Shown piece after piece: positions 1 through 48,619 of a DNA stretch of 48,619 nucleotides. Each line of letters starts with the position of its first letter. Position 1 is the first letter of the stretch. The stretch lies in IMG/VR virus record IMGVR_UViG_3300046504_000084, positions 1 to 48,619 of that record; one strand, written 5' to 3'. This stretch comes from a virus. A program made the position numbers and the translations under genes. The notes beneath the pieces are model-generated. The model was not told the DNA's origin and ran no database searches. It worked only from the letters and a program-made list of their open reading frames with translations.

Positions 1-642
1 GAAATTGAGATAGTTAAAATAAAAGAAATGTACTTGAATGAAAATTTTAGCACAGAAAAAATAGGATGTTATTTTAATGTTAGTAAAATACCAATAATAA
101 GAATATTAAAAGAATTAGGTATTTTGAGAAAAGGATATAGCCACGGTATTAAAATTAATTTAAGCCAAGAACAAAAAGAAAAAATTGAAAACTTATATTT
201 AAATGAATATAAAAATGTTGATGAAATTGGAAAATTTATTGGATGTTCAGGTGGTTTAATATATTCATATTTAAAGATGAATGGATATTCTCGAAATAAA
301 AGCAAAGGTGTTTCTGTTGGATTAGTTAAACGTTTTAGTGGCATTAATTATGATGAATATTTAAAAAGATTACCAGAACAAGAAAAATATAGACGAGAAG
401 TAATAAGTTTAACAAATAAACAACCAATTAATTTACTGGAAAATTATGAAAATAGAGGCGTGAGTGGCAAAAATGATGCATATCATTTAGATCATAAATA
501 TTCAATTTTAGAGGGATTTAAAAATAATATTAAACCAGAAATAATTGCAAGTTTAAAAAATCTCGTATTTATATCTTGGAGAGATAATGTTGTTAAGAGA
601 ACAAAATGTTCGATAACTAAAGAAGAATTGATAAATACTTAA
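1..642 (+). CDS. HNH-like homing endonuclease, 5' end cut off by window
   Basis: The reading frame is open to the left edge, so the gene begins outside the window. An ATG at 28 is available but the frame before it reads through. The N-terminal half has two helix-turn-helix-like blocks of the kind that tether phage homing endonucleases to DNA. The C-terminal part has a nuclease core (LDHKYSILEGF followed by SLKNLVFISWRDN) that matches the H..LDH..S...GF...NL...NV layout of phage HNH-like endonucleases. It would cut DNA at a specific site to spread its own gene. It sits directly upstream of a tail gene (4 nt gap), as expected for a free-standing mobile gene inserted between structural genes. 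Family call fairly sure; target site unknown. Confidence 0.72.
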   Translation, partial: EIEIVKIKEMYLNENFSTEKIGCYFNVSKIPIIRILKELGILRKGYSHGIKINLSQEQKEKIENLYLNEYKNVDEIGKFIGCSGGLIYSYLKMNGYSRNKSKGVSVGLVKRFSGINYDEYLKRLPEQEKYRREVISLTNKQPINLLENYENRGVSGKNDAYHLDHKYSILEGFKNNIKPEIIASLKNLVFISWRDNVVKRTKCSITKEELINT

Positions 643-646
643 TACT

Positions 647-1579
647 ATGGGAGTTGGATTATACGGAGTTACGAGGTCTGCAGATGTTAATATAGAAGAT
701 ATTGACATGTATTATAATTATGCTCCAAACAGACAAACAAACAATACAAATATAATTCCATTAGTTGCAACAGAATTATTGTCTTATCTTTATCTACCAA
801 GCACTGACCCAAATTTTATACCAGTAGTTAATCCAAGTTTACTTGAAAACAGTAACGTATTGGAAGGGTTATATAATTTAAGATTACCAGCAGCAATTTT
901 TAATCAATTAGGGATATATACAATTTACATTAAACCAAAACTTATAATGACAACAATTGTTGATTGTGGTGTTTTATCTTCATTACCAACAGTTAATGGC
1001 ATTGTAATTGATTTAAGCACAACTCCATTACCTGATAATTTAAAAGCAAACAACGCATTACAGGGATTTAAAATTGAATATCTTAATTCAGATAATACTA
1101 AATTAAGAAATGTGGTACGATATGTCGTTACTTCAAATAAAGTAGTTCCTGTTAGTGAAAACGTTGGAAACACTTCTCAAAAAGCAGTCAGATATCGTTT
1201 TGATGATTCAGGCACTCTAATGTTTCTACAATTAACTCCAAGCAGTTCTTCAGATGTTAAACCAAATGTGTTACCTTTTATTGGTAATGTTGGTGGAGTA
1301 ATTTTAATGACAAATACTTATTTTTCACCGCTTGTATTGGAAGTTGAATTAGTTGAAAACACTATTGGTACATTGGCGGATATTGTTGGGGGTGAGCAAA
1401 TTAAAGACGTTCAAAATGGTATTTTAACAATTTATGATAAAAATAGAGTAATAACCGATCAGTTTAATCTTTTTGAAATTAAAGACGATGTGTCAAATGT
1501 GCCTTTATTCGAGGTCAAGGAAAAAAGAAATTCGATCGATGAGACCCAAAATTTTAACAATATAACTTCTGGCATTTAA
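647..1579 (+). CDS. predicted virion/tail structural protein
   Basis: A 310-residue protein of unknown family. It is rich in Asn, Thr, Val and Ile and predicted mainly beta-strand, with no signal peptide or membrane segment, which suits a virion protein. The C-terminal third (from about residue 240) has repeated hydrophobic-acidic strands such as LTIYDKNRVITDQFNLFEI. Its position before the large tail protein at 2816, with only a mobile nuclease gene between them, places it in the tail/baseplate module. The ATG at 647 has no Shine-Dalgarno sequence, which is normal for this window. No specific function can be assigned. Confidence 0.6.
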   Translation: MGVGLYGVTRSADVNIEDIDMYYNYAPNRQTNNTNIIPLVATELLSYLYLPSTDPNFIPVVNPSLLENSNVLEGLYNLRLPAAIFNQLGIYTIYIKPKLIMTTIVDCGVLSSLPTVNGIVIDLSTTPLPDNLKANNALQGFKIEYLNSDNTKLRNVVRYVVTSNKVVPVSENVGNTSQKAVRYRFDDSGTLMFLQLTPSSSSDVKPNVLPFIGNVGGVILMTNTYFSPLVLEVELVENTIGTLADIVGGEQIKDVQNGILTIYDKNRVITDQFNLFEIKDDVSNVPLFEVKEKRNSIDETQNFNNITSGI

Positions 1580-1590
1580 ATAAAATTTTG

Positions 1591-1598
1591 TATATTTG
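1591..1598 (+). promoter_or_regulatory. Bacteroidetes-type -7 box TATATTTG
   Basis: Matches the TAnnTTTG -7 element exactly and lies 3 nt before the ATG of the nuclease gene at 1602. No good TTTG is present at the -33 position. The transcript would start at or within a few bases of the ATG, which suggests a leaderless mRNA. Confidence 0.55.
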
Positions 1599-1601
1599 CA
1601 A

Positions 1602-2708
1602 ATGCCAAAAAATTTAACAACCATAGAATTTATTAAAAAAGCAAAAAATATTCATGGAAATAAATATGATTATTTAAATGTTAATTATATTGATTCAAAA
1701 ATAAAAATTGATATTATTTGTCCCAAACATGGTGTTTTTAAGCAAAAACCGAATTCGCATTTAATGGGTCGTGGGTGTCCCAAATGTGTTAATAAAAATG
1801 TAACAATTGAAGAATTTATAAAAAAAGCAAAAAATATTCATGGAAATAAATATGACTATTCTTTGGCAAAATATCTAAATAGTAAAATCAAAATAAAAAT
1901 CATATGTCCTAAACATGGTGAATTTCTACAAATACCAAATAGTCATTTAATGAATCGAGGTTGTCCAAAATGTAAAGTTGAAAAAATGATTATTTCAAGA
2001 CAATTAACAACCAAAATATTTATAAATAAAGCCAATTTAATTCACAATTATAAGTATGACTATTCTTTGGTTGAATATAAAAATAATCATACAAAAATTA
2101 AAATTATTTGTTCTGAGCACAGTATTTTTAAACAAATTCCTAATACACATTTAAATGGGGGTGGTTGTCCTAAATGTGCTGGTTTAAACAAAACAACCGA
2201 AGAATTTATAATTGGTGCAAAAAGGGTGCATGGAGATAAATATGATTATTCAGTTACAAATTATATTGGAAGTAAAAAATGTCTTAAAATAATTTGTCTT
2301 GAACATGGATTATTTGAACAAAAAGCAAGCGATCATTTAAGTGGTTGTGGTTGTCCAATTTGTAAAGAATCTAAAGGCGAAATTAAAATAAAAAAATATT
2401 TAGAAAAACAAAATATTGAATTTATAAAAGAAAAAATATTTAATAATTGTAAAAACAAACTTCCGTTGCGTTTTGATTATTATTTACCAAAGTATAAGTT
2501 ACTTATTGAATATGACGGTGAACAACACTTCAAAGCGGTAGAATATTTTGGCGGAGAAAAAAGTTTTATTACAAGACAAAAAATTGACAACATTAAAACT
2601 GAATTTGCTAAAGCAAATGATATTAGGTTAATTCGAATTACATATGAAGAAAATGTTGAAGAGAAATTAATAGGTTTATTGAAAAATATAATAAGTGATG
2701 TACAATAA
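1602..2708 (+). CDS. zinc-ribbon array / Vsr-like homing endonuclease
   Basis: 368 residues. Four tandem repeats of about 64 residues fill residues 1-258. Each reads roughly as T-x-EEFI-x-KAK-x-IHG-x-KYDY...KI-x-IIC-x-HG-x-F...HL-x-x-GCPKC and carries four Cys/His positions (C-x2-HG ... CPxC) for a zinc ribbon that probably reads DNA. The C-terminal domain (about 262-360) has the motif RFDYYLP...LLIEYDGEQHF followed by ...DNIKTEF...IRLIRI. This is a PD-(D/E)XK/Vsr-like nuclease core seen in EDxHD-type phage homing endonucleases. The in-frame TTG at 1596 lies inside the promoter box, so ATG 1602 is the likely start. Two terminators follow the gene. Confidence 0.78.
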   Translation: MPKNLTTIEFIKKAKNIHGNKYDYLNVNYIDSKIKIDIICPKHGVFKQKPNSHLMGRGCPKCVNKNVTIEEFIKKAKNIHGNKYDYSLAKYLNSKIKIKIICPKHGEFLQIPNSHLMNRGCPKCKVEKMIISRQLTTKIFINKANLIHNYKYDYSLVEYKNNHTKIKIICSEHSIFKQIPNTHLNGGGCPKCAGLNKTTEEFIIGAKRVHGDKYDYSVTNYIGSKKCLKIICLEHGLFEQKASDHLSGCGCPICKESKGEIKIKKYLEKQNIEFIKEKIFNNCKNKLPLRFDYYLPKYKLLIEYDGEQHFKAVEYFGGEKSFITRQKIDNIKTEFAKANDIRLIRITYEENVEEKLIGLLKNIISDVQ

Positions 2709-2747
2709 ACATTAAAAATTTGAATATTTAATGTTTAGTATTTTTTT
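2707..2747 (+). terminator. rho-independent terminator 1
   Basis: A 10-bp perfect stem, AAACATTAAA (2707-2716) with TTTAATGTTT (2727-2736), is followed by a T-rich run (2741-2747). It directly follows the stop codon of the nuclease gene. Confidence 0.65.
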
Positions 2748-2755
2748 GACATTAA

Positions 2756-2788
2756 AATCTCAATGGAATGAATTGAGATTTTTTTTTA
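2756..2788 (+). terminator. rho-independent terminator 2
   Basis: A 9-bp perfect stem, AATCTCAAT (2756-2764) with ATTGAGATT (2772-2780), and a 7-nt loop, followed by eight T residues. It stands in tandem with the terminator just upstream and separates the nuclease gene from the late promoter at 2791. Confidence 0.85.
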
Positions 2789-2790
2789 TT

Positions 2791-2803
2791 GTATTTATAG
2801 TAA
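2791..2803 (+). promoter_or_regulatory. putative phage late promoter, GTATTTATAGTAA
   Basis: Copy of the GTATTTAT(A/T) motif shared by about ten sites in this window. The G is 25 nt before the GTG start at 2816, and the site lies right after a terminator. Confidence 0.7.
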
Positions 2804-2815
2804 AATAGAAATTTT

Positions 2816-5800
2816 GTGGCAAAAGTAAAAGTAGTAGGTACAAATCTTGACCAGAATTTAAATGGAATAAATTTTAATAATACGGCATCCGAAACGATAT
2901 TTTCATTCGGTAGTTTTGCTGTTACATCAAATTTTGAAGGTAGAGTACCTATTGATTATTCAAATACATTAAGTTCATTTGTACGTCCAGTTACTCTTGA
3001 AACAATTGGTTTAACACAAACACAATCTGAAATCATACATCAATATAATACTAACGCTGTTTTAAATTTAGACAAATCAGATTTAAATACTTTTGTTAGA
3101 TTTGGTTCAGCTTATGAATTTTTAACAATATCAATACAAAATATTATTGTAGCATACCCTGCTAGTTTATTCATGAACTCCCAGCTTACTCATACCAATA
3201 CAATTACTTTTAGCGGTTTTAGTTATAATCCAGTTACAAATATTTCTACATTTAAAATACCAATTAATTCTATTGTTAATACATTTAGTTTGGCATTTAA
3301 TTATGGTAATGTAAGTAGTCCTGATAACAATATACTTAAAAATTTAAACATATCTTATAATTCATATGTGGTTTGGTCTGCACTTAATCCTACTGGAAAT
3401 TCATATAATATTATTGGATTCACTGGCAATACTACAAATAATCCGTCATTTAATGGTTATTTAACAGTTCAAACAATCGGTAATCCATTTCCAACCATTG
3501 GTAGTGGCACAAAAGGTGCAATTGATTTTCATATTAAACCAAACAATGTTATTTTTGAAGAATTTAGATTGTTATTAAGTGATTATGAAAAATATATTGT
3601 CTCAGAAAGAGTAACAGGAAATACAAATGGATTTAAATTTACATTAAAAGACCCTATATTACTTGACAACGGCTCTATTTCATATTCAAACACACAAATG
3701 TTATGGTCAACAAGTGATAATTACAATATAGATATTAATACTCCAAGATATACTACCTTTTTAAATAGCATTCAAGCAATTGGTAACAAGTATGATGTAA
3801 TAAAAACGGATTTAATTGCAAGATTTCTTACTCCTGCTTCAATTAAAGAATATGATCTTACTGAAAATGGTAAAATGACTAAACTCCTAAGAGTATATGG
3901 TAGAGAATTTGATGAGATGAAACAATTTATAGATTCTTTGGTTAATATCAATCGTGTTACCTATGATAAAATTAATAACACACCAGATCAATTAATTAAA
4001 AATCTTGCAAGAACATTTGGATGGAATTATTTTTCATTAGTGAATGAAGCAGAACTGGTAACTAGTCTTTTAACAATTACTGATGCTGAAAGAAATTTAC
4101 ACACCGATTTAATGCCAGCAGAAATTGATATTGAACTCTGGAGAAGAATATTAATAAACACAAATTATTTCTGGAAAGCCAAGGGTACGAGAGAAGCAAT
4201 AAAAGCAATATTTCTTTTAATTGGTATTCCAGAACCATTTATTAACATTACTGAATATGTATATACTGTTGATGGTAAAATAAATCCTAATACCGTACCA
4301 TTAAAACAAGCAGATTTTCCTTCAAATTCGTTACCATATGATACTGGTGGATATCCAGTTGCACCATTAGAAACTAACGATTTCTTCTTTCAAGTTTCTG
4401 GAGATACTGATGCTGGTCAACACTATATGGATGTGTTTCGTATGGCTGGTTTTAATTTAATGCAAAATGTTGATAATAAAAAATCATGGGTTCAAACAGG
4501 TGCAACAACAAGAGTTGATAGCACCACACCACAATATTATCAGGCTGATAGTAAACTTGTCATAAATACTAAAGAAGTTGATGTTGCGCTTGATACTGCA
4601 CGTGGTATTGAATATGATGTTTATGATTATATTAAATATATAGACTTTCCAGCTAATTCAAGCGGATATACATTACCATTTTCTTATGTTAACATATCTT
4701 TGGGTGTAAATAGTGTTCAAAAAACATTTACATTGCCAACTCCATATAATAAAACTGAAGGTAATTTGGAAGTTCGATATAATGGTATTTTATTAAATGC
4801 ACCAAGAACAGGTTTAACTACAACTTCACATCATGCAGATTATAGTATTTCAGGCAATACATTTACGTTATTAACAGCAAGTGCATATTCAAATTCATAT
4901 CGAAGGGATGTTATTCAGGTAACATTTATTTATTCAGGTAACACACATCCAGTTACAGGAATTCGTGTTCAATATATTGTAACAAGAGTTGATGCAAAAA
5001 TGGGTGGAACTGTAATACCGTTACCAAGTTATCCACGTGGAGATGTACAAGTAACTGTAAATGGTATTGCACTTACAAAAGGTACTCCACAATTTATTGC
5101 CGATTATATTCTTGACCCAGCAAATACAACAGGTTCAAGTCAAATTATTATTCAAAATCCTGATGTAATTTCATTTTTAGCTGTTAGTCCTATAATACAA
5201 GTAGCATATGTTCAGGTGGTTGGAAGTAATCAAATTAATGCGAGAAGTGAAGTGGTAAGAGTTGATAGTTTTAATAGTGGTAAAATATATTATAATGTTT
5301 CAGCAAATAAATATGTTTATAAACTTAACTATAAAGCAAATACAGCATCAGATATTAAAGTATTGATAGATGGTATTGCATTAGAACCATATACAGATTA
5401 TAATATTAACGTACAAAATCAGTATGAAGTTTTCTTACCAAAAGGTATTAAGTATGGTACAATTATAAGTGTATATTATCTTGTTGCAGTAAGTTCATTC
5501 TTTAATCCAATCATAAATGATGTTTTTGGAGTTGGAGATATAAGCAAATTATCGTTTCTCGAATTTATTGAACTTATTCAAAGAAAAATGATAAATGCAA
5601 GAACCAGAAAAACAGTTACTGATTTTAAAGGTGGCTGGTATCCGACATTGCTTAATGTTTATATACAATATCTTAAGAGAGGATTATTGCCAGAAAGCAA
5701 TCCTTTACATTCAAATGGTTATACTTTTGAAAATTTATATGGATTTCTTAGTAAATATAATTCATTTTTCCAAAGATTTGTTGATGAATTATTAGCAGCA

Positions 5801-7216
5801 ACAGTTATATTAAAAAGAAGCGGTTTATTGGTTAGAAATACTGTCTTTACAAAACAGAAATTTGCATATAAAAGAGGCGTGAATCTATATTCGGGGGGTT
5901 CAATCACATTTGACACAAGAGGAAATTTAATGGTTCGATATTTTGGTGATGATGGTGCTACATTTATGATAGGACAAGGACAACCATCACCTATAGCAAC
6001 ATTACCTACAGTTATTACTGCAGCAATAACAAACATTACACAAACTGGTGCAACTGGTGGTGGTAATGTAACTTCAAACGGTGGTGCAGCAGTTACACAA
6101 CGTGGTATTTGTTGGAGTACTTCGCCAACTCCACAAATTGGAGATAGTCATACAAATAATGGTGTTGGAAATGGCACATTTGTTAGCGTATTAACAGGAT
6201 TATTGCCAAATACAACTTATTATGTTTGTGCATATGCAATTAACGGCATTGGAATTGGTTATGGTGATGAAATTAGCTTTACAACACCTGCTGCGGTGAT
6301 TGTGCCTTCAATAACAACAACGCCATTTACTGATCTTGATAGTAATTCAATAACCACTGGTGGTCAATTTATTATTGCTCCAAGTTTAAGTTTAATTGAG
6401 TGGCATGGTATGCAATATAGTACAAATAATGTAACATGGACAACAACACCACTCATCGCAGGTGGATTAAGCGGTAATTTCTATACTTATGTGATCAATG
6501 GTTTATCTCCAAGCACATTATATTATTATCGTGCATATATGATGGTTGGTGGTATTGCTTATACTGGACTTCCACTTCAAATTTCAACTGCTGCTATTAC
6601 ACCTGTTGCACCAACAGTTACAACAGATGCAATAACATCAATAGATCGAACTTCTGGTGTTGGTGGTGGAAATGTAACATCTGAAGGCACTCAATCAGTA
6701 ACTTCACGTGGAATTGTTTGGAGTTTAGCACCAGCACCAACACTTGCAAATAATGTTATTACAAGTGGTAGCGGAAGCGGTGCATTTACTGGTTGTTTAA
6801 TTACTGGTTTGTCGCCAAACACTACATATCATGTTCGTGCATTTGCTACAAGTGTAGTTGGTACATCATATGGTAATGAAGTAAGTTTTACAACAGATGC
6901 TGCAACAATACCAACAGTTGTTTATGTAACATCTTCTGCTGGTTTTAATCCACAGGGTCATGTTGTTTCGATTGCAAATGGAAACGTAACCTCTGATGGT
7001 GGAGAACCAGTTACTGAACGTGGTACTGTCTGGGCGTTACAAAATAACCCAACAATTGCCGATCATAAAAGCATTGCTTCCACTGCTGGCACTGGAGCAT
7101 TTACCGTTCAAACTGATGTAACCTTATTAGCACATGGATATTGGTTTTGGAAATTTTATGCAACCAATAGTATGGGAACTGCTTATGGTGATGGTAGAAC
7201 TTTTGATACTACATAA
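2816..7216 (+). CDS. large tail/baseplate protein with P2 gpI-like region and four FN3-like repeats
   Basis: 1466 residues, starting at GTG 2816, 25 nt after a late-type promoter. Residues about 340-490 hold a conserved tail segment (WRRILINTNYFWKAKGTREA followed by IKAIFLLIGIPEPF). It resembles the end of the tail protein I (P2 gpI) family, which sits in the baseplate of contractile tails. The middle (about 620-950) is beta-rich with repeated adhesin-like strands. Residues about 1058-1466 are four tandem fibronectin-III-like modules with the Bacteroidetes pattern TGATGGGNVTSNGG...RGICWS...PNTTYYVCAYA...YGDEISFTT; the second is the most diverged. The repeats probably face outward and bind sugars or host surface proteins. 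The tail role is well supported; the receptor role is inferred. Confidence 0.8.
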   Translation: MAKVKVVGTNLDQNLNGINFNNTASETIFSFGSFAVTSNFEGRVPIDYSNTLSSFVRPVTLETIGLTQTQSEIIHQYNTNAVLNLDKSDLNTFVRFGSAYEFLTISIQNIIVAYPASLFMNSQLTHTNTITFSGFSYNPVTNISTFKIPINSIVNTFSLAFNYGNVSSPDNNILKNLNISYNSYVVWSALNPTGNSYNIIGFTGNTTNNPSFNGYLTVQTIGNPFPTIGSGTKGAIDFHIKPNNVIFEEFRLLLSDYEKYIVSERVTGNTNGFKFTLKDPILLDNGSISYSNTQMLWSTSDNYNIDINTPRYTTFLNSIQAIGNKYDVIKTDLIARFLTPASIKEYDLTENGKMTKLLRVYGREFDEMKQFIDSLVNINRVTYDKINNTPDQLIKNLARTFGWNYFSLVNEAELVTSLLTITDAERNLHTDLMPAEIDIELWRRILINTNYFWKAKGTREAIKAIFLLIGIPEPFINITEYVYTVDGKINPNTVPLKQADFPSNSLPYDTGGYPVAPLETNDFFFQVSGDTDAGQHYMDVFRMAGFNLMQNVDNKKSWVQTGATTRVDSTTPQYYQADSKLVINTKEVDVALDTARGIEYDVYDYIKYIDFPANSSGYTLPFSYVNISLGVNSVQKTFTLPTPYNKTEGNLEVRYNGILLNAPRTGLTTTSHHADYSISGNTFTLLTASAYSNSYRRDVIQVTFIYSGNTHPVTGIRVQYIVTRVDAKMGGTVIPLPSYPRGDVQVTVNGIALTKGTPQFIADYILDPANTTGSSQIIIQNPDVISFLAVSPIIQVAYVQVVGSNQINARSEVVRVDSFNSGKIYYNVSANKYVYKLNYKANTASDIKVLIDGIALEPYTDYNINVQNQYEVFLPKGIKYGTIISVYYLVAVSSFFNPIINDVFGVGDISKLSFLEFIELIQRKMINARTRKTVTDFKGGWYPTLLNVYIQYLKRGLLPESNPLHSNGYTFENLYGFLSKYNSFFQRFVDELLAATVILKRSGLLVRNTVFTKQKFAYKRGVNLYSGGSITFDTRGNLMVRYFGDDGATFMIGQGQPSPIATLPTVITAAITNITQTGATGGGNVTSNGGAAVTQRGICWSTSPTPQIGDSHTNNGVGNGTFVSVLTGLLPNTTYYVCAYAINGIGIGYGDEISFTTPAAVIVPSITTTPFTDLDSNSITTGGQFIIAPSLSLIEWHGMQYSTNNVTWTTTPLIAGGLSGNFYTYVINGLSPSTLYYYRAYMMVGGIAYTGLPLQISTAAITPVAPTVTTDAITSIDRTSGVGGGNVTSEGTQSVTSRGIVWSLAPAPTLANNVITSGSGSGAFTGCLITGLSPNTTYHVRAFATSVVGTSYGNEVSFTTDAATIPTVVYVTSSAGFNPQGHVVSIANGNVTSDGGEPVTERGTVWALQNNPTIADHKSIASTAGTGAFTVQTDVTLLAHGYWFWKFYATNSMGTAYGDGRTFDTT
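5991..7213 (+). repeat. four tandem FN3-like module-coding repeats
   Basis: Approximate modules are 5991-6290, 6301-6597, 6604-6897 and 6901-7213. Modules 1, 3 and 4 share GGGNVTS-like and R-G-(I/T)-(C/V)-W motifs; module 2 keeps the spacing but has lost the motif sequence. The protein ends at the end of module 4. Confidence 0.7.
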
Positions 7217-7228
7217 ATAAAATTATTA

Positions 7229-7241
7229 GTATTTATAATTA
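7229..7241 (+). promoter_or_regulatory. putative phage late promoter, TTAGTATTTATAATT
   Basis: The G of GTATTTAT is exactly 25 nt before the ATG at 7254, the same spacing as at 2791 and 21486. It lies in the short gap between two tail genes. Confidence 0.7.
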
Positions 7242-7253
7242 AATTGTTAGAAA

Positions 7254-8579
7254 ATGGCATTCATTGAAAAATCAGACCCTGTAGTTTTAAACATCAAATT
7301 AACAACCAAAGGTAGAGAATTACTGTCTACTGGTAATTTATCATTTAAATATTTTGCTATTGGTGATAGTGAAATTGATTATAAATTTGATAATGCAGTA
7401 GGTTTAAATCCCTTTTATGCCAATATTTTAAGACCTGCTGATAACAATCCGAATATTATATCATTTATACCGCAAACATTATCAGGTGACCCTTATAATG
7501 TGATACCAAGTATACCTACCTCAACATATCTGGTTACAAATAATGCTGGCTCGATTGGATTTTTTAGTAATCTCTCTGGTAATTCATTTACTTTTAATAC
7601 AGACCCTGATCATGTTAAACAAGCAGGTATAATGATTTATATGAGTAGCATTACTGGTGGCAGTACATTATATTTAAAACAAGCATCTAATTATATTCCT
7701 CTTAATGAACCAAGTAAAGGTGATTTGATTTTGGTTAAATGGACAATAAATGGAGATACAACACCATTTTTAACAGATACAACAAAACCAACACCATTTT
7801 TAATTTATAGAATTATAAACATTATATCTGGTTCTTTGGGCGCAAATAATTTAGTTGTTAGTGTTGATAGAAAACTACCTAATTTTACTGGATTAAATGC
7901 CACAGGCATAGCAGGTGCAGTAATATATTATTATAGTGAAAATATAACTGGAAACACAATAAATGGTATGAGTTCAACTGATTATATTGCTGAAAGTGTA
8001 TTAACTTTTCAACAAAACAGTCAATGTCCTACAGAAATATTTCCTTTCTGGAATATGTCAATCATATTTACAGATGAAATTGCTGGGGTTCAATCCAGTT
8101 TGAATAATAAAACGTATGCTGAATTTAAGACCAAAGGTTATGGTGGTTTTGTTTCATATATTCAAAGTCAACAACCTTATTATAAAAAATTAGGTGTGAT
8201 TCATTATAGCAATAATTCACCCGCCAATGTTTATGCTGAAGGTTTTTATTTAAACACAGCAGTACTTGACATGCCAACAATAATGTGGCATAAAAATAGT
8301 ACTCCAAAATTAGGTGCTAAATTTATTGCTGCTATTGGTAATGGTTATACTTTGGCAACTTTGGGCATACATTATTATGATTTGGTGGATGCAAGTAATC
8401 CAACTGCAGTTGTTGGTAAAATATTTGATGAATTAAAGATGTTTTTAATTGAAGATCAAGAATTATTATACGCTATGTCATATAAATCAAATAGGTCATG
8501 GACACTTCCACAATTTTCATTAGCTGGTGGTAGTGGTGCTCCTGTTGGTCATGGTTCATTACCAGTAGCAGCTTTATAA
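7254..8579 (+). CDS. predicted tail fibre/baseplate protein
   Basis: 441 residues. The N-terminus (VVLNIKLTTKGRELLSTGNL, then FKYFAIGDSEIDY) resembles in layout the attachment end of phage tail-collar/fibre proteins of the DUF3751 kind, where a leading 'T..G...L' helix precedes 'hFAIGDG'. The rest is beta-rich, with runs of Asn, Thr and Gly and a C-terminal LAGGSGAPVG stretch. No membrane segment is present. It follows the large tail protein and has its own late promoter, so it is probably a late virion protein. The fibre role is inferred from the N-terminal pattern and position. Confidence 0.6.
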   Translation: MAFIEKSDPVVLNIKLTTKGRELLSTGNLSFKYFAIGDSEIDYKFDNAVGLNPFYANILRPADNNPNIISFIPQTLSGDPYNVIPSIPTSTYLVTNNAGSIGFFSNLSGNSFTFNTDPDHVKQAGIMIYMSSITGGSTLYLKQASNYIPLNEPSKGDLILVKWTINGDTTPFLTDTTKPTPFLIYRIINIISGSLGANNLVVSVDRKLPNFTGLNATGIAGAVIYYYSENITGNTINGMSSTDYIAESVLTFQQNSQCPTEIFPFWNMSIIFTDEIAGVQSSLNNKTYAEFKTKGYGGFVSYIQSQQPYYKKLGVIHYSNNSPANVYAEGFYLNTAVLDMPTIMWHKNSTPKLGAKFIAAIGNGYTLATLGIHYYDLVDASNPTAVVGKIFDELKMFLIEDQELLYAMSYKSNRSWTLPQFSLAGGSGAPVGHGSLPVAAL

Positions 8580-8600
8580 TAATTTTAAATAAAATAGAAA

Positions 8601-9353
8601 ATGACACAAGATTATACAATATTTGCTTCATATCTTTTAAGTGCAACAACGACTGGTTATAGTACTGGAATTCATTGTAATTATATTACTTCAATTAATA
8701 TTGAAACAAATAATTTTCCAATACAGGAAATTATTATGAATTTCTCTGGAGGTACTACTGGTGCAACTGCTCCATTTAAATATTTAAACAGCACTGGAAG
8801 TGGCACTGGATTCACTGCAAATAAAATATATGCAATAGTTCAAAGCGTGTTAATAAATCCAACTGGTACAACAACTCCAAATCCCGCAAATTGGAAATTG
8901 TATGATCTTACACCGCAAATAACAACACCTGCATTACATGTTGCAGGTGCTCCATTAACTGCAAATGAATTGGTAAATAATATATTTAAAATACCAATTG
9001 GACAAATTAATGGTACTGGTTTCACTACATATAATCTTTCATATTTAAATTATCCAGCAGTATCAGCGAATACTTTATCATTTGGTGATGAAATATATTT
9101 CCTTGGTAATGTTTCAACGCAAATACATGCAGACGTATTCGTAACTGATCTTGCAATTACATTAAATTTAAATAATTTTAATTCTTCTACAAATCTTAGC
9201 TGGCAACAAATGCTAATTAAACCAGCAGTAGCTATTACAGAAATTGGTATTTATGATGTTAATAAAAATCTGGTTGCTATGGGTAAATTAAATGACCCTA
9301 TCACGAAAGATTCAAATATCACAAGAACAATTGTGTTCGATATCGACTTTTAA
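8601..9353 (+). CDS. predicted tail structural protein
   Basis: 250 residues with no signal peptide or membrane segment. The C-terminal part (AVAITEIGIYDVNKNLVAMG, then KLNDPITKDSN) resembles the 'EIGIFD..G.L.A.GK' signature of tail-collar/fibre proteins. The protein may therefore form the other half of a fibre or collar with the product of the gene at 7254, which has the N-terminal half of that signature. The genes are 21 nt apart and probably share a transcript, since no promoter is seen between them. The detailed role is unknown. Confidence 0.58.
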   Translation: MTQDYTIFASYLLSATTTGYSTGIHCNYITSINIETNNFPIQEIIMNFSGGTTGATAPFKYLNSTGSGTGFTANKIYAIVQSVLINPTGTTTPNPANWKLYDLTPQITTPALHVAGAPLTANELVNNIFKIPIGQINGTGFTTYNLSYLNYPAVSANTLSFGDEIYFLGNVSTQIHADVFVTDLAITLNLNNFNSSTNLSWQQMLIKPAVAITEIGIYDVNKNLVAMGKLNDPITKDSNITRTIVFDIDF

Positions 9354-9370
9354 TTCAAAATAATCATAAA

Positions 9371-9392
9371 AATTTATATTTTTTTATAAATT
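9371..9392 (+). terminator. weak AT-only terminator-like hairpin
   Basis: AATTTATA (9371-9378) pairs with TATAAATT (9385-9392) around a loop of six T. It follows the last tail gene and precedes a promoter. The stem is all A/T and lacks a downstream T run, so its activity is doubtful. Confidence 0.35.
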
Positions 9393-9396
9393 CTTA

Positions 9397-9413
9397 GTAT
9401 TTATTATAAATAC
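9397..9413 (+). promoter_or_regulatory. palindromic late-type promoter/operator, GTATTTATTATAAATAC
   Basis: A late motif that is also a perfect 17-nt palindrome around a central base. It lies 39 nt before the ATG at 9436, a longer leader than at other late sites (19-28 nt). The following gene encodes a small ribbon-helix-helix-like protein, so this may be its own operator as well as a promoter. Confidence 0.55.
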
Positions 9414-9435
9414 GATTTAAAAACTTATAATATAT

Positions 9436-9672
9436 ATGGGAATTAATGAAGAAACAAAGCCTAAGTCAATTATAATTGATGGCAAATTGCATAGTCAATT
9501 CAAGATGCTATGTAAGGGCAAAAGCATGAAAATCGGTGGTGTTATCGAAGATTTGATCAGAGCGTATCTTAGAAATCCAAAAGATGTTCAAAAGATTATT
9601 GATGAAATGAAAGAAGAAGAATCAGCAAGATCACTTCGCACTCAAATGTTTGAAGCAATAACTAAAAAATAA
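9436..9672 (+). CDS. small ribbon-helix-helix-like protein
   Basis: 78 residues. The segment KSIIIDGKLHSQFKMLCKGK, followed by SMKIGGVIEDLIRAYL, has the short strand then two helices of the ribbon-helix-helix fold (strand at 11-15, helices at about 18-27 and 34-45). Such proteins bind DNA as dimers. The C-terminal tail is a charged helix. The gene follows a palindromic promoter and is 3 nt from the RuvC-like gene, so it may regulate its own operon. The fold is inferred from pattern only. Confidence 0.55.
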   Translation: MGINEETKPKSIIIDGKLHSQFKMLCKGKSMKIGGVIEDLIRAYLRNPKDVQKIIDEMKEEESARSLRTQMFEAITKK

Positions 9673-9675
9673 TAT

Positions 9676-10305
9676 ATGGAAAAATATATTTGGTCATTAG
9701 ACATTAGTACCACCAATATTGGTAGTACACTAATTGACATGAAAGGAAAACTTATTGAGTTAAAACATCTTGAATTAAAACTTGGTAAAGACATTCCTGT
9801 TGAAAATAGATATATTCATAAATCTGAAATATTTAGAAAATATATTGAAGAATATAAGGAACGAATTTTACATGAACTTAATGGTGAAATTATAGAAATA
9901 ATTATTGAAGAACCTTTGGGCGGAAGTAACAACGCTAATACAGTTTCATTACTATATGGTTTTAATGGAATATGTTCTTATATTTTATATAAAACTTTTA
10001 ATATTTATCCAAAAAAAATTAGTGTTTATGAATCAAGAAAACTATTTTGTCCAGAATTAGTTCATACCTCAAAAAAGAAAAATAGAAAGACTGGCGAAAT
10101 TGAAATTATTCAAACACTTTCATTTCCACCAGAATACATAAAAGAAAAAAAGTTGTATATTTGGAAAAAAGTTTGTAAATTAGAACCCCAAATTGAATGG
10201 TTTTATAAGAAAGACTCAAATGAACCTAAAGATATGTGTTTTGATATGGCTGATTCGTATTGTTGCTGTTATAGTGGCATCATTAAATTTGGTTTGTTAA
10301 AATGA
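9676..10305 (+). CDS. RuvC-like Holliday junction resolvase
   Basis: 209 residues with an RNase H fold. The motif WSLDISTTNIGSTLID puts the first catalytic acid at D9. A central IIEIIIEEP gives E78/E79. The C-terminal helix DMCFDMADSYCCCY offers D186, D190 and D193. This D/E/D...D order is that of RuvC-type resolvases, which cut four-way junctions and branches before DNA packaging. The basic stretch SKKKNRKTG (about 132-140) could contact DNA. It lies between the RHH-like gene and a homing nuclease gene; its last bases overlap the next ATG (ATGA). Assigned by motif order, not close similarity. Confidence 0.65.
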   Translation: MEKYIWSLDISTTNIGSTLIDMKGKLIELKHLELKLGKDIPVENRYIHKSEIFRKYIEEYKERILHELNGEIIEIIIEEPLGGSNNANTVSLLYGFNGICSYILYKTFNIYPKKISVYESRKLFCPELVHTSKKKNRKTGEIEIIQTLSFPPEYIKEKKLYIWKKVCKLEPQIEWFYKKDSNEPKDMCFDMADSYCCCYSGIIKFGLLK

Positions 10306-11192
10306 TTAAAAAATATAATATAGAATTTTTTAAAAAAATTGCTGTTGAAAAAGGTGGTGACTGTTTATCTACCGAATATATTAATTGTAGAAATAAATTA
10401 GAATTTAAATGTAAATATGGACATATTTGGAAATCATTAGCAAGAAGTGTTAAATATTCAAAATCTTGGTGTCCGATTTGTTCAGGTCATATTAAATTAA
10501 CTATTGAAGAAATGCAAGAAATTGCAAGAAATAAAGAAGGAAAATGTTTATCTAAAATATATATTAACGCTAATATTAATTTATTATGGGAATGTAAATT
10601 AGGTCATAAATGGTTAGCAAATGCTAATCGAATAAAAAATTCAAATGATTGGTGTCCCATATGTTCAAAAAATAAAAAATTAACTATTGAAGAAATGCAA
10701 AAAATTGCCATAGAAAGAGAAGGTAAATGCATTTCTAAAAATTATATTAATTGTGATACCAAATTATTATGGGAATGTCAGTACGGTCATCAATGGATGG
10801 CACTTCCTAAATCAATAAAATATGATAATAATTGGTGTCCTGTTTGTAATGAATCTTTAGGTGAAAGAGCAATAAATAACTATCTAAAACAAAATAATAT
10901 TATTTTTGAAAGAGAAAAGAAATTTATTGACTGTAGGGGTAAAAGACGTGTACTTTCATTTGATTTTTATCTTCCTGAAAATAATGCATTAATTGAATAT
11001 GATGGTAAACAACATTTTATGCCCGTTAATTTTTATGGATGTTCAAATGAAAAAGCACAAAAAACACATTTTGATTCAAAAGAAAATGACAATTTAAAAG
11101 ATAAATATTGTAATGATAATAGCATTCAATTAATCAGAATACCCTATACAATAAAAAATGTTGAAGAACACCTGAATAATGCTTTAAGATAA
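10302..11192 (+). CDS. zinc-ribbon array / Vsr-like homing endonuclease (second copy of the type)
   Basis: 296 residues. Three tandem repeats of about 60 residues (roughly 1-60, 64-123 and 126-185) each contain a 'W.C..GH.W......I.....WCP.C' zinc-ribbon pattern with a leading EEMQ-x-IA helix. The C-terminal domain repeats the nuclease core of the 1602 gene: SFDFYLPENNALIEYDGKQHF at about 220-240, then QLIRIPY. It starts at the ATGA overlap with the resolvase gene, which looks like translational coupling, and ends in a TAATG overlap with the next gene. The repeats differ clearly from those at 1602, so this is an old relative and not a recent duplicate. Confidence 0.75.
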   Translation: MIKKYNIEFFKKIAVEKGGDCLSTEYINCRNKLEFKCKYGHIWKSLARSVKYSKSWCPICSGHIKLTIEEMQEIARNKEGKCLSKIYINANINLLWECKLGHKWLANANRIKNSNDWCPICSKNKKLTIEEMQKIAIEREGKCISKNYINCDTKLLWECQYGHQWMALPKSIKYDNNWCPVCNESLGERAINNYLKQNNIIFEREKKFIDCRGKRRVLSFDFYLPENNALIEYDGKQHFMPVNFYGCSNEKAQKTHFDSKENDNLKDKYCNDNSIQLIRIPYTIKNVEEHLNNALR

Positions 11193-11500
11193 TGAAATAT
11201 ATTTATTTAATTCAATCTTTAGAAAATGGATATTATAAAATAGGTGTTTCAAAACATCCGAACAAAAGAATTTTACAATTGCAGACAGGAAATTCTTCTC
11301 CCCTAAAACTTATTGATACATATCCAACTGAATATGCCGATCAAATCGAACGTACATTACAGAGAATACACGCACATCTTCATAAAGAAGGCGAATGGTT
11401 CGATATGGACATAAATAATGAGGTTAATTTCCAAAAAGAATGTAAGAAAATTGAAGAAACAATTACTTTTCTAAAAGAAAATGATAATGTATTTATATAA
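11192..11500 (+). CDS. small GIY-YIG nuclease (T5orf172/MUG113-like)
   Basis: 102 residues. The N-terminal IYLIQSLENGYYKIGVSKHP has the diverged GIY-YIG motif of the T5orf172/MUG113 family (Y-LI ... YKIG-S). A downstream ADQIERTLQ supplies the expected Glu, and a GEWFD motif closes the domain. It is a single short nuclease domain without DNA-binding repeats. It overlaps the previous gene by one base (TAATG). It may cut DNA or RNA; whether it is mobile is unclear. Confidence 0.65.
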   Translation: MKYIYLIQSLENGYYKIGVSKHPNKRILQLQTGNSSPLKLIDTYPTEYADQIERTLQRIHAHLHKEGEWFDMDINNEVNFQKECKKIEETITFLKENDNVFI

Positions 11501-11504
11501 ACAC

Positions 11505-11535
11505 TTGTCTTTATGACATTTTTGTTATAAATTTG
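11505..11535 (+). promoter_or_regulatory. host-type promoter TTG-N20-TAAATTTG
   Basis: TTG at 11505-11507, a 20-nt spacer and TAAATTTG at 11528-11535. It covers the in-frame TTG at 11533, so translation of the next gene must start downstream, at ATG 11572. Confidence 0.65.
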
Positions 11536-11571
11536 ACGAAAATTAAAATTATATTATCTAAAATACTTAAC

Positions 11572-13029
11572 ATGAGAAAAGAACGAATTGAAAAAGCAGT
11601 AGAAATTATTAATTATGCAATCCTTAATGAAATATCAGTCAAAGAAGCATCAGTTGTATGCGGATATTCTGATACTTATGTAAAAAACACTAAAGCTCTT
11701 GTATACGAACTTTACGATAACAATCAACTTACAGACGAATGCTTTGATTTATTTAATGAAGCATATAAACGTTATACTGAAAGCAGAAATTTTGGAGTAA
11801 AAGAAGATGAAACTCTTACCGCATCGAAAAAACCAGATGATATCCCAGCATCTACAGGTGGAGAAGACCTTAAATACAATGAAAAGGGCAATGAAGCCAC
11901 TATTGAATGGAAAAGTGGTTCAAATTATCCTGCAGATCATATAAAAACACTTCCCGAATTACTTAAAATAACAGAAGTTGATCAAAGTCTCTGGGACGTG
12001 GCACAATATTGGGTAAATAAATGGGACGTTACCGCAGTCATTGATAAAATGCCAAGAACATTTCAAAATTTTCAAGTTAAAGCACGTCTTGAAAAGAAAC
12101 TCACAGTTGCCAGAGAAAGAGCAATTGGTGAATTGTTCAAAGAAATGATAAAGGATTATAAACCACCAGTGCTTAAAGTTATTCCAAATGTCAGAACTCA
12201 TGGTAAAGAAAACAATCTTTTTGAAGTAACAATATTTGATCTACACTTAGGCAAACTTGCATGGGGTGGTGAAACAGGTGAAAATTATGACACAAAAATT
12301 GCACGTCAGAGATTCTTAACCACAATTGCAACACTTCTTAAGAATGCAAGTGGATTTCAATATAACAGAATTTTGTTTCCAATTGGTAATGATTTCTTTA
12401 ACAGTGATACAATATTTAACACAACAACAAAAGGTACTCCACAAGATGAAGATTTACGTTGGCAAAAAACATTTAATGTTGGTGTAAGACTTCTTATTGA
12501 TGCAATTAACTTATTAAAACAAATAGGTGTACCGATTGATGTCGTGAACATCCCGGGTAATCATGACTTCGAACGCAGTTATTACATGGGCGAATATTTG
12601 GTAGCATGGTTTAACAATGACCCAATTGTAAAAGTTAATAATGGTGCTTCACCAAGAAAGTATTATCGTTTTGGTAAAGTATTATTAGGTCTTACACATG
12701 GTAGCGAAGAAAAAGAAGGTTCATTACCATTATTAATGGCAAGTGACATCGAATCAAAACCAATGTGGAGCGAAACAATATATCACGAATGGCATGTTGG
12801 TCACATACACAGAAAAAGAGATGTGAAATATGCTGTTACTCTTGATAAAACGAGAATGACTGATGAAGAGTTGGGTGTTACCGTAAGGTATCTTTCAAGT
12901 CTTACAGGGACTGAAGAATGGCATCATAAAAAAGGTTTCATTGGAGCACTTAAAGCTGGCGAAGGTTTTATTTGGAATGATGAAACAGGTTTGATTGCAC
13001 ATTTAAATGCAAATTTAATAATTGAATAA
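11572..13029 (+). CDS. HTH-linked calcineurin-like metallophosphoesterase
   Basis: 486 residues from ATG 11572; a longer TTG start at 11533 overlaps the promoter. The N-terminus has a helix-turn-helix-like segment (VKEASVVCGYSDTYVKNTKA), followed by an acidic linker. Residues about 215-430 form a metallophosphoesterase domain with the metal-binding motifs D-LHLG (about 223), GND (about 272), GNHD (about 329) and GHIH (about 410). It would hydrolyse phosphodiesters, probably DNA or nucleotides. Neighbouring genes are for replication and recombination, so a DNA-processing role is likely. Substrate unknown. Confidence 0.72.
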   Translation: MRKERIEKAVEIINYAILNEISVKEASVVCGYSDTYVKNTKALVYELYDNNQLTDECFDLFNEAYKRYTESRNFGVKEDETLTASKKPDDIPASTGGEDLKYNEKGNEATIEWKSGSNYPADHIKTLPELLKITEVDQSLWDVAQYWVNKWDVTAVIDKMPRTFQNFQVKARLEKKLTVARERAIGELFKEMIKDYKPPVLKVIPNVRTHGKENNLFEVTIFDLHLGKLAWGGETGENYDTKIARQRFLTTIATLLKNASGFQYNRILFPIGNDFFNSDTIFNTTTKGTPQDEDLRWQKTFNVGVRLLIDAINLLKQIGVPIDVVNIPGNHDFERSYYMGEYLVAWFNNDPIVKVNNGASPRKYYRFGKVLLGLTHGSEEKEGSLPLLMASDIESKPMWSETIYHEWHVGHIHRKRDVKYAVTLDKTRMTDEELGVTVRYLSSLTGTEEWHHKKGFIGALKAGEGFIWNDETGLIAHLNANLIIE

Positions 13030-13030
13030 T

Positions 13031-13582
13031 ATGACAACAAAAAAGAACAATTTAATGAAATTGGCAAAGGGCAAAAAGGAAACAACCGTAAAAGCACCTG
13101 CCGTTAAAAAAGAGGAAGTAAAAGTACCTGAAAAAGTGCTTACTCCAGAAGAAGAAAGAGACCTTAAAACAAAAGCAAAGGTCGAAGAGTTATTAGACGG
13201 TGTAGAGATGACGCTAAAAACTGAAGAAGAAAAGAAAGAAGAGATTCTTGAAATAGCACCAGAACCAGATTCAAAAGATGTTAATTGGCTTGAAGAACAA
13301 GTATCAAAACTATCTAAAGAAAATGAAAGATTGAAAAGCGAAGCAACACTTGCTAAAAATGATTATTCGAGAATTTTCGAAGCATTTCAGGAGCAAAAAA
13401 ATGGTGTTACTTTAACTACCAGTAATTCTGATGGACAACTACAAGCAAAAGTTGTTGAATTATTTAATGAAATTCAGGCACAATATCTTTCATTAGGAAA
13501 TAATTTAATTATTTATCCTGCAGCATTTTTAAATAGGTTAATTAAGTTTTTTCCGTTTTTGGATGAACATAGAAGGTTTTAA
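13031..13582 (+). CDS. charged coiled-coil protein of unknown function
   Basis: 183 residues from ATG 13031, one base after the previous stop; an in-frame TTG at 13022 overlaps the upstream gene. The first 80 residues are very rich in Lys and Glu (KKEEVKVPEKV, EEEKKEE) and look disordered. Residues about 85-115 form a coiled coil (EEQVSKLSKENERLKSE). The C-terminus is hydrophobic (LSLGNNLIIYPAAFLNRL). It is probably in one transcript with the metallophosphoesterase, and a terminator follows. No family recognised. Confidence 0.6.
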   Translation: MTTKKNNLMKLAKGKKETTVKAPAVKKEEVKVPEKVLTPEEERDLKTKAKVEELLDGVEMTLKTEEEKKEEILEIAPEPDSKDVNWLEEQVSKLSKENERLKSEATLAKNDYSRIFEAFQEQKNGVTLTTSNSDGQLQAKVVELFNEIQAQYLSLGNNLIIYPAAFLNRLIKFFPFLDEHRRF

Positions 13583-13600
13583 TTAAAAGAATAAGAAGAA

Positions 13601-13637
13601 ATTTGCATTAAAGCCTTTGTTTTGATGCAAATTTTTT
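13601..13637 (+). terminator. rho-independent terminator
   Basis: ATTTGCAT (13601-13608) pairs with ATGCAAAT (13625-13632), followed by six T. It ends the 11572-13582 operon. The same DNA holds the -33 element of the following nuclease promoter. Confidence 0.65.
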
Positions 13638-13646
13638 ATATATTTG
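13616..13646 (+). promoter_or_regulatory. host-type promoter TTTG-N19-TATATTTG
   Basis: TTTG at 13616-13619, a 19-nt spacer and TATATTTG at 13639-13646. The ATG of the nuclease gene comes 5 nt after the box, so the mRNA would have almost no leader. Confidence 0.72.
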
Positions 13647-13651
13647 TCATT

Positions 13652-14530
13652 ATGAAATGGACAAAAGAAAAATGTCATGAAGAGGCATTAAAATATAGGG
13701 GAAGAACAGAATTTCACTTAGGATGTGAAGGTGCATATAATGCAAGTAAACATAATAATTGGCTAGATGAAATATGTTCCCATATGATATTAAAAATAAA
13801 GTCTAAAAATTATTGGACTAAAGAAAAATGTATAGAAGAAGCATTGAAATACAATCAAAAAAAATATTTTCGTGAGAAATCGTATTCTGCTTATCAAATT
13901 TCATTAAAAATGGGTTGGTTAGATGAAATATGTTCTCATATGATAAAAATTGGTAATAGAATGTTTAGATGTATATATGTTTATGAATTTTCAGATAATT
14001 CTGCATATGTTGGTTTGACGTGCAATTTATATGAACGTAATGCAAACAGAAAATTTAATAATAATGACCAAGTGACAAAACATATTAATGAAACAAATTT
14101 AAAACCAGAATTAAAACAACTTACTGATTATGTTTCAATTGAAGAAGCAACATTACTTGAAAATAAATATATTGAAAAATATAGTATTAATGGATGGAAC
14201 ATTTTAAATAAAGTAAAGGGAGGTTCAATTGGTTGTACAAAAAAAATGTGGACAAAAGAAAAATGTCAGATATTTGCATTAAAATATACAACAAAAAATG
14301 AATTTAGAAACAATTCTTATTCTGCATATATTGCAGCCAAAAAATATGGATGGTTAAATGAAATATGTTCACATATGACCATTAATTATAGACATTGGAT
14401 GATTGACGAATGTGGAGAAGAAGCATTAAAATATAATAATAGAGATGAGTTTGCTGAAAATAATAAAGCTGCATACATGTGGGCATTTAGAAAACAAATT
14501 TTAAATCAAATTTGTTCACATATGAAATAA
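13652..14530 (+). CDS. GIY-YIG homing endonuclease with two DNA-binding repeats on each side
   Basis: 292 residues from ATG 13652; the longer TTG frame start at 13622 lies inside the promoter and terminator. The GIY-YIG core (about 104-190) has CIYVYEFSDNSAYVGLTCNL, a conserved Arg-rich stretch and the catalytic Glu in EEATLLENKYIEKY. It is flanked by four copies of a repeat of about 45 residues, W-T-K-E-K-C-x-E-E-A-L-K-Y ... AY ... GWL-x-E-ICSHM. Two copies (about 1-45 and 50-97) precede the core and two (about 197-242 and 247-292) follow it. The repeats probably bind DNA. It lies as a self-contained unit between an operon end and the primase gene. A relative is encoded on the other strand at 33563-34471. 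Confidence 0.82.
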   Translation: MKWTKEKCHEEALKYRGRTEFHLGCEGAYNASKHNNWLDEICSHMILKIKSKNYWTKEKCIEEALKYNQKKYFREKSYSAYQISLKMGWLDEICSHMIKIGNRMFRCIYVYEFSDNSAYVGLTCNLYERNANRKFNNNDQVTKHINETNLKPELKQLTDYVSIEEATLLENKYIEKYSINGWNILNKVKGGSIGCTKKMWTKEKCQIFALKYTTKNEFRNNSYSAYIAAKKYGWLNEICSHMTINYRHWMIDECGEEALKYNNRDEFAENNKAAYMWAFRKQILNQICSHMK

Positions 14531-14537
14531 TATAATT

Positions 14538-15614
14538 ATGGTTGAAGGTCAGGAATTTCATTCAATATTACAAAACATCTTTGGTGATGTTCAAGGGATA
14601 AATCAGTCAAGTCAATTGCAAGTAAATTGTCCGATGTGTGCTGAACGTGAAGGTTTGTCCGAACCAGATGGTAAATTTAATCTTGAAATCAACACTAAAA
14701 AGCGTTTATTTCGTTGTTGGAAATGTGAAAATCCCTCATTTAGCGGGTCATTAGGAAGATTGATTAAAATATTTGGAAATGACGCTGATTATCAAATGTA
14801 TAAATCGTATGCAGGTTCTTTTAATGATTATGATTACGAAGAAGATGAAAAAGAATATGTTGCAGTTAAGTTACCTGAAGAAATGATTTTATTTTCTCAA
14901 ATGGAAGCAGGTAATTTAGAACATTTTGAGGCATACAATTATATGGTTAATGATAGAAAAATATCGAGAGAGATAATTTTAAAATATCGGCTCGGTTTTT
15001 GTACTACTGGAAAATATGAAAAAAGAATAATAATTCCTTCATATGATGCAAATGGTGAAGTAAATTATTTTGTGGGAAGAACTTATGACCCAAAAATGGA
15101 GAAAAAAAAGAAGTATGATAATCCAAGATCAGATAAGGATAAGATTATTTTTAATGAGGGTCTTGTAAATTGGGATTCTACTGTATACCTTGTTGAAGGT
15201 GCGTTTGAAATGCTGTCATTTCCTGTTAACATAATACCAATGTTGGGAAAGACGATATCAACCACATTATATTTAAAACTGAAAGAAATGAAACCAGATG
15301 TGGTTGTATTGTTAGACCCTGATGCTTACAAAAGCAGTATTGATTTATATTATAAATTACATACGCTTTATGTTGATTGTGAAGAAAGGGTAAGAATAGT
15401 TAAACTACCAACTATGGACGACTTAGATAATCTGAGAAAAAAATTTGGTATCGATGAGGTTATTAAAAGTTTACGTGGTGCGAGAGGATTAACTGTCGAT
15501 GATTATTTTGTTAATAAATTACAGAAACCCTATGATAGAAAAGGATACGGAAGATATGATTCTAATTCAAAACATTTTGAATGGAAATCATCAGGCAGAG
15601 GAAATATTTTTTAA
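14538..15614 (+). CDS. DNA primase (zinc finger + TOPRIM)
   Basis: 358 residues. An N-terminal zinc finger uses CPMC (C31, C34) and CWKC (about residues 59-62), as in bacterial and phage DnaG-type primases that read the template. The TOPRIM domain has LVEGAFEML, with the catalytic Glu near residue 220, and VVLLDPDAY, with the D-x-D pair at about 260-262. It makes RNA primers for replication. The last 83 nt overlap the start of the sigma factor gene in another frame. The C-terminal end (from about residue 330) is basic and Gly-rich, and the helicase-binding region typical of long DnaG proteins is not evident. Confidence 0.8.
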   Translation: MVEGQEFHSILQNIFGDVQGINQSSQLQVNCPMCAEREGLSEPDGKFNLEINTKKRLFRCWKCENPSFSGSLGRLIKIFGNDADYQMYKSYAGSFNDYDYEEDEKEYVAVKLPEEMILFSQMEAGNLEHFEAYNYMVNDRKISREIILKYRLGFCTTGKYEKRIIIPSYDANGEVNYFVGRTYDPKMEKKKKYDNPRSDKDKIIFNEGLVNWDSTVYLVEGAFEMLSFPVNIIPMLGKTISTTLYLKLKEMKPDVVVLLDPDAYKSSIDLYYKLHTLYVDCEERVRIVKLPTMDDLDNLRKKFGIDEVIKSLRGARGLTVDDYFVNKLQKPYDRKGYGRYDSNSKHFEWKSSGRGNIF

Positions 15615-16167
15615 GAAATATCAAAAAATAGTTAAAGATTTTTTACGAAGTATTTTTCCCAAACAAAAACCAGAAGATATTGATGATTATACATCAGAAA
15701 TATTAATTAAAGTTTTTGAATCACTAAAAATGATTGACCCTGAAAAGGGTAGTGTTAAAACATGGATATTAGTTATTGCGAGACATTTTATAACTGATGT
15801 ATATAGAAAAAGTTCTGTCTCATTCACATCAACATTTAATAATTCTGGTATAAGCATTAGTAACAATGATGCTCAAAATTTAAGATTTAATGGAGAGTCA
15901 ACTGCTTGGGCAGTTGATAATGAAGTATCAAATAGTTGTTCGTTTACTGTTTGTAATAATAGAGAATTTGAAAATTGTAACACTATTTCTTATTTATCAT
16001 CACAGATATCTCCAGTTGATTATGGTTTATTAAATATGAAATATATACAAGGATATAGTCATTGTGAAATTGGTAAAGAATTTAATCTTACAAGTAGTAC
16101 GGTCAGTAATCGAATAAATTATATTAAAACTAAACTAAAGAAACAAAATGTCGATATATTAGAATAA
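15532..16167 (+). CDS. sigma-70-family (ECF-like) RNA polymerase sigma factor
   Basis: 211 residues from ATG 15532, giving the typical start DMILIQNILNGNHQAEEIFF; an ATG further upstream at 15499 also exists. Region 2 (about 10-85) contains DIDDYTSEILIKVFESLK and VKTWILVIARHFITDVYRK, the core-binding and -10-reading part. Region 4 (about 155-205) is a helix-turn-helix with HCEIGKEFNLTSSTVSNRIN. The linker (about 90-145) is Ser/Asn-rich. Phage sigma factors usually redirect host polymerase to late genes, as gp55 does in T4. The many GTATTTAT sites in the window are obvious candidates for its promoters, but that link is inferred. Confidence 0.78.
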   Translation: MIEKDTEDMILIQNILNGNHQAEEIFFKKYQKIVKDFLRSIFPKQKPEDIDDYTSEILIKVFESLKMIDPEKGSVKTWILVIARHFITDVYRKSSVSFTSTFNNSGISISNNDAQNLRFNGESTAWAVDNEVSNSCSFTVCNNREFENCNTISYLSSQISPVDYGLLNMKYIQGYSHCEIGKEFNLTSSTVSNRINYIKTKLKKQNVDILE

Positions 16168-16169
16168 AT

Positions 16170-16189
16170 TTGTCATTCTGACAATTTTT
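16170..16189 (+). terminator. short rho-independent terminator
   Basis: TTGTCA (16170-16175) and TGACAA (16179-16184) with a 3-nt loop, followed by five T. It lies 3 nt after the sigma factor stop codon. Confidence 0.55.
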
Positions 16190-16228
16190 AAAAACCCTTG
16201 CTTTTGAGGGTGTATTTCGATATATTTG
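16187..16228 (+). promoter_or_regulatory. host-type promoter TTG-N20-TATATTTG with extended -33 block
   Basis: TTG at 16198-16200, 20-nt spacer, TATATTTG at 16221-16228, then the ATG at 16244. The -33 lies inside TTTAAAAACCCTTGC (16187-16201), a 15-nt block found at two other promoters here with one base changed. Confidence 0.75.
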
Positions 16229-16243
16229 TAAAAATTTTTATAA

Positions 16244-19200
16244 ATGATTAAAACAATAGCACATATCGCAGATATTCATATCCGTAAAACGCCTACCCGT
16301 AATGAAGAATATCAATTTATATTCGACAATTTATTAAAATCATTAAGACAAACAAAACCTGACAGAATTGTGATTGTTGGTGACTTGGTTCATGATTATC
16401 TTGATCTACAAGGTGAGCAGTTAATCATGGCACACGAAGTACTCAATGCATTGAGTGAAATTGCACCAACACGCATTACGAGAGGTAATCATGATTGCAG
16501 AAAGAAAAGTCTTAAGAGAGTCGATTCAGTAAAGGCAATTGTCAAGACTCTTGATAATCCAAATGTTAAGTATTATGACGAAACAGGATTTGAAGTTGAT
16601 CAAAATGTTATGTGGGCAGTTTGGCATCATGGCGACCCTAAAAATAATCCTTGGAAAACTAAAGTTGGTAAAGAGAATCTGAAAATTAAACAAGAAGAAA
16701 CTGAAAGAGGTACTATAATCGATTTATTTCATGACCCTGTTACTGGTTGCAAATCCACCACAGGTTTTGAAATGAAAAGTAAGCAATATTATAAACTTTC
16801 AGATTTTAAAGGTGACTATTCGTTCTTTGGTGATATACATAAAATGCAATATCTTGACAAAGCGCATACTAAAGCATATTGCGGGTCTCTTATTGCACAA
16901 GATGTAACAGAAGGCGATGATAATTTTCATGGTTATTTACTTTGGGACATTGAAAAGAAAACAGTAGATGAAATTCCAATTGAAAATGAACATTCATTTA
17001 AAAATATTCGAATTACACAGTATACAGATTTTAATGATCTGGATTTTGAAATCCCGAATCCAACAAAATATATGAAGGTCAGATTTGTCTGGGGTACTTT
17101 ACCACAAACAAGAGTTAAAGAAGCTGAAAGAAAACTGGCTGAATATATTAAAAGCAAATATAATAATGTGATTATTTCACAAAAGAACGAATTTCTTGAA
17201 AACGAAAAAATTGATATAAATGAAAACATTACTTTGCAGAACATCACAGATAAGGATGTTCAGCATGAAATATTCAGAGAATATCTAACAAAAATTGGTA
17301 CTGATTCACAATTAATTGAGGATATAATTACACTTGATGAAGAAGTACTCACATTGATCGACACCACAGAAGATCAAAGCATTGAATGGAATGTAGTTAA
17401 ATTTGGTGGCAAAAATTTCATGTCATATGCAGAATTAGAAATTGATTGGAGAAATATGGATGGTTTATTTCAGATTACTGGAGAAAATACTGCTGGAAAA
17501 ACAACTATAATGAAATTAATTTCTTATATACTTTTCGGCAAAACTTTAGAGACTGAAACACGCATGAAATATGGTGATCAACGTTTTGTAAACAACAGAA
17601 ATGGGGCAACATTTTGTGAAGGATATCTCATAATTGAAGCAAATGGTGAATATTTTGGTATTAAAAAGAAAACTGAGATAACTAAAACTAAAGGCGGTGA
17701 AATCAATGGTGCTCCGACTACATTAAACTACTATTTACTTAATAATCCTGATGAAGAAATGAATGACAATACTTCATTAGAAAAACTTGATGAAGATCGT
17801 AGAAAACTTACGCAAAAGAAAATAGAAAGCATCATAGGTACTTATGATAATTTTATGCGTATTGTTATGACTACATCAGATACGTTAAATCGTATATTAT
17901 CAAATGATATGGCAGTATTTATCGATTCGCTTTTATTTGATAGCGGATTGGATATTTTTGATAAAAAATTAACTGGTTATAAGATATATGAAAAGAGAGT
18001 TAATGAAAAACCCAGAGTTTCTTGTGATATCGATGGTGTCTCACTTCAAAATCAAGTATTAGGACATGAAATTGAAACACTTGAAACTGATATAAAAGAA
18101 ATTGAAACAATTAAATTACCAGATGTTCAAGAAAGAATTACTAAAGGTAGGAAGTATGTTGAAGACCTTACTAAGAAATTATTCAAAATTGACCCTGAAA
18201 TTTACACTCTGGACGTAGATAGCACCAAAGAGACTATTGGTACTCATAACACTGAGATAACTAAGCTAAACGCACGAAAAGCGGTTATAGAGCAAAGTAT
18301 CGTTCCATTGAAGGAAACATATGATGCTGAGAAACTAAAAACACTTCTTGAAAAGAAAGAAACACATAAAACTACTGAATATAATAAAAAATTGGAAATT
18401 AAAACCCATGAACAAACAAAAACAATCGAAGATCATGCAATTGAAATTATCAATGGTGATGTTGTTAGATTAAAAGAAAAGGGTGCTAATTTAAAAAAAG
18501 AAATTGTTGCCTTAAAGAATAGTAAAATTTGTAGCCAGTGCGGACAGGTAATTAATAAGAAAGAACATCAAGATCATATTGCCAATACTGTTAAATTAAA
18601 AGAAAATGAAATGTTTCCTCTTGCTGATCAGATTAATGTAAAAGAACATGTTGATAAAGTGGTACATGAACTTAATATTATGGATGAAGATAAAGCAATT
18701 GCAAAAATTAATGAAGAAATTCGTGTTGCTTCTCTTGAAATGGAGAGTGTTTTAAATGAAATTGGTACACTCACCAATGAAAAAAATGATGTTGAAAAAC
18801 GTAAAGAACTTCAGACAGAATTAGATCAGATACCAATAAAGACACAGAATGAAGAACTTAAAATTACATTACTTCAGCAGAAAATCGATAATCATGACAA
18901 TTCTTTAAAACAAATTGTAGAAAATCAGAAGATTGAAAAAGGTATTGCTGCTGCTAAGTTAAAATTGACTGAACTGGAAGGTGAAGAAACTGAAAAAAGA
19001 GAAGACATTTTAATTAAAAAGGGAACTGTCGGAGAAAAACAAATAAAGATTAAAAGTAATGAATTATTAATTGTTGCATTTAAAGCGCAGGAATATCAAG
19101 ACACTGTTATGGGTCTATATAAAAAATGTGTACACAGGGATGGCATACCAAGACAGATGCTGGCAAATTATATATTGCCAAAAATCAATATAACATTACA

Positions 19201-19579
19201 GGAGATATTATCTGTTGCACCATTTAAAGTATGGCTTGATCAGGAAGATTTACGTCCTAAACTGGTTTATAATAATCGACCAACTGCAATTGTTGATTGT
19301 ATCAGTGCATCTGGTAAAGAAAGAACATTCTCCAGTGTGGTAATGAAGTTTGCATTGAATCAAATCAACGTGAAAGCAAAACCAACAATATTCTTGCTTG
19401 ATGAAGTAATGGGTAAATTACTCAATAACAGTGTTGAAGAATTTATTGAAATACTTCAGTTAATAAAAGCAGGAATGAGAAAGGTTTTAGTTATTGAACC
19501 TAAAGAAGAAATTAATCCAGATTATCTAATTAATGTTCAATTGGATGAAGATGGTATATCATCATTTACTATAGAATAA
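16244..19579 (+). CDS. SbcD-SbcC (Mre11-Rad50 / T4 gp47-gp46) fusion
   Basis: 1111 residues combining two normally separate proteins. The N-terminal nuclease (about 1-340) has the phosphoesterase motifs D-IH (D10, H12), GDLVH (about 46), GNHD (81-84), WHHGD and GDIH (about 197). From about residue 380 it continues as an SMC-like ATPase: Walker A GENTAGKTT at 413-421, long coiled coils, a zinc hook CSQC at about 763-766, a signature region SASGKERTF and Walker B IFLLDEVMG at about 1047. In T4, gp47 and gp46 process DNA ends for recombination-dependent replication. The coding frame is continuous across the junction, with no stop or slippery site seen. It has its own promoter. Confidence 0.85.
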   Translation: MIKTIAHIADIHIRKTPTRNEEYQFIFDNLLKSLRQTKPDRIVIVGDLVHDYLDLQGEQLIMAHEVLNALSEIAPTRITRGNHDCRKKSLKRVDSVKAIVKTLDNPNVKYYDETGFEVDQNVMWAVWHHGDPKNNPWKTKVGKENLKIKQEETERGTIIDLFHDPVTGCKSTTGFEMKSKQYYKLSDFKGDYSFFGDIHKMQYLDKAHTKAYCGSLIAQDVTEGDDNFHGYLLWDIEKKTVDEIPIENEHSFKNIRITQYTDFNDLDFEIPNPTKYMKVRFVWGTLPQTRVKEAERKLAEYIKSKYNNVIISQKNEFLENEKIDINENITLQNITDKDVQHEIFREYLTKIGTDSQLIEDIITLDEEVLTLIDTTEDQSIEWNVVKFGGKNFMSYAELEIDWRNMDGLFQITGENTAGKTTIMKLISYILFGKTLETETRMKYGDQRFVNNRNGATFCEGYLIIEANGEYFGIKKKTEITKTKGGEINGAPTTLNYYLLNNPDEEMNDNTSLEKLDEDRRKLTQKKIESIIGTYDNFMRIVMTTSDTLNRILSNDMAVFIDSLLFDSGLDIFDKKLTGYKIYEKRVNEKPRVSCDIDGVSLQNQVLGHEIETLETDIKEIETIKLPDVQERITKGRKYVEDLTKKLFKIDPEIYTLDVDSTKETIGTHNTEITKLNARKAVIEQSIVPLKETYDAEKLKTLLEKKETHKTTEYNKKLEIKTHEQTKTIEDHAIEIINGDVVRLKEKGANLKKEIVALKNSKICSQCGQVINKKEHQDHIANTVKLKENEMFPLADQINVKEHVDKVVHELNIMDEDKAIAKINEEIRVASLEMESVLNEIGTLTNEKNDVEKRKELQTELDQIPIKTQNEELKITLLQQKIDNHDNSLKQIVENQKIEKGIAAAKLKLTELEGEETEKREDILIKKGTVGEKQIKIKSNELLIVAFKAQEYQDTVMGLYKKCVHRDGIPRQMLANYILPKINITLQEILSVAPFKVWLDQEDLRPKLVYNNRPTAIVDCISASGKERTFSSVVMKFALNQINVKAKPTIFLLDEVMGKLLNNSVEEFIEILQLIKAGMRKVLVIEPKEEINPDYLINVQLDEDGISSFTIE

Positions 19580-19582
19580 TTA

Positions 19583-19595
19583 GTATTTATAATAA
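19583..19595 (+). promoter_or_regulatory. putative phage late promoter, TTAGTATTTATAATAAA
   Basis: The G of GTATTTAT is 21 nt before the ATG at 19604. It lies directly after the SbcCD stop. Confidence 0.68.
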
Positions 19596-19603
19596 ACAAC
19601 AAT

Positions 19604-19813
19604 ATGGCAACACCAATTACTGAAGAACAAAGAAAAAAATACGCTGAAGATCATGAAAAAGCAACACTTATTAAAGAAGCAATAAAAATTGTGAATGAAT
19701 TAGGTAAGATAGAATGGGATGATATGGGAATGAGTGAAGATGACATGGAACATTTAGAAGCATTAGTAAGTAGATCAAAAAAATTAATCAGACACAGGTT
19801 ATGGAAATTATGA
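19604..19813 (+). CDS. small acidic helical protein, unknown
   Basis: 69 residues, almost entirely helical by composition: a charged N-terminal helix (EEQRKKYAEDHEKATLIKEA) and an acidic stretch (WDDMGMSEDDMEHLE), then a basic C-terminus (RSKKLIRHRLWKL). No family is recognised. It has its own late-type promoter, and its stop overlaps the start of the dCMP deaminase gene (ATGA at 19810), so the two are probably translated together. Confidence 0.55.
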   Translation: MATPITEEQRKKYAEDHEKATLIKEAIKIVNELGKIEWDDMGMSEDDMEHLEALVSRSKKLIRHRLWKL

Positions 19814-20283
19814 AAACAAATTGGGATTTAAGGTTTATGCAACTTGCAGATCATATTGCACAATGGAGTAAAGATCGTAGCAGTAAAGTAGGTGCTGTTA
19901 TTGTAGTTGATAAAAATCCAGTATCTATGGGATATAATGGATTTCCCAGAGGTTGTGACGATGACAATGAAGAAAGACACGAAAGACCCTTGAAATATAG
20001 TTGGGTACTTCATGCGGAAGAAAATGCTATTGTAAATGCAGCACGTAATGGGCAAAGAACTTCTGGTTCAGATATGTACGTTAACTGGTTTCCCTGTTCA
20101 CGTTGTGCTGGTGAAATTATTAATGCTGGAATTAAGCGTATATTTTGTGACAAAGAACCAGATTGGATGATTGAAGATACTTGGACAGCAGATCATAAAA
20201 TCGCCAAACAAAAATTACATGAAGGTGGCGTAGAAATAATATATATGAATTTTGAAGCTCATAGAAATGCTAACAATAGATAG
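19810..20283 (+). CDS. dCMP deaminase
   Basis: 157 residues from ATG 19810, chosen because it forms an ATGA overlap with the previous stop; an ATG at 19801 would add three residues. The active site shows VLHAEENAI (zinc ligand H68 and catalytic E70) and WFPCSRCAGEI (zinc ligands C96 and C99). The substrate-binding start KDRSSKVGAVIV and GYNGFPRGC are typical of deoxycytidylate deaminases. It converts dCMP to dUMP for thymidylate synthesis. No thymidylate synthase gene is in this window. Confidence 0.85.
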   Translation: MKTNWDLRFMQLADHIAQWSKDRSSKVGAVIVVDKNPVSMGYNGFPRGCDDDNEERHERPLKYSWVLHAEENAIVNAARNGQRTSGSDMYVNWFPCSRCAGEIINAGIKRIFCDKEPDWMIEDTWTADHKIAKQKLHEGGVEIIYMNFEAHRNANNR

Positions 20284-20881
20284 TGAAACATATAAAGTTG
20301 CTGATTTTAATCATCACAAAACTCAAAGTGTAAAAACACAAATAGTCTTGGGAACAAGTTTGAGAAAAGAGAATTTTCATATCATTAGATTACAACATAA
20401 AGAATGTGGTGATACAAAAAAATGGAATATATTTACCATTGCCAGAAATGGTGTTGTATATCAACATTTTGACAGTAAATTTCATTCAGATTTCCTTGGT
20501 ATTAAAGAAGCTGACAGAAAATTAATTTCAATTATTGTTGAAAATATGGGATATTTATTTAAAACAGCAGAAGACAAATACATAAATTGGCTAAGTGAAG
20601 AATGTGAAACCGAAAATGTAATTGAAAAAGAATGGTTTGGTTATAAATATTGGGAAAAATTTACTGATGAACAATTAGAAAGTATTTTTTTGTTATGCAA
20701 ACAGTTATGTGAAGAATATAATATACCGAAACAATGTGTTGATTTTCATCATTACAATAAAGAAATTATTAAATATAAAGGCATTGTTTTTAGAAGCAAT
20801 TATATTGATGAAAGCAGTGATATCAATCCTTTATTTGATATACCTAAATTTAATCAAATGTTGCATAATGAATTCGCATAG
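20252..20881 (+). CDS. amidase_2-like protein lacking the usual first zinc histidine
   Basis: 209 residues; start ATG 20252 (overlaps the previous gene by 32 nt) or ATG 20267. The order of motifs follows N-acetylmuramoyl-L-alanine amidases of the Amidase_2 family: KTQIVL, then a R-(N)GVVYQHFD core, H-x-x-FLG, an IIVENMGYL strand, FTDEQLESIFLLCKQLCEEY, FHHYN and a C-terminal INPLFDIPKF. Where the family has 'hhHHT' after KTQIVL this protein has GTS, so the first zinc histidine seems to be missing. It may be inactive and serve in binding peptidoglycan or in the virion, or use other ligands. Fold inferred from pattern; activity doubtful. Confidence 0.55.
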   Translation: MKLIEMLTIDSETYKVADFNHHKTQSVKTQIVLGTSLRKENFHIIRLQHKECGDTKKWNIFTIARNGVVYQHFDSKFHSDFLGIKEADRKLISIIVENMGYLFKTAEDKYINWLSEECETENVIEKEWFGYKYWEKFTDEQLESIFLLCKQLCEEYNIPKQCVDFHHYNKEIIKYKGIVFRSNYIDESSDINPLFDIPKFNQMLHNEFA

Positions 20882-20882
20882 A

Positions 20883-20895
20883 GTATTTATAGAAA
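20883..20895 (+). promoter_or_regulatory. putative phage late promoter, GTATTTATAGAAA
   Basis: The G is 22 nt before the ATG at 20905; the site begins right after the stop of the amidase-like gene. Confidence 0.65.
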
Positions 20896-20904
20896 ATAAA
20901 AAGT

Positions 20905-21429
20905 ATGAACAATAAAACCAGTCCAGATCAAATGAGAATTTTACTTCGCAGAATGCGTGGTAAACCATATGTAAATGAGAGCAAAGGAACAACAAAGCAC
21001 GAATTATCAGTGCGTGATATGCTTAAAATCACACGTAAACTAAATGAAGATGTTCAACCAGAGACTGATCAGCCAGAAACTGCTGAAGCAAAACCTGTAA
21101 ATAAAAAAACTGATCAGGATGAAGCTAATGAAGAACAAAAATTTAAAGATTCTTTTCCTGTTGGTTATGATATTAACGTTGATTTTATTGAATTGGAAGT
21201 AACAGATAAATATGTTTTTTGGGGCGGTACAATTAATGGAGTATTACAGTTTGTTTATAAAGTAACCCCTGATGAAAATACAAATGGTGTTGAATTTAAT
21301 CCTTTAGAGGGTTATAATGAAGATGATAAAAAAAATGAAGAAATAATGAAAACAGTTGAATCATATTTTGATAAATTTTACGAATATTGGATTGATAGTG
21401 TAATTCAAAAACCTGCAGAGCAGCAATAA
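20905..21429 (+). CDS. predicted late virion-associated protein, unknown
   Basis: 174 residues. The N-terminus is basic (MRILLRRMRGKPYVNES), followed by an acidic Glu/Pro/Thr-rich linker (about 50-80) and a C-terminal domain with WGGTINGVLQFVYKVTPDEN and EYWIDSVIQ. It has its own late promoter and strong terminator, so it is transcribed as a single gene. The basic start and disordered linker fit a head or core protein, but no family is recognised. Confidence 0.55.
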   Translation: MNNKTSPDQMRILLRRMRGKPYVNESKGTTKHELSVRDMLKITRKLNEDVQPETDQPETAEAKPVNKKTDQDEANEEQKFKDSFPVGYDINVDFIELEVTDKYVFWGGTINGVLQFVYKVTPDENTNGVEFNPLEGYNEDDKKNEEIMKTVESYFDKFYEYWIDSVIQKPAEQQ

Positions 21430-21450
21430 TTGAAAACAAAAAAAGAAAGG

Positions 21451-21476
21451 GTCCGCCACATGTGCGGACTTTTTTT
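21451..21476 (+). terminator. strong rho-independent terminator
   Basis: GTCCGC (21451-21456) pairs with GCGGAC (21464-21469) around a 7-nt loop, followed by seven T (21470-21476). It is one of the few GC-rich stems in the window. Confidence 0.85.
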
Positions 21477-21485
21477 ATAAAGATA

Positions 21486-21500
21486 GTATTTATTATAAAT
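21486..21500 (+). promoter_or_regulatory. putative phage late promoter, AGTATTTATTATAAAT
   Basis: The G is 25 nt before the ATG at 21511 and the site follows a strong terminator. It shares the near-palindromic form of the 9397 site. Confidence 0.68.
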
Positions 21501-21510
21501 AATTATAAAT

Positions 21511-22293
21511 ATGAGTGGGAAAACATTACAAATAAAATTAAATCTGACAACAATAATAGTTATTGTATTGTTAGTATTGGGAGTTGCTGGCGGATGGTAT
21601 ATTTATCAAAAAAAAGTAAATAATCTCAAGTCAGAACTTGATTTAGCAACTAAATTGAAAAATGCACTGTTAGATACTGTAACTGTTTATCAAAACAAGC
21701 AGGGTGAATGGGTCGCAGAAAAACTTACGTTACAAGAAACATTAAAAAATCTTAACAAAATTAATTCTCAATTAACAACAGAGCAAAAAGATTTATTGGC
21801 GAGAGTTGCAGCAGCAAACAAACAAAATACAATAATTGCAGCAGCGTTAATTGAATCAAATGTAATTATTGATTCACTAAAAAATCTAAGCAAACCTATT
21901 GTCGATACTGTAAATAAAAATATAACGTTTAGCGATTCAACAAAGAATCTTAAATATGGTATTAGGATTGGTAATGTTATGCCTGTACTCAAATTAAATC
22001 CTACATTGACATTTCAATATTTAACACTACCAAATACACAATTTATTGAATTTCATTGGAAGAACGATAAAAAGGTAGGTTATCCTGTTGCATTTAGCGT
22101 AACAAACACTAATGATTATTTTAGAATAATTAATATTGATAGTTATATCATTCCAGAAATAAAACAATCTACGCTTAAACCAACTTTTTGGTCAAAAGTA
22201 GGTGATTTTTTCACTAAAAGTGGTGGTAAGTTAATATGGTTTGGTGCTGGCGGTGTTGGTGGTGCAGTATTGTATCATTTTTTAGCGAAGTAA
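21511..22293 (+). CDS. membrane-anchored coiled-coil protein (spanin-like candidate)
   Basis: 260 residues. An N-terminal membrane segment (about 10-31, TTIIVIVLLVLGVAGGWYIY) is followed by a long coiled coil (about 33-130, with heptads such as KVNNLKSELDLATKLKNALL), a beta-rich domain (about 140-215) and a second C-terminal membrane-like stretch (about 237-258, LIWFGAGGVGGAVLYHFL). This would place most of the protein in the periplasm, tethered at both ends. Such a shape resembles lysis spanins, and it lies in the late block before the endolysin. The lysis role is only a guess; a virion or envelope role is also possible. Confidence 0.5.
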   Translation: MSGKTLQIKLNLTTIIVIVLLVLGVAGGWYIYQKKVNNLKSELDLATKLKNALLDTVTVYQNKQGEWVAEKLTLQETLKNLNKINSQLTTEQKDLLARVAAANKQNTIIAAALIESNVIIDSLKNLSKPIVDTVNKNITFSDSTKNLKYGIRIGNVMPVLKLNPTLTFQYLTLPNTQFIEFHWKNDKKVGYPVAFSVTNTNDYFRIINIDSYIIPEIKQSTLKPTFWSKVGDFFTKSGGKLIWFGAGGVGGAVLYHFLAK

Positions 22294-22329
22294 TATACCC
22301 ACTAAGTTGGGGACTGTTTATATCACGAG

Positions 22330-22360
22330 AGGACGCATATTAATATAATGTGCGTTCTTT
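22330..22360 (+). terminator. rho-independent terminator
   Basis: AGGACGCA (22330-22337) pairs, with one G-T pair, with TGCGTTCT (22351-22358), followed by a T-rich run. It lies between two late genes. Confidence 0.6.
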
Positions 22361-22377
22361 CTTTTTGTGTTGGCTAA

Positions 22378-22390
22378 GTATTTATAAACA
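22378..22390 (+). promoter_or_regulatory. putative phage late promoter, AAGTATTTATAAAC
   Basis: The G is 28 nt before the ATG at 22406 and follows a terminator. It would drive the operon 22406-26180. Confidence 0.66.
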
Positions 22391-22405
22391 ACCGATAAAC
22401 GTATT

Positions 22406-22612
22406 ATGGAAAAAAATGATGTTGAAAAGATTGCTAACGATGAGATTAAGAAATTTGTTAACGATAACCTTGATAAAGAAATGAAAAGAATTCTTCGCAA
22501 TTCTAACAGTCATACAAGGGATGAAATGATTTCAACTATTAAGAATGCATTAGAAGCGGTTGTCAAGGTATTATGGGCAAAGAAAGATTTTTGGAAAACT
22601 GATATTAAATAA
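22406..22612 (+). CDS. small helical late protein, unknown
   Basis: 68 residues, nearly all helical and charged (DVEKIANDEIKKFVNDNLDK, then KEMKRILRNSNSHTRDEM), with a Trp/Lys-rich end (VLWAKKDFWKTDIK). Its stop overlaps the next start (TAATG at 22610-22614), so it is translationally coupled to the large virion-type protein and may assist its folding or assembly. No family recognised. Confidence 0.5.
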   Translation: MEKNDVEKIANDEIKKFVNDNLDKEMKRILRNSNSHTRDEMISTIKNALEAVVKVLWAKKDFWKTDIK

Positions 22613-25600
22613 TGAACGAAGAAACATTTAAACCGACATTAAGTAAACCAACAGTACAAGGTGTTAATTTTCAAAACAATGCTAAAAAGATCGATACTCA
22701 AGCGGGTCTTAAATTGAATGAAACTGATGGCTTATTGAGTGAAGCTGAACAGTCTTTGAAGAAAAAAATCTTCAGTTTATCCAAGATGGAAGCATTGGTA
22801 TTTTCAGACCCTAAATTATCTGCAAAATACGAAGAAATGGCTGAAAATGGTGAAGAAAAATATGGTTATCATTATAATGAAACTATTCAGAATATGTTAT
22901 TTAACGATTATGTTCTCAACAGTCCGAAATATTTACAAAAATATAAACAAGCAATTCCTAAAGAAAAGACAAGAAGAGATCAAAGTGGTATTAACCAATT
23001 AAAAAAAGCGGGAGAAAAAACCATGCAACATAAAAACGATATTCAAAAACCAGAAAAACTTGCTCCAACTGGCTTAAAACCAGCAGTTGTTGAAAGTGAT
23101 GAACCATTAACAAAAGTAGAATTTTTAGTTAATGAAAGAGACCCTAAAAATCCTGATTTATTTGCATATTTTCCAGAAGAAAATTATGATAATGATGGTA
23201 AGTTTAAAACAGCATATTCTCATGTGGGACAACATTCATGTGCTTCTCCAGAATATGCAAAAGAAAGTCGTCCTGCCACTCCTGAAGAATATCAAGGTTT
23301 AAAAACAGAACTTGAAAGTCTTGGATATAATCTTGAGGTAGTTAATAGTATGGCAGAAAGTACTGGTGCTGGTAGCAGTGGCGCATTTAGTGCACCGTTA
23401 GGTATGGTAAAAAGAAAAATTTATGAAAAAACTGGTACTATGGAAAATAAAAAAGAGAAATTAGCTGAATTTACAATGGTTGGTGGCGTACCTCAACAAA
23501 ATGTTGATACTGAAGCCGAAGATGAACCTCAAGATGATGATTGTTATATCGAATCAAATGGTTCAGAATTCAGAGTTTCTTGTGGTGGTAAAAATATTAA
23601 CAAATTTCAAGAAATGGAAGATGCACTTGCTGCAGTAAGAACATGGAAAACATCAAATAAATGGTATCCTAATACTTGGTTTATTTCCGATCATGGAAAT
23701 TTTAATTTAATTGATGATAAAGGCAATATTTTAAATGAAACAACTGGTACTGGTGGTGGTAGCGGTGCTGTTGGTGGTGCTGGCGCATCAGGCAATGGTG
23801 AAACTGGTACTGGTGCTTACTATACACCCAGCGCATGGGGTAAAGGTGAGTTAATACATCCCAAAGGTGAAGCACCTGTAAAAAGAATACCAGCATGGAA
23901 AGGTGGTAAAATCATTCAAGAAAGCAATTATTTAATTGAAACTGATGGTTTTAAAAAATATATTCAGGCATTAAATGAAGATGAAGATATTAATAATAAA
24001 CTTGGTCAAGTATACCAAGCAACACATTCAAAAAGTAATAAGGGATTGGGTGTTAGTGAATTACCACAATCACCTGAACGTGATGGAAAAATAAGAGAGA
24101 TAGAAGACAATACAATGTTATTTCTTGGACAAGACCTTCAACATAGTCCAGATGGCGATGTTGAAATTTTTCATCAGGATATGACACAACCACATACACT
24201 TATACCACATCCTGATAATAAAATTCCACAAATGCAAATAGATGGTATCGTTCAATCAATACCAAGAACTCCAGTTGGAGTATGGGATAAAATAAAAGCT
24301 GGTAATGGTAAACAAACACCAGAAATTACAGATATTGAAAAGAAATCAGATGACGGATATGGCGATTTAGGCAATATGCCAACTACTGATCTTAACATAA
24401 TTAATACAGATATTAACACAGAAAAATTAGATAATCCTAATCTTAGACAAATGGAAGAATCAAAAGAAATTAAAGAAGTTGCAAAATCAAAAAGCCAGCA
24501 ACAATTATTTGGTATGGCACATGCTGTACAAAAAGGCGAATTAAGTCCAAGTAAAGTTGGCGGTGCAGTGAAAAAAATTGCAAAAGATGTAAGTCCTGAA
24601 GATGTTGAAGATTTTGCTTCAACTAAACATAAAGGTTTGCCAGAAAAAGTAAAAAAAGTTGATGAAACTGAAGAATCAATTATTGGCGACAAACAAAATT
24701 CTATGTCAAACAAATCAGTACCAACCAATACTGTAGGTGGTAACGTTCCTATGGGTACACAAAACACTGGTGGTGGAGCAATGAATGAAAGTGATATAAA
24801 ATTATTAGAAGAATTAGATAACGAATTGAAGGCATATTCAATTCATCATAAAAAATTAATGAAAATGAGTGAAGATAAAAAACCATCATCTCTGATATTA
24901 AAAGATCGTCTTGGTGATGAAAACAAAGCAAATTTTAAAAAAGATTTGCAACATAGCGGTACAAAAGAAATTATCGATGTTGAAAAAGAATTACAATGGA
25001 AAGATCAGCAAACAGAAGTTGGTAAAGACCCACAAAAATTAGGTGCAGAGATTGAAGATACTGAAATTAAAGCAACCGATGCAAAGGGTGATGAAGCACT
25101 TAAAAATGTTGGTAATTCAGCAAATGAGAAAGGTGATGAAATTCCAAAACGTAATATGACTGAGGAAGAAGCTGAAGAAGTTAAAAAATATAAACTTAAT
25201 CTAAAAGATTATGTTTATGATAATGAACCCGGTAAGAAATTTGAAGATCGCATGAAAGCTGATATGGGTGACGAAAACTACAAACAAAGACAAACAAATC
25301 TTGAATTTCGTGGTAAAGCACCTATGTATAATAAAGACCCACAACCAACCGAAGGTACAACTGCGGATAAAGTGCAGTTTGATAAAGAACAAAGTGGCTG
25401 GAATGAAAGAGTTGGTCTTAAAGAATCTATGGTTACTGGCAGATATCTTGATGCTCTTGGTAAAAGTCATATCATGGATTTCAGATTGAACGAAACCAAA
25501 TTAGTTTCTGCTGATACTAAATTCGTTGAACCATTATTTCAATTGGATTTTACAGGATTTGGTAATAAATATGAAAATAAATCACAAGATAAAAAGGTTG

Positions 25601-25812
25601 TTATTAAGGAAAGCGTTGAAAGTATTTTATCTGAATGTAAATATTATACTAACGGTAAAGACATATTTGCAGTAAAAAATCCTGTCCAGAATTTGAATGA
25701 AAATGAACAAGTAGGTAAAAAGAGTCCAATAAATGAACAAATTGAAAAGATGAAACATTTAACTGGCTATAATACAAAAAATTATATTGACACTAAAGGT
25801 ATAAAATTATAA
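22612..25812 (+). CDS. large multi-domain virion-type protein
   Basis: 1066 residues, acidic and Lys/Glu/Asn-rich, without signal peptide or membrane segment. Visible parts: an N-terminal helical region (1-160); a compact domain at about 165-245 (DLFAYFPEENYDNDGKFKTA, HSCASPEYA); a second one at about 295-370; a Gly-rich linker at about 377-400 (TGGGSGAVGGAG); a DUF3008-like segment at about 626-683 (KSKSQQQLFGMAHAVQKGEL ... DFASTKHKGLP); and a C-terminal tail ending INEQIEKMKHLTGYN. The mixture and late promoter suggest an internal head/core or virion-packaged protein. It could be processed into parts, but no cleavage site can be read with confidence. Confidence 0.6.
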   Translation: MNEETFKPTLSKPTVQGVNFQNNAKKIDTQAGLKLNETDGLLSEAEQSLKKKIFSLSKMEALVFSDPKLSAKYEEMAENGEEKYGYHYNETIQNMLFNDYVLNSPKYLQKYKQAIPKEKTRRDQSGINQLKKAGEKTMQHKNDIQKPEKLAPTGLKPAVVESDEPLTKVEFLVNERDPKNPDLFAYFPEENYDNDGKFKTAYSHVGQHSCASPEYAKESRPATPEEYQGLKTELESLGYNLEVVNSMAESTGAGSSGAFSAPLGMVKRKIYEKTGTMENKKEKLAEFTMVGGVPQQNVDTEAEDEPQDDDCYIESNGSEFRVSCGGKNINKFQEMEDALAAVRTWKTSNKWYPNTWFISDHGNFNLIDDKGNILNETTGTGGGSGAVGGAGASGNGETGTGAYYTPSAWGKGELIHPKGEAPVKRIPAWKGGKIIQESNYLIETDGFKKYIQALNEDEDINNKLGQVYQATHSKSNKGLGVSELPQSPERDGKIREIEDNTMLFLGQDLQHSPDGDVEIFHQDMTQPHTLIPHPDNKIPQMQIDGIVQSIPRTPVGVWDKIKAGNGKQTPEITDIEKKSDDGYGDLGNMPTTDLNIINTDINTEKLDNPNLRQMEESKEIKEVAKSKSQQQLFGMAHAVQKGELSPSKVGGAVKKIAKDVSPEDVEDFASTKHKGLPEKVKKVDETEESIIGDKQNSMSNKSVPTNTVGGNVPMGTQNTGGGAMNESDIKLLEELDNELKAYSIHHKKLMKMSEDKKPSSLILKDRLGDENKANFKKDLQHSGTKEIIDVEKELQWKDQQTEVGKDPQKLGAEIEDTEIKATDAKGDEALKNVGNSANEKGDEIPKRNMTEEEAEEVKKYKLNLKDYVYDNEPGKKFEDRMKADMGDENYKQRQTNLEFRGKAPMYNKDPQPTEGTTADKVQFDKEQSGWNERVGLKESMVTGRYLDALGKSHIMDFRLNETKLVSADTKFVEPLFQLDFTGFGNKYENKSQDKKVVIKESVESILSECKYYTNGKDIFAVKNPVQNLNENEQVGKKSPINEQIEKMKHLTGYNTKNYIDTKGIKL

Positions 25813-26180
25813 TGGCAGATTGGACAACAATAACGAAAGAACAATTTGATGCTGCATATAACAAGCACTTACCAAGTGGTTGGATTAAATTTGCATATAA
25901 GTATTTTTCAACCAGTACTGAACAAAAAAACATGAGTTTAAAAAACGGTCTGGCATATTTTTTAGGTGGCTTATTTCTTGTAGGATTTTTAGGCACAATA
26001 TTCAATGCAAATAAAAATTTTCTTAAATTTTTCATTGGAGCATATGCAATTATGTTGTCAGCATTAGTATTATACTTATTTAGTGCAGTACTTCTTAATA
26101 ATTATCGAATTGGTTTAATTAAAAAAGAACTTGGTATAAATAGTGATGAATATGATGCTTTATTAGCAAAATATTATTAG
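25812..26180 (+). CDS. two-helix membrane protein, holin candidate
   Basis: 122 residues with two hydrophobic segments (about 46-65, LAYFLGGLFLVGFLGTIF, and 74-95, FIGAYAIMLSALVLYLF) separated by a short basic loop. The N- and C-terminal tails are hydrophilic, ending LGINSDEYDALLAKYY. It overlaps the previous stop by one base (TAATG). It sits just before the terminator and the GH25 lysozyme gene, the usual place for a holin. Size and topology fit a two-segment holin, but no sequence motif confirms it. Confidence 0.5.
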   Translation: MADWTTITKEQFDAAYNKHLPSGWIKFAYKYFSTSTEQKNMSLKNGLAYFLGGLFLVGFLGTIFNANKNFLKFFIGAYAIMLSALVLYLFSAVLLNNYRIGLIKKELGINSDEYDALLAKYY

Positions 26181-26208
26181 CTAATCATAAAAAATATTAT
26201 TAAATTTG

Positions 26209-26241
26209 TGGAGTATTAAGTAATTAGTACTCCATTTTTTT
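26209..26241 (+). terminator. strong rho-independent terminator
   Basis: TGGAGTA (26209-26215) pairs with TACTCCA (26228-26234), followed by seven T. It separates the 22406-26180 operon from the endolysin gene. Confidence 0.85.
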
Positions 26242-26247
26242 ATTAAA

Positions 26248-26260
26248 GTATTTATAGGAA
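26248..26260 (+). promoter_or_regulatory. putative phage late promoter, AAGTATTTATAGG
   Basis: The G is 23 nt before the endolysin ATG at 26271, right after a terminator, so the endolysin has its own late transcript. Confidence 0.7.
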
Positions 26261-26270
26261 AAAGAAGATC

Positions 26271-26951
26271 ATGGTTTCAACAATATCACAACAAAGATTA
26301 GATAACTTGAATTGCGTTTTAGGTCTTGACTGTTCTAAATATCAAAAGGACATTGCATGGAGTCTTGCAAAAGCAGCAGGAGTTCAATTTGCATTTGTGA
26401 AGATCACTGAAGGTACAACTGGACATGAAGATAATATTTATAATGTGAAAGCAAGAGTTCTTGATGCTCAGAAAAATGGCGTAAAAATTGGTTACTATCA
26501 TTTTGCCAGACCGGGTGATGTCAGCGTTCCTGAAGATGATGCCAATGCAGAAGTGCAAAATGTTCTTAGTCATATTGAATTTTTACCTACTGCCGATCTG
26601 CCACTTTCATTAGATGTTGAGGCATATGCCAATTCAGTTGTCTGGGACAATAAAGTAGATCATATGAACAGATTTATCACCACATTTATTCAAGGTCTAC
26701 AAGCACAAAATATTTCAGTTATAATATATTCGTACAAAAGTTTTTTAGACATTAATACAACACATGAATTTGGTTCATATCCGTTATGGGCAGCAGCTTA
26801 TTTGAATAATCCTGAAATTAGTTTACCTTTAGTTCCACTTGGCTGGACTGAATGGAAAATTTGGCAATTTACTGAGCAAGGACAAATTAGTGGATATAAT
26901 GGAAATATTGATTTAAACATAATGAAGAAAGATTATTACAATTTATTTTAA
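26271..26951 (+). CDS. endolysin, GH25-family lysozyme
   Basis: 226 residues. The fold and motifs of GH25 muramidases are clear: VLGLDCSKYQ with the first acid at D20, FAFVKITEGTT, IGYYHFARPG and SLDVEAY with the D-x-E pair D115/E117, then IWQFTEQGQISGYNGNIDLN at the end. It cleaves the sugar chain of peptidoglycan to release phage. It has no signal peptide, so it needs a holin or similar to reach the wall. No separate wall-binding domain is present. Its stop overlaps the next start. Confidence 0.9.
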   Translation: MVSTISQQRLDNLNCVLGLDCSKYQKDIAWSLAKAAGVQFAFVKITEGTTGHEDNIYNVKARVLDAQKNGVKIGYYHFARPGDVSVPEDDANAEVQNVLSHIEFLPTADLPLSLDVEAYANSVVWDNKVDHMNRFITTFIQGLQAQNISVIIYSYKSFLDINTTHEFGSYPLWAAAYLNNPEISLPLVPLGWTEWKIWQFTEQGQISGYNGNIDLNIMKKDYYNLF

Positions 26952-27388
26952 TGAGCAATGAAGGGAAAAGATATCAAATAATTAAAGACAGAGTTGAAAT
27001 ATATAAAGATTTCACATTAAATCTCTTGTACTATATTCAGAAATATTATCTTGATAAAGAATGTCTGAGTAAGGATGAAGATATTTATAATCATTTTTCT
27101 TGGTGTTTCAGAAAAGTTTGTGATGAATTTTTATTGGAAGAAATTGATTTTAGAAAAAATGAAGTTTTAAAACAATATTTTTATAATTATTATTACCATC
27201 AATTTTATAAGATTGATAAAGAGAATATAAATCAAAACACTTCCTTAGAATATTATGAAAGGTTTTGGGAAGGTATATTCAAAATTAGCAACGATAAAAA
27301 CAAAAACATTTTAAATATTCTTGTTGAAATCTATAATATTTACGACAAATCGATTAATTTACAAAAAAATATTCTTGAAATTGTTTAA
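26951..27388 (+). CDS. unknown helical protein downstream of endolysin
   Basis: 145 residues, very rich in Tyr, Lys, Asn and Ile, predicted helical throughout (EIYKDFTLNLLYYIQKYYLD, VLKQYFYNYYYHQFYK). No signal peptide and no clear membrane segment. It overlaps the endolysin stop by one base (TAATG), so it shares the late transcript and is translationally coupled. A lysis-timing or late accessory role is possible but not supported by any motif. Confidence 0.55.
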   Translation: MSNEGKRYQIIKDRVEIYKDFTLNLLYYIQKYYLDKECLSKDEDIYNHFSWCFRKVCDEFLLEEIDFRKNEVLKQYFYNYYYHQFYKIDKENINQNTSLEYYERFWEGIFKISNDKNKNILNILVEIYNIYDKSINLQKNILEIV

Positions 27389-27425
27389 AAACTCTTGCTT
27401 ATCGTATTTATATTCACTATTTTTA
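27384..27425 (+). promoter_or_regulatory. host-type promoter TTG-N20-TATTTTTA with extended -33 block
   Basis: TTTAAAAACTCTTGC (27384-27398) contains the TTG at 27395; TATTTTTA at 27418-27425 follows a 20-nt spacer. The whole region from the -33 to beyond the -7 closely matches the promoter at 43870. A GTATTTATA late motif lies inside the spacer at about 27404, so both polymerase forms might use it. Confidence 0.65.
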
Positions 27426-27460
27426 CAATTCAAAAATAATTATTATTAAATAAAAAAAAC

Positions 27461-27757
27461 ATGGCAGTAAATTTAAAGGTTGATCTTATCAACCAACTTG
27501 GGAATGAAAAATTTTATGCAGAACTTGAATTAGGTCGTCTTGCAGCAGACCCTAACATGAATTATAAGTTAAAAATTGACTTAATGGAAGCGAAACTTAA
27601 AGAAATTACTCTTTTGAATGGAGAGATGGCATTAGCTCAAAGTTATTTTCCAGACCCAGCACCTGCACCAGCAGTATCTGATCAAGTAACAACAGAAAAC
27701 CCGCCTGTACAATCAAAAACACAACCACTCCCGGGTCAAACACATGGAGAAGGATAA
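27461..27757 (+). CDS. small protein with Pro-rich tail, unknown
   Basis: 98 residues. The first 60 are helical (KVDLINQLGNEKFYAELELG ... KLKIDLMEAKLKEITLL). The last 35 are rich in Pro, Ala, Gln and Thr and disordered (PDPAPAPAVSDQ). It heads a group of four short genes transcribed from the strong promoter at 27384. No family recognised. Confidence 0.55.
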   Translation: MAVNLKVDLINQLGNEKFYAELELGRLAADPNMNYKLKIDLMEAKLKEITLLNGEMALAQSYFPDPAPAPAVSDQVTTENPPVQSKTQPLPGQTHGEG

Positions 27758-27760
27758 AAC

Positions 27761-27961
27761 ATGACAATATTAGTTGAAAAAACATGTCAGTTCTTATTTA
27801 TTTCTTCCATTATTTTTATAATTTATATCTTGGGTGATTTGATTATAAAAATATATGGAAGATTTGCTTTGAAACAAGAAAATGTAACTTTTGTATTAAC
27901 CAATGCAGAAAAAATGATGCTTTGGGTATCAATAGCAATGTTTTTTACATATATACTATGA
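27761..27961 (+). CDS. small two-segment membrane protein
   Basis: 66 residues with hydrophobic segments at about 10-30 (FLFISSIIFIIYILGDLIIK) and 48-66 (MMLWVSIAMFFTYIL), running to the C-terminus. It begins 3 nt after the previous gene. Probably sits in the host inner membrane. A second holin or antiholin is possible given its distance from the lysis genes, but there is no specific evidence. Confidence 0.5.
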   Translation: MTILVEKTCQFLFISSIIFIIYILGDLIIKIYGRFALKQENVTFVLTNAEKMMLWVSIAMFFTYIL

Positions 27962-27965
27962 GCTA

Positions 27966-28514
27966 ATGAAAACAATTGAATCAATATTAGACCCAATTAG
28001 TGGTTATTTAATTTCCATCACAAGAAATCCAATGGAAGGCTGGTATGAAATGGAAATCGGTATACCAAAAGGCTGGGTTTTTGATGAAAACAAAGAAATT
28101 AAATGTGAGATTCTCAGTGAGAAAGAAACTGGAAAATTAATAAAAATATCTCCAAAAAATCCAGATATTGTTATTGATGATTTAGTTGCATTTATTGTGG
28201 TCATAATAGCAACCAATAAAAAAATTGCTGATAAAGAAAAACAATTTACCGATAAGATGGCAGTAATGAGAAATACTCTGGAGAAAGAAGTTAAAGAATT
28301 TTATGAAGAACTTGACGAAATCAAAGAAAATTCATTTAAAAATCTTAATGCAGAATTTGAAAAGAGTTTGCGTCCCGAAGGTGAAGAAACGAAAAGACAC
28401 AGAAGCACTAAAGCTGAGATGGAAGCTAAAAGACTTGCAAATATTACCACAACAAATACTGGTGGTGCAACTGAAACAGTTAATAGTTCAATCAAAGAAC
28501 CTATTGTAAAATAA
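27966..28514 (+). CDS. coiled-coil protein, unknown
   Basis: 182 residues. The N-terminal 85 form a compact domain (SGYLISITRNPMEGWYEMEI, GIPKGWVFDENKEIKCEI). Residues about 90-135 are a strong coiled coil (EKEVKEFYEELDEIKENSFK). The C-terminal 45 are disordered and rich in Thr and Ala. In one operon with its neighbours (4 nt and 5 nt gaps). It could be a virion or scaffold part; no family recognised. Confidence 0.55.
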   Translation: MKTIESILDPISGYLISITRNPMEGWYEMEIGIPKGWVFDENKEIKCEILSEKETGKLIKISPKNPDIVIDDLVAFIVVIIATNKKIADKEKQFTDKMAVMRNTLEKEVKEFYEELDEIKENSFKNLNAEFEKSLRPEGEETKRHRSTKAEMEAKRLANITTTNTGGATETVNSSIKEPIVK

Positions 28515-28519
28515 CTTTT

Positions 28520-28885
28520 ATGGCTTTTGATAAGAAAATATTATCAATCGATTCTGAAGATGATAGCAAAGATTATGAAGCATTTTCTGAATATTTAAAA
28601 GAGGACACTACAAGAAAAAAAAATTTAACTGCTCATGAAATTCAAGAAATTGCTGATATTCTTGTCGAAGAAATTGAAAGAAAAAAAAGAAATCAGGCAC
28701 TTAAAAGTCAGAAATTAATTCCTTACATATTGAGACATTGTGACGAGAAGTATACCAAAAAAGAATTAATGGATTATAGTTATAATGATGTACAGGATAT
28801 TTACAATGAAATTAAATCCAAAAAACAATCACCTATTAGAAATTTTCTTCGTTTTATTTTTAATATTCCTTTGGAAGTAAAATAA
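28520..28885 (+). CDS. unknown charged protein
   Basis: 121 residues, mostly helical and highly charged. It has an acidic start (SIDSEDDSKDYEAFSEYLKE), a long helix (AHEIQEIADILVEEIERKKR) and a basic C-terminus with a hydrophobic end (SPIRNFLRFIFNIPLEV). It is last in the 27461-28885 operon. No family recognised. Confidence 0.5.
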   Translation: MAFDKKILSIDSEDDSKDYEAFSEYLKEDTTRKKNLTAHEIQEIADILVEEIERKKRNQALKSQKLIPYILRHCDEKYTKKELMDYSYNDVQDIYNEIKSKKQSPIRNFLRFIFNIPLEVK

Positions 28886-28899
28886 TTTGAGTATATTTG
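28870..28899 (+). promoter_or_regulatory. host-type promoter TTTG-N18-TATATTTG
   Basis: TTTG at 28870-28873, an 18-nt spacer and TATATTTG at 28892-28899. The ATG at 28934 follows after a 34-nt leader. Confidence 0.6.
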
Positions 28900-28933
28900 C
28901 ATAGTATTAACCCTTTAAATAAAAAAATAATTT

Positions 28934-29737
28934 ATGGCACTATTTGATGATGTATTTAACCCGCAAAGCATTTTTAATATGCTTTTTTTTAACGTTAAAG
29001 CAGTTTTGATTTATCCTACCCTTGAAGAACTTAAATCAAAGAATCTCAAAATGTATGAACGATGGGAGTATTTAGTACAAGCGAAAAAATTGATTAATCC
29101 AAATCATGAGATGATTGGTAATGAAATTTATGAATATGAACAAAAAATATATGAAGATAATGCAATTCAATGTCCTGAATTCAGTAAAATTGTTGCAATT
29201 ACATATGCTACTGCATATAGCGAAAAGGGTGATCTTAAAAGGCAATTAAAAAGGATTGCAAATGAAAATGAAGCCGTTGTTATTGAGCAATTCATGTACT
29301 TATTAGATGAAATATCAAAGGATGATTCAAAATCATCACCACAAATATTCTCTATATTATGTGGTCATAATATAATTAGTTATGATATCCCTCTTTTAAT
29401 GAAAAGATATATGTTTCATAAAAAAGAATTTCAAACAGTTAAACATTTGCCATACTTATTAAAAAGAGCATTTAATGTTAAACCTTGGGAGTCTGGTATT
29501 ATAGACACAGTTAATGTTTGGAAATTTAATGGTTTTGATTATTCTCCATTAATGTTAATTGCAGAATTTCTTGGTTTGAAAAAAACAGTTGATATATTAC
29601 CGAATAACGAGCTTAGTAAGTATTATTGGGAAAACTTTAGCGAAAAACCCGTTGAAACCTTAGAATTTGTAGCATTGCAATCAGCAACACAAACAAATCT
29701 GGTTATTCAACTCATAAATGAATTAAGACAAGTATAA
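28934..29737 (+). CDS. PolB-type 3'-5' exonuclease-like protein, probably inactive
   Basis: 267 residues. The fold pattern of DNA polymerase B-type 3'-5' exonucleases can be followed: an opening strand FFNVKAV, CGHNIISYDIPLLMKR (about 141-156), IIDTVNVWKFNGFDYSPLML and LIAEFLGLKK, with a final helix VALQSATQTNLV. In active relatives the first strand reads D-x-E and the last helix carries an Asp. Here these are N20/K22 and Ala/Thr. Only the acids in SYDIP and IIDT remain. It may still bind DNA or a replication partner. The family call rests on motif spacing. Confidence 0.6.
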   Translation: MALFDDVFNPQSIFNMLFFNVKAVLIYPTLEELKSKNLKMYERWEYLVQAKKLINPNHEMIGNEIYEYEQKIYEDNAIQCPEFSKIVAITYATAYSEKGDLKRQLKRIANENEAVVIEQFMYLLDEISKDDSKSSPQIFSILCGHNIISYDIPLLMKRYMFHKKEFQTVKHLPYLLKRAFNVKPWESGIIDTVNVWKFNGFDYSPLMLIAEFLGLKKTVDILPNNELSKYYWENFSEKPVETLEFVALQSATQTNLVIQLINELRQV

Positions 29738-29760
29738 AGTTTTATTTTATTGTTATTTTG

Positions 29761-29800
29761 AAAAATAAAGTAAATCATAACGATTTACTTTATTTTTTTG
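29761..29800. terminator. two-way rho-independent terminator
   Basis: A stem of up to 16 bp, AAAAATAAAGTAAATC (29761-29776) with GATTTACTTTATTTTT (29782-29797) and a 5-nt loop. It has T runs on both strands. It lies between the convergent right- and leftward gene blocks. Confidence 0.88.
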
Positions 29801-29814
29801 GGGATTTGCTAATT

Positions 29815-29991
29815 TTACTCGTTTTTATCGATTTTAAGCACTACTATTGCTTTTAGATGTTCTGGTAAATACTTCCAGAGATAGTTCTTAAATCCATTCC
29901 AAAAGCTATTATCTTGCAATAATTTGAGTCTATCGTCTGTAGATAACTTATTCCAGTAGTTGAATTCCAATAAATCTCTTTCGGTATGCAT
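29815..29991 (-). CDS. small protein, last gene of the leftward block
   Basis: 58 residues from ATG 29991, read as MHTERDLLEFNYWNKLSTDD ... KYLPEHLKAIVVLKIDKNE. It is Trp/Leu/Lys-rich and amphipathic, with no membrane segment. It follows the gene at 30025 by 33 nt and ends just before the two-way terminator, which supports it as a real gene. A TATTTATC sequence, close to the late motif, lies immediately before the ATG. No family recognised. Confidence 0.55.
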   Translation of the reverse strand: MHTERDLLEFNYWNKLSTDDRLKLLQDNSFWNGFKNYLWKYLPEHLKAIVVLKIDKNE

Positions 29992-30024
29992 AGAGATAAA
30001 TAGTGGAATATTTTAGATCGGATA

Positions 30025-30330
30025 TTATTCAACCCAACTTAAATTTTCTTTAAATATGCCGTTTAGAAAATCGATATCATATAATTTATCAAATTCGATT
30101 TCTTCCATATATGCTCTTTTCATTTTGCTTTCGCCATGCATTTCTCCATATAGAAGATAATCCATCATATCAATTATTGTGTTGAAAAAGATATACATGG
30201 TATTTTTTTGATTGTAAATATATGGAAAACTTTCTTGAAATCCATCATCATCATAATTTAAAAGAATACCTAATGTTTTGCTACCGTCAGAATATTCTTC
30301 TGCATGTACTGTTTTAAGATATGTTTTCAT
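30025..30330 (-). CDS. unknown acidic protein
   Basis: 101 residues, acidic and Tyr-rich (DDDGFQESFPYIYNQ, IDMMDYLLYGEMHGES). No signal peptide, membrane segment or family is recognised. One base separates it from the transglycosylase gene stop, so the two are probably one transcript. Confidence 0.55.
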   Translation of the reverse strand: MKTYLKTVHAEEYSDGSKTLGILLNYDDDGFQESFPYIYNQKNTMYIFFNTIIDMMDYLLYGEMHGESKMKRAYMEEIEFDKLYDIDFLNGIFKENLSWVE

Positions 30331-30331
30331 G

Positions 30332-30973
30332 TTATTTATCCGTTAAAAAATCATTTGAAGACAAATCGGTAGTAATTGAATGTTCTTTTAAGACAAATCT
30401 AATATAACTAATTGTTTCGTTATATGGCGGAATTCCATGATAATAAAGTACTTTACCTATACCAGCATTATAACAAGCAAGACTTAGTTTCCATGAATAA
30501 CTATTAGGTTTACCTTTACTAATCCAATAATCATATAAATCTTTTAGCATGTGCATACCAATATAAATATTCTTCTGATTATCATCAAGTTTAAGCGTAT
30601 CAACTTGAAGTGCCTTTCTATACAATTCATGTGTGTCTGGCATTACTTGAAAAAATCCTTCTGCACCCTCACGTGATACAATTGTATCAATAAAAGCTGA
30701 TTCTCTATATACCAGTCTGAAAACCATTCTTGTTGGTAAATTAAGTTTTTTCGAAAGATCATACATATATTCAACATATTTAATGTCAACATAATCTGGA
30801 ATTGTTACTTCAGATTCAGCTTCGATCTGTTGAATTAAATTTTTAAGATACATTTCTCTTTTAATTCTTTTTATTTCATAATTTTTAATGGTATTGTTAT
30901 CAACACCACCAAAAGACCCATCAATACAAAACCAACAGAGTAGAAATATTAATAATTGGATAAATTTTTTCAT
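30332..30973 (-). CDS. lytic transglycosylase (SLT family), membrane-targeted
   Basis: 213 residues. Residues 1-22 form a signal peptide or membrane anchor (KKFIQLLIFLLCWFCI). The SLT domain (about 65-200) has YRESAF, with catalytic E91, GAEGFFQVMP and LACYNAGIGKVLYY, and a final YIRFVL. It cleaves peptidoglycan with formation of 1,6-anhydro ends. Because it has its own export signal it could act before or independently of the holin, for example in virion entry or lysis. It is separate from the GH25 endolysin on the other strand. Confidence 0.85.
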   Translation of the reverse strand: MKKFIQLLIFLLCWFCIDGSFGGVDNNTIKNYEIKRIKREMYLKNLIQQIEAESEVTIPDYVDIKYVEYMYDLSKKLNLPTRMVFRLVYRESAFIDTIVSREGAEGFFQVMPDTHELYRKALQVDTLKLDDNQKNIYIGMHMLKDLYDYWISKGKPNSYSWKLSLACYNAGIGKVLYYHGIPPYNETISYIRFVLKEHSITTDLSSNDFLTDK

Positions 30974-30997
30974 GAATTTAGTTTTTAATAATATTAT

Positions 30998-31195
30998 TTA
31001 ATTGAAAATCAGTTGTTTACAAACCTTATTTTTAATAAATTTAACTTGTATTAAATGAAAATGCCCAGAAATGTGTGTTTTTCTGGGTATTGGAGAGCTT
31101 AGTACGTCTAAATTTTGAACAGTATCAACCTTTCGAGAATTAATGTTCCAATGAGTATAATTAAAATTTGCTGATATATTCTTATTGTTTATCAT
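30998..31195 (-). CDS. small ORF behind a late promoter, doubtful
   Basis: 65 residues, basic and Asn/Ile-rich, with no recognised family. The argument for it is a late-type promoter 19 nt upstream. Against it, a hairpin (CCCAGAAA with TTTCTGGG, about 31062-31087) lies inside the reading frame and could act as a weak terminator, and the composition is not strongly protein-like. The transcript might instead be a short untranslated RNA. Confidence 0.4.
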   Translation of the reverse strand: MINNKNISANFNYTHWNINSRKVDTVQNLDVLSSPIPRKTHISGHFHLIQVKFIKNKVCKQLIFN

Positions 31196-31201
31196 TTTTA
31201 T

Positions 31202-31214
31202 TTTTTATAAATAC
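31202..31214 (-). promoter_or_regulatory. putative phage late promoter on the leftward strand
   Basis: Reads AAGTATTTATAAAAA on the minus strand; the G at 31214 is 19 nt before the ATG at 31195. It lies in the gap between two leftward genes. Confidence 0.6.
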
Positions 31215-31238
31215 TTATAAATTTAAATAAATTAAAAG

Positions 31239-31484
31239 CTATTTACCATCATGTTTATCTGGAAATAGTTTCACATCTAAACCGCCCACGATTTGATATG
31301 CTTCCAAAATTAATCTTTGTGCTTTTTTAATTCTTTTACGTAGTTTTTTATGCTTCATAAAAACAGAGTGCTCAACCAGCACATCTTCGATCATATTAGC
31401 GACAATATATGCCCTATCGAGTGCCTCATGATAATAACCTGCATCAAGTTTTCCGATCTTTTTTGAGTTCTTCTTTTTTGACAT
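31239..31484 (-). CDS. small basic helical protein, unknown
   Basis: 81 residues, Lys-rich at the start (SKKKNSKKIGKLDAG), then helical (YYHEALDRAYIVANMIEDVL, HKKLRKRIKKAQRLILEAYQ). It lies 5 nt after the GNAT-like gene and probably shares its transcript. The basic helices could bind nucleic acid; no family recognised. Confidence 0.55.
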   Translation of the reverse strand: MSKKKNSKKIGKLDAGYYHEALDRAYIVANMIEDVLVEHSVFMKHKKLRKRIKKAQRLILEAYQIVGGLDVKLFPDKHDGK

Positions 31485-31489
31485 AATCT

Positions 31490-32236
31490 TTAAGAATTTA
31501 ATTTTAATTTATAATTTCTTTTTTCAATCATTCTTTGAATTGTTTTCTCTGGTGAATATTGAAACAAATATGATTCGCCAATACGTGTAAATCCACATCT
31601 TGCTGCAACTGAAAATAATTTATATTCATTTGTTTCAGTATCTTTTTTTTCGAGTAAATCATTTAAACAATAATATTCAACAGATGGAATGAGTTCAATT
31701 TCGTTATAATTTTGAAGCGAAGGTCTAAGTTCAACAATTTTTTCTTTAAAATAATATTCTTTATCGGTTGGATTGTTTTGAAGAGGCATTACCAGTGCAA
31801 TAATCGTACCTCTATTAACATAATGTTCTCTATATAACAATTCAACCAATTCTTCGGTTAAACCAAACTTTCTGAATTCTGGACGGAGAACAATATTATT
31901 AATAAAAACTATTTTATTGAATTTATTAACATCAATATCTCCCTTTTCAATAACCTTCATCAATTCGGTGTAAATAACTTCAATTTTGTGGCTTTTAATC
32001 AATTTATTAAAATTAGCATTAAATTTATTCCCCAATTCAATATTCCATGTTGAAAGTTCAAATTCACCCATAAGAAGTGGTGGTTTATATTCAGCTAATC
32101 TTATAAGAGATATTGTTCCACAATATTCTGTAATAAGACTTTCATCATCATTCACCAAATCAAAATTTTTATGATAACTGATAGTCTTGAAGGTTATATT
32201 ATCCCAAATATCCCAATATTTCTTTTCTATATTCAT
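31490..32236 (-). CDS. GNAT-like acetyltransferase
   Basis: 248 residues from ATG 32236; an in-frame TTG at 32278 lies within the promoter. Residues about 110-150 carry the GNAT core: FINNIVLRPEFRKFGLTEEL (strand, then the acetyl-CoA pyrophosphate-binding loop R-x-x-x-G/A) and LVELLYREHY, then a strand TIIALVMPLQN. A late AARCGFTRIG motif matches the usual C-terminal part of the fold. The substrate is unknown; it could modify a host protein or a small molecule. The family call rests on pattern. Confidence 0.58.
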   Translation of the reverse strand: MNIEKKYWDIWDNITFKTISYHKNFDLVNDDESLITEYCGTISLIRLAEYKPPLLMGEFELSTWNIELGNKFNANFNKLIKSHKIEVIYTELMKVIEKGDIDVNKFNKIVFINNIVLRPEFRKFGLTEELVELLYREHYVNRGTIIALVMPLQNNPTDKEYYFKEKIVELRPSLQNYNEIELIPSVEYYCLNDLLEKKDTETNEYKLFSVAARCGFTRIGESYLFQYSPEKTIQRMIEKRNYKLKLNS

Positions 32237-32247
32237 ATTGTAAAAGT

Positions 32248-32278
32248 CAAAGGTAAATAAAATATTTTGAATTTGCAA
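32248..32278 (-). promoter_or_regulatory. host-type promoter TTG-N20-TACCTTTG, leftward
   Basis: On the minus strand TTG (32278-32276) is followed by 20 nt and TACCTTTG (32255-32248). The ATG at 32236 is 11 nt beyond the box. Confidence 0.65.
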
Positions 32279-32281
32279 GGA

Positions 32282-32731
32282 TTAGTCCAAATCCTGTTCT
32301 TTGCCCATCCTAATCAATAAGTGCGTAAAGTATTCTTCAATCTTATTAATTTCCAAATAATCTTTTGGTTCAAAGTTTTGATCAATCCATTCTGTCCAGT
32401 AAAGTTGAACTTTAAATCTCTCCATATCGTTGATAAAATCGTTAATGGTTTGAGGTAATAATAGCTGATATTTTACAATATCATTTGCTTTAAAGGACTT
32501 TGCTTCTTTTGTTATTATGTAATTATTCGAATAGAATTCCAGAACATATTTTTCTTCATTAGTAAATCTGTACCAGTTATTCATATCCTTACCACGCCAA
32601 CCTTCAAAAAGTACCAGTGATACAATCGGTGAGAATATTTGAGCAAGCATATCAAGTTTAAAAGGTTGAGTGAGAAATTCTCGGAATTTCTCACTTCCTA
32701 TTGTCTGGATATACGGTACAACCTTTATCAT
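32282..32731 (-). CDS. unknown protein
   Basis: 149 residues with no signal peptide or membrane segment. Trp, Tyr and Phe are frequent (FEGWRGKDMNNWYRFTNEEK; VQLYWTEWIDQNF), and the C-terminus is a charged helix. It ends just before the promoter of the GNAT-like gene and starts 29 nt after the secreted-protein gene, so it may share that gene's transcript. No family recognised. Confidence 0.55.
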   Translation of the reverse strand: MIKVVPYIQTIGSEKFREFLTQPFKLDMLAQIFSPIVSLVLFEGWRGKDMNNWYRFTNEEKYVLEFYSNNYIITKEAKSFKANDIVKYQLLLPQTINDFINDMERFKVQLYWTEWIDQNFEPKDYLEINKIEEYFTHLLIRMGKEQDLD

Positions 32732-32760
32732 TATTTCTTGTTTTCAGACCTGTATGAAAT

Positions 32761-33471
32761 TTATCTGACTGCTATTGAATACATTATTTTATTATCTGAA
32801 TTATATGGTACAAGAACAACTGTTCTGTTTTCAAAAGAAAATTCATTAGGACGTTTACTATGATTATTGGAATAATATTTATGATTTACAAGTACTATAG
32901 TAATTTCACCATTAGCAGATACGGTTACACTACCATCCTTTACTCCGTAGCCAAACTGTCCTTTATCTTTAGGTAAATCACCTGCAGTTCTCCAAGGAAA
33001 ATAGCAATAAGCTGACCAAATACTGTATTGACCTTTATTTGGTATAAATATACTTGAATCCATACTAAAATAATCAGTCTGCACTGGTTCAAAACATGCT
33101 TTAGTCCAGTTACCGTTATCCAGACAGAATAAATATAATCCTCTTTCAATTGGTTTATTTACTGAAGGGTTTCTACTACAGTTACTACAAGTATCATATG
33201 AAAGCATATAAAACTTATCATCTTTGAAAAATGAATACGTTTTTGTGCTCAAATAATCTTTCATCCATGTGGTTTCATTGATCATTTGCTGAAATTTCTG
33301 TGGTGTTAAAGTATAAACAAATCGACCACCTGTACCAATTTCAACTGCGAAAGGGCATTCAAAAAATGTATATGCTGGTCTTTCTTTAATGTATCCAAGT
33401 GCACCACATAATTGAGCAGATACTGCGTTTGCAGTAAGAACGATTGCGATAATAAAAATCAACTTTTTCAT
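32761..33471 (-). CDS. secreted Cys-containing protein, unknown
   Basis: 236 residues from ATG 33471, chosen because it gives a clean signal peptide (MKKLIFIIAIVLTANAVSAQ), cleaved after about residue 19; the longer frame start at 33537 lacks one. The mature part has eight or so Cys residues (including CSNCSRNP and CPF), suggesting disulphides, and many Tyr/Phe. No family is recognised. A phage gene with a host-style export signal most likely acts in the periplasm or at the cell surface, for example to block a receptor or a competing phage. That function is inferred. Confidence 0.62.
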   Translation of the reverse strand: MKKLIFIIAIVLTANAVSAQLCGALGYIKERPAYTFFECPFAVEIGTGGRFVYTLTPQKFQQMINETTWMKDYLSTKTYSFFKDDKFYMLSYDTCSNCSRNPSVNKPIERGLYLFCLDNGNWTKACFEPVQTDYFSMDSSIFIPNKGQYSIWSAYCYFPWRTAGDLPKDKGQFGYGVKDGSVTVSANGEITIVLVNHKYYSNNHSKRPNEFSFENRTVVLVPYNSDNKIMYSIAVR

Positions 33472-33496
33472 AATTTTAAATTTAATGTTATAGTGA

Positions 33497-33528
33497 TTAT
33501 ACGTAAATAACATTAAAAAGGTTACAAA
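33497..33528 (-). promoter_or_regulatory. TGTAAC-N17-CGTATAA promoter, leftward copy
   Basis: On the minus strand it reads TTTGTAACCTTTTTAA... then TTTACGTATAAT. TGTAAC and CGTATAA are exactly 17 nt apart, as in three other copies. The start at 33471 follows 25 nt after the CGTATAA. Confidence 0.65.
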
Positions 33529-33562
33529 AAAATGCAATATTTTACACCAAAAGCAGAATATT

Positions 33563-34471
33563 TTATGGTTGATTATAATTAATCATGTGTGAGCAAACAT
33601 CATCAAGCCAATTATTTCTCCACGCAGCATCATAAGCACCAGCATTGTTTTTTCTAAAATCAGTTCTTTTATTGTATTTTAAAGCAACTTCTTCAACTTT
33701 TTCATGCGTCCAAATAATATAACCACCACCAATACCTCCTGTTTTAATTTTATTTAAAATTATCCAACCTTCATTTTTATATTTTTCAACATAATATTTT
33801 TCTAAAATTGATGCTTCTTTTACTGGTATGTATTTTGTTAATTTTTTTCTTACTGGCATTAGATCAGTTTTTTTTATGTGTTTAGTTACTTGATCATGTT
33901 CATTAAATCTTCTATTTATATCTCTTTGAAAGATATTACATGTTAATCCAACATAAACATGATTGTCAGAAAATTCATAGGAATAAATGCATCTATTATA
34001 TCTATTTCCCAATATCTCCATGTGAATACATATTTCATCAAGCCAACCTTTTTTGTGTGCCATTTTATATGCTGTTTTGTCATTTTCTAAAAAATCTTTT
34101 TTTGTTTTATATTTTAACGCAAAAAAATGACATTTTTCTTTAGTCCAATATCCATGTGGTTTACTATAAATAATCATATGAGAACAAATTTGGTTTAACC
34201 AACCATTAAGTCTTGCAGCACTATACGCACCTCTTGAATTCTCATTAAAATCTTCTTTTTTATTATATTTTAATGCTTCTTCTTGACACCTTTTTAAACT
34301 CCAATAATTATTTGGTTTAATTGCTCGCATATGAGAACAGATATCCTCAAGCCATTTGTTTTTTCGAGCAAAATTATATATGCTTGTTGAATTTATTTGA
34401 AAATCAATTCTTCTTTCATATTTTAATGCTTCATTTTTACAAAATTCCTTTGAATAGTCTAATTTTTTCAT
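33563..34471 (-). CDS. GIY-YIG homing endonuclease with 3+1 DNA-binding repeats
   Basis: 302 residues. The GIY-YIG core (about 157-245) has CIYSYEFSDNHVYVGLTCNI, VTKHIKKTDL and VKEASILEKYYVEKY with the catalytic Glu. Four repeats of the W-(T/S)-x-E-K-C-x-x-x-ALKY ... AY ... WL-x-(E/D)-(I/V)CSHM kind occur, three before the core (about 3-47, 53-97, 107-152) and one after (about 253-298). The related gene at 13652 has a 2+2 arrangement instead. A late-type promoter lies 23 nt upstream. It is free-standing between two leftward genes. Confidence 0.82.
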   Translation of the reverse strand: MKKLDYSKEFCKNEALKYERRIDFQINSTSIYNFARKNKWLEDICSHMRAIKPNNYWSLKRCQEEALKYNKKEDFNENSRGAYSAARLNGWLNQICSHMIIYSKPHGYWTKEKCHFFALKYKTKKDFLENDKTAYKMAHKKGWLDEICIHMEILGNRYNRCIYSYEFSDNHVYVGLTCNIFQRDINRRFNEHDQVTKHIKKTDLMPVRKKLTKYIPVKEASILEKYYVEKYKNEGWIILNKIKTGGIGGGYIIWTHEKVEEVALKYNKRTDFRKNNAGAYDAAWRNNWLDDVCSHMINYNQP

Positions 34472-34481
34472 TGTTTTATTT

Positions 34482-34494
34482 TTAACATAAATAC
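34482..34494 (-). promoter_or_regulatory. putative phage late promoter before homing endonuclease
   Basis: Minus strand TTGTATTTATGTTAA; the G at 34494 is 23 nt before the ATG at 34471. Confidence 0.58.
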
Positions 34495-34511
34495 AATAAA
34501 TTTACAAAAAA

Positions 34512-34736
34512 CTAATCTGTATGTAAAGTATATTCTCCTATTGCAATCACCATAACATTCAAAGGTAATGATTTGTTTTTTAATTCACTCATAAGTATTC
34601 CGTTTGTGGTTGAATCACAAAATAATTCACCAACATCCATCCATGTTTTATCTTTCAATTCAAGAATAGTTTTTTCAGTATCAGCATCTATGAACTTAAC
34701 TGTAAGTCTTGGTGCGTCTTTTTTATAATTTGCCAT
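34512..34736 (-). CDS. small unknown protein
   Basis: 74 residues from ATG 34736 (MANYKKDAPRLTVKFIDADT), 10 nt after the upstream stop; an earlier start at 34799 would overlap the exonuclease gene. It reads as a small beta-alpha domain (DKTWMDVGELFCDSTTNG). No family recognised. Confidence 0.58.
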   Translation of the reverse strand: MANYKKDAPRLTVKFIDADTEKTILELKDKTWMDVGELFCDSTTNGILMSELKNKSLPLNVMVIAIGEYTLHTD

Positions 34737-34746
34737 AATAAAAAGT

Positions 34747-35268
34747 TTAAGGTAATTTAATATTATATGTCTTTGATAAATACAATAATGCTTCGGCATT
34801 TCCAGTGCAATCTGCTAAAGGATTGTGCGAGTGAACTGTTATTCTATGTTTTTTCCATCGATAATACATATCACCAGTTGCTCCACAAAACAGGTCCCCA
34901 ATTCTTCTTGATGACCAAGAAAAAGGATTTGAACCATAATATTTATGAAAATAATAATTAAGACATACACCAAAATCATAACCATTATTATCTGAAATTC
35001 CAACTGGTGACCCTTTAGAATTGATTTTTAGCCAATCAGAAAATTCTTTCATCACCTTTTCTGGTTCATCAAATTTAAGATGTTCTTCACGACTAAAACC
35101 ACTAATTGCTAATGCTTCTGGATTCCATTTATCTGAAATTGGTCTCATTTTACCGTAAAAGGTTTTAGATAATGAGGGTTCGACAACAATTGCTGCAAAA
35201 CAAACAATTGAATAATCTGGCATAAATGGTCCATCCGTTTCTACATCACAACATACAAGTTTACTCAT
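34747..35268 (-). CDS. DEDDh 3'-5' exonuclease (DnaQ-like)
   Basis: 173 residues. Catalytic motifs are visible: CCDVETDGPFM (D8, E10), SDNNGYDFG (about 92-100) and VHSHNPLADCTGNAE with the general-base His and final Asp. This is the DEDDh layout of DnaQ/RNase T-like enzymes, which remove nucleotides from 3' ends. As a stand-alone domain it may process DNA or RNA rather than proofread. It overlaps the upstream membrane gene by an ATGA. Confidence 0.75.
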   Translation of the reverse strand: MSKLVCCDVETDGPFMPDYSIVCFAAIVVEPSLSKTFYGKMRPISDKWNPEALAISGFSREEHLKFDEPEKVMKEFSDWLKINSKGSPVGISDNNGYDFGVCLNYYFHKYYGSNPFSWSSRRIGDLFCGATGDMYYRWKKHRITVHSHNPLADCTGNAEALLYLSKTYNIKLP

Positions 35269-35510
35269 ACTTTTAATGCTAATTTTTGTAAATTTGATTT
35301 GAACATATCACGAGCGAAAATGAATAGTCCAAATTCATAAAGTAAATGCATGAATGTCATTACATAATGCGTAAGAATTAATAACAGTACAACAATAACA
35401 CCAAAGGTTAGTTTAAATAGCCAACCATTGAATTTATTGAATGCCTGTCCAATACGTTTCCAATGAATTTTTTCTTTCTTCCAGAAAATTTGTAAAAGTG
35501 TTGTTTTCAT
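35265..35510 (-). CDS. small membrane protein
   Basis: 81 residues. A basic N-terminus (WKKEKIHWKRIGQAF) precedes a hydrophobic stretch (about 31-65, LFKLTFGVIVVLLLILTHYV, then MTFMHLLYEFGLFIF) that could form one or two membrane helices. It is part of a run of three leftward membrane-protein genes at 35265-37579. No family recognised. Confidence 0.55.
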   Translation of the reverse strand: MKTTLLQIFWKKEKIHWKRIGQAFNKFNGWLFKLTFGVIVVLLLILTHYVMTFMHLLYEFGLFIFARDMFKSNLQKLALKV

Positions 35511-35512
35511 AA

Positions 35513-36130
35513 TTAAAACGGTATTTTACGAATAAGTGAATCGGGAATCAATGCGAATTCTTTTGGTGGAATATGTAGAACAATAGCTGTAGACTTACGT
35601 GGTAGACTGAAACCAGCAATCCAACTATTAGGTTTTACATCATAAGAGAGTTTTTTCTTGGTTATATATGCTACACTATCTGCAGAACTTTTAGTAAGAT
35701 AAACATCGTCACTAAGCTGCCAATAATTTTGATCACCATTCTTTTTCATAACGCCAATATATAACTGTTTACTCTTTTTAGTGATGGTATAGAATACTAT
35801 TGTAACTGGAATTTGTTTTTTTGTGGTATCTTTATAGAATTCTTTTGCTCTATGTTCAGCATAGTAATCCCAATTTTTAAGATAAGTTTTTTTTGATTCA
35901 ATATTATATATAGAATCAGGAAGATAATATACAGCCATTGGTTTATTCCACAAAATTTCCGTTTTGGTTTGCAAATGTCCACGAACAGAATAATTAAGTA
36001 CAAGGGTGACAACAAGTGCCACTCCTGTACCAATCAATAAAACTAAATATCTGTTTTCCCAGAATTTGCTTTTAAAAAAACAATAGGAAATTATTACTGC
36101 TGCAATGAATGATAAACTAAATGTTAACAT
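35513..36130 (-). CDS. membrane-anchored protein, unknown
   Basis: 205 residues. Two N-terminal membrane segments (about 4-20, FSLSFIAAVIISYCFF, and 28-46, YLVLLIGTGVALVVTLVL) are followed by a soluble domain of about 155 residues with KKTYLKNWDYYAEHRAKEFY and IPVTIVFYTITKKSKQLY. It lies 2 nt before the 35510 gene, which suggests a joint transcript. No family recognised. Confidence 0.55.
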   Translation of the reverse strand: MLTFSLSFIAAVIISYCFFKSKFWENRYLVLLIGTGVALVVTLVLNYSVRGHLQTKTEILWNKPMAVYYLPDSIYNIESKKTYLKNWDYYAEHRAKEFYKDTTKKQIPVTIVFYTITKKSKQLYIGVMKKNGDQNYWQLSDDVYLTKSSADSVAYITKKKLSYDVKPNSWIAGFSLPRKSTAIVLHIPPKEFALIPDSLIRKIPF

Positions 36131-36160
36131 AATTTTAAGTTTTTAGGTTAGACAATAAAA

Positions 36161-37579
36161 CTATTTCTTTTTTTCTTCTTCGTCAAAGCCAGTCCATTCC
36201 AGACCCGGGCACAAACCCGTATAATCAGCATGAAAATATTCACCGAATACGCCAGTACTATTAGCCAATCCACGACCAATTGCACATAATGCTTTCCATG
36301 TTAACTTGCTGAGATTTATAATGACAATTTCTACAAGAACAGTATAAAATACAAAGAAAAGCGGTTTCCAGAGTACATAAAGTATCGTATAACCAATAGC
36401 AAGTCCGATATATTTTACTGGATACCAGATCAGATAAATTAAAGGTTCGATATACCATATCTTTTTACCTTTCTTATAAATGTTAATAATGTTTTGCAAC
36501 CATCCGCCAACAAATACACCAACAAAATATAAAAGACCTACAACTGCAACGCCACAAATAACACCTACTAATATATACCAATGTTTAATACATGCATCAA
36601 TAGCTATCATTAAAGCTAATGCAAAATATTCAACAAAGAAAAATGCTGCAGTTAATAGAAGGAGTGTAATGATTACACCTACAACTTGTTTGGTTCTTTT
36701 AATAAGAGATTTTGTATCGATTTTAAATGTAAATGCCTGTTTGATTGAAGCAAAAAACTTCTTAAAAGCATCCACAAGTGGTTTCATACGAGCATCCCAA
36801 ATTTCTTGATTGGCAATTCTTTTTTGTTCACGAGCGTATTCACGTCTTTCTTGTTCTTCTCTTTTTAATGCTTCTGCACTATTTTTTAAATCACGAGCTT
36901 TACGTACTTCTTTACGCCATTCTTGCCACTTTGCTTCAATTTCTTTCTTTTTTTCACCATCAAAATTTGCACCTTCGCCATATTTTTTCTTGAGAAAATA
37001 ATTAAAAAAAGTATCGTCATTTGTATCAAAAAATATTTTTGCGGTTATTGGTAATTTTTGAGCATCACTTCTGTAATTATATTGACCATATTGAGAGGTA
37101 TATAAATCATATGCTGTCACATCATCAATACTTGCAAGCCAAGCATCAACTGATTTCTGTAGACACCAGACAAATCCTTTGGGAATTAACAAAAATACAA
37201 ATTTGACAGTTTTCCCAATCGTAACAAATATGCTTGCAAACAACGAAAATACAAGAAGCCAAAAATATGGACAACCATTCTGCATGTTTTGAGGGGTAGG
37301 TGTTTTACTACCAAGAACATATTGCATCAATTGATAGTGCCATGATTTTTTATCAACTCTCATGAGTTTTGGTTTATCAGCATGTATCACATACTGTTCT
37401 TCACCATCTTTAAGATAAAGAATGTCTTTTTCGGCAACATCTGTACCGCTTATAGCTTCAACTACTTTAATATAGTAGCCTTTACTGTCTTTATAAAGGA
37501 AACCTTTAAAATTAACAGCATCAGGTTTGTTGAATTCAACAACCTTGTTCAGTAATAATTCCAATTTTTCGTTTTTCAT
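36161..37579 (-). CDS. large multi-pass membrane protein, unknown
   Basis: 472 residues from ATG 37579 (an alternative ATG at 37597 adds six). A soluble N-terminal part of about 95 residues (LELLLNKVVEFNKPDAVNFK; YLKDGEEQYVIHADKPKL) is followed by a membrane segment (about 105-140). Then come a charged helical region (about 200-290, with REEQERREYAREQKRI) and at least three more membrane segments (about 305-420). The tail is acidic (WTGFDEEEKKK). It looks like an integral inner membrane protein of the infected cell. Function unknown; together with the two smaller downstream membrane genes it may remodel the envelope. Confidence 0.6.
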   Translation of the reverse strand: MKNEKLELLLNKVVEFNKPDAVNFKGFLYKDSKGYYIKVVEAISGTDVAEKDILYLKDGEEQYVIHADKPKLMRVDKKSWHYQLMQYVLGSKTPTPQNMQNGCPYFWLLVFSLFASIFVTIGKTVKFVFLLIPKGFVWCLQKSVDAWLASIDDVTAYDLYTSQYGQYNYRSDAQKLPITAKIFFDTNDDTFFNYFLKKKYGEGANFDGEKKKEIEAKWQEWRKEVRKARDLKNSAEALKREEQERREYAREQKRIANQEIWDARMKPLVDAFKKFFASIKQAFTFKIDTKSLIKRTKQVVGVIITLLLLTAAFFFVEYFALALMIAIDACIKHWYILVGVICGVAVVGLLYFVGVFVGGWLQNIINIYKKGKKIWYIEPLIYLIWYPVKYIGLAIGYTILYVLWKPLFFVFYTVLVEIVIINLSKLTWKALCAIGRGLANSTGVFGEYFHADYTGLCPGLEWTGFDEEEKKK

Positions 37580-37601
37580 AAAAATAAAGTTATACATTGT
37601 T

Positions 37602-38096
37602 TTACATTAAAATTTTTAATATTTTTTCTTTTACGTTACTTTGTTTAATTCCTTCAGTTGAGCGTGTGCATCGTACAAAATGATCACTTAACCAAGGTCT
37701 GAGATCAAGATCATCCACTGCAACATATTTTTCAATTTGATATTGATGAACATATTTAAGAATTTCAAATCCACGACATGTATCAAGTTCTTGAAGACTT
37801 TTGAATTGTGTTCCCCAAAAATCTGGAGTTACATTAGTAATTATTGAATTAACACCATTATCTTTAAAGATTTCATTTAATATGTCAAGAGTAAATCTGA
37901 GTTTCCAGTCGCTGGAGAGTATTATAAGTGGTTTTGCAGTTTCAAGAATTTCATTCAGTACCTTAACACATTTAGAATCAAAAGGTGATGTCATATATTT
38001 TGGATGCAATTTTTTTGCGAAATGTTGTCTTGAACATACGAGTACATCGTCAATATCCAGAAAGATAACTGGTTGTTGATTTATATTATTTTTCAT
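37602..38096 (-). CDS. HAD-like phosphatase domain protein
   Basis: 164 residues. HAD motif I is FLDIDDVLV (D14, D16), motif II is LIILSSDWK (Ser about 58) and motif IV is YVAVDDLDLRPW. This small HAD type is related to those found in nucleic-acid end-repair and in phage 'Swiss Army Knife' repair proteins, so a phosphatase acting on nucleic-acid ends or nucleotides is plausible. It overlaps the upstream LAGLIDADG gene by 11 nt. A second HAD gene is at 45006. Confidence 0.68.
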   Translation of the reverse strand: MKNNINQQPVIFLDIDDVLVCSRQHFAKKLHPKYMTSPFDSKCVKVLNEILETAKPLIILSSDWKLRFTLDILNEIFKDNGVNSIITNVTPDFWGTQFKSLQELDTCRGFEILKYVHQYQIEKYVAVDDLDLRPWLSDHFVRCTRSTEGIKQSNVKEKILKILM

Positions 38097-39054
38097 ATTT
38101 CCAAATATTGTTTTTATAAATATCTTCGTGTTCTAAATGCCATCGTAATGTTGTATAAGGACATAATAATTCATTACTTACTTCACGAATTGTATCCCAA
38201 AATTTAATAAAATTCATATTAATATCATATTGTGATACTTTTCTAAAACGACACACTCGTTTCATATAATCAAGATTATTTAAATATATGTCATATTTTC
38301 TTTTTAAATAATATTTAAAAGTGTTATCTGAATATATGAAACTTAAAAATTTATATGTATCGGCATAAAGATACATTCTCCAAACATTTGATTTATTTTT
38401 AGTAACTCTATCAAAATATTTTGGCTTTATACCATAATTAATTAAAATATAATCTTTAATAAAATTTAATATCTCTTGTGTGCCAATTAAATTCATTATA
38501 AGTGCTTTTCCTTTTAAACTAACTGACCCATCACCATCAAACAATCCTGCAATAAAATATGAATAATATTTTTCTTCAATATTTGGAAAATTAAGTATAT
38601 CCGATTTATTTGATGTTACACCTAAATTAATAAGATTAGCAACAAAAAGTTCGTTTCCGATTTGAATACTATATCCAGTATATGTTTTATTGGTTCGTTT
38701 ATCGTAAGTAATAGATTTGGTTATTGTATGTTCAGCACCAATTGCTTCTTTAAATCCTTCAATTACTTCCAAGTCTTTTGATACCAAACTAACCTTATTA
38801 TTATTTTTTGTAATATTACCATCTGCACATATATATCCAAGCCAATATGCTTTATCGGGAGAGTTAATTTCTTTAAAATAATCGATATTAAGTGTAAGAT
38901 GACTCATGTTTAATCTACTTTTTTTACGTTTTATTCCGTTATCTTTTAACGTTTGTCTTATTTCATATATATTTTTTTTAAAAATAAACGCAATTTCTTT
39001 TTGTGATTTTGTCTTAGATAATTCAATAATTTCTTTTTCAAGTGTTTTGTTCAT
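38086..39054 (-). CDS. LAGLIDADG homing endonuclease
   Basis: 322 residues with an N-terminal HTH (about 18-44, QKEIAFIFKKNIYEIRQTLK). Two LAGLIDADG motifs follow: YWLGYICADGNI (about 70-81) and YFIAGLFDGDGSV (about 166-178), each with the conserved acidic residue. A C-terminal HTH-like block (ISQYDIN-like region near 265-300) may add DNA contacts. It is a free-standing mobile endonuclease. A TGTAAC-N17-CGTATAA promoter lies 24 nt upstream of the ATG. Confidence 0.85.
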   Translation of the reverse strand: MNKTLEKEIIELSKTKSQKEIAFIFKKNIYEIRQTLKDNGIKRKKSRLNMSHLTLNIDYFKEINSPDKAYWLGYICADGNITKNNNKVSLVSKDLEVIEGFKEAIGAEHTITKSITYDKRTNKTYTGYSIQIGNELFVANLINLGVTSNKSDILNFPNIEEKYYSYFIAGLFDGDGSVSLKGKALIMNLIGTQEILNFIKDYILINYGIKPKYFDRVTKNKSNVWRMYLYADTYKFLSFIYSDNTFKYYLKRKYDIYLNNLDYMKRVCRFRKVSQYDINMNFIKFWDTIREVSNELLCPYTTLRWHLEHEDIYKNNIWKYEK

Positions 39055-39077
39055 TCAAAATTTTATTATATTGTCTA

Positions 39078-39107
39078 TTATACGTAAACTCTTTTAAAAA
39101 AGTTACA
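39078..39107 (-). promoter_or_regulatory. TGTAAC-N17-CGTATAA promoter, leftward copy
   Basis: On the minus strand TGTAAC (39107-39102), 17 nt and CGTATAA (39084-39078). The ATG of the LAGLIDADG gene is at 39054. The TTTG seen at the other copies is AGTG here. Confidence 0.6.
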
Positions 39108-39684
39108 CTTTATTAGATAAATTTTTATTTTTCCAAATTTTTGAGCAATAATTAATCTGATGAATACAATCATCAATAGGATTATGTATAGTACCTGTAA
39201 AGGGAAATTCAGTTTTTACTGCAGGGTCAAACGAAACAAGTGTACGGACATCCCTTTCATTTCTAAATTTCCAAGGTAATGTTTCACCTTTGCCAATTGC
39301 AAAATATGCTGCTTCAAGAATACCTATATCAAATCTTGCACCATTACCCCAAATTCGGAAATCACCAAGACATGCTAAGAATGAACTAAATTCTTCCAGA
39401 ACATTTTGAATATTATCGCCTTTTTTACAAATTGCCTGTCTTGCTGCATCACTTTGTTGTAACCACCAATATAAAGTGCTGGCATTAATAAAAAGACCGA
39501 CATTTAAGCATGATTGAAGATTAACTACCTTATAAAAGGTTCTTCCAATTTTGCCTGTATTAATATCAAATTCTACTGCACCAATTGAAACAATTGCACA
39601 TCCTGCTCTTTTGCCCATTGTTTCAAGATCAAGCATGACATGACCTAAATTGAGTTCTTTAGGATAATTACTTTTTATTGTCAT
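39103..39684 (-). CDS. 3'-5' exonuclease (DexA/Rv2179c-like DEDDh)
   Basis: 193 residues. Motifs: VMLDLETMGK (D19, E21), WGNGARFDIGILEAAY and HNPIDDCIHQINY, giving the DEDDh set. The TLYWWLQQSDAARQA stretch is typical of the family around T4 DexA and Rv2179c-like exoribonucleases. It would trim 3' ends of RNA or DNA. It lies 8 nt after the (p)ppGpp hydrolase-like gene, so both probably share the transcript from 40482. A second DEDDh enzyme is at 34747. Confidence 0.78.
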   Translation of the reverse strand: MTIKSNYPKELNLGHVMLDLETMGKRAGCAIVSIGAVEFDINTGKIGRTFYKVVNLQSCLNVGLFINASTLYWWLQQSDAARQAICKKGDNIQNVLEEFSSFLACLGDFRIWGNGARFDIGILEAAYFAIGKGETLPWKFRNERDVRTLVSFDPAVKTEFPFTGTIHNPIDDCIHQINYCSKIWKNKNLSNKV

Positions 39685-39692
39685 ATTAATTA

Positions 39693-40235
39693 TTATTTAT
39701 TAATTTCATCTAATTCTTTCCAGATTTTGGCGAGTTCGTCTTGATTAAAATCATTTTTATACCAAATCAGTGCTTTTTGAAATATAGGTTTGCGGTATTG
39801 ATATTCTTCAACATATTTACCATACATTGAATTACCATTTTCTTTACTGAATTTAGTATTACAATAAATGTCAGCCATTTTTAATATAATTGCACGATAA
39901 TCCTGAACGGTTTTGCCCATAGTGAGCAAGTGTTTCATAAGACGATTTTTGGCAGGTACATCAGTTACTCCCAAAGTAATATCAGCAACTTCTTTACCAG
40001 CAATCTCACAAATATTATTGTATGTTTGTTTTGCATCCTCAATCAGATCATGACAATATGCAGCACCAACAGTATCAATATTGTCCTTAACAGTCTTAAA
40101 TACATCATTATGTTTGGTTAGAAAATCAACAACCATACGAATATGTATCATATAACTTCCACCATCGCCATAAGTACAATTTGCATCAGTGTAACACTTT
40201 TCTGCATATAATTCAATTTTTTTAATGTCAATCAT
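39693..40235 (-). CDS. MESH1/SpoT-like HD-domain (p)ppGpp hydrolase
   Basis: 180 residues. HD-domain motifs are H31, AYCHDLIED (H62, D63, E66, D67) and LKMADIYCN (D122, N126). The relative spacing and even numbering match the stand-alone alarmone hydrolase MESH1 and the hydrolase part of SpoT. The 'VADITLGVTD' and 'R..KHLLTM' segments also fit. The usual RKG...PY lead-in is altered to YGDGGSY. It would remove the 3' pyrophosphate from (p)ppGpp and so relieve stringent response, or counter an alarmone-based host defence. ATGA overlap with the upstream gene. Confidence 0.78.
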   Translation of the reverse strand: MIDIKKIELYAEKCYTDANCTYGDGGSYMIHIRMVVDFLTKHNDVFKTVKDNIDTVGAAYCHDLIEDAKQTYNNICEIAGKEVADITLGVTDVPAKNRLMKHLLTMGKTVQDYRAIILKMADIYCNTKFSKENGNSMYGKYVEEYQYRKPIFQKALIWYKNDFNQDELAKIWKELDEINK

Positions 40236-40456
40236 TCTTTAAATTCTTTAAGTGTACCCTCATTTAATTCAGTCAATAATTTATTGAAATAATTTTTTTC
40301 ATCTTCGTATTTTTTAACATCTTCTTCCAAAAAACCAATTTCAATTTGAAGTTTTTTAAATTCTTCTCTTTTAGATTCAAGATGACTTAATGACTGCCAC
40401 CATGCATTATCAGCACGATTATATTCATATTCCAAATGCTTTTTTATTTCTTCCAT
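40232..40456 (-). CDS. small coiled-coil protein
   Basis: 74 residues from ATG 40456; an in-frame TTG at 40477 is inside the promoter. Almost all is coiled coil (HLESKREEFKKLQIEIGFLE, EDVKKYEDEKNYFNKLL). It is the first gene of the leftward block and overlaps the (p)ppGpp hydrolase gene (ATGA). Function unknown. Confidence 0.6.
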   Translation of the reverse strand: MEEIKKHLEYEYNRADNAWWQSLSHLESKREEFKKLQIEIGFLEEDVKKYEDEKNYFNKLLTELNEGTLKEFKE

Positions 40457-40474
40457 TGCATTATAATTATGACG

Positions 40475-40505
40475 CAAAAGTAATACAATTTATTTAATTA
40501 ACAAA
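40475..40505 (-). promoter_or_regulatory. host-type promoter TTTG-N19-TACTTTTG, leftward
   Basis: On the minus strand TTTG (40505-40502), 19 nt and TACTTTTG (40482-40475), then ATG at 40456. It is the first promoter of the leftward block. Confidence 0.7.
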
Positions 40506-40637
40506 TTTTTTTAAATATTTATTAAAATTTATAAATCTGCGAATTATGTAACATTTAATTTGAATCATGTAATATTTTTGCAAAAAATTTTCTATTTATA
40601 GTATATGTTGTATTCATACACTATCCCAATTTCTTAG

Positions 40638-40667
40638 TTTGGTCAAGTACAATACGATATATAAAAT
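40638..40667 (+). promoter_or_regulatory. weak host-type promoter before the envelope cassette
   Basis: TTTG at 40638, an 18-nt spacer and TATAAAAT at 40660, 26 nt before the ATG at 40694. It lacks the TTTG end of the -7 box. The rest of 40506-40637 is AT-rich, with a lone TATTTTTG (40573) and a TCTATTTATAG (40591) that resemble promoter parts but lack partners. Confidence 0.38.
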
Positions 40668-40693
40668 AATAGAAATACTTAATAGATAAAAAA

Positions 40694-41947
40694 ATGAAAA
40701 CAAAAAAACTATTAACAATCTTTGCATCGTTATTTATTGCATTGCTTGTTTTAATCACATGTAAAAAAGACGATTTTAAAGAACTCGTTGGTTTATGCCC
40801 TCAACCAAAAATAGAATTTACGGTAGCATTATCATCAAATCCTGTTGATGGTGGAACAACCATAGGCAATGGAACATTTCCAAAAGACACTTTAGTAACG
40901 GTAGCTGCAACTCCAAATGCAGGATTTACTTTTACTAACTGGACAGATGGAGCAACAGTTGCTTCAACAAGTTCAACTTATACATTTACATTAGATACAA
41001 ACAAAATATTTGTAGCTAATTTTACCCCTGTAGTAGTTGGTACTTTCACTTTAAATGCTACTGGTGTTAACGGAACAGTTTTAAAATTCCCAGATCAGTT
41101 ATCATACAATTTAAATGATGTAGTTCAAATTACAGCAGTCCCAGATGCAGGATATCAATTTGATTCTTGGAGTGGAGACGCTACTGGAACTATAAATCCT
41201 CAAAATGTTACAATGGATGCAAACAAAAATGTTACAGCTAATTTCTCATTAATTATAGCATCACTTTGTCCTACAATTGTAGATTTAGGTTTATCTGGTA
41301 ATTTTGCAATATTTGCAGAATCAGGTATTTCAACTACAGGTGTTACCTTAATTACTGGTGACATTGGAGTAAATCCTGTAACTGCAACTTCAATAACTGG
41401 ATTTGGATTAATTCTTCCAGCAGGTGGCGCATTTTCAACATCAAGTTTAGTTGTTGGTAAAGTATATGCTCCCGATTATGCTGCTCCATCACCAGCAAAC
41501 ATGGTTACAACCAGTGGTGACATGCATACCGCATATACTACAGCAAATGGTTTAGTAGTACCAGCACCTACAAATGAATTTATGTCAGGTAATCTTAATG
41601 GTCAAACATTAACTGCAGGTATCTACAAATGGAGTTCAGGTGTTTCAATAACAAACGGTATCGTATTAGACGGTGGTGGTGACGATTGTGCAACATTTAT
41701 ATTCCAAATAGCACAAGACTTAACAGTAGCAAATAGTGCAGTTATTACATTACAAAATGGTGCACAAGCTAAAAATATCTTCTGGGTAGTAGCTGGTAGT
41801 GGCGCAGTATTAGGAACAAATGTTGATTTCAGTGGAAACATTTTATGTAAAACATTGATTTCAGTTAATACTGGCGGTAAAGTTACTGGTAGATTATTGG
41901 CACAGACAGCAGTTACATTAAATGCTGTAACAGTTGTAAAACCATAA
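40694..41947 (+). CDS. lipoprotein with two InlB-type repeats and a DUF3494 ice-binding-like domain
   Basis: 417 residues. A signal peptide ends in a lipobox LITC with C23, followed by KKDDF; this is a Bacteroidetes-type outer-membrane lipoprotein. Residues about 40-115 and 117-192 are two divergent InlB B-repeat-like modules (VAATPNAGFTFTNWTDGA ... ANF; ITAVPDAGYQFDSWSGDA ... ANF). Residues about 199-416 match the DUF3494 ice-binding protein fold: LSGNFAIFAESGIST, GDIGVNPVTATSITGF, AGIYKWSSGVSI, FIFQIAQDL, AQAKNIFWVVAG, GRLLAQTAVTL. In bacteria such domains bind ice or act as adhesins. It was probably acquired from a host and would be displayed on the infected cell. Confidence 0.82.
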   Translation: MKTKKLLTIFASLFIALLVLITCKKDDFKELVGLCPQPKIEFTVALSSNPVDGGTTIGNGTFPKDTLVTVAATPNAGFTFTNWTDGATVASTSSTYTFTLDTNKIFVANFTPVVVGTFTLNATGVNGTVLKFPDQLSYNLNDVVQITAVPDAGYQFDSWSGDATGTINPQNVTMDANKNVTANFSLIIASLCPTIVDLGLSGNFAIFAESGISTTGVTLITGDIGVNPVTATSITGFGLILPAGGAFSTSSLVVGKVYAPDYAAPSPANMVTTSGDMHTAYTTANGLVVPAPTNEFMSGNLNGQTLTAGIYKWSSGVSITNGIVLDGGGDDCATFIFQIAQDLTVANSAVITLQNGAQAKNIFWVVAGSGAVLGTNVDFSGNILCKTLISVNTGGKVTGRLLAQTAVTLNAVTVVKP

Positions 41948-41990
41948 TTATAAATTATTGAAAATGATAAAAATTATAAAAATAAAAAAC

Positions 41991-43298
41991 ATGAAAACAA
42001 AAAATTCATTCATGATCATTGTCAAAACACTTATATTAAGCGTTTTGATTCTGATTAGTGCTCAAATGAGCATTTTGGCACAAAGCCAAAGTAAAATAAA
42101 CAGTGATGACTCAAAAGTAGGTGTTAAATCGCCTAAAAATGCACAGGTGTACGCTGATACCGTACAACTTAAACCTACATGGTGGTTTGGTGTTGCAGGT
42201 GGCGCAAATCTAAACTTCTATCGTGGAAGTACACAAGATGTAAATGCAGATTTATTCTCATACCCTGCTTTTCATAATGGTAGTGGTGTGGGATTATACC
42301 TTGCACCTACTGTAATATACCAAAAACCCAATAAGGTATTTGGTGCTATGTTACAAATAGGATATGATAGTCGTAAAGGTAAATTCGATCAAGTAACTAC
42401 TCCATGTAATTGCCCTGCAGATTTAAAAACAAATCTCAGCTATGTTACAATTGAACCAAGTTTACGTGTAGCACCATTCAAAGGTAATTTCTATCTTTAT
42501 GGCGGACCTCGTCTTGCATTCAATGTAGGAAAATCGTTTACATATAATAAAGGTGTAAGTGTTGATGGTACTATACCAGCAGAACAATTAAAAGGTGACT
42601 TCACAAAAATGCATCAATCAGTACTTTCTTTAAATGTTGGCGCAGGATATGATGTATTACTTTCATCAAAAATCAAAAACAACAAATCAAAGCAAGTAGT
42701 ATTATCACCATTTGTTAATTTCCATCCTTATTTTGGTCAGAATCCACGTTCAATTGAAACATGGAATGTAACTACATTAAGAGTAGGTGCAGTATTAAAA
42801 TTTGGTCATGTTAATATACCTGTAAAAAAGGTAGTACCAGTAGTTGTAGTTGTTCCAGTAGTTAAAAAGGATTCAACACCTGTCGTGGTAAAACCAGCAC
42901 CAGTAGTGGTAGTGGTAGTTGCCAAACCAATCGCAATTGTTCGTACTTATTCATTATATTTTAAATTCGATAAATCTAATCTCGATGATAATACAATAAA
43001 AAATCTCGATGCATTAATTATTGATTTGAAAAAAGATTTGACAATTGGTGTTCAAATCAAGTCCTATGCTGACATGAGAGGAAGTAAAGCATATAATATA
43101 AGTCTTTCTGAAAGACGTGGTAATGCAGTTGTTAATTATCTTATTAGCAGAGGTATTGATGCTTCACGTATTAATTCTCAAGGACTTGGCGAAACAGTAG
43201 AATTTAACAAAAATAATGATGGTAAAATTAATGAGAGCAATTATGCATTAAATCGTAGGTCTAATCTTGTTGTTGTTGACATTGTAATTAAAAAATAA
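41991..43298 (+). CDS. OmpA-like outer-membrane protein
   Basis: 435 residues from ATG 41991, chosen for a good signal peptide (cleaved near residue 30, SILAQSQ); upstream TTG/ATG starts only lengthen it. Residues about 45-275 look like an outer-membrane beta-barrel (FGVAGGANLNFYRG, FYLYGGPRLAFNVGKSF). A Val/Pro/Lys-rich linker (about 280-315) leads to an OmpA C-terminal domain (about 318-435) with YFKFDKSNLDDNT, SYADMRGSKAYNISLSERRG and INSQGLGE, which binds peptidoglycan. With the lipoprotein before it, it forms a surface cassette. Host origin is likely. Confidence 0.82.
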   Translation: MKTKNSFMIIVKTLILSVLILISAQMSILAQSQSKINSDDSKVGVKSPKNAQVYADTVQLKPTWWFGVAGGANLNFYRGSTQDVNADLFSYPAFHNGSGVGLYLAPTVIYQKPNKVFGAMLQIGYDSRKGKFDQVTTPCNCPADLKTNLSYVTIEPSLRVAPFKGNFYLYGGPRLAFNVGKSFTYNKGVSVDGTIPAEQLKGDFTKMHQSVLSLNVGAGYDVLLSSKIKNNKSKQVVLSPFVNFHPYFGQNPRSIETWNVTTLRVGAVLKFGHVNIPVKKVVPVVVVVPVVKKDSTPVVVKPAPVVVVVVAKPIAIVRTYSLYFKFDKSNLDDNTIKNLDALIIDLKKDLTIGVQIKSYADMRGSKAYNISLSERRGNAVVNYLISRGIDASRINSQGLGETVEFNKNNDGKINESNYALNRRSNLVVVDIVIKK

Positions 43299-43300
43299 AT

Positions 43301-43558
43301 ATGAAAAAATTAATTGTTTTATTTATCTTTGCAATAGCAATGATATTTGCAGCAACATCATGCACTCCTTTATTTAGTGTATCTGGCACATATGACCCAA
43401 ATGATTCGTATTATATCGAAACATCACCTTATTATCATCACCAACATTATTATGTTGATTACTATTATGATAGACATTCATCTTATTATCAGAGACAACA
43501 TGTTAATCGTAATGAACCACAAAGAGGTAGAAACAAATCTAATAATCGTAGAAAATAA
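43301..43558 (+). CDS. small His/Tyr-rich lipoprotein
   Basis: 85 residues. Signal peptide with a lipobox AATS-C21. The mature protein is low-complexity, with many His and Tyr (SPYYHHQHYYVDYYYDRHSS), and a basic Arg/Asn-rich end. It starts 2 nt after the OmpA-like gene. A His-rich exported lipoprotein could bind metal; function unknown. Confidence 0.62.
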   Translation: MKKLIVLFIFAIAMIFAATSCTPLFSVSGTYDPNDSYYIETSPYYHHQHYYVDYYYDRHSSYYQRQHVNRNEPQRGRNKSNNRRK

Positions 43559-43583
43559 TATTATATTTTAAAATTTTATTACC

Positions 43584-43769
43584 ATGCCAATTCTTACTGT
43601 TTTACTCGTATTAATCTGTATTGGACTTCTCTTATGGGCGGTCAACAAATATGTTCCAATGGCTGCCAGCATTAAAAATATTTTTAATGTTGTTGCAATA
43701 GTTTTAACAATTATTTGGCTTCTCAAAGTATTTGGAGTTTTTGCCTATCTTCAAAACGTACACATTTAA
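43584..43769 (+). CDS. small two-segment membrane protein (Thivi_2564-like)
   Basis: 61 residues with two membrane helices (about 4-22, LTVLLVLICIGLLLWAVNKY, and 34-53, IFNVVAIVLTIIWLLKVFGV) joined by a short loop containing PM. The pattern matches the small Thivi_2564-type membrane proteins found in many bacteria and phages. Function unknown; last gene before the terminator at 43792. Confidence 0.62.
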   Translation: MPILTVLLVLICIGLLLWAVNKYVPMAASIKNIFNVVAIVLTIIWLLKVFGVFAYLQNVHI

Positions 43770-43791
43770 AACATTTTTTTGTTTTCAATGG

Positions 43792-43836
43792 ATGAGTGAG
43801 TGGACGTAGAAATATGTCACCTCACTCATTTTTTTT
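43792..43836 (+). terminator. terminator, copy 1 of a duplicated element
   Basis: ATGAGTGAG (43792-43800) pairs with CTCACTCAT (43821-43829), followed by eight T. The loop GTAGAAATATGTCAC is kept in the second copy at 44297. Confidence 0.82.
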
Positions 43837-43869
43837 AATTTATAATTTTTTTTAATATCAATTAAATTA

Positions 43870-43911
43870 TTTAAAAACTCTTGCATATTATATTTATAAT
43901 AACTATTTTTA
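43870..43911 (+). promoter_or_regulatory. host-type promoter TTG-N20-TATTTTTA with extended -33 block
   Basis: TTTAAAAACTCTTGC (43870-43884) with TTG at 43881, 20-nt spacer, TATTTTTA at 43904-43911. It closely matches 27384-27425 over more than 50 nt. The ATG at 43942 follows. Confidence 0.68.
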
Positions 43912-43941
43912 CAACTTAAATAATTTTATTAACTTAAAAAA

Positions 43942-44253
43942 ATGAAAATGAAAAAAATTGTATTATGTATTTTGGCAATATTATTGTCATTAATATTTAT
44001 CCCAATTCAAGCAAGTGCTAACTCTCCGAAACCAGCTACTACTTTAACTGCTGAAAAAACTGCTGAAATTAAAGCTATTGAATTGAGAATATCTGAAATA
44101 AAATCGATGGATAAAACAAACTTGAAAGCATCTGAAAAGAAAAGTTTGAGAAAAGAAGCTAAAGAAATGAGTAAAAAAGTTCGAAGAGACTATACTTATG
44201 AATATGGTGGACTATTACTTCTTTTATTACTTTGCATAATCATATTAATGTAA
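43942..44253 (+). CDS. small exported membrane-anchored protein, unknown
   Basis: 103 residues; start ATG 43942 or 43948. An N-terminal signal-like segment (IVLCILAILLSLIFIPIQAS) is followed by a helical stretch (about 32-75, EKTAEIKAIELRISEIKSM ... EKKSLRKEAKEMSK) and a C-terminal membrane helix (YGGLLLLLLLCIIILM). Such small proteins are common in Bacteroidetes. It is transcribed alone between the strong promoter at 43870 and a terminator, which argues for high expression. Function unknown. Confidence 0.58.
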   Translation: MKMKKIVLCILAILLSLIFIPIQASANSPKPATTLTAEKTAEIKAIELRISEIKSMDKTNLKASEKKSLRKEAKEMSKKVRRDYTYEYGGLLLLLLLCIIILM

Positions 44254-44296
44254 TTGATATAATTAATAAAATTATTAATTATTCTTCTTATAATGG

Positions 44297-44344
44297 ATGA
44301 GTGAGTGTTTGATGTAGAAATATGTCACCTCACTCATTTTTTTT
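44297..44344 (+). terminator. terminator, copy 2 of a duplicated element
   Basis: ATGAGTGAG (44297-44305) pairs with CTCACTCAT (44329-44337), followed by a run of T. Loop and flank almost match the copy at 43792. Confidence 0.82.
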
Positions 44345-44381
44345 AATTTATATTTGTTTTTTACGAATTTTTTTTAATATC

Positions 44382-44413
44382 TTTGTAACCTTTAATTGAA
44401 CATATACGTATAA
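44382..44413 (+). promoter_or_regulatory. TGTAAC-N17-CGTATAA promoter
   Basis: TTTGTAACC (from 44382), 17 nt and CGTATAA (44407-44413); the ATG at 44419 is 12 nt after the C of CGTATAA. A TATCTTTG that looks like a host -7 box overlaps its start (44378). Confidence 0.65.
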
Positions 44414-44418
44414 AGGAT

Positions 44419-45009
44419 ATGAAAATTACAGATAAACTCTTAAAAAATATATCGAAAATTATGAAAGTAACTGGTTTTATTATCTCGGCACAGGGCGACC
44501 CGTCTGTTGGCATCAATCCTGCAACATGGAAACTCGAAGAAGATTTTTATTTTGATGATCAAGAAGAACTCGAAGAATTCAAAAATCAATTAAAAGAATT
44601 ATTTACAAATTATTGTGGCGAAATATCATTCATTGAAACATATGAAGAGTATCAAAAACAAATTGATGCCGAAGACCTTGAATATTTTGCAGAATTTCCT
44701 GTCAGATATCTTATACGTGATAAAGATCATAGTTACGACCTATTTAAACAAGCCGATTTTAGTGCTTCATATTCTAATGAAGTAGGCACTGCAATTCACA
44801 CTGAACTTCCTAAATGGATACCAGAAGAAGGTAATAGTGATACTCAGGTTATTAAATCTACCGACCCAATGTATAAAGAAATTTTGCTCAAAGCTGCAGA
44901 ACGTCTTGAAAATGAAATCAAGAATAATGAATATCAACTTAAAAATGCAAAAATAAATTTACATATTATTAACAAAGAACTTAATATCGGACTTAAAGCT
45001 AAAGAATGA
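44419..45009 (+). CDS. unknown protein heading a repair-like operon
   Basis: 196 residues, acidic (FYFDDQEELEEFKNQLKELF; DAEDLEYFAEFPVRYLIRDK), with a C-terminal coiled coil (AAERLENEIKNNEYQLKNAK). No signal peptide or membrane segment and no family recognised. It overlaps the HAD gene by an ATGA, so its product is probably made in step with that protein. The mRNA would be nearly leaderless. Confidence 0.6.
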   Translation: MKITDKLLKNISKIMKVTGFIISAQGDPSVGINPATWKLEEDFYFDDQEELEEFKNQLKELFTNYCGEISFIETYEEYQKQIDAEDLEYFAEFPVRYLIRDKDHSYDLFKQADFSASYSNEVGTAIHTELPKWIPEEGNSDTQVIKSTDPMYKEILLKAAERLENEIKNNEYQLKNAKINLHIINKELNIGLKAKE

Positions 45010-45599
45010 TAGAACCAGTATTAAATAAATATGCTAATATTCTATTTCTCGATCACGATGGCGTTTTAAACTGTCAGCTTTTTTATAATGAAAAATTCGC
45101 ACATCTTGAACGTTTTGATGGTATACCATTATATAAGGTAGTAAAAAAATATTTACATAAACTTGTTAAAAAGAAAGAAATAAATGATTTGGACTATTAT
45201 AAAAGCGAAACAAGTCTAATGCGAATTGAATTATTAAATTGGCTTTGTAAAGAAACCAATAGTGCTGTAGTTATCACTGCTTCATTAAGAAGTAGCTGGT
45301 CTGTTGAAGACTTGCAGAAGATATTTAATTATTGCGGAGCAACATTTACTATCATTGACAAAACAGGTCATTCAGCAGACAGGATAAGAGGAGTTGAGAT
45401 ATATAACTGGTTAAAAGATAATTGTTATAACTGGTTTGGAGTGCATTATTTTGATTTTCATCGTTATGCAATCATTGATGATGATAGCGACATGTTGTTA
45501 AAACAACAATACAATTTTTTTCAATGCGACAAGTATTGTGGTTTAACACCTACAATTGTTGAAAATATAAAAAATTTTTTTACACATAAAACTTTTTAA
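45006..45599 (+). CDS. HAD-like phosphatase domain protein (second copy of the type)
   Basis: 197 residues. HAD motif I is ILFLDHDGVLNC (D16, D18), motif II is AVVITASLRSSW and motif IV is YAIIDDDSDML. It is more diverged than, but of the same small-HAD class as, the protein at 37602. HAD enzymes of this class act on nucleic-acid ends or small phosphates. Its neighbours, an ATP-grasp protein and a DNA ligase, fit an end-repair setting. Confidence 0.68.
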   Translation: MIEPVLNKYANILFLDHDGVLNCQLFYNEKFAHLERFDGIPLYKVVKKYLHKLVKKKEINDLDYYKSETSLMRIELLNWLCKETNSAVVITASLRSSWSVEDLQKIFNYCGATFTIIDKTGHSADRIRGVEIYNWLKDNCYNWFGVHYFDFHRYAIIDDDSDMLLKQQYNFFQCDKYCGLTPTIVENIKNFFTHKTF

Positions 45600-45602
45600 C
45601 TA

Positions 45603-46382
45603 ATGAAATTCCTAATTCAAAAAATTGATGGTGAAATCAGACATGATTTTTCATTCGCATTGCTTGAATCAATAAGATTCAAAAATTGGTTAATGCGTGG
45701 TAGTAAAGAAGATAAAATTAAAGTTAAGTTTATCAATACTCCTGAAGTGAAAGAACCTGATGATATTTATCCACCGATAGTATTTAAATTATTTCATAGT
45801 AGTTATGTCCCTGTTGGTAGTGTAGAATTTGTAACAGAATTTCTTCAGAAATTTTATGGTTTAACACCAAAACCAAGAAACGTACCAGAAGCATTATTTC
45901 ATCCAAGATATTCTTGTAGACCAATATTTAATGGTACTGATACTGATGTTACAAAACTTCAAGGTAATTGGTTTGTTAAAACTAATGATAAAATAAAAGG
46001 ATTTGCAGAAATTTTAACATGTGATAAAAGTCATATCTGGGTTTTACCGAAAGGTACATACCAGTTCTCAGAATTTATCAGCATTAATAGTGAATGGCGT
46101 GCATTTGTATACGAAGGTAAATTAGTTGGTTTACAGAACTATACTGGTGAATTTACAGTATTTCCAAATGTAGATGCAATTAAAAGTATGATCAGCGCAT
46201 TTGAAAAATCTGGTGAAGCACCTGTAGCATATACTTTAGATGTTGGAGTTAATGATTATCATACCTTTGTTATAGAAGCACATGATTTTTTCAGTTGTGG
46301 ACTATATGGTTTTGCAAATCATGCAAAACTACCAATTATGCTTAATAAATGGTTTAAAGAATATTTAAAGAAGAATTTGTAA
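45603..46382 (+). CDS. ATP-grasp protein (R2K-type)
   Basis: 259 residues. Candidate ATP-grasp residues: WFVKTNDK (K126/K130), SEWRAFVYEGKLVG (E164, R166), AYTLDVGV (D213) and VIEAHDFFSCGLYG (E225). This is the layout of the short ATP-grasp proteins called R2K or DUF4343, which are often in phages. They ligate an amino or carboxyl group to a substrate using ATP; some are thought to tag peptides or modify other molecules. Substrate here unknown. It lies 3 nt after the HAD gene. Confidence 0.66.
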   Translation: MKFLIQKIDGEIRHDFSFALLESIRFKNWLMRGSKEDKIKVKFINTPEVKEPDDIYPPIVFKLFHSSYVPVGSVEFVTEFLQKFYGLTPKPRNVPEALFHPRYSCRPIFNGTDTDVTKLQGNWFVKTNDKIKGFAEILTCDKSHIWVLPKGTYQFSEFISINSEWRAFVYEGKLVGLQNYTGEFTVFPNVDAIKSMISAFEKSGEAPVAYTLDVGVNDYHTFVIEAHDFFSCGLYGFANHAKLPIMLNKWFKEYLKKNL

Positions 46383-46407
46383 CCTTTTATCATTATAATT
46401 CGTATAA
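46376..46407 (+). promoter_or_regulatory. TGTAAC-N17-CGTATAA promoter
   Basis: TTTGTAACC (from 46376), 17 nt and CGTATAA (46401-46407); the ATG at 46413 is 12 nt after the C of CGTATAA, exactly as at 44407. It overlaps the end of the ATP-grasp gene. Confidence 0.65.
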
Positions 46408-46412
46408 GAAGT

Positions 46413-47618
46413 ATGAAAGAATTTCAAAAACTTTATAAAAAAACCAGCACTGGTGCTATTCAAGAATGGACAGTAAGTGTAGAAGAACTCAATGGCGTTG
46501 CAACCATTATAAACAATTATGGACAAGTTGACGGCAAAATTCAAGAAAGCCGAGAACAAGTACCTGAAGGTAAAAACACTGGTAGAGCAAATGCAACTAC
46601 TGCACTTGAACAAGCAGAAGCACAAGCTAAAAGCAGATGGGAGAAACAGCTTAAAAAAGGTTATGCTCAAACTATTGAAGATGCACAGGCAGGTATAACT
46701 GATGATGTTATTGAAGGTGGTGTATTTCCAATTCTTGCACATAAATTTTGGGAACAGGGACATAAAATTAAATTTCCTGCAATAGCACAACCTAAATTGG
46801 ATGGTCACAGATGTACATCACAAAAAGATAATCTTGAAGTTGTTGGTAAATATAGTGAAGAAGGTATACCAATGCCGTTATCCAAAATAATATATAATGT
46901 ATCATTGTGGTCACGAACCAGAAAGAGAATTAATAGTGCACCACATATCGAAGTTGCACTTAATAGATGCTGTTTGGAAAGATTGGATGGAGAACTTTAT
47001 AATCATGCCTACAAGGAAAATTTTGAAGACTTAACTTCATTAATAACACAAGACGAACCCAAAGAAGGATATGAAAATATTCAATATCACGTATATGATA
47101 TCCCTGACAATAACTTAACTAATTTTGAACGTTATGAAATATTGGAAAGTCTGAGACCAGAATTTGAAGGTACTCCAGTTCATATTGTTGAATCAAGAAT
47201 TGTTAACAACAAAGAAGAACTGATGCAAGCATATGAAGACTTTATGGAAATGGGATATGAAGGTGCAATTGTGAGAAATATGGATGGCAAATATGTAAAT
47301 AAGCGTTCATATGACTTACAAAAAGTAAAAGTATATGATGATGATGAATTTCGCATTATTGATATAAAAGTTGGTACTAAAGGTACTATGGCAGGTAAAG
47401 CAGTCTTTATCTGCGAAAGAACCAGAGAAGATCAACAGTTACCAGCAGGTGTGACTTTTGATTGTAAACTTAAAGGTAAATTGGATGATCTTAAATTGTA
47501 TGCTGATGACAAATCAAAAGTTGTTGGAAAGATCGTCACTGTTCAATATCAGGGATATACGAGAAAAAACAAGAAACCACGTTTTCCAGTTGCATTACGT
47601 TTTAGAGTAGAGTTATAA
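46413..47618 (+). CDS. ATP-dependent DNA ligase
   Basis: 401 residues. An N-terminal region of about 85 residues (LYKKTSTGAIQEWTVSVEEL ... NNYGQVDGKIQ) is WGR-like, a fold that binds DNA. The ligase core has the adenylation motif QPKLDGHRC with the reactive K128, then LERLDGELYN, MGYEGAIVRN and DLQKVKVYDDDEF (the last lysines of motifs IV-V), and a C-terminal OB-like domain with KGTMAGKAVF and TVQYQGYTRKNKKPRFP. It seals nicks in replicated or repaired DNA. It heads a new transcript with its own promoter. Confidence 0.85.
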   Translation: MKEFQKLYKKTSTGAIQEWTVSVEELNGVATIINNYGQVDGKIQESREQVPEGKNTGRANATTALEQAEAQAKSRWEKQLKKGYAQTIEDAQAGITDDVIEGGVFPILAHKFWEQGHKIKFPAIAQPKLDGHRCTSQKDNLEVVGKYSEEGIPMPLSKIIYNVSLWSRTRKRINSAPHIEVALNRCCLERLDGELYNHAYKENFEDLTSLITQDEPKEGYENIQYHVYDIPDNNLTNFERYEILESLRPEFEGTPVHIVESRIVNNKEELMQAYEDFMEMGYEGAIVRNMDGKYVNKRSYDLQKVKVYDDDEFRIIDIKVGTKGTMAGKAVFICERTREDQQLPAGVTFDCKLKGKLDDLKLYADDKSKVVGKIVTVQYQGYTRKNKKPRFPVALRFRVEL

Positions 47619-47628
47619 AATCATAGAA

Positions 47629-47775
47629 ATGAAAAGAACAACAGGATATTATTGGGTAAGAAGAAATAATTGCGATTATTGGGAAATAAATGAATGGCGG
47701 GGATATTTTTGGACATATGGCTGGACTGATGACATGTTTGCAGAGATTGATGAAAAACGACTAATACATAAATAA
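47629..47775 (+). CDS. very small Trp/Tyr-rich protein
   Basis: 48 residues from ATG 47629 (MKRTTGYYWVRRNNCDYWEI ... YFWTYGWTDDMFAEIDEKRL). It has six Trp and five Tyr in 48 residues. It lies 10 nt after the ligase stop and 2 nt before the next ATG, filling the gap exactly, which supports it as a real gene. No family recognised. Confidence 0.6.
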   Translation: MKRTTGYYWVRRNNCDYWEINEWRGYFWTYGWTDDMFAEIDEKRLIHK

Positions 47776-47777
47776 TT

Positions 47778-47993
47778 ATGCTATCATACTTAAAAGAAAA
47801 CGGTTTTCTGATGACGATTCATATTGAAACATTGGAATATAACGACTCAAAAGAAGGGTATAAAGGCTATAGGTCAACTGTTACTGACGATTCTGGTAAT
47901 GTGATCGATGAATTTACTCACCGTGAATATCGTGGACGTGTTTATTGGGCAGGTGGATTTTTTAAAGGATTAGAATTCAAAAATGGAACTTAA
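47778..47993 (+). CDS. small unknown protein
   Basis: 71 residues; an internal ATG at 47811 is possible. Short beta-rich domain with IHIETLEYNDSKEGYKGYRS and REYRGRVYWAGGFFKGLEF. The next gene overlaps its end by 11 nt. No family recognised. Confidence 0.55.
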   Translation: MLSYLKENGFLMTIHIETLEYNDSKEGYKGYRSTVTDDSGNVIDEFTHREYRGRVYWAGGFFKGLEFKNGT

Positions 47994-48273
47994 AGGTACA
48001 TATAAATTATCTTATACTCTTAATAAAGAGCTAAAAGATTTACTTTTACTTGTTGAACTTAAACAAGTTGAAGGCATACCACCAAAAGGCAGAAATGTTT
48101 GGGAAGGTATTGCAATACTTGATGGTCAACCATATATTAAAGAAGACTTACGATGGTGTGTAAACGCACGTATTGCTGCAGAACGCATAGGCAAGCAAAT
48201 GAAATTAAAATTAAAAGAAGATGCCCAAAAAACTGGACATAGTTTTAGAGTTAAAAAGGAGGAAATAAAATGA
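47983..48273 (+). CDS. small unknown protein
   Basis: 96 residues, basic, with ELKDLLLLVELKQVEG and a GRNVWEGIAILDGQPYIKED segment. Its 3' end contains AAGGAGG (48256-48262), which looks like a Shine-Dalgarno sequence for the next gene but also encodes KKEE. Overlaps both neighbours. No family recognised. Confidence 0.55.
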   Translation: MELKGTYKLSYTLNKELKDLLLLVELKQVEGIPPKGRNVWEGIAILDGQPYIKEDLRWCVNARIAAERIGKQMKLKLKEDAQKTGHSFRVKKEEIK

Positions 48274-48512
48274 ATGATATGCCAATTGAAGATTATTTAG
48301 TAATTCATATTGGAGAAGGTAAGTTTTTAGTAAAACTCGAAAATGGAGAAACAAAAAATGCTGGTAGCAATCTTTGCGGTATGATTAGATATACATATTT
48401 TGAAGATTATACTCTACCAATAATAGGTTGGAGTGTAACAAGAAAACAATTATATAAAGATTATTTACCCAAAATTCAAAAAGATTTATTAAATAAAAAG
48501 AAAATAAAATGA
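48270..48512 (+). CDS. small unknown protein
   Basis: 80 residues, starting 7 nt after an AAGGAGG. Short, mainly beta (YLVIHIGEGKFLVKLENGET) with a Trp/Tyr-containing C-terminal half. It overlaps the previous and following genes by ATGA junctions. No family recognised. Confidence 0.55.
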   Translation: MNDMPIEDYLVIHIGEGKFLVKLENGETKNAGSNLCGMIRYTYFEDYTLPIIGWSVTRKQLYKDYLPKIQKDLLNKKKIK

Positions 48513-48619
48513 TACCAGAAGAAATTAACGAAGGATTATTAAAAGAGTTTACTCTTTATAGGGAAACTGAAGTAGTATCACCAGAATTGAAAAGATTACT
48601 AATTGATTTGATTTTGCAG
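48509..48619 (+). CDS. 3'-truncated gene at the window edge, unknown
   Basis: The first 37 codons of a gene starting at ATG 48509, overlapping the previous stop (ATGA). Helical and acidic (PEEINEGLLKEFTLYRETEV). Too short to assign. Confidence 0.45.
   Translation, partial: MIPEEINEGLLKEFTLYRETEVVSPELKRLLIDLILQ

Follow-up and report, generated by a model that had tools for sequence, protein, structure and literature searches.

Why would a phage carry, amid genes for DNA metabolism, a block of exported genes headed by an ice-binding-like (DUF3494) lipoprotein and an OmpA-type protein? The window analysed here, meaning the whole stretch of DNA under study, is a 48.6-kb virus record whose gene order is collinear with the 218-kb phage contig L005 over most of its length. 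Two of its proteins, the 1111-aa nuclease encoded at 16244-19579 (38%) and a conserved 173-aa protein encoded at 34747-35268 (59%), find their best annotated phage match in the same genome, the 735-kb Mahaphage LR756501. A single window gene has its counterpart within the 30-kb portion of LR756501 that was compared. The largest phages of the huge-phage study form the Mahaphage clade, for which Bacteroidetes hosts were predicted (PMC7162821). Thus, the collinearity with L005, the relationship to LR756501 and these predicted hosts place the cassette in the genome of a very large phage, whose host is probably a member of the Bacteroidota.

The neighbours of the cassette encode a DNA ligase, a nuclease and HD, HAD and ATP-grasp proteins. 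The DUF3494 lipoprotein, the OmpA protein and a 103-aa protein of the cassette have no relative in any annotated phage record. An initial reading of the letters alone, hereafter the sequence-only reading, had seen no integrase flanking the block, and a profile search for the tyrosine integrase family PF00589 likewise revealed none in the window or in two related records. Several other features of the window were recorded. The 1111-aa nuclease combines a phosphoesterase part resembling SbcD with an ATPase part resembling SbcC, and two paralogous HAD-type proteins (37602-38096 on the minus strand and 45006-45599 on the plus strand, both phrog_1818) flank the cassette. Homing-endonuclease-like genes occur at 1596-2708, 10302-11192 and 38086-39054; the last has a LAGLIDADG-type appearance, judged from the motif by eye, and is absent at the corresponding site of L005.

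Organisation of the cassette

The features of the cassette, all on the plus strand, are as follows.

40541..40607, +, probable promoter/operator of the cassette (from conservation; function inferred)
40694..41947, +, DUF3494 (ice-binding-like) predicted surface lipoprotein, 417 aa (ORF, profile search, structure model)
40694..40774, +, signal peptide, lipobox LIT-C23 and KKDD, matching the export signal C-X-K-(D/E)2-X (motif definition from PMC5080379)
40814..41251, +, two InlB-type beta repeats (stalk), residues about 41-112 and 120-186 (PF18998, AlphaFold strands)
41267..41944, +, DUF3494 beta-solenoid, residues 192-417 (profile search, structure comparison)
41991..43298, +, chimeric outer-membrane protein of barrel, linker and OmpA domain (profile search, AlphaFold)
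about 42180-42815, +, barrel homologous to the chromosomal partner (partner comparison)
42816-42941, +, Pro/Val-rich linker (partner comparison)
42942-43283, +, single canonical OmpA peptidoglycan-binding domain (PF00691)
43301..43558, +, small His/Tyr-rich lipoprotein, lipobox ATSC (ORF; weak phrog_542 match)
43584..43769, +, Thivi_2564 family small membrane protein (NF041949, E 2.1e-17)
43790..43831, +, terminator hairpin ending the cassette (-21.9 kcal/mol, z -5.8, followed by a T run)
43864..43941, +, AT-rich, promoter-like element of ~80 bp upstream of the 103-aa gene (~84% repeat at 27378-27459)
43942..44253, +, 103-aa protein with signal peptide and C-terminal membrane helix (ORF; DUF7765 below the Pfam cut-off)
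44295..44339, +, second copy of the terminator hairpin, 3' of the 103-aa gene (repeat search)

The sequence-only reading had described a block of exported genes, which holds, at 40694-43298, which is too short: the functional block extends over 40694-43769, or to 44253 if the 103-aa gene is included. The small lipoprotein and two small membrane proteins that it had listed were recovered as well. The lipoprotein has a 67% identical homologue in L002, located there between the DUF3494 lipoprotein and OmpA genes; the Thivi_2564 protein, identified by its NF041949 match, has homologues in L002, L003 and L005; and the 103-aa gene accompanies the cassette, with a 78% homologue in L002 that is divergently placed.

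The DUF3494 lipoprotein

The 417-aa protein matches PF11999 (Ice_binding) with an E value of 9.9e-68 and 228 bits against a cut-off of 28.7, the alignment covering residues 206-414 of the protein and positions 1-207 of the 208 in the profile. The DUF3494 identity, which was to be abandoned should a profile search fail, is thus secure, and the proposed InlB-type repeats were likewise found, in two stretches, by PF18998 (E 7.5e-27). The N-terminus displays a hydrophobic leader and LITC, with the cysteine at residue 23, followed by KKDD. The Thr at position -1 of the lipobox is unusual, most chromosomal copies presenting Gly, Ala or Ser. The resulting CKKDDF fits the motif C-X-K-(D/E)2-X, the counterpart in L003 being CKKDNF. 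This motif was experimentally sufficient for surface display in Capnocytophaga, and the surface signals of Bacteroides and Flavobacterium act similarly (PMC5080379). The earlier designation as a surface lipoprotein is therefore consistent with a lipobox followed by a Bacteroidota surface-export signal, and it is this signal that argues for placing the lipoprotein on the cell surface, to which it is predicted to be exported, and not in the virion.

The AlphaFold model of the lipoprotein (mean pLDDT 85.5) displays a discontinuous beta-solenoid. The closest structure in the PDB is the ice-binding protein of Candidatus Cryosericum odellii (9li0/9lhn; 56% identity, rmsd of 1.6 Å, TMt of 0.94), which is also matched in sequence with an E value of 2e-67. 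The putative ice-binding B-face was located by motif analogy to AnpIBP (PMC7277481) and comprises the strips SGISTT (210-215), TSIT (232-235), SGVSIT (315-320), NSAVIT (347-352), SGAVLG (369-374), TLISVN (387-392) and TAVTLN (405-410). The strips contain no charged residue and are the same or nearly the same in five phage proteins, so that the predicted face appears flat, uncharged and rich in Ser, Thr, Ala and Gly, as expected by analogy for ice binding.

Among the phage copies, dN/dS is 0.07-0.14 for the solenoid, compared with 0.23-0.46 for the N-terminal part and stalk; the DUF3494 domain is under strong purifying selection. This distribution bears on the possibility of superinfection exclusion, in which the phage lipoprotein and the OmpA-like protein would cover or replace outer-membrane receptors and so block the adsorption of other phages. 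Phages frequently target lipoproteins and OmpA-type porins, and the partner protein has retained its barrel while its periplasmic half was swapped, both of which agree with such masking. Surface proteins of huge phages may also change the susceptibility of the cell to other phages (PMC7162821). However, masking predicts selection on the exposed barrel loops instead of the solenoid, while the strongest selection falls on the solenoid and not on the barrel or stalk. Because the most conserved parts are the DUF3494 domain and, within it, the predicted ice-binding face, binding is favoured over masking, and receptor masking is considered improbable.

Binding of the solenoid to a non-ice ordered surface, a polysaccharide or a neighbouring cell, which would alter the aggregation or attachment of infected cells, is the strongest of the rival explanations, since DUF3494 proteins also occur in ice-free environments and are described as ice- and substrate-binding (PMC12337378). 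The InlB stalk and OmpA anchor resemble those of an adhesin, and the adhesin-associated OmpA-type protein TpgA is among the NCBIfam matches of the partner, below the cut-off. Against this stand the nearest solved structures, which are named ice-binding proteins, the conserved and uncharged predicted ice face, and the Arctic seep from which one of the sources was sampled. Adhesion to a surface other than ice is thus judged unlikely, although less so than masking.

The outer-membrane partner protein

The second gene starts at ATG 41991 and not at TTG 41958, as indicated by the N-termini of its homologues. The proposed OmpA-like barrel with a peptidoglycan-binding end was recovered by matches to PF13568 (barrel, E 6.7e-8) and PF00691 (OmpA, E 2.6e-16). 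AlphaFold predicts, with low to moderate confidence, eight long strands, a disordered linker and an OmpA fold. Residues D372 and R387 (446-aa numbering), located 15 positions apart, are invariant in six phage OmpA proteins; by comparison with Acinetobacter OmpA, we take them to be the residues that bind diaminopimelate in peptidoglycan.

A chromosomal operon in Bacteroidota and the origin of the cassette

Among cellular DUF3494 proteins, those nearest to the phage protein are lipoproteins of Bacteroidota. Of the 15 best cellular matches, 14 are directly followed by a homologue of the barrel/OmpA partner; the fifteenth, from Chlorobiota, is followed by a plain barrel-OmpA gene. When the sampling was widened within the class, DUF3494 was present in 47 of 295 genomes, and the partner gene was found at 6 of 30 DUF3494 loci, all encoding long repeat-bearing lipoproteins; none was associated with short secreted proteins. 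The chromosomal unit, observed in L011-L024, L028 and L137-L140, consists of two genes, encoding a long InlB-repeat DUF3494 lipoprotein and then a barrel/OmpA protein of 640-694 aa. This Bacteroidota operon is apparently new to the literature; no description of a link between DUF3494 and OmpA, or between DUF3494 and phages, was found in the open-access literature searched.

The chromosomal operon, found in Mucilaginibacter, Prolixibacteraceae and others, shares with the phage cassette the gene order, a CKKD(D)-type leader, a VCP motif, the InlB stalk and the C-terminal DUF3494 domain, and the partner proteins are about 33-44% identical overall. Major differences concern length and composition. 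The phage lipoproteins comprise 417-492 aa, compared with about 557-1185 aa in complete chromosomal copies, and lack the Big_5 Ig domain and several of the repeats. The phage partners (401-454 aa) keep the barrel, while a single canonical OmpA domain, attached by a Pro/Val linker, takes the place of the C-terminal half of ~400 residues. The small extra genes are, in addition, a property of the phage cassette, unlike the chromosomal operon. The phage pair does not contain the full-length partner that characterises the chromosomal pair, and is treated here as a putative derived variant of the operon.

In phylogenetic trees, the cassette solenoids form one clade (100/99) within a 100/100 clade of operon-type Bacteroidota domains, with G171 as the nearest genome. 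The barrels of the phage partners also fall into a single clade (100/99), which clusters, again at 100/99, with those of some of these organisms. Since each phage protein constitutes a single clade within or beside the Bacteroidota copies, the two genes were very probably captured as a pair. Codon use, proposed earlier as a check for host-like genes, is phage-like, with GC3 values of 0.14 and 0.18 for the cassette genes compared with 0.18 ± 0.04 for the phage, which suggests that the capture is old; the raised GC at 41-43 kb is explained by amino-acid composition. The suggestion that an envelope cassette was gained from the host thus stands insofar as both proteins nest with or adjoin those of the Bacteroidota operon and the DUF3494 protein carries a lipobox and export signal, but not as a recent gain. 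Recent acquisition from a host was rejected on the basis of the phage-like codon use, the rebuilt partner and the spread over collinear and unrelated phages. The cassette is an old, maintained phage trait.

Distribution of the cassette among phages

The lipoprotein and OmpA genes are adjacent in L003, L004, L005, L006, L007 and L008. Most copies occupy the same site, bordered to the left by an HD-domain gene and to the right by genes for HAD and ATP-grasp proteins, and in L003, L004, L005 and L006 the flanking phage genes are the same as in the window. These contigs bear on whether the block is bacterial DNA that entered a viral contig through misassembly or is carried there by chance, as the existence of a homologous operon in Bacteroidota chromosomes could suggest. 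The identical site in four contigs and the phage-like codons argue against such an artefact, as does the shortened chimeric architecture, which is absent from the sampled genomes. A misassembly is refuted by the collinear contigs, and the explanation retains practically no probability.

L002 is a different phage with few homologues of window genes, yet its DUF3494 protein is 83% identical; its cassette contains the DUF3494, His/Tyr lipoprotein, OmpA, Thivi_2564 and 103-aa genes in a changed order. The dS values of the cassette (mostly 0.5-1.3) overlap those of flanking genes (0.8-3.1) but are mostly lower, a pattern that exchange of the block between phages would produce. L008 was recovered from a sample of an iron seep in Arctic tundra near Toolik (PMC13386937), an origin that fits a role in ice binding without proving it.

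A second DUF3494 lipoprotein (IVEC-KKDNN), belonging to a different clade, is inserted within the cassette of L005 (L005:12966-13700). The recruitment of this second, unrelated copy points to binding by the solenoid as the selected function, which is a further argument against superinfection exclusion.

Proposed function

Taken together, we assign a probability of about 0.55 to the reading that the cassette is a phage-owned, slimmed and partly rebuilt Bacteroidota surface operon, whose surface-displayed solenoid grips ice or an ice-like surface. Surface export, ice as the ligand, the physical pairing of the lipoprotein with the OmpA protein and the benefit to the phage are what we infer beyond the genes themselves; candidate benefits are ice adhesion, freeze protection, superinfection exclusion and a strengthened wall. 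The proposed mechanism would operate while a very large phage infects its host in cold water or soil. A single transcript would span the cassette from 40694 to the terminator at 43790. After lipidation at Cys23, the lipoprotein would be delivered by its CKKDD signal to the outward-facing side of the outer membrane, where the two InlB repeats would keep the beta-solenoid at a distance from the cell. The barrel-OmpA protein would reside in the same membrane with its OmpA domain on the cell wall, and may anchor or organise the lipoprotein. Through its flat, uncharged face of Ser, Thr, Gly and Ala, the solenoid could then bind ice or an ice-like ordered surface, such that the infected cell would stay attached, ice growth at the cell surface would be limited, or both.

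Given its presence in an unrelated virus as well and the strong selection acting on it, the cassette probably provides infected cells with an ice- or surface-gripping coat. More tentatively, huge Bacteroidota phages may put such an ice-gripping coat on infected cells by means of a captured, re-engineered operon traded between lineages, which would anchor the cell or protect it from freezing over a slow infection cycle, with other phages independently employing the fold on their virions; this wider proposal is considered somewhat less probable than its negation. Single ice-binding-like genes of polar viruses have so far been listed as auxiliary, without a mechanism. The cassette represents a complete, testable system, with a lipoprotein apparently targeted to the surface, its own predicted outer-membrane partner and a clear Bacteroidota origin, and the chromosomal DUF3494/OmpA operon may explain how many Bacteroidota ice-binding-like proteins are anchored.

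Comparison with other viral DUF3494 proteins and known systems

Nearly all other viral DUF3494 proteins are devoid of a signal peptide. In L103:60-3932 and L105:7191-11015 the domain lies inside tail sheath proteins (phrog_10581, E below 1e-200), apparently displaying an ice-binding-type fold along the contractile tail. DUF3494 proteins without a signal peptide are also encoded at L079:6687-8666 (with relatives in L080, L082, L084 and L085), L009:9401-10660 and L010:9620-10747; the genes of L079 and L009 are located beside major head protein genes and that of L010 near a terminase, and the products are probable capsid decorations or fibres. Two separate phage uses of one fold, at the cell surface and in the virion, are thereby indicated.

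These proteins lend some plausibility to the alternative that the lipoprotein of the window decorates the particle and aids its binding to ice or surfaces. In contrast with them, however, the cassette proteins have a signal peptide, lipobox and surface signal, the lipoprotein is paired with an outer-membrane protein, and its neighbours belong to DNA metabolism and not to a head or tail module. A virion role was rejected on the basis of the signal peptide, lipobox and gene context, and is regarded as highly improbable.

The solenoid attributed here to the cell surface resembles the type 1 DUF3494 ice-binding proteins FfIBP, Candidatus Cryosericum IBP and SfIBP in its beta-solenoid and uncharged Ser/Thr/Gly/Ala face. 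Unlike them, it is predicted to be tethered to the membrane through a stalk and to have an outer-membrane protein as its partner; its ice binding is likewise a prediction. According to the accessible part of a study of Arctic vOTUs (PMC11515562), PF11999 ice-binding-like genes occur there as single auxiliary genes, for which host cryoprotection was proposed, and an antifreeze protein had earlier been found in Southern Ocean viral metagenomes. Those genes and the cassette are alike in being phage-borne DUF3494; in contrast with the single genes of that account, the cassette is multi-gene, of host-operon origin, remodelled and common to phage lineages. The ice adhesin of Marinomonas primoryensis (PMC5014055) follows the same principle of adhesion by an ice-binding domain held off the cell by repeats, although it has another fold, measures 1.5 MDa, belongs to the bacterium itself and is not homologous to the phage protein.

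Repeats and regulatory elements

Upstream of the cassette, GAATTATGTAACATTT is located at 40541, with a two-mismatch copy at 40562, and CTATTTATAGTATATG at 40592. The region 40541-40607 is kept in four collinear phages and not in L002. The motifs upstream of the cassette, including GAATTATGTAACATTT and CTATTTATRNTATATG, show no enrichment in the rest of the window, and the cassette was thus assigned to no early or late promoter class. The absence of repeats noted in the sequence-only reading is not quite accurate, since the terminator hairpin is present at both 43790-43831 and 44295-44339, its core recurring exactly at 44320 where no repeat is expected by chance, and the element of ~80 bp recurs at 27378-27459. 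The two copies of this element (27378-27459 and 43864-43942) each precede a phage gene, one of them the 103-aa gene, and possibly represent a common promoter class.
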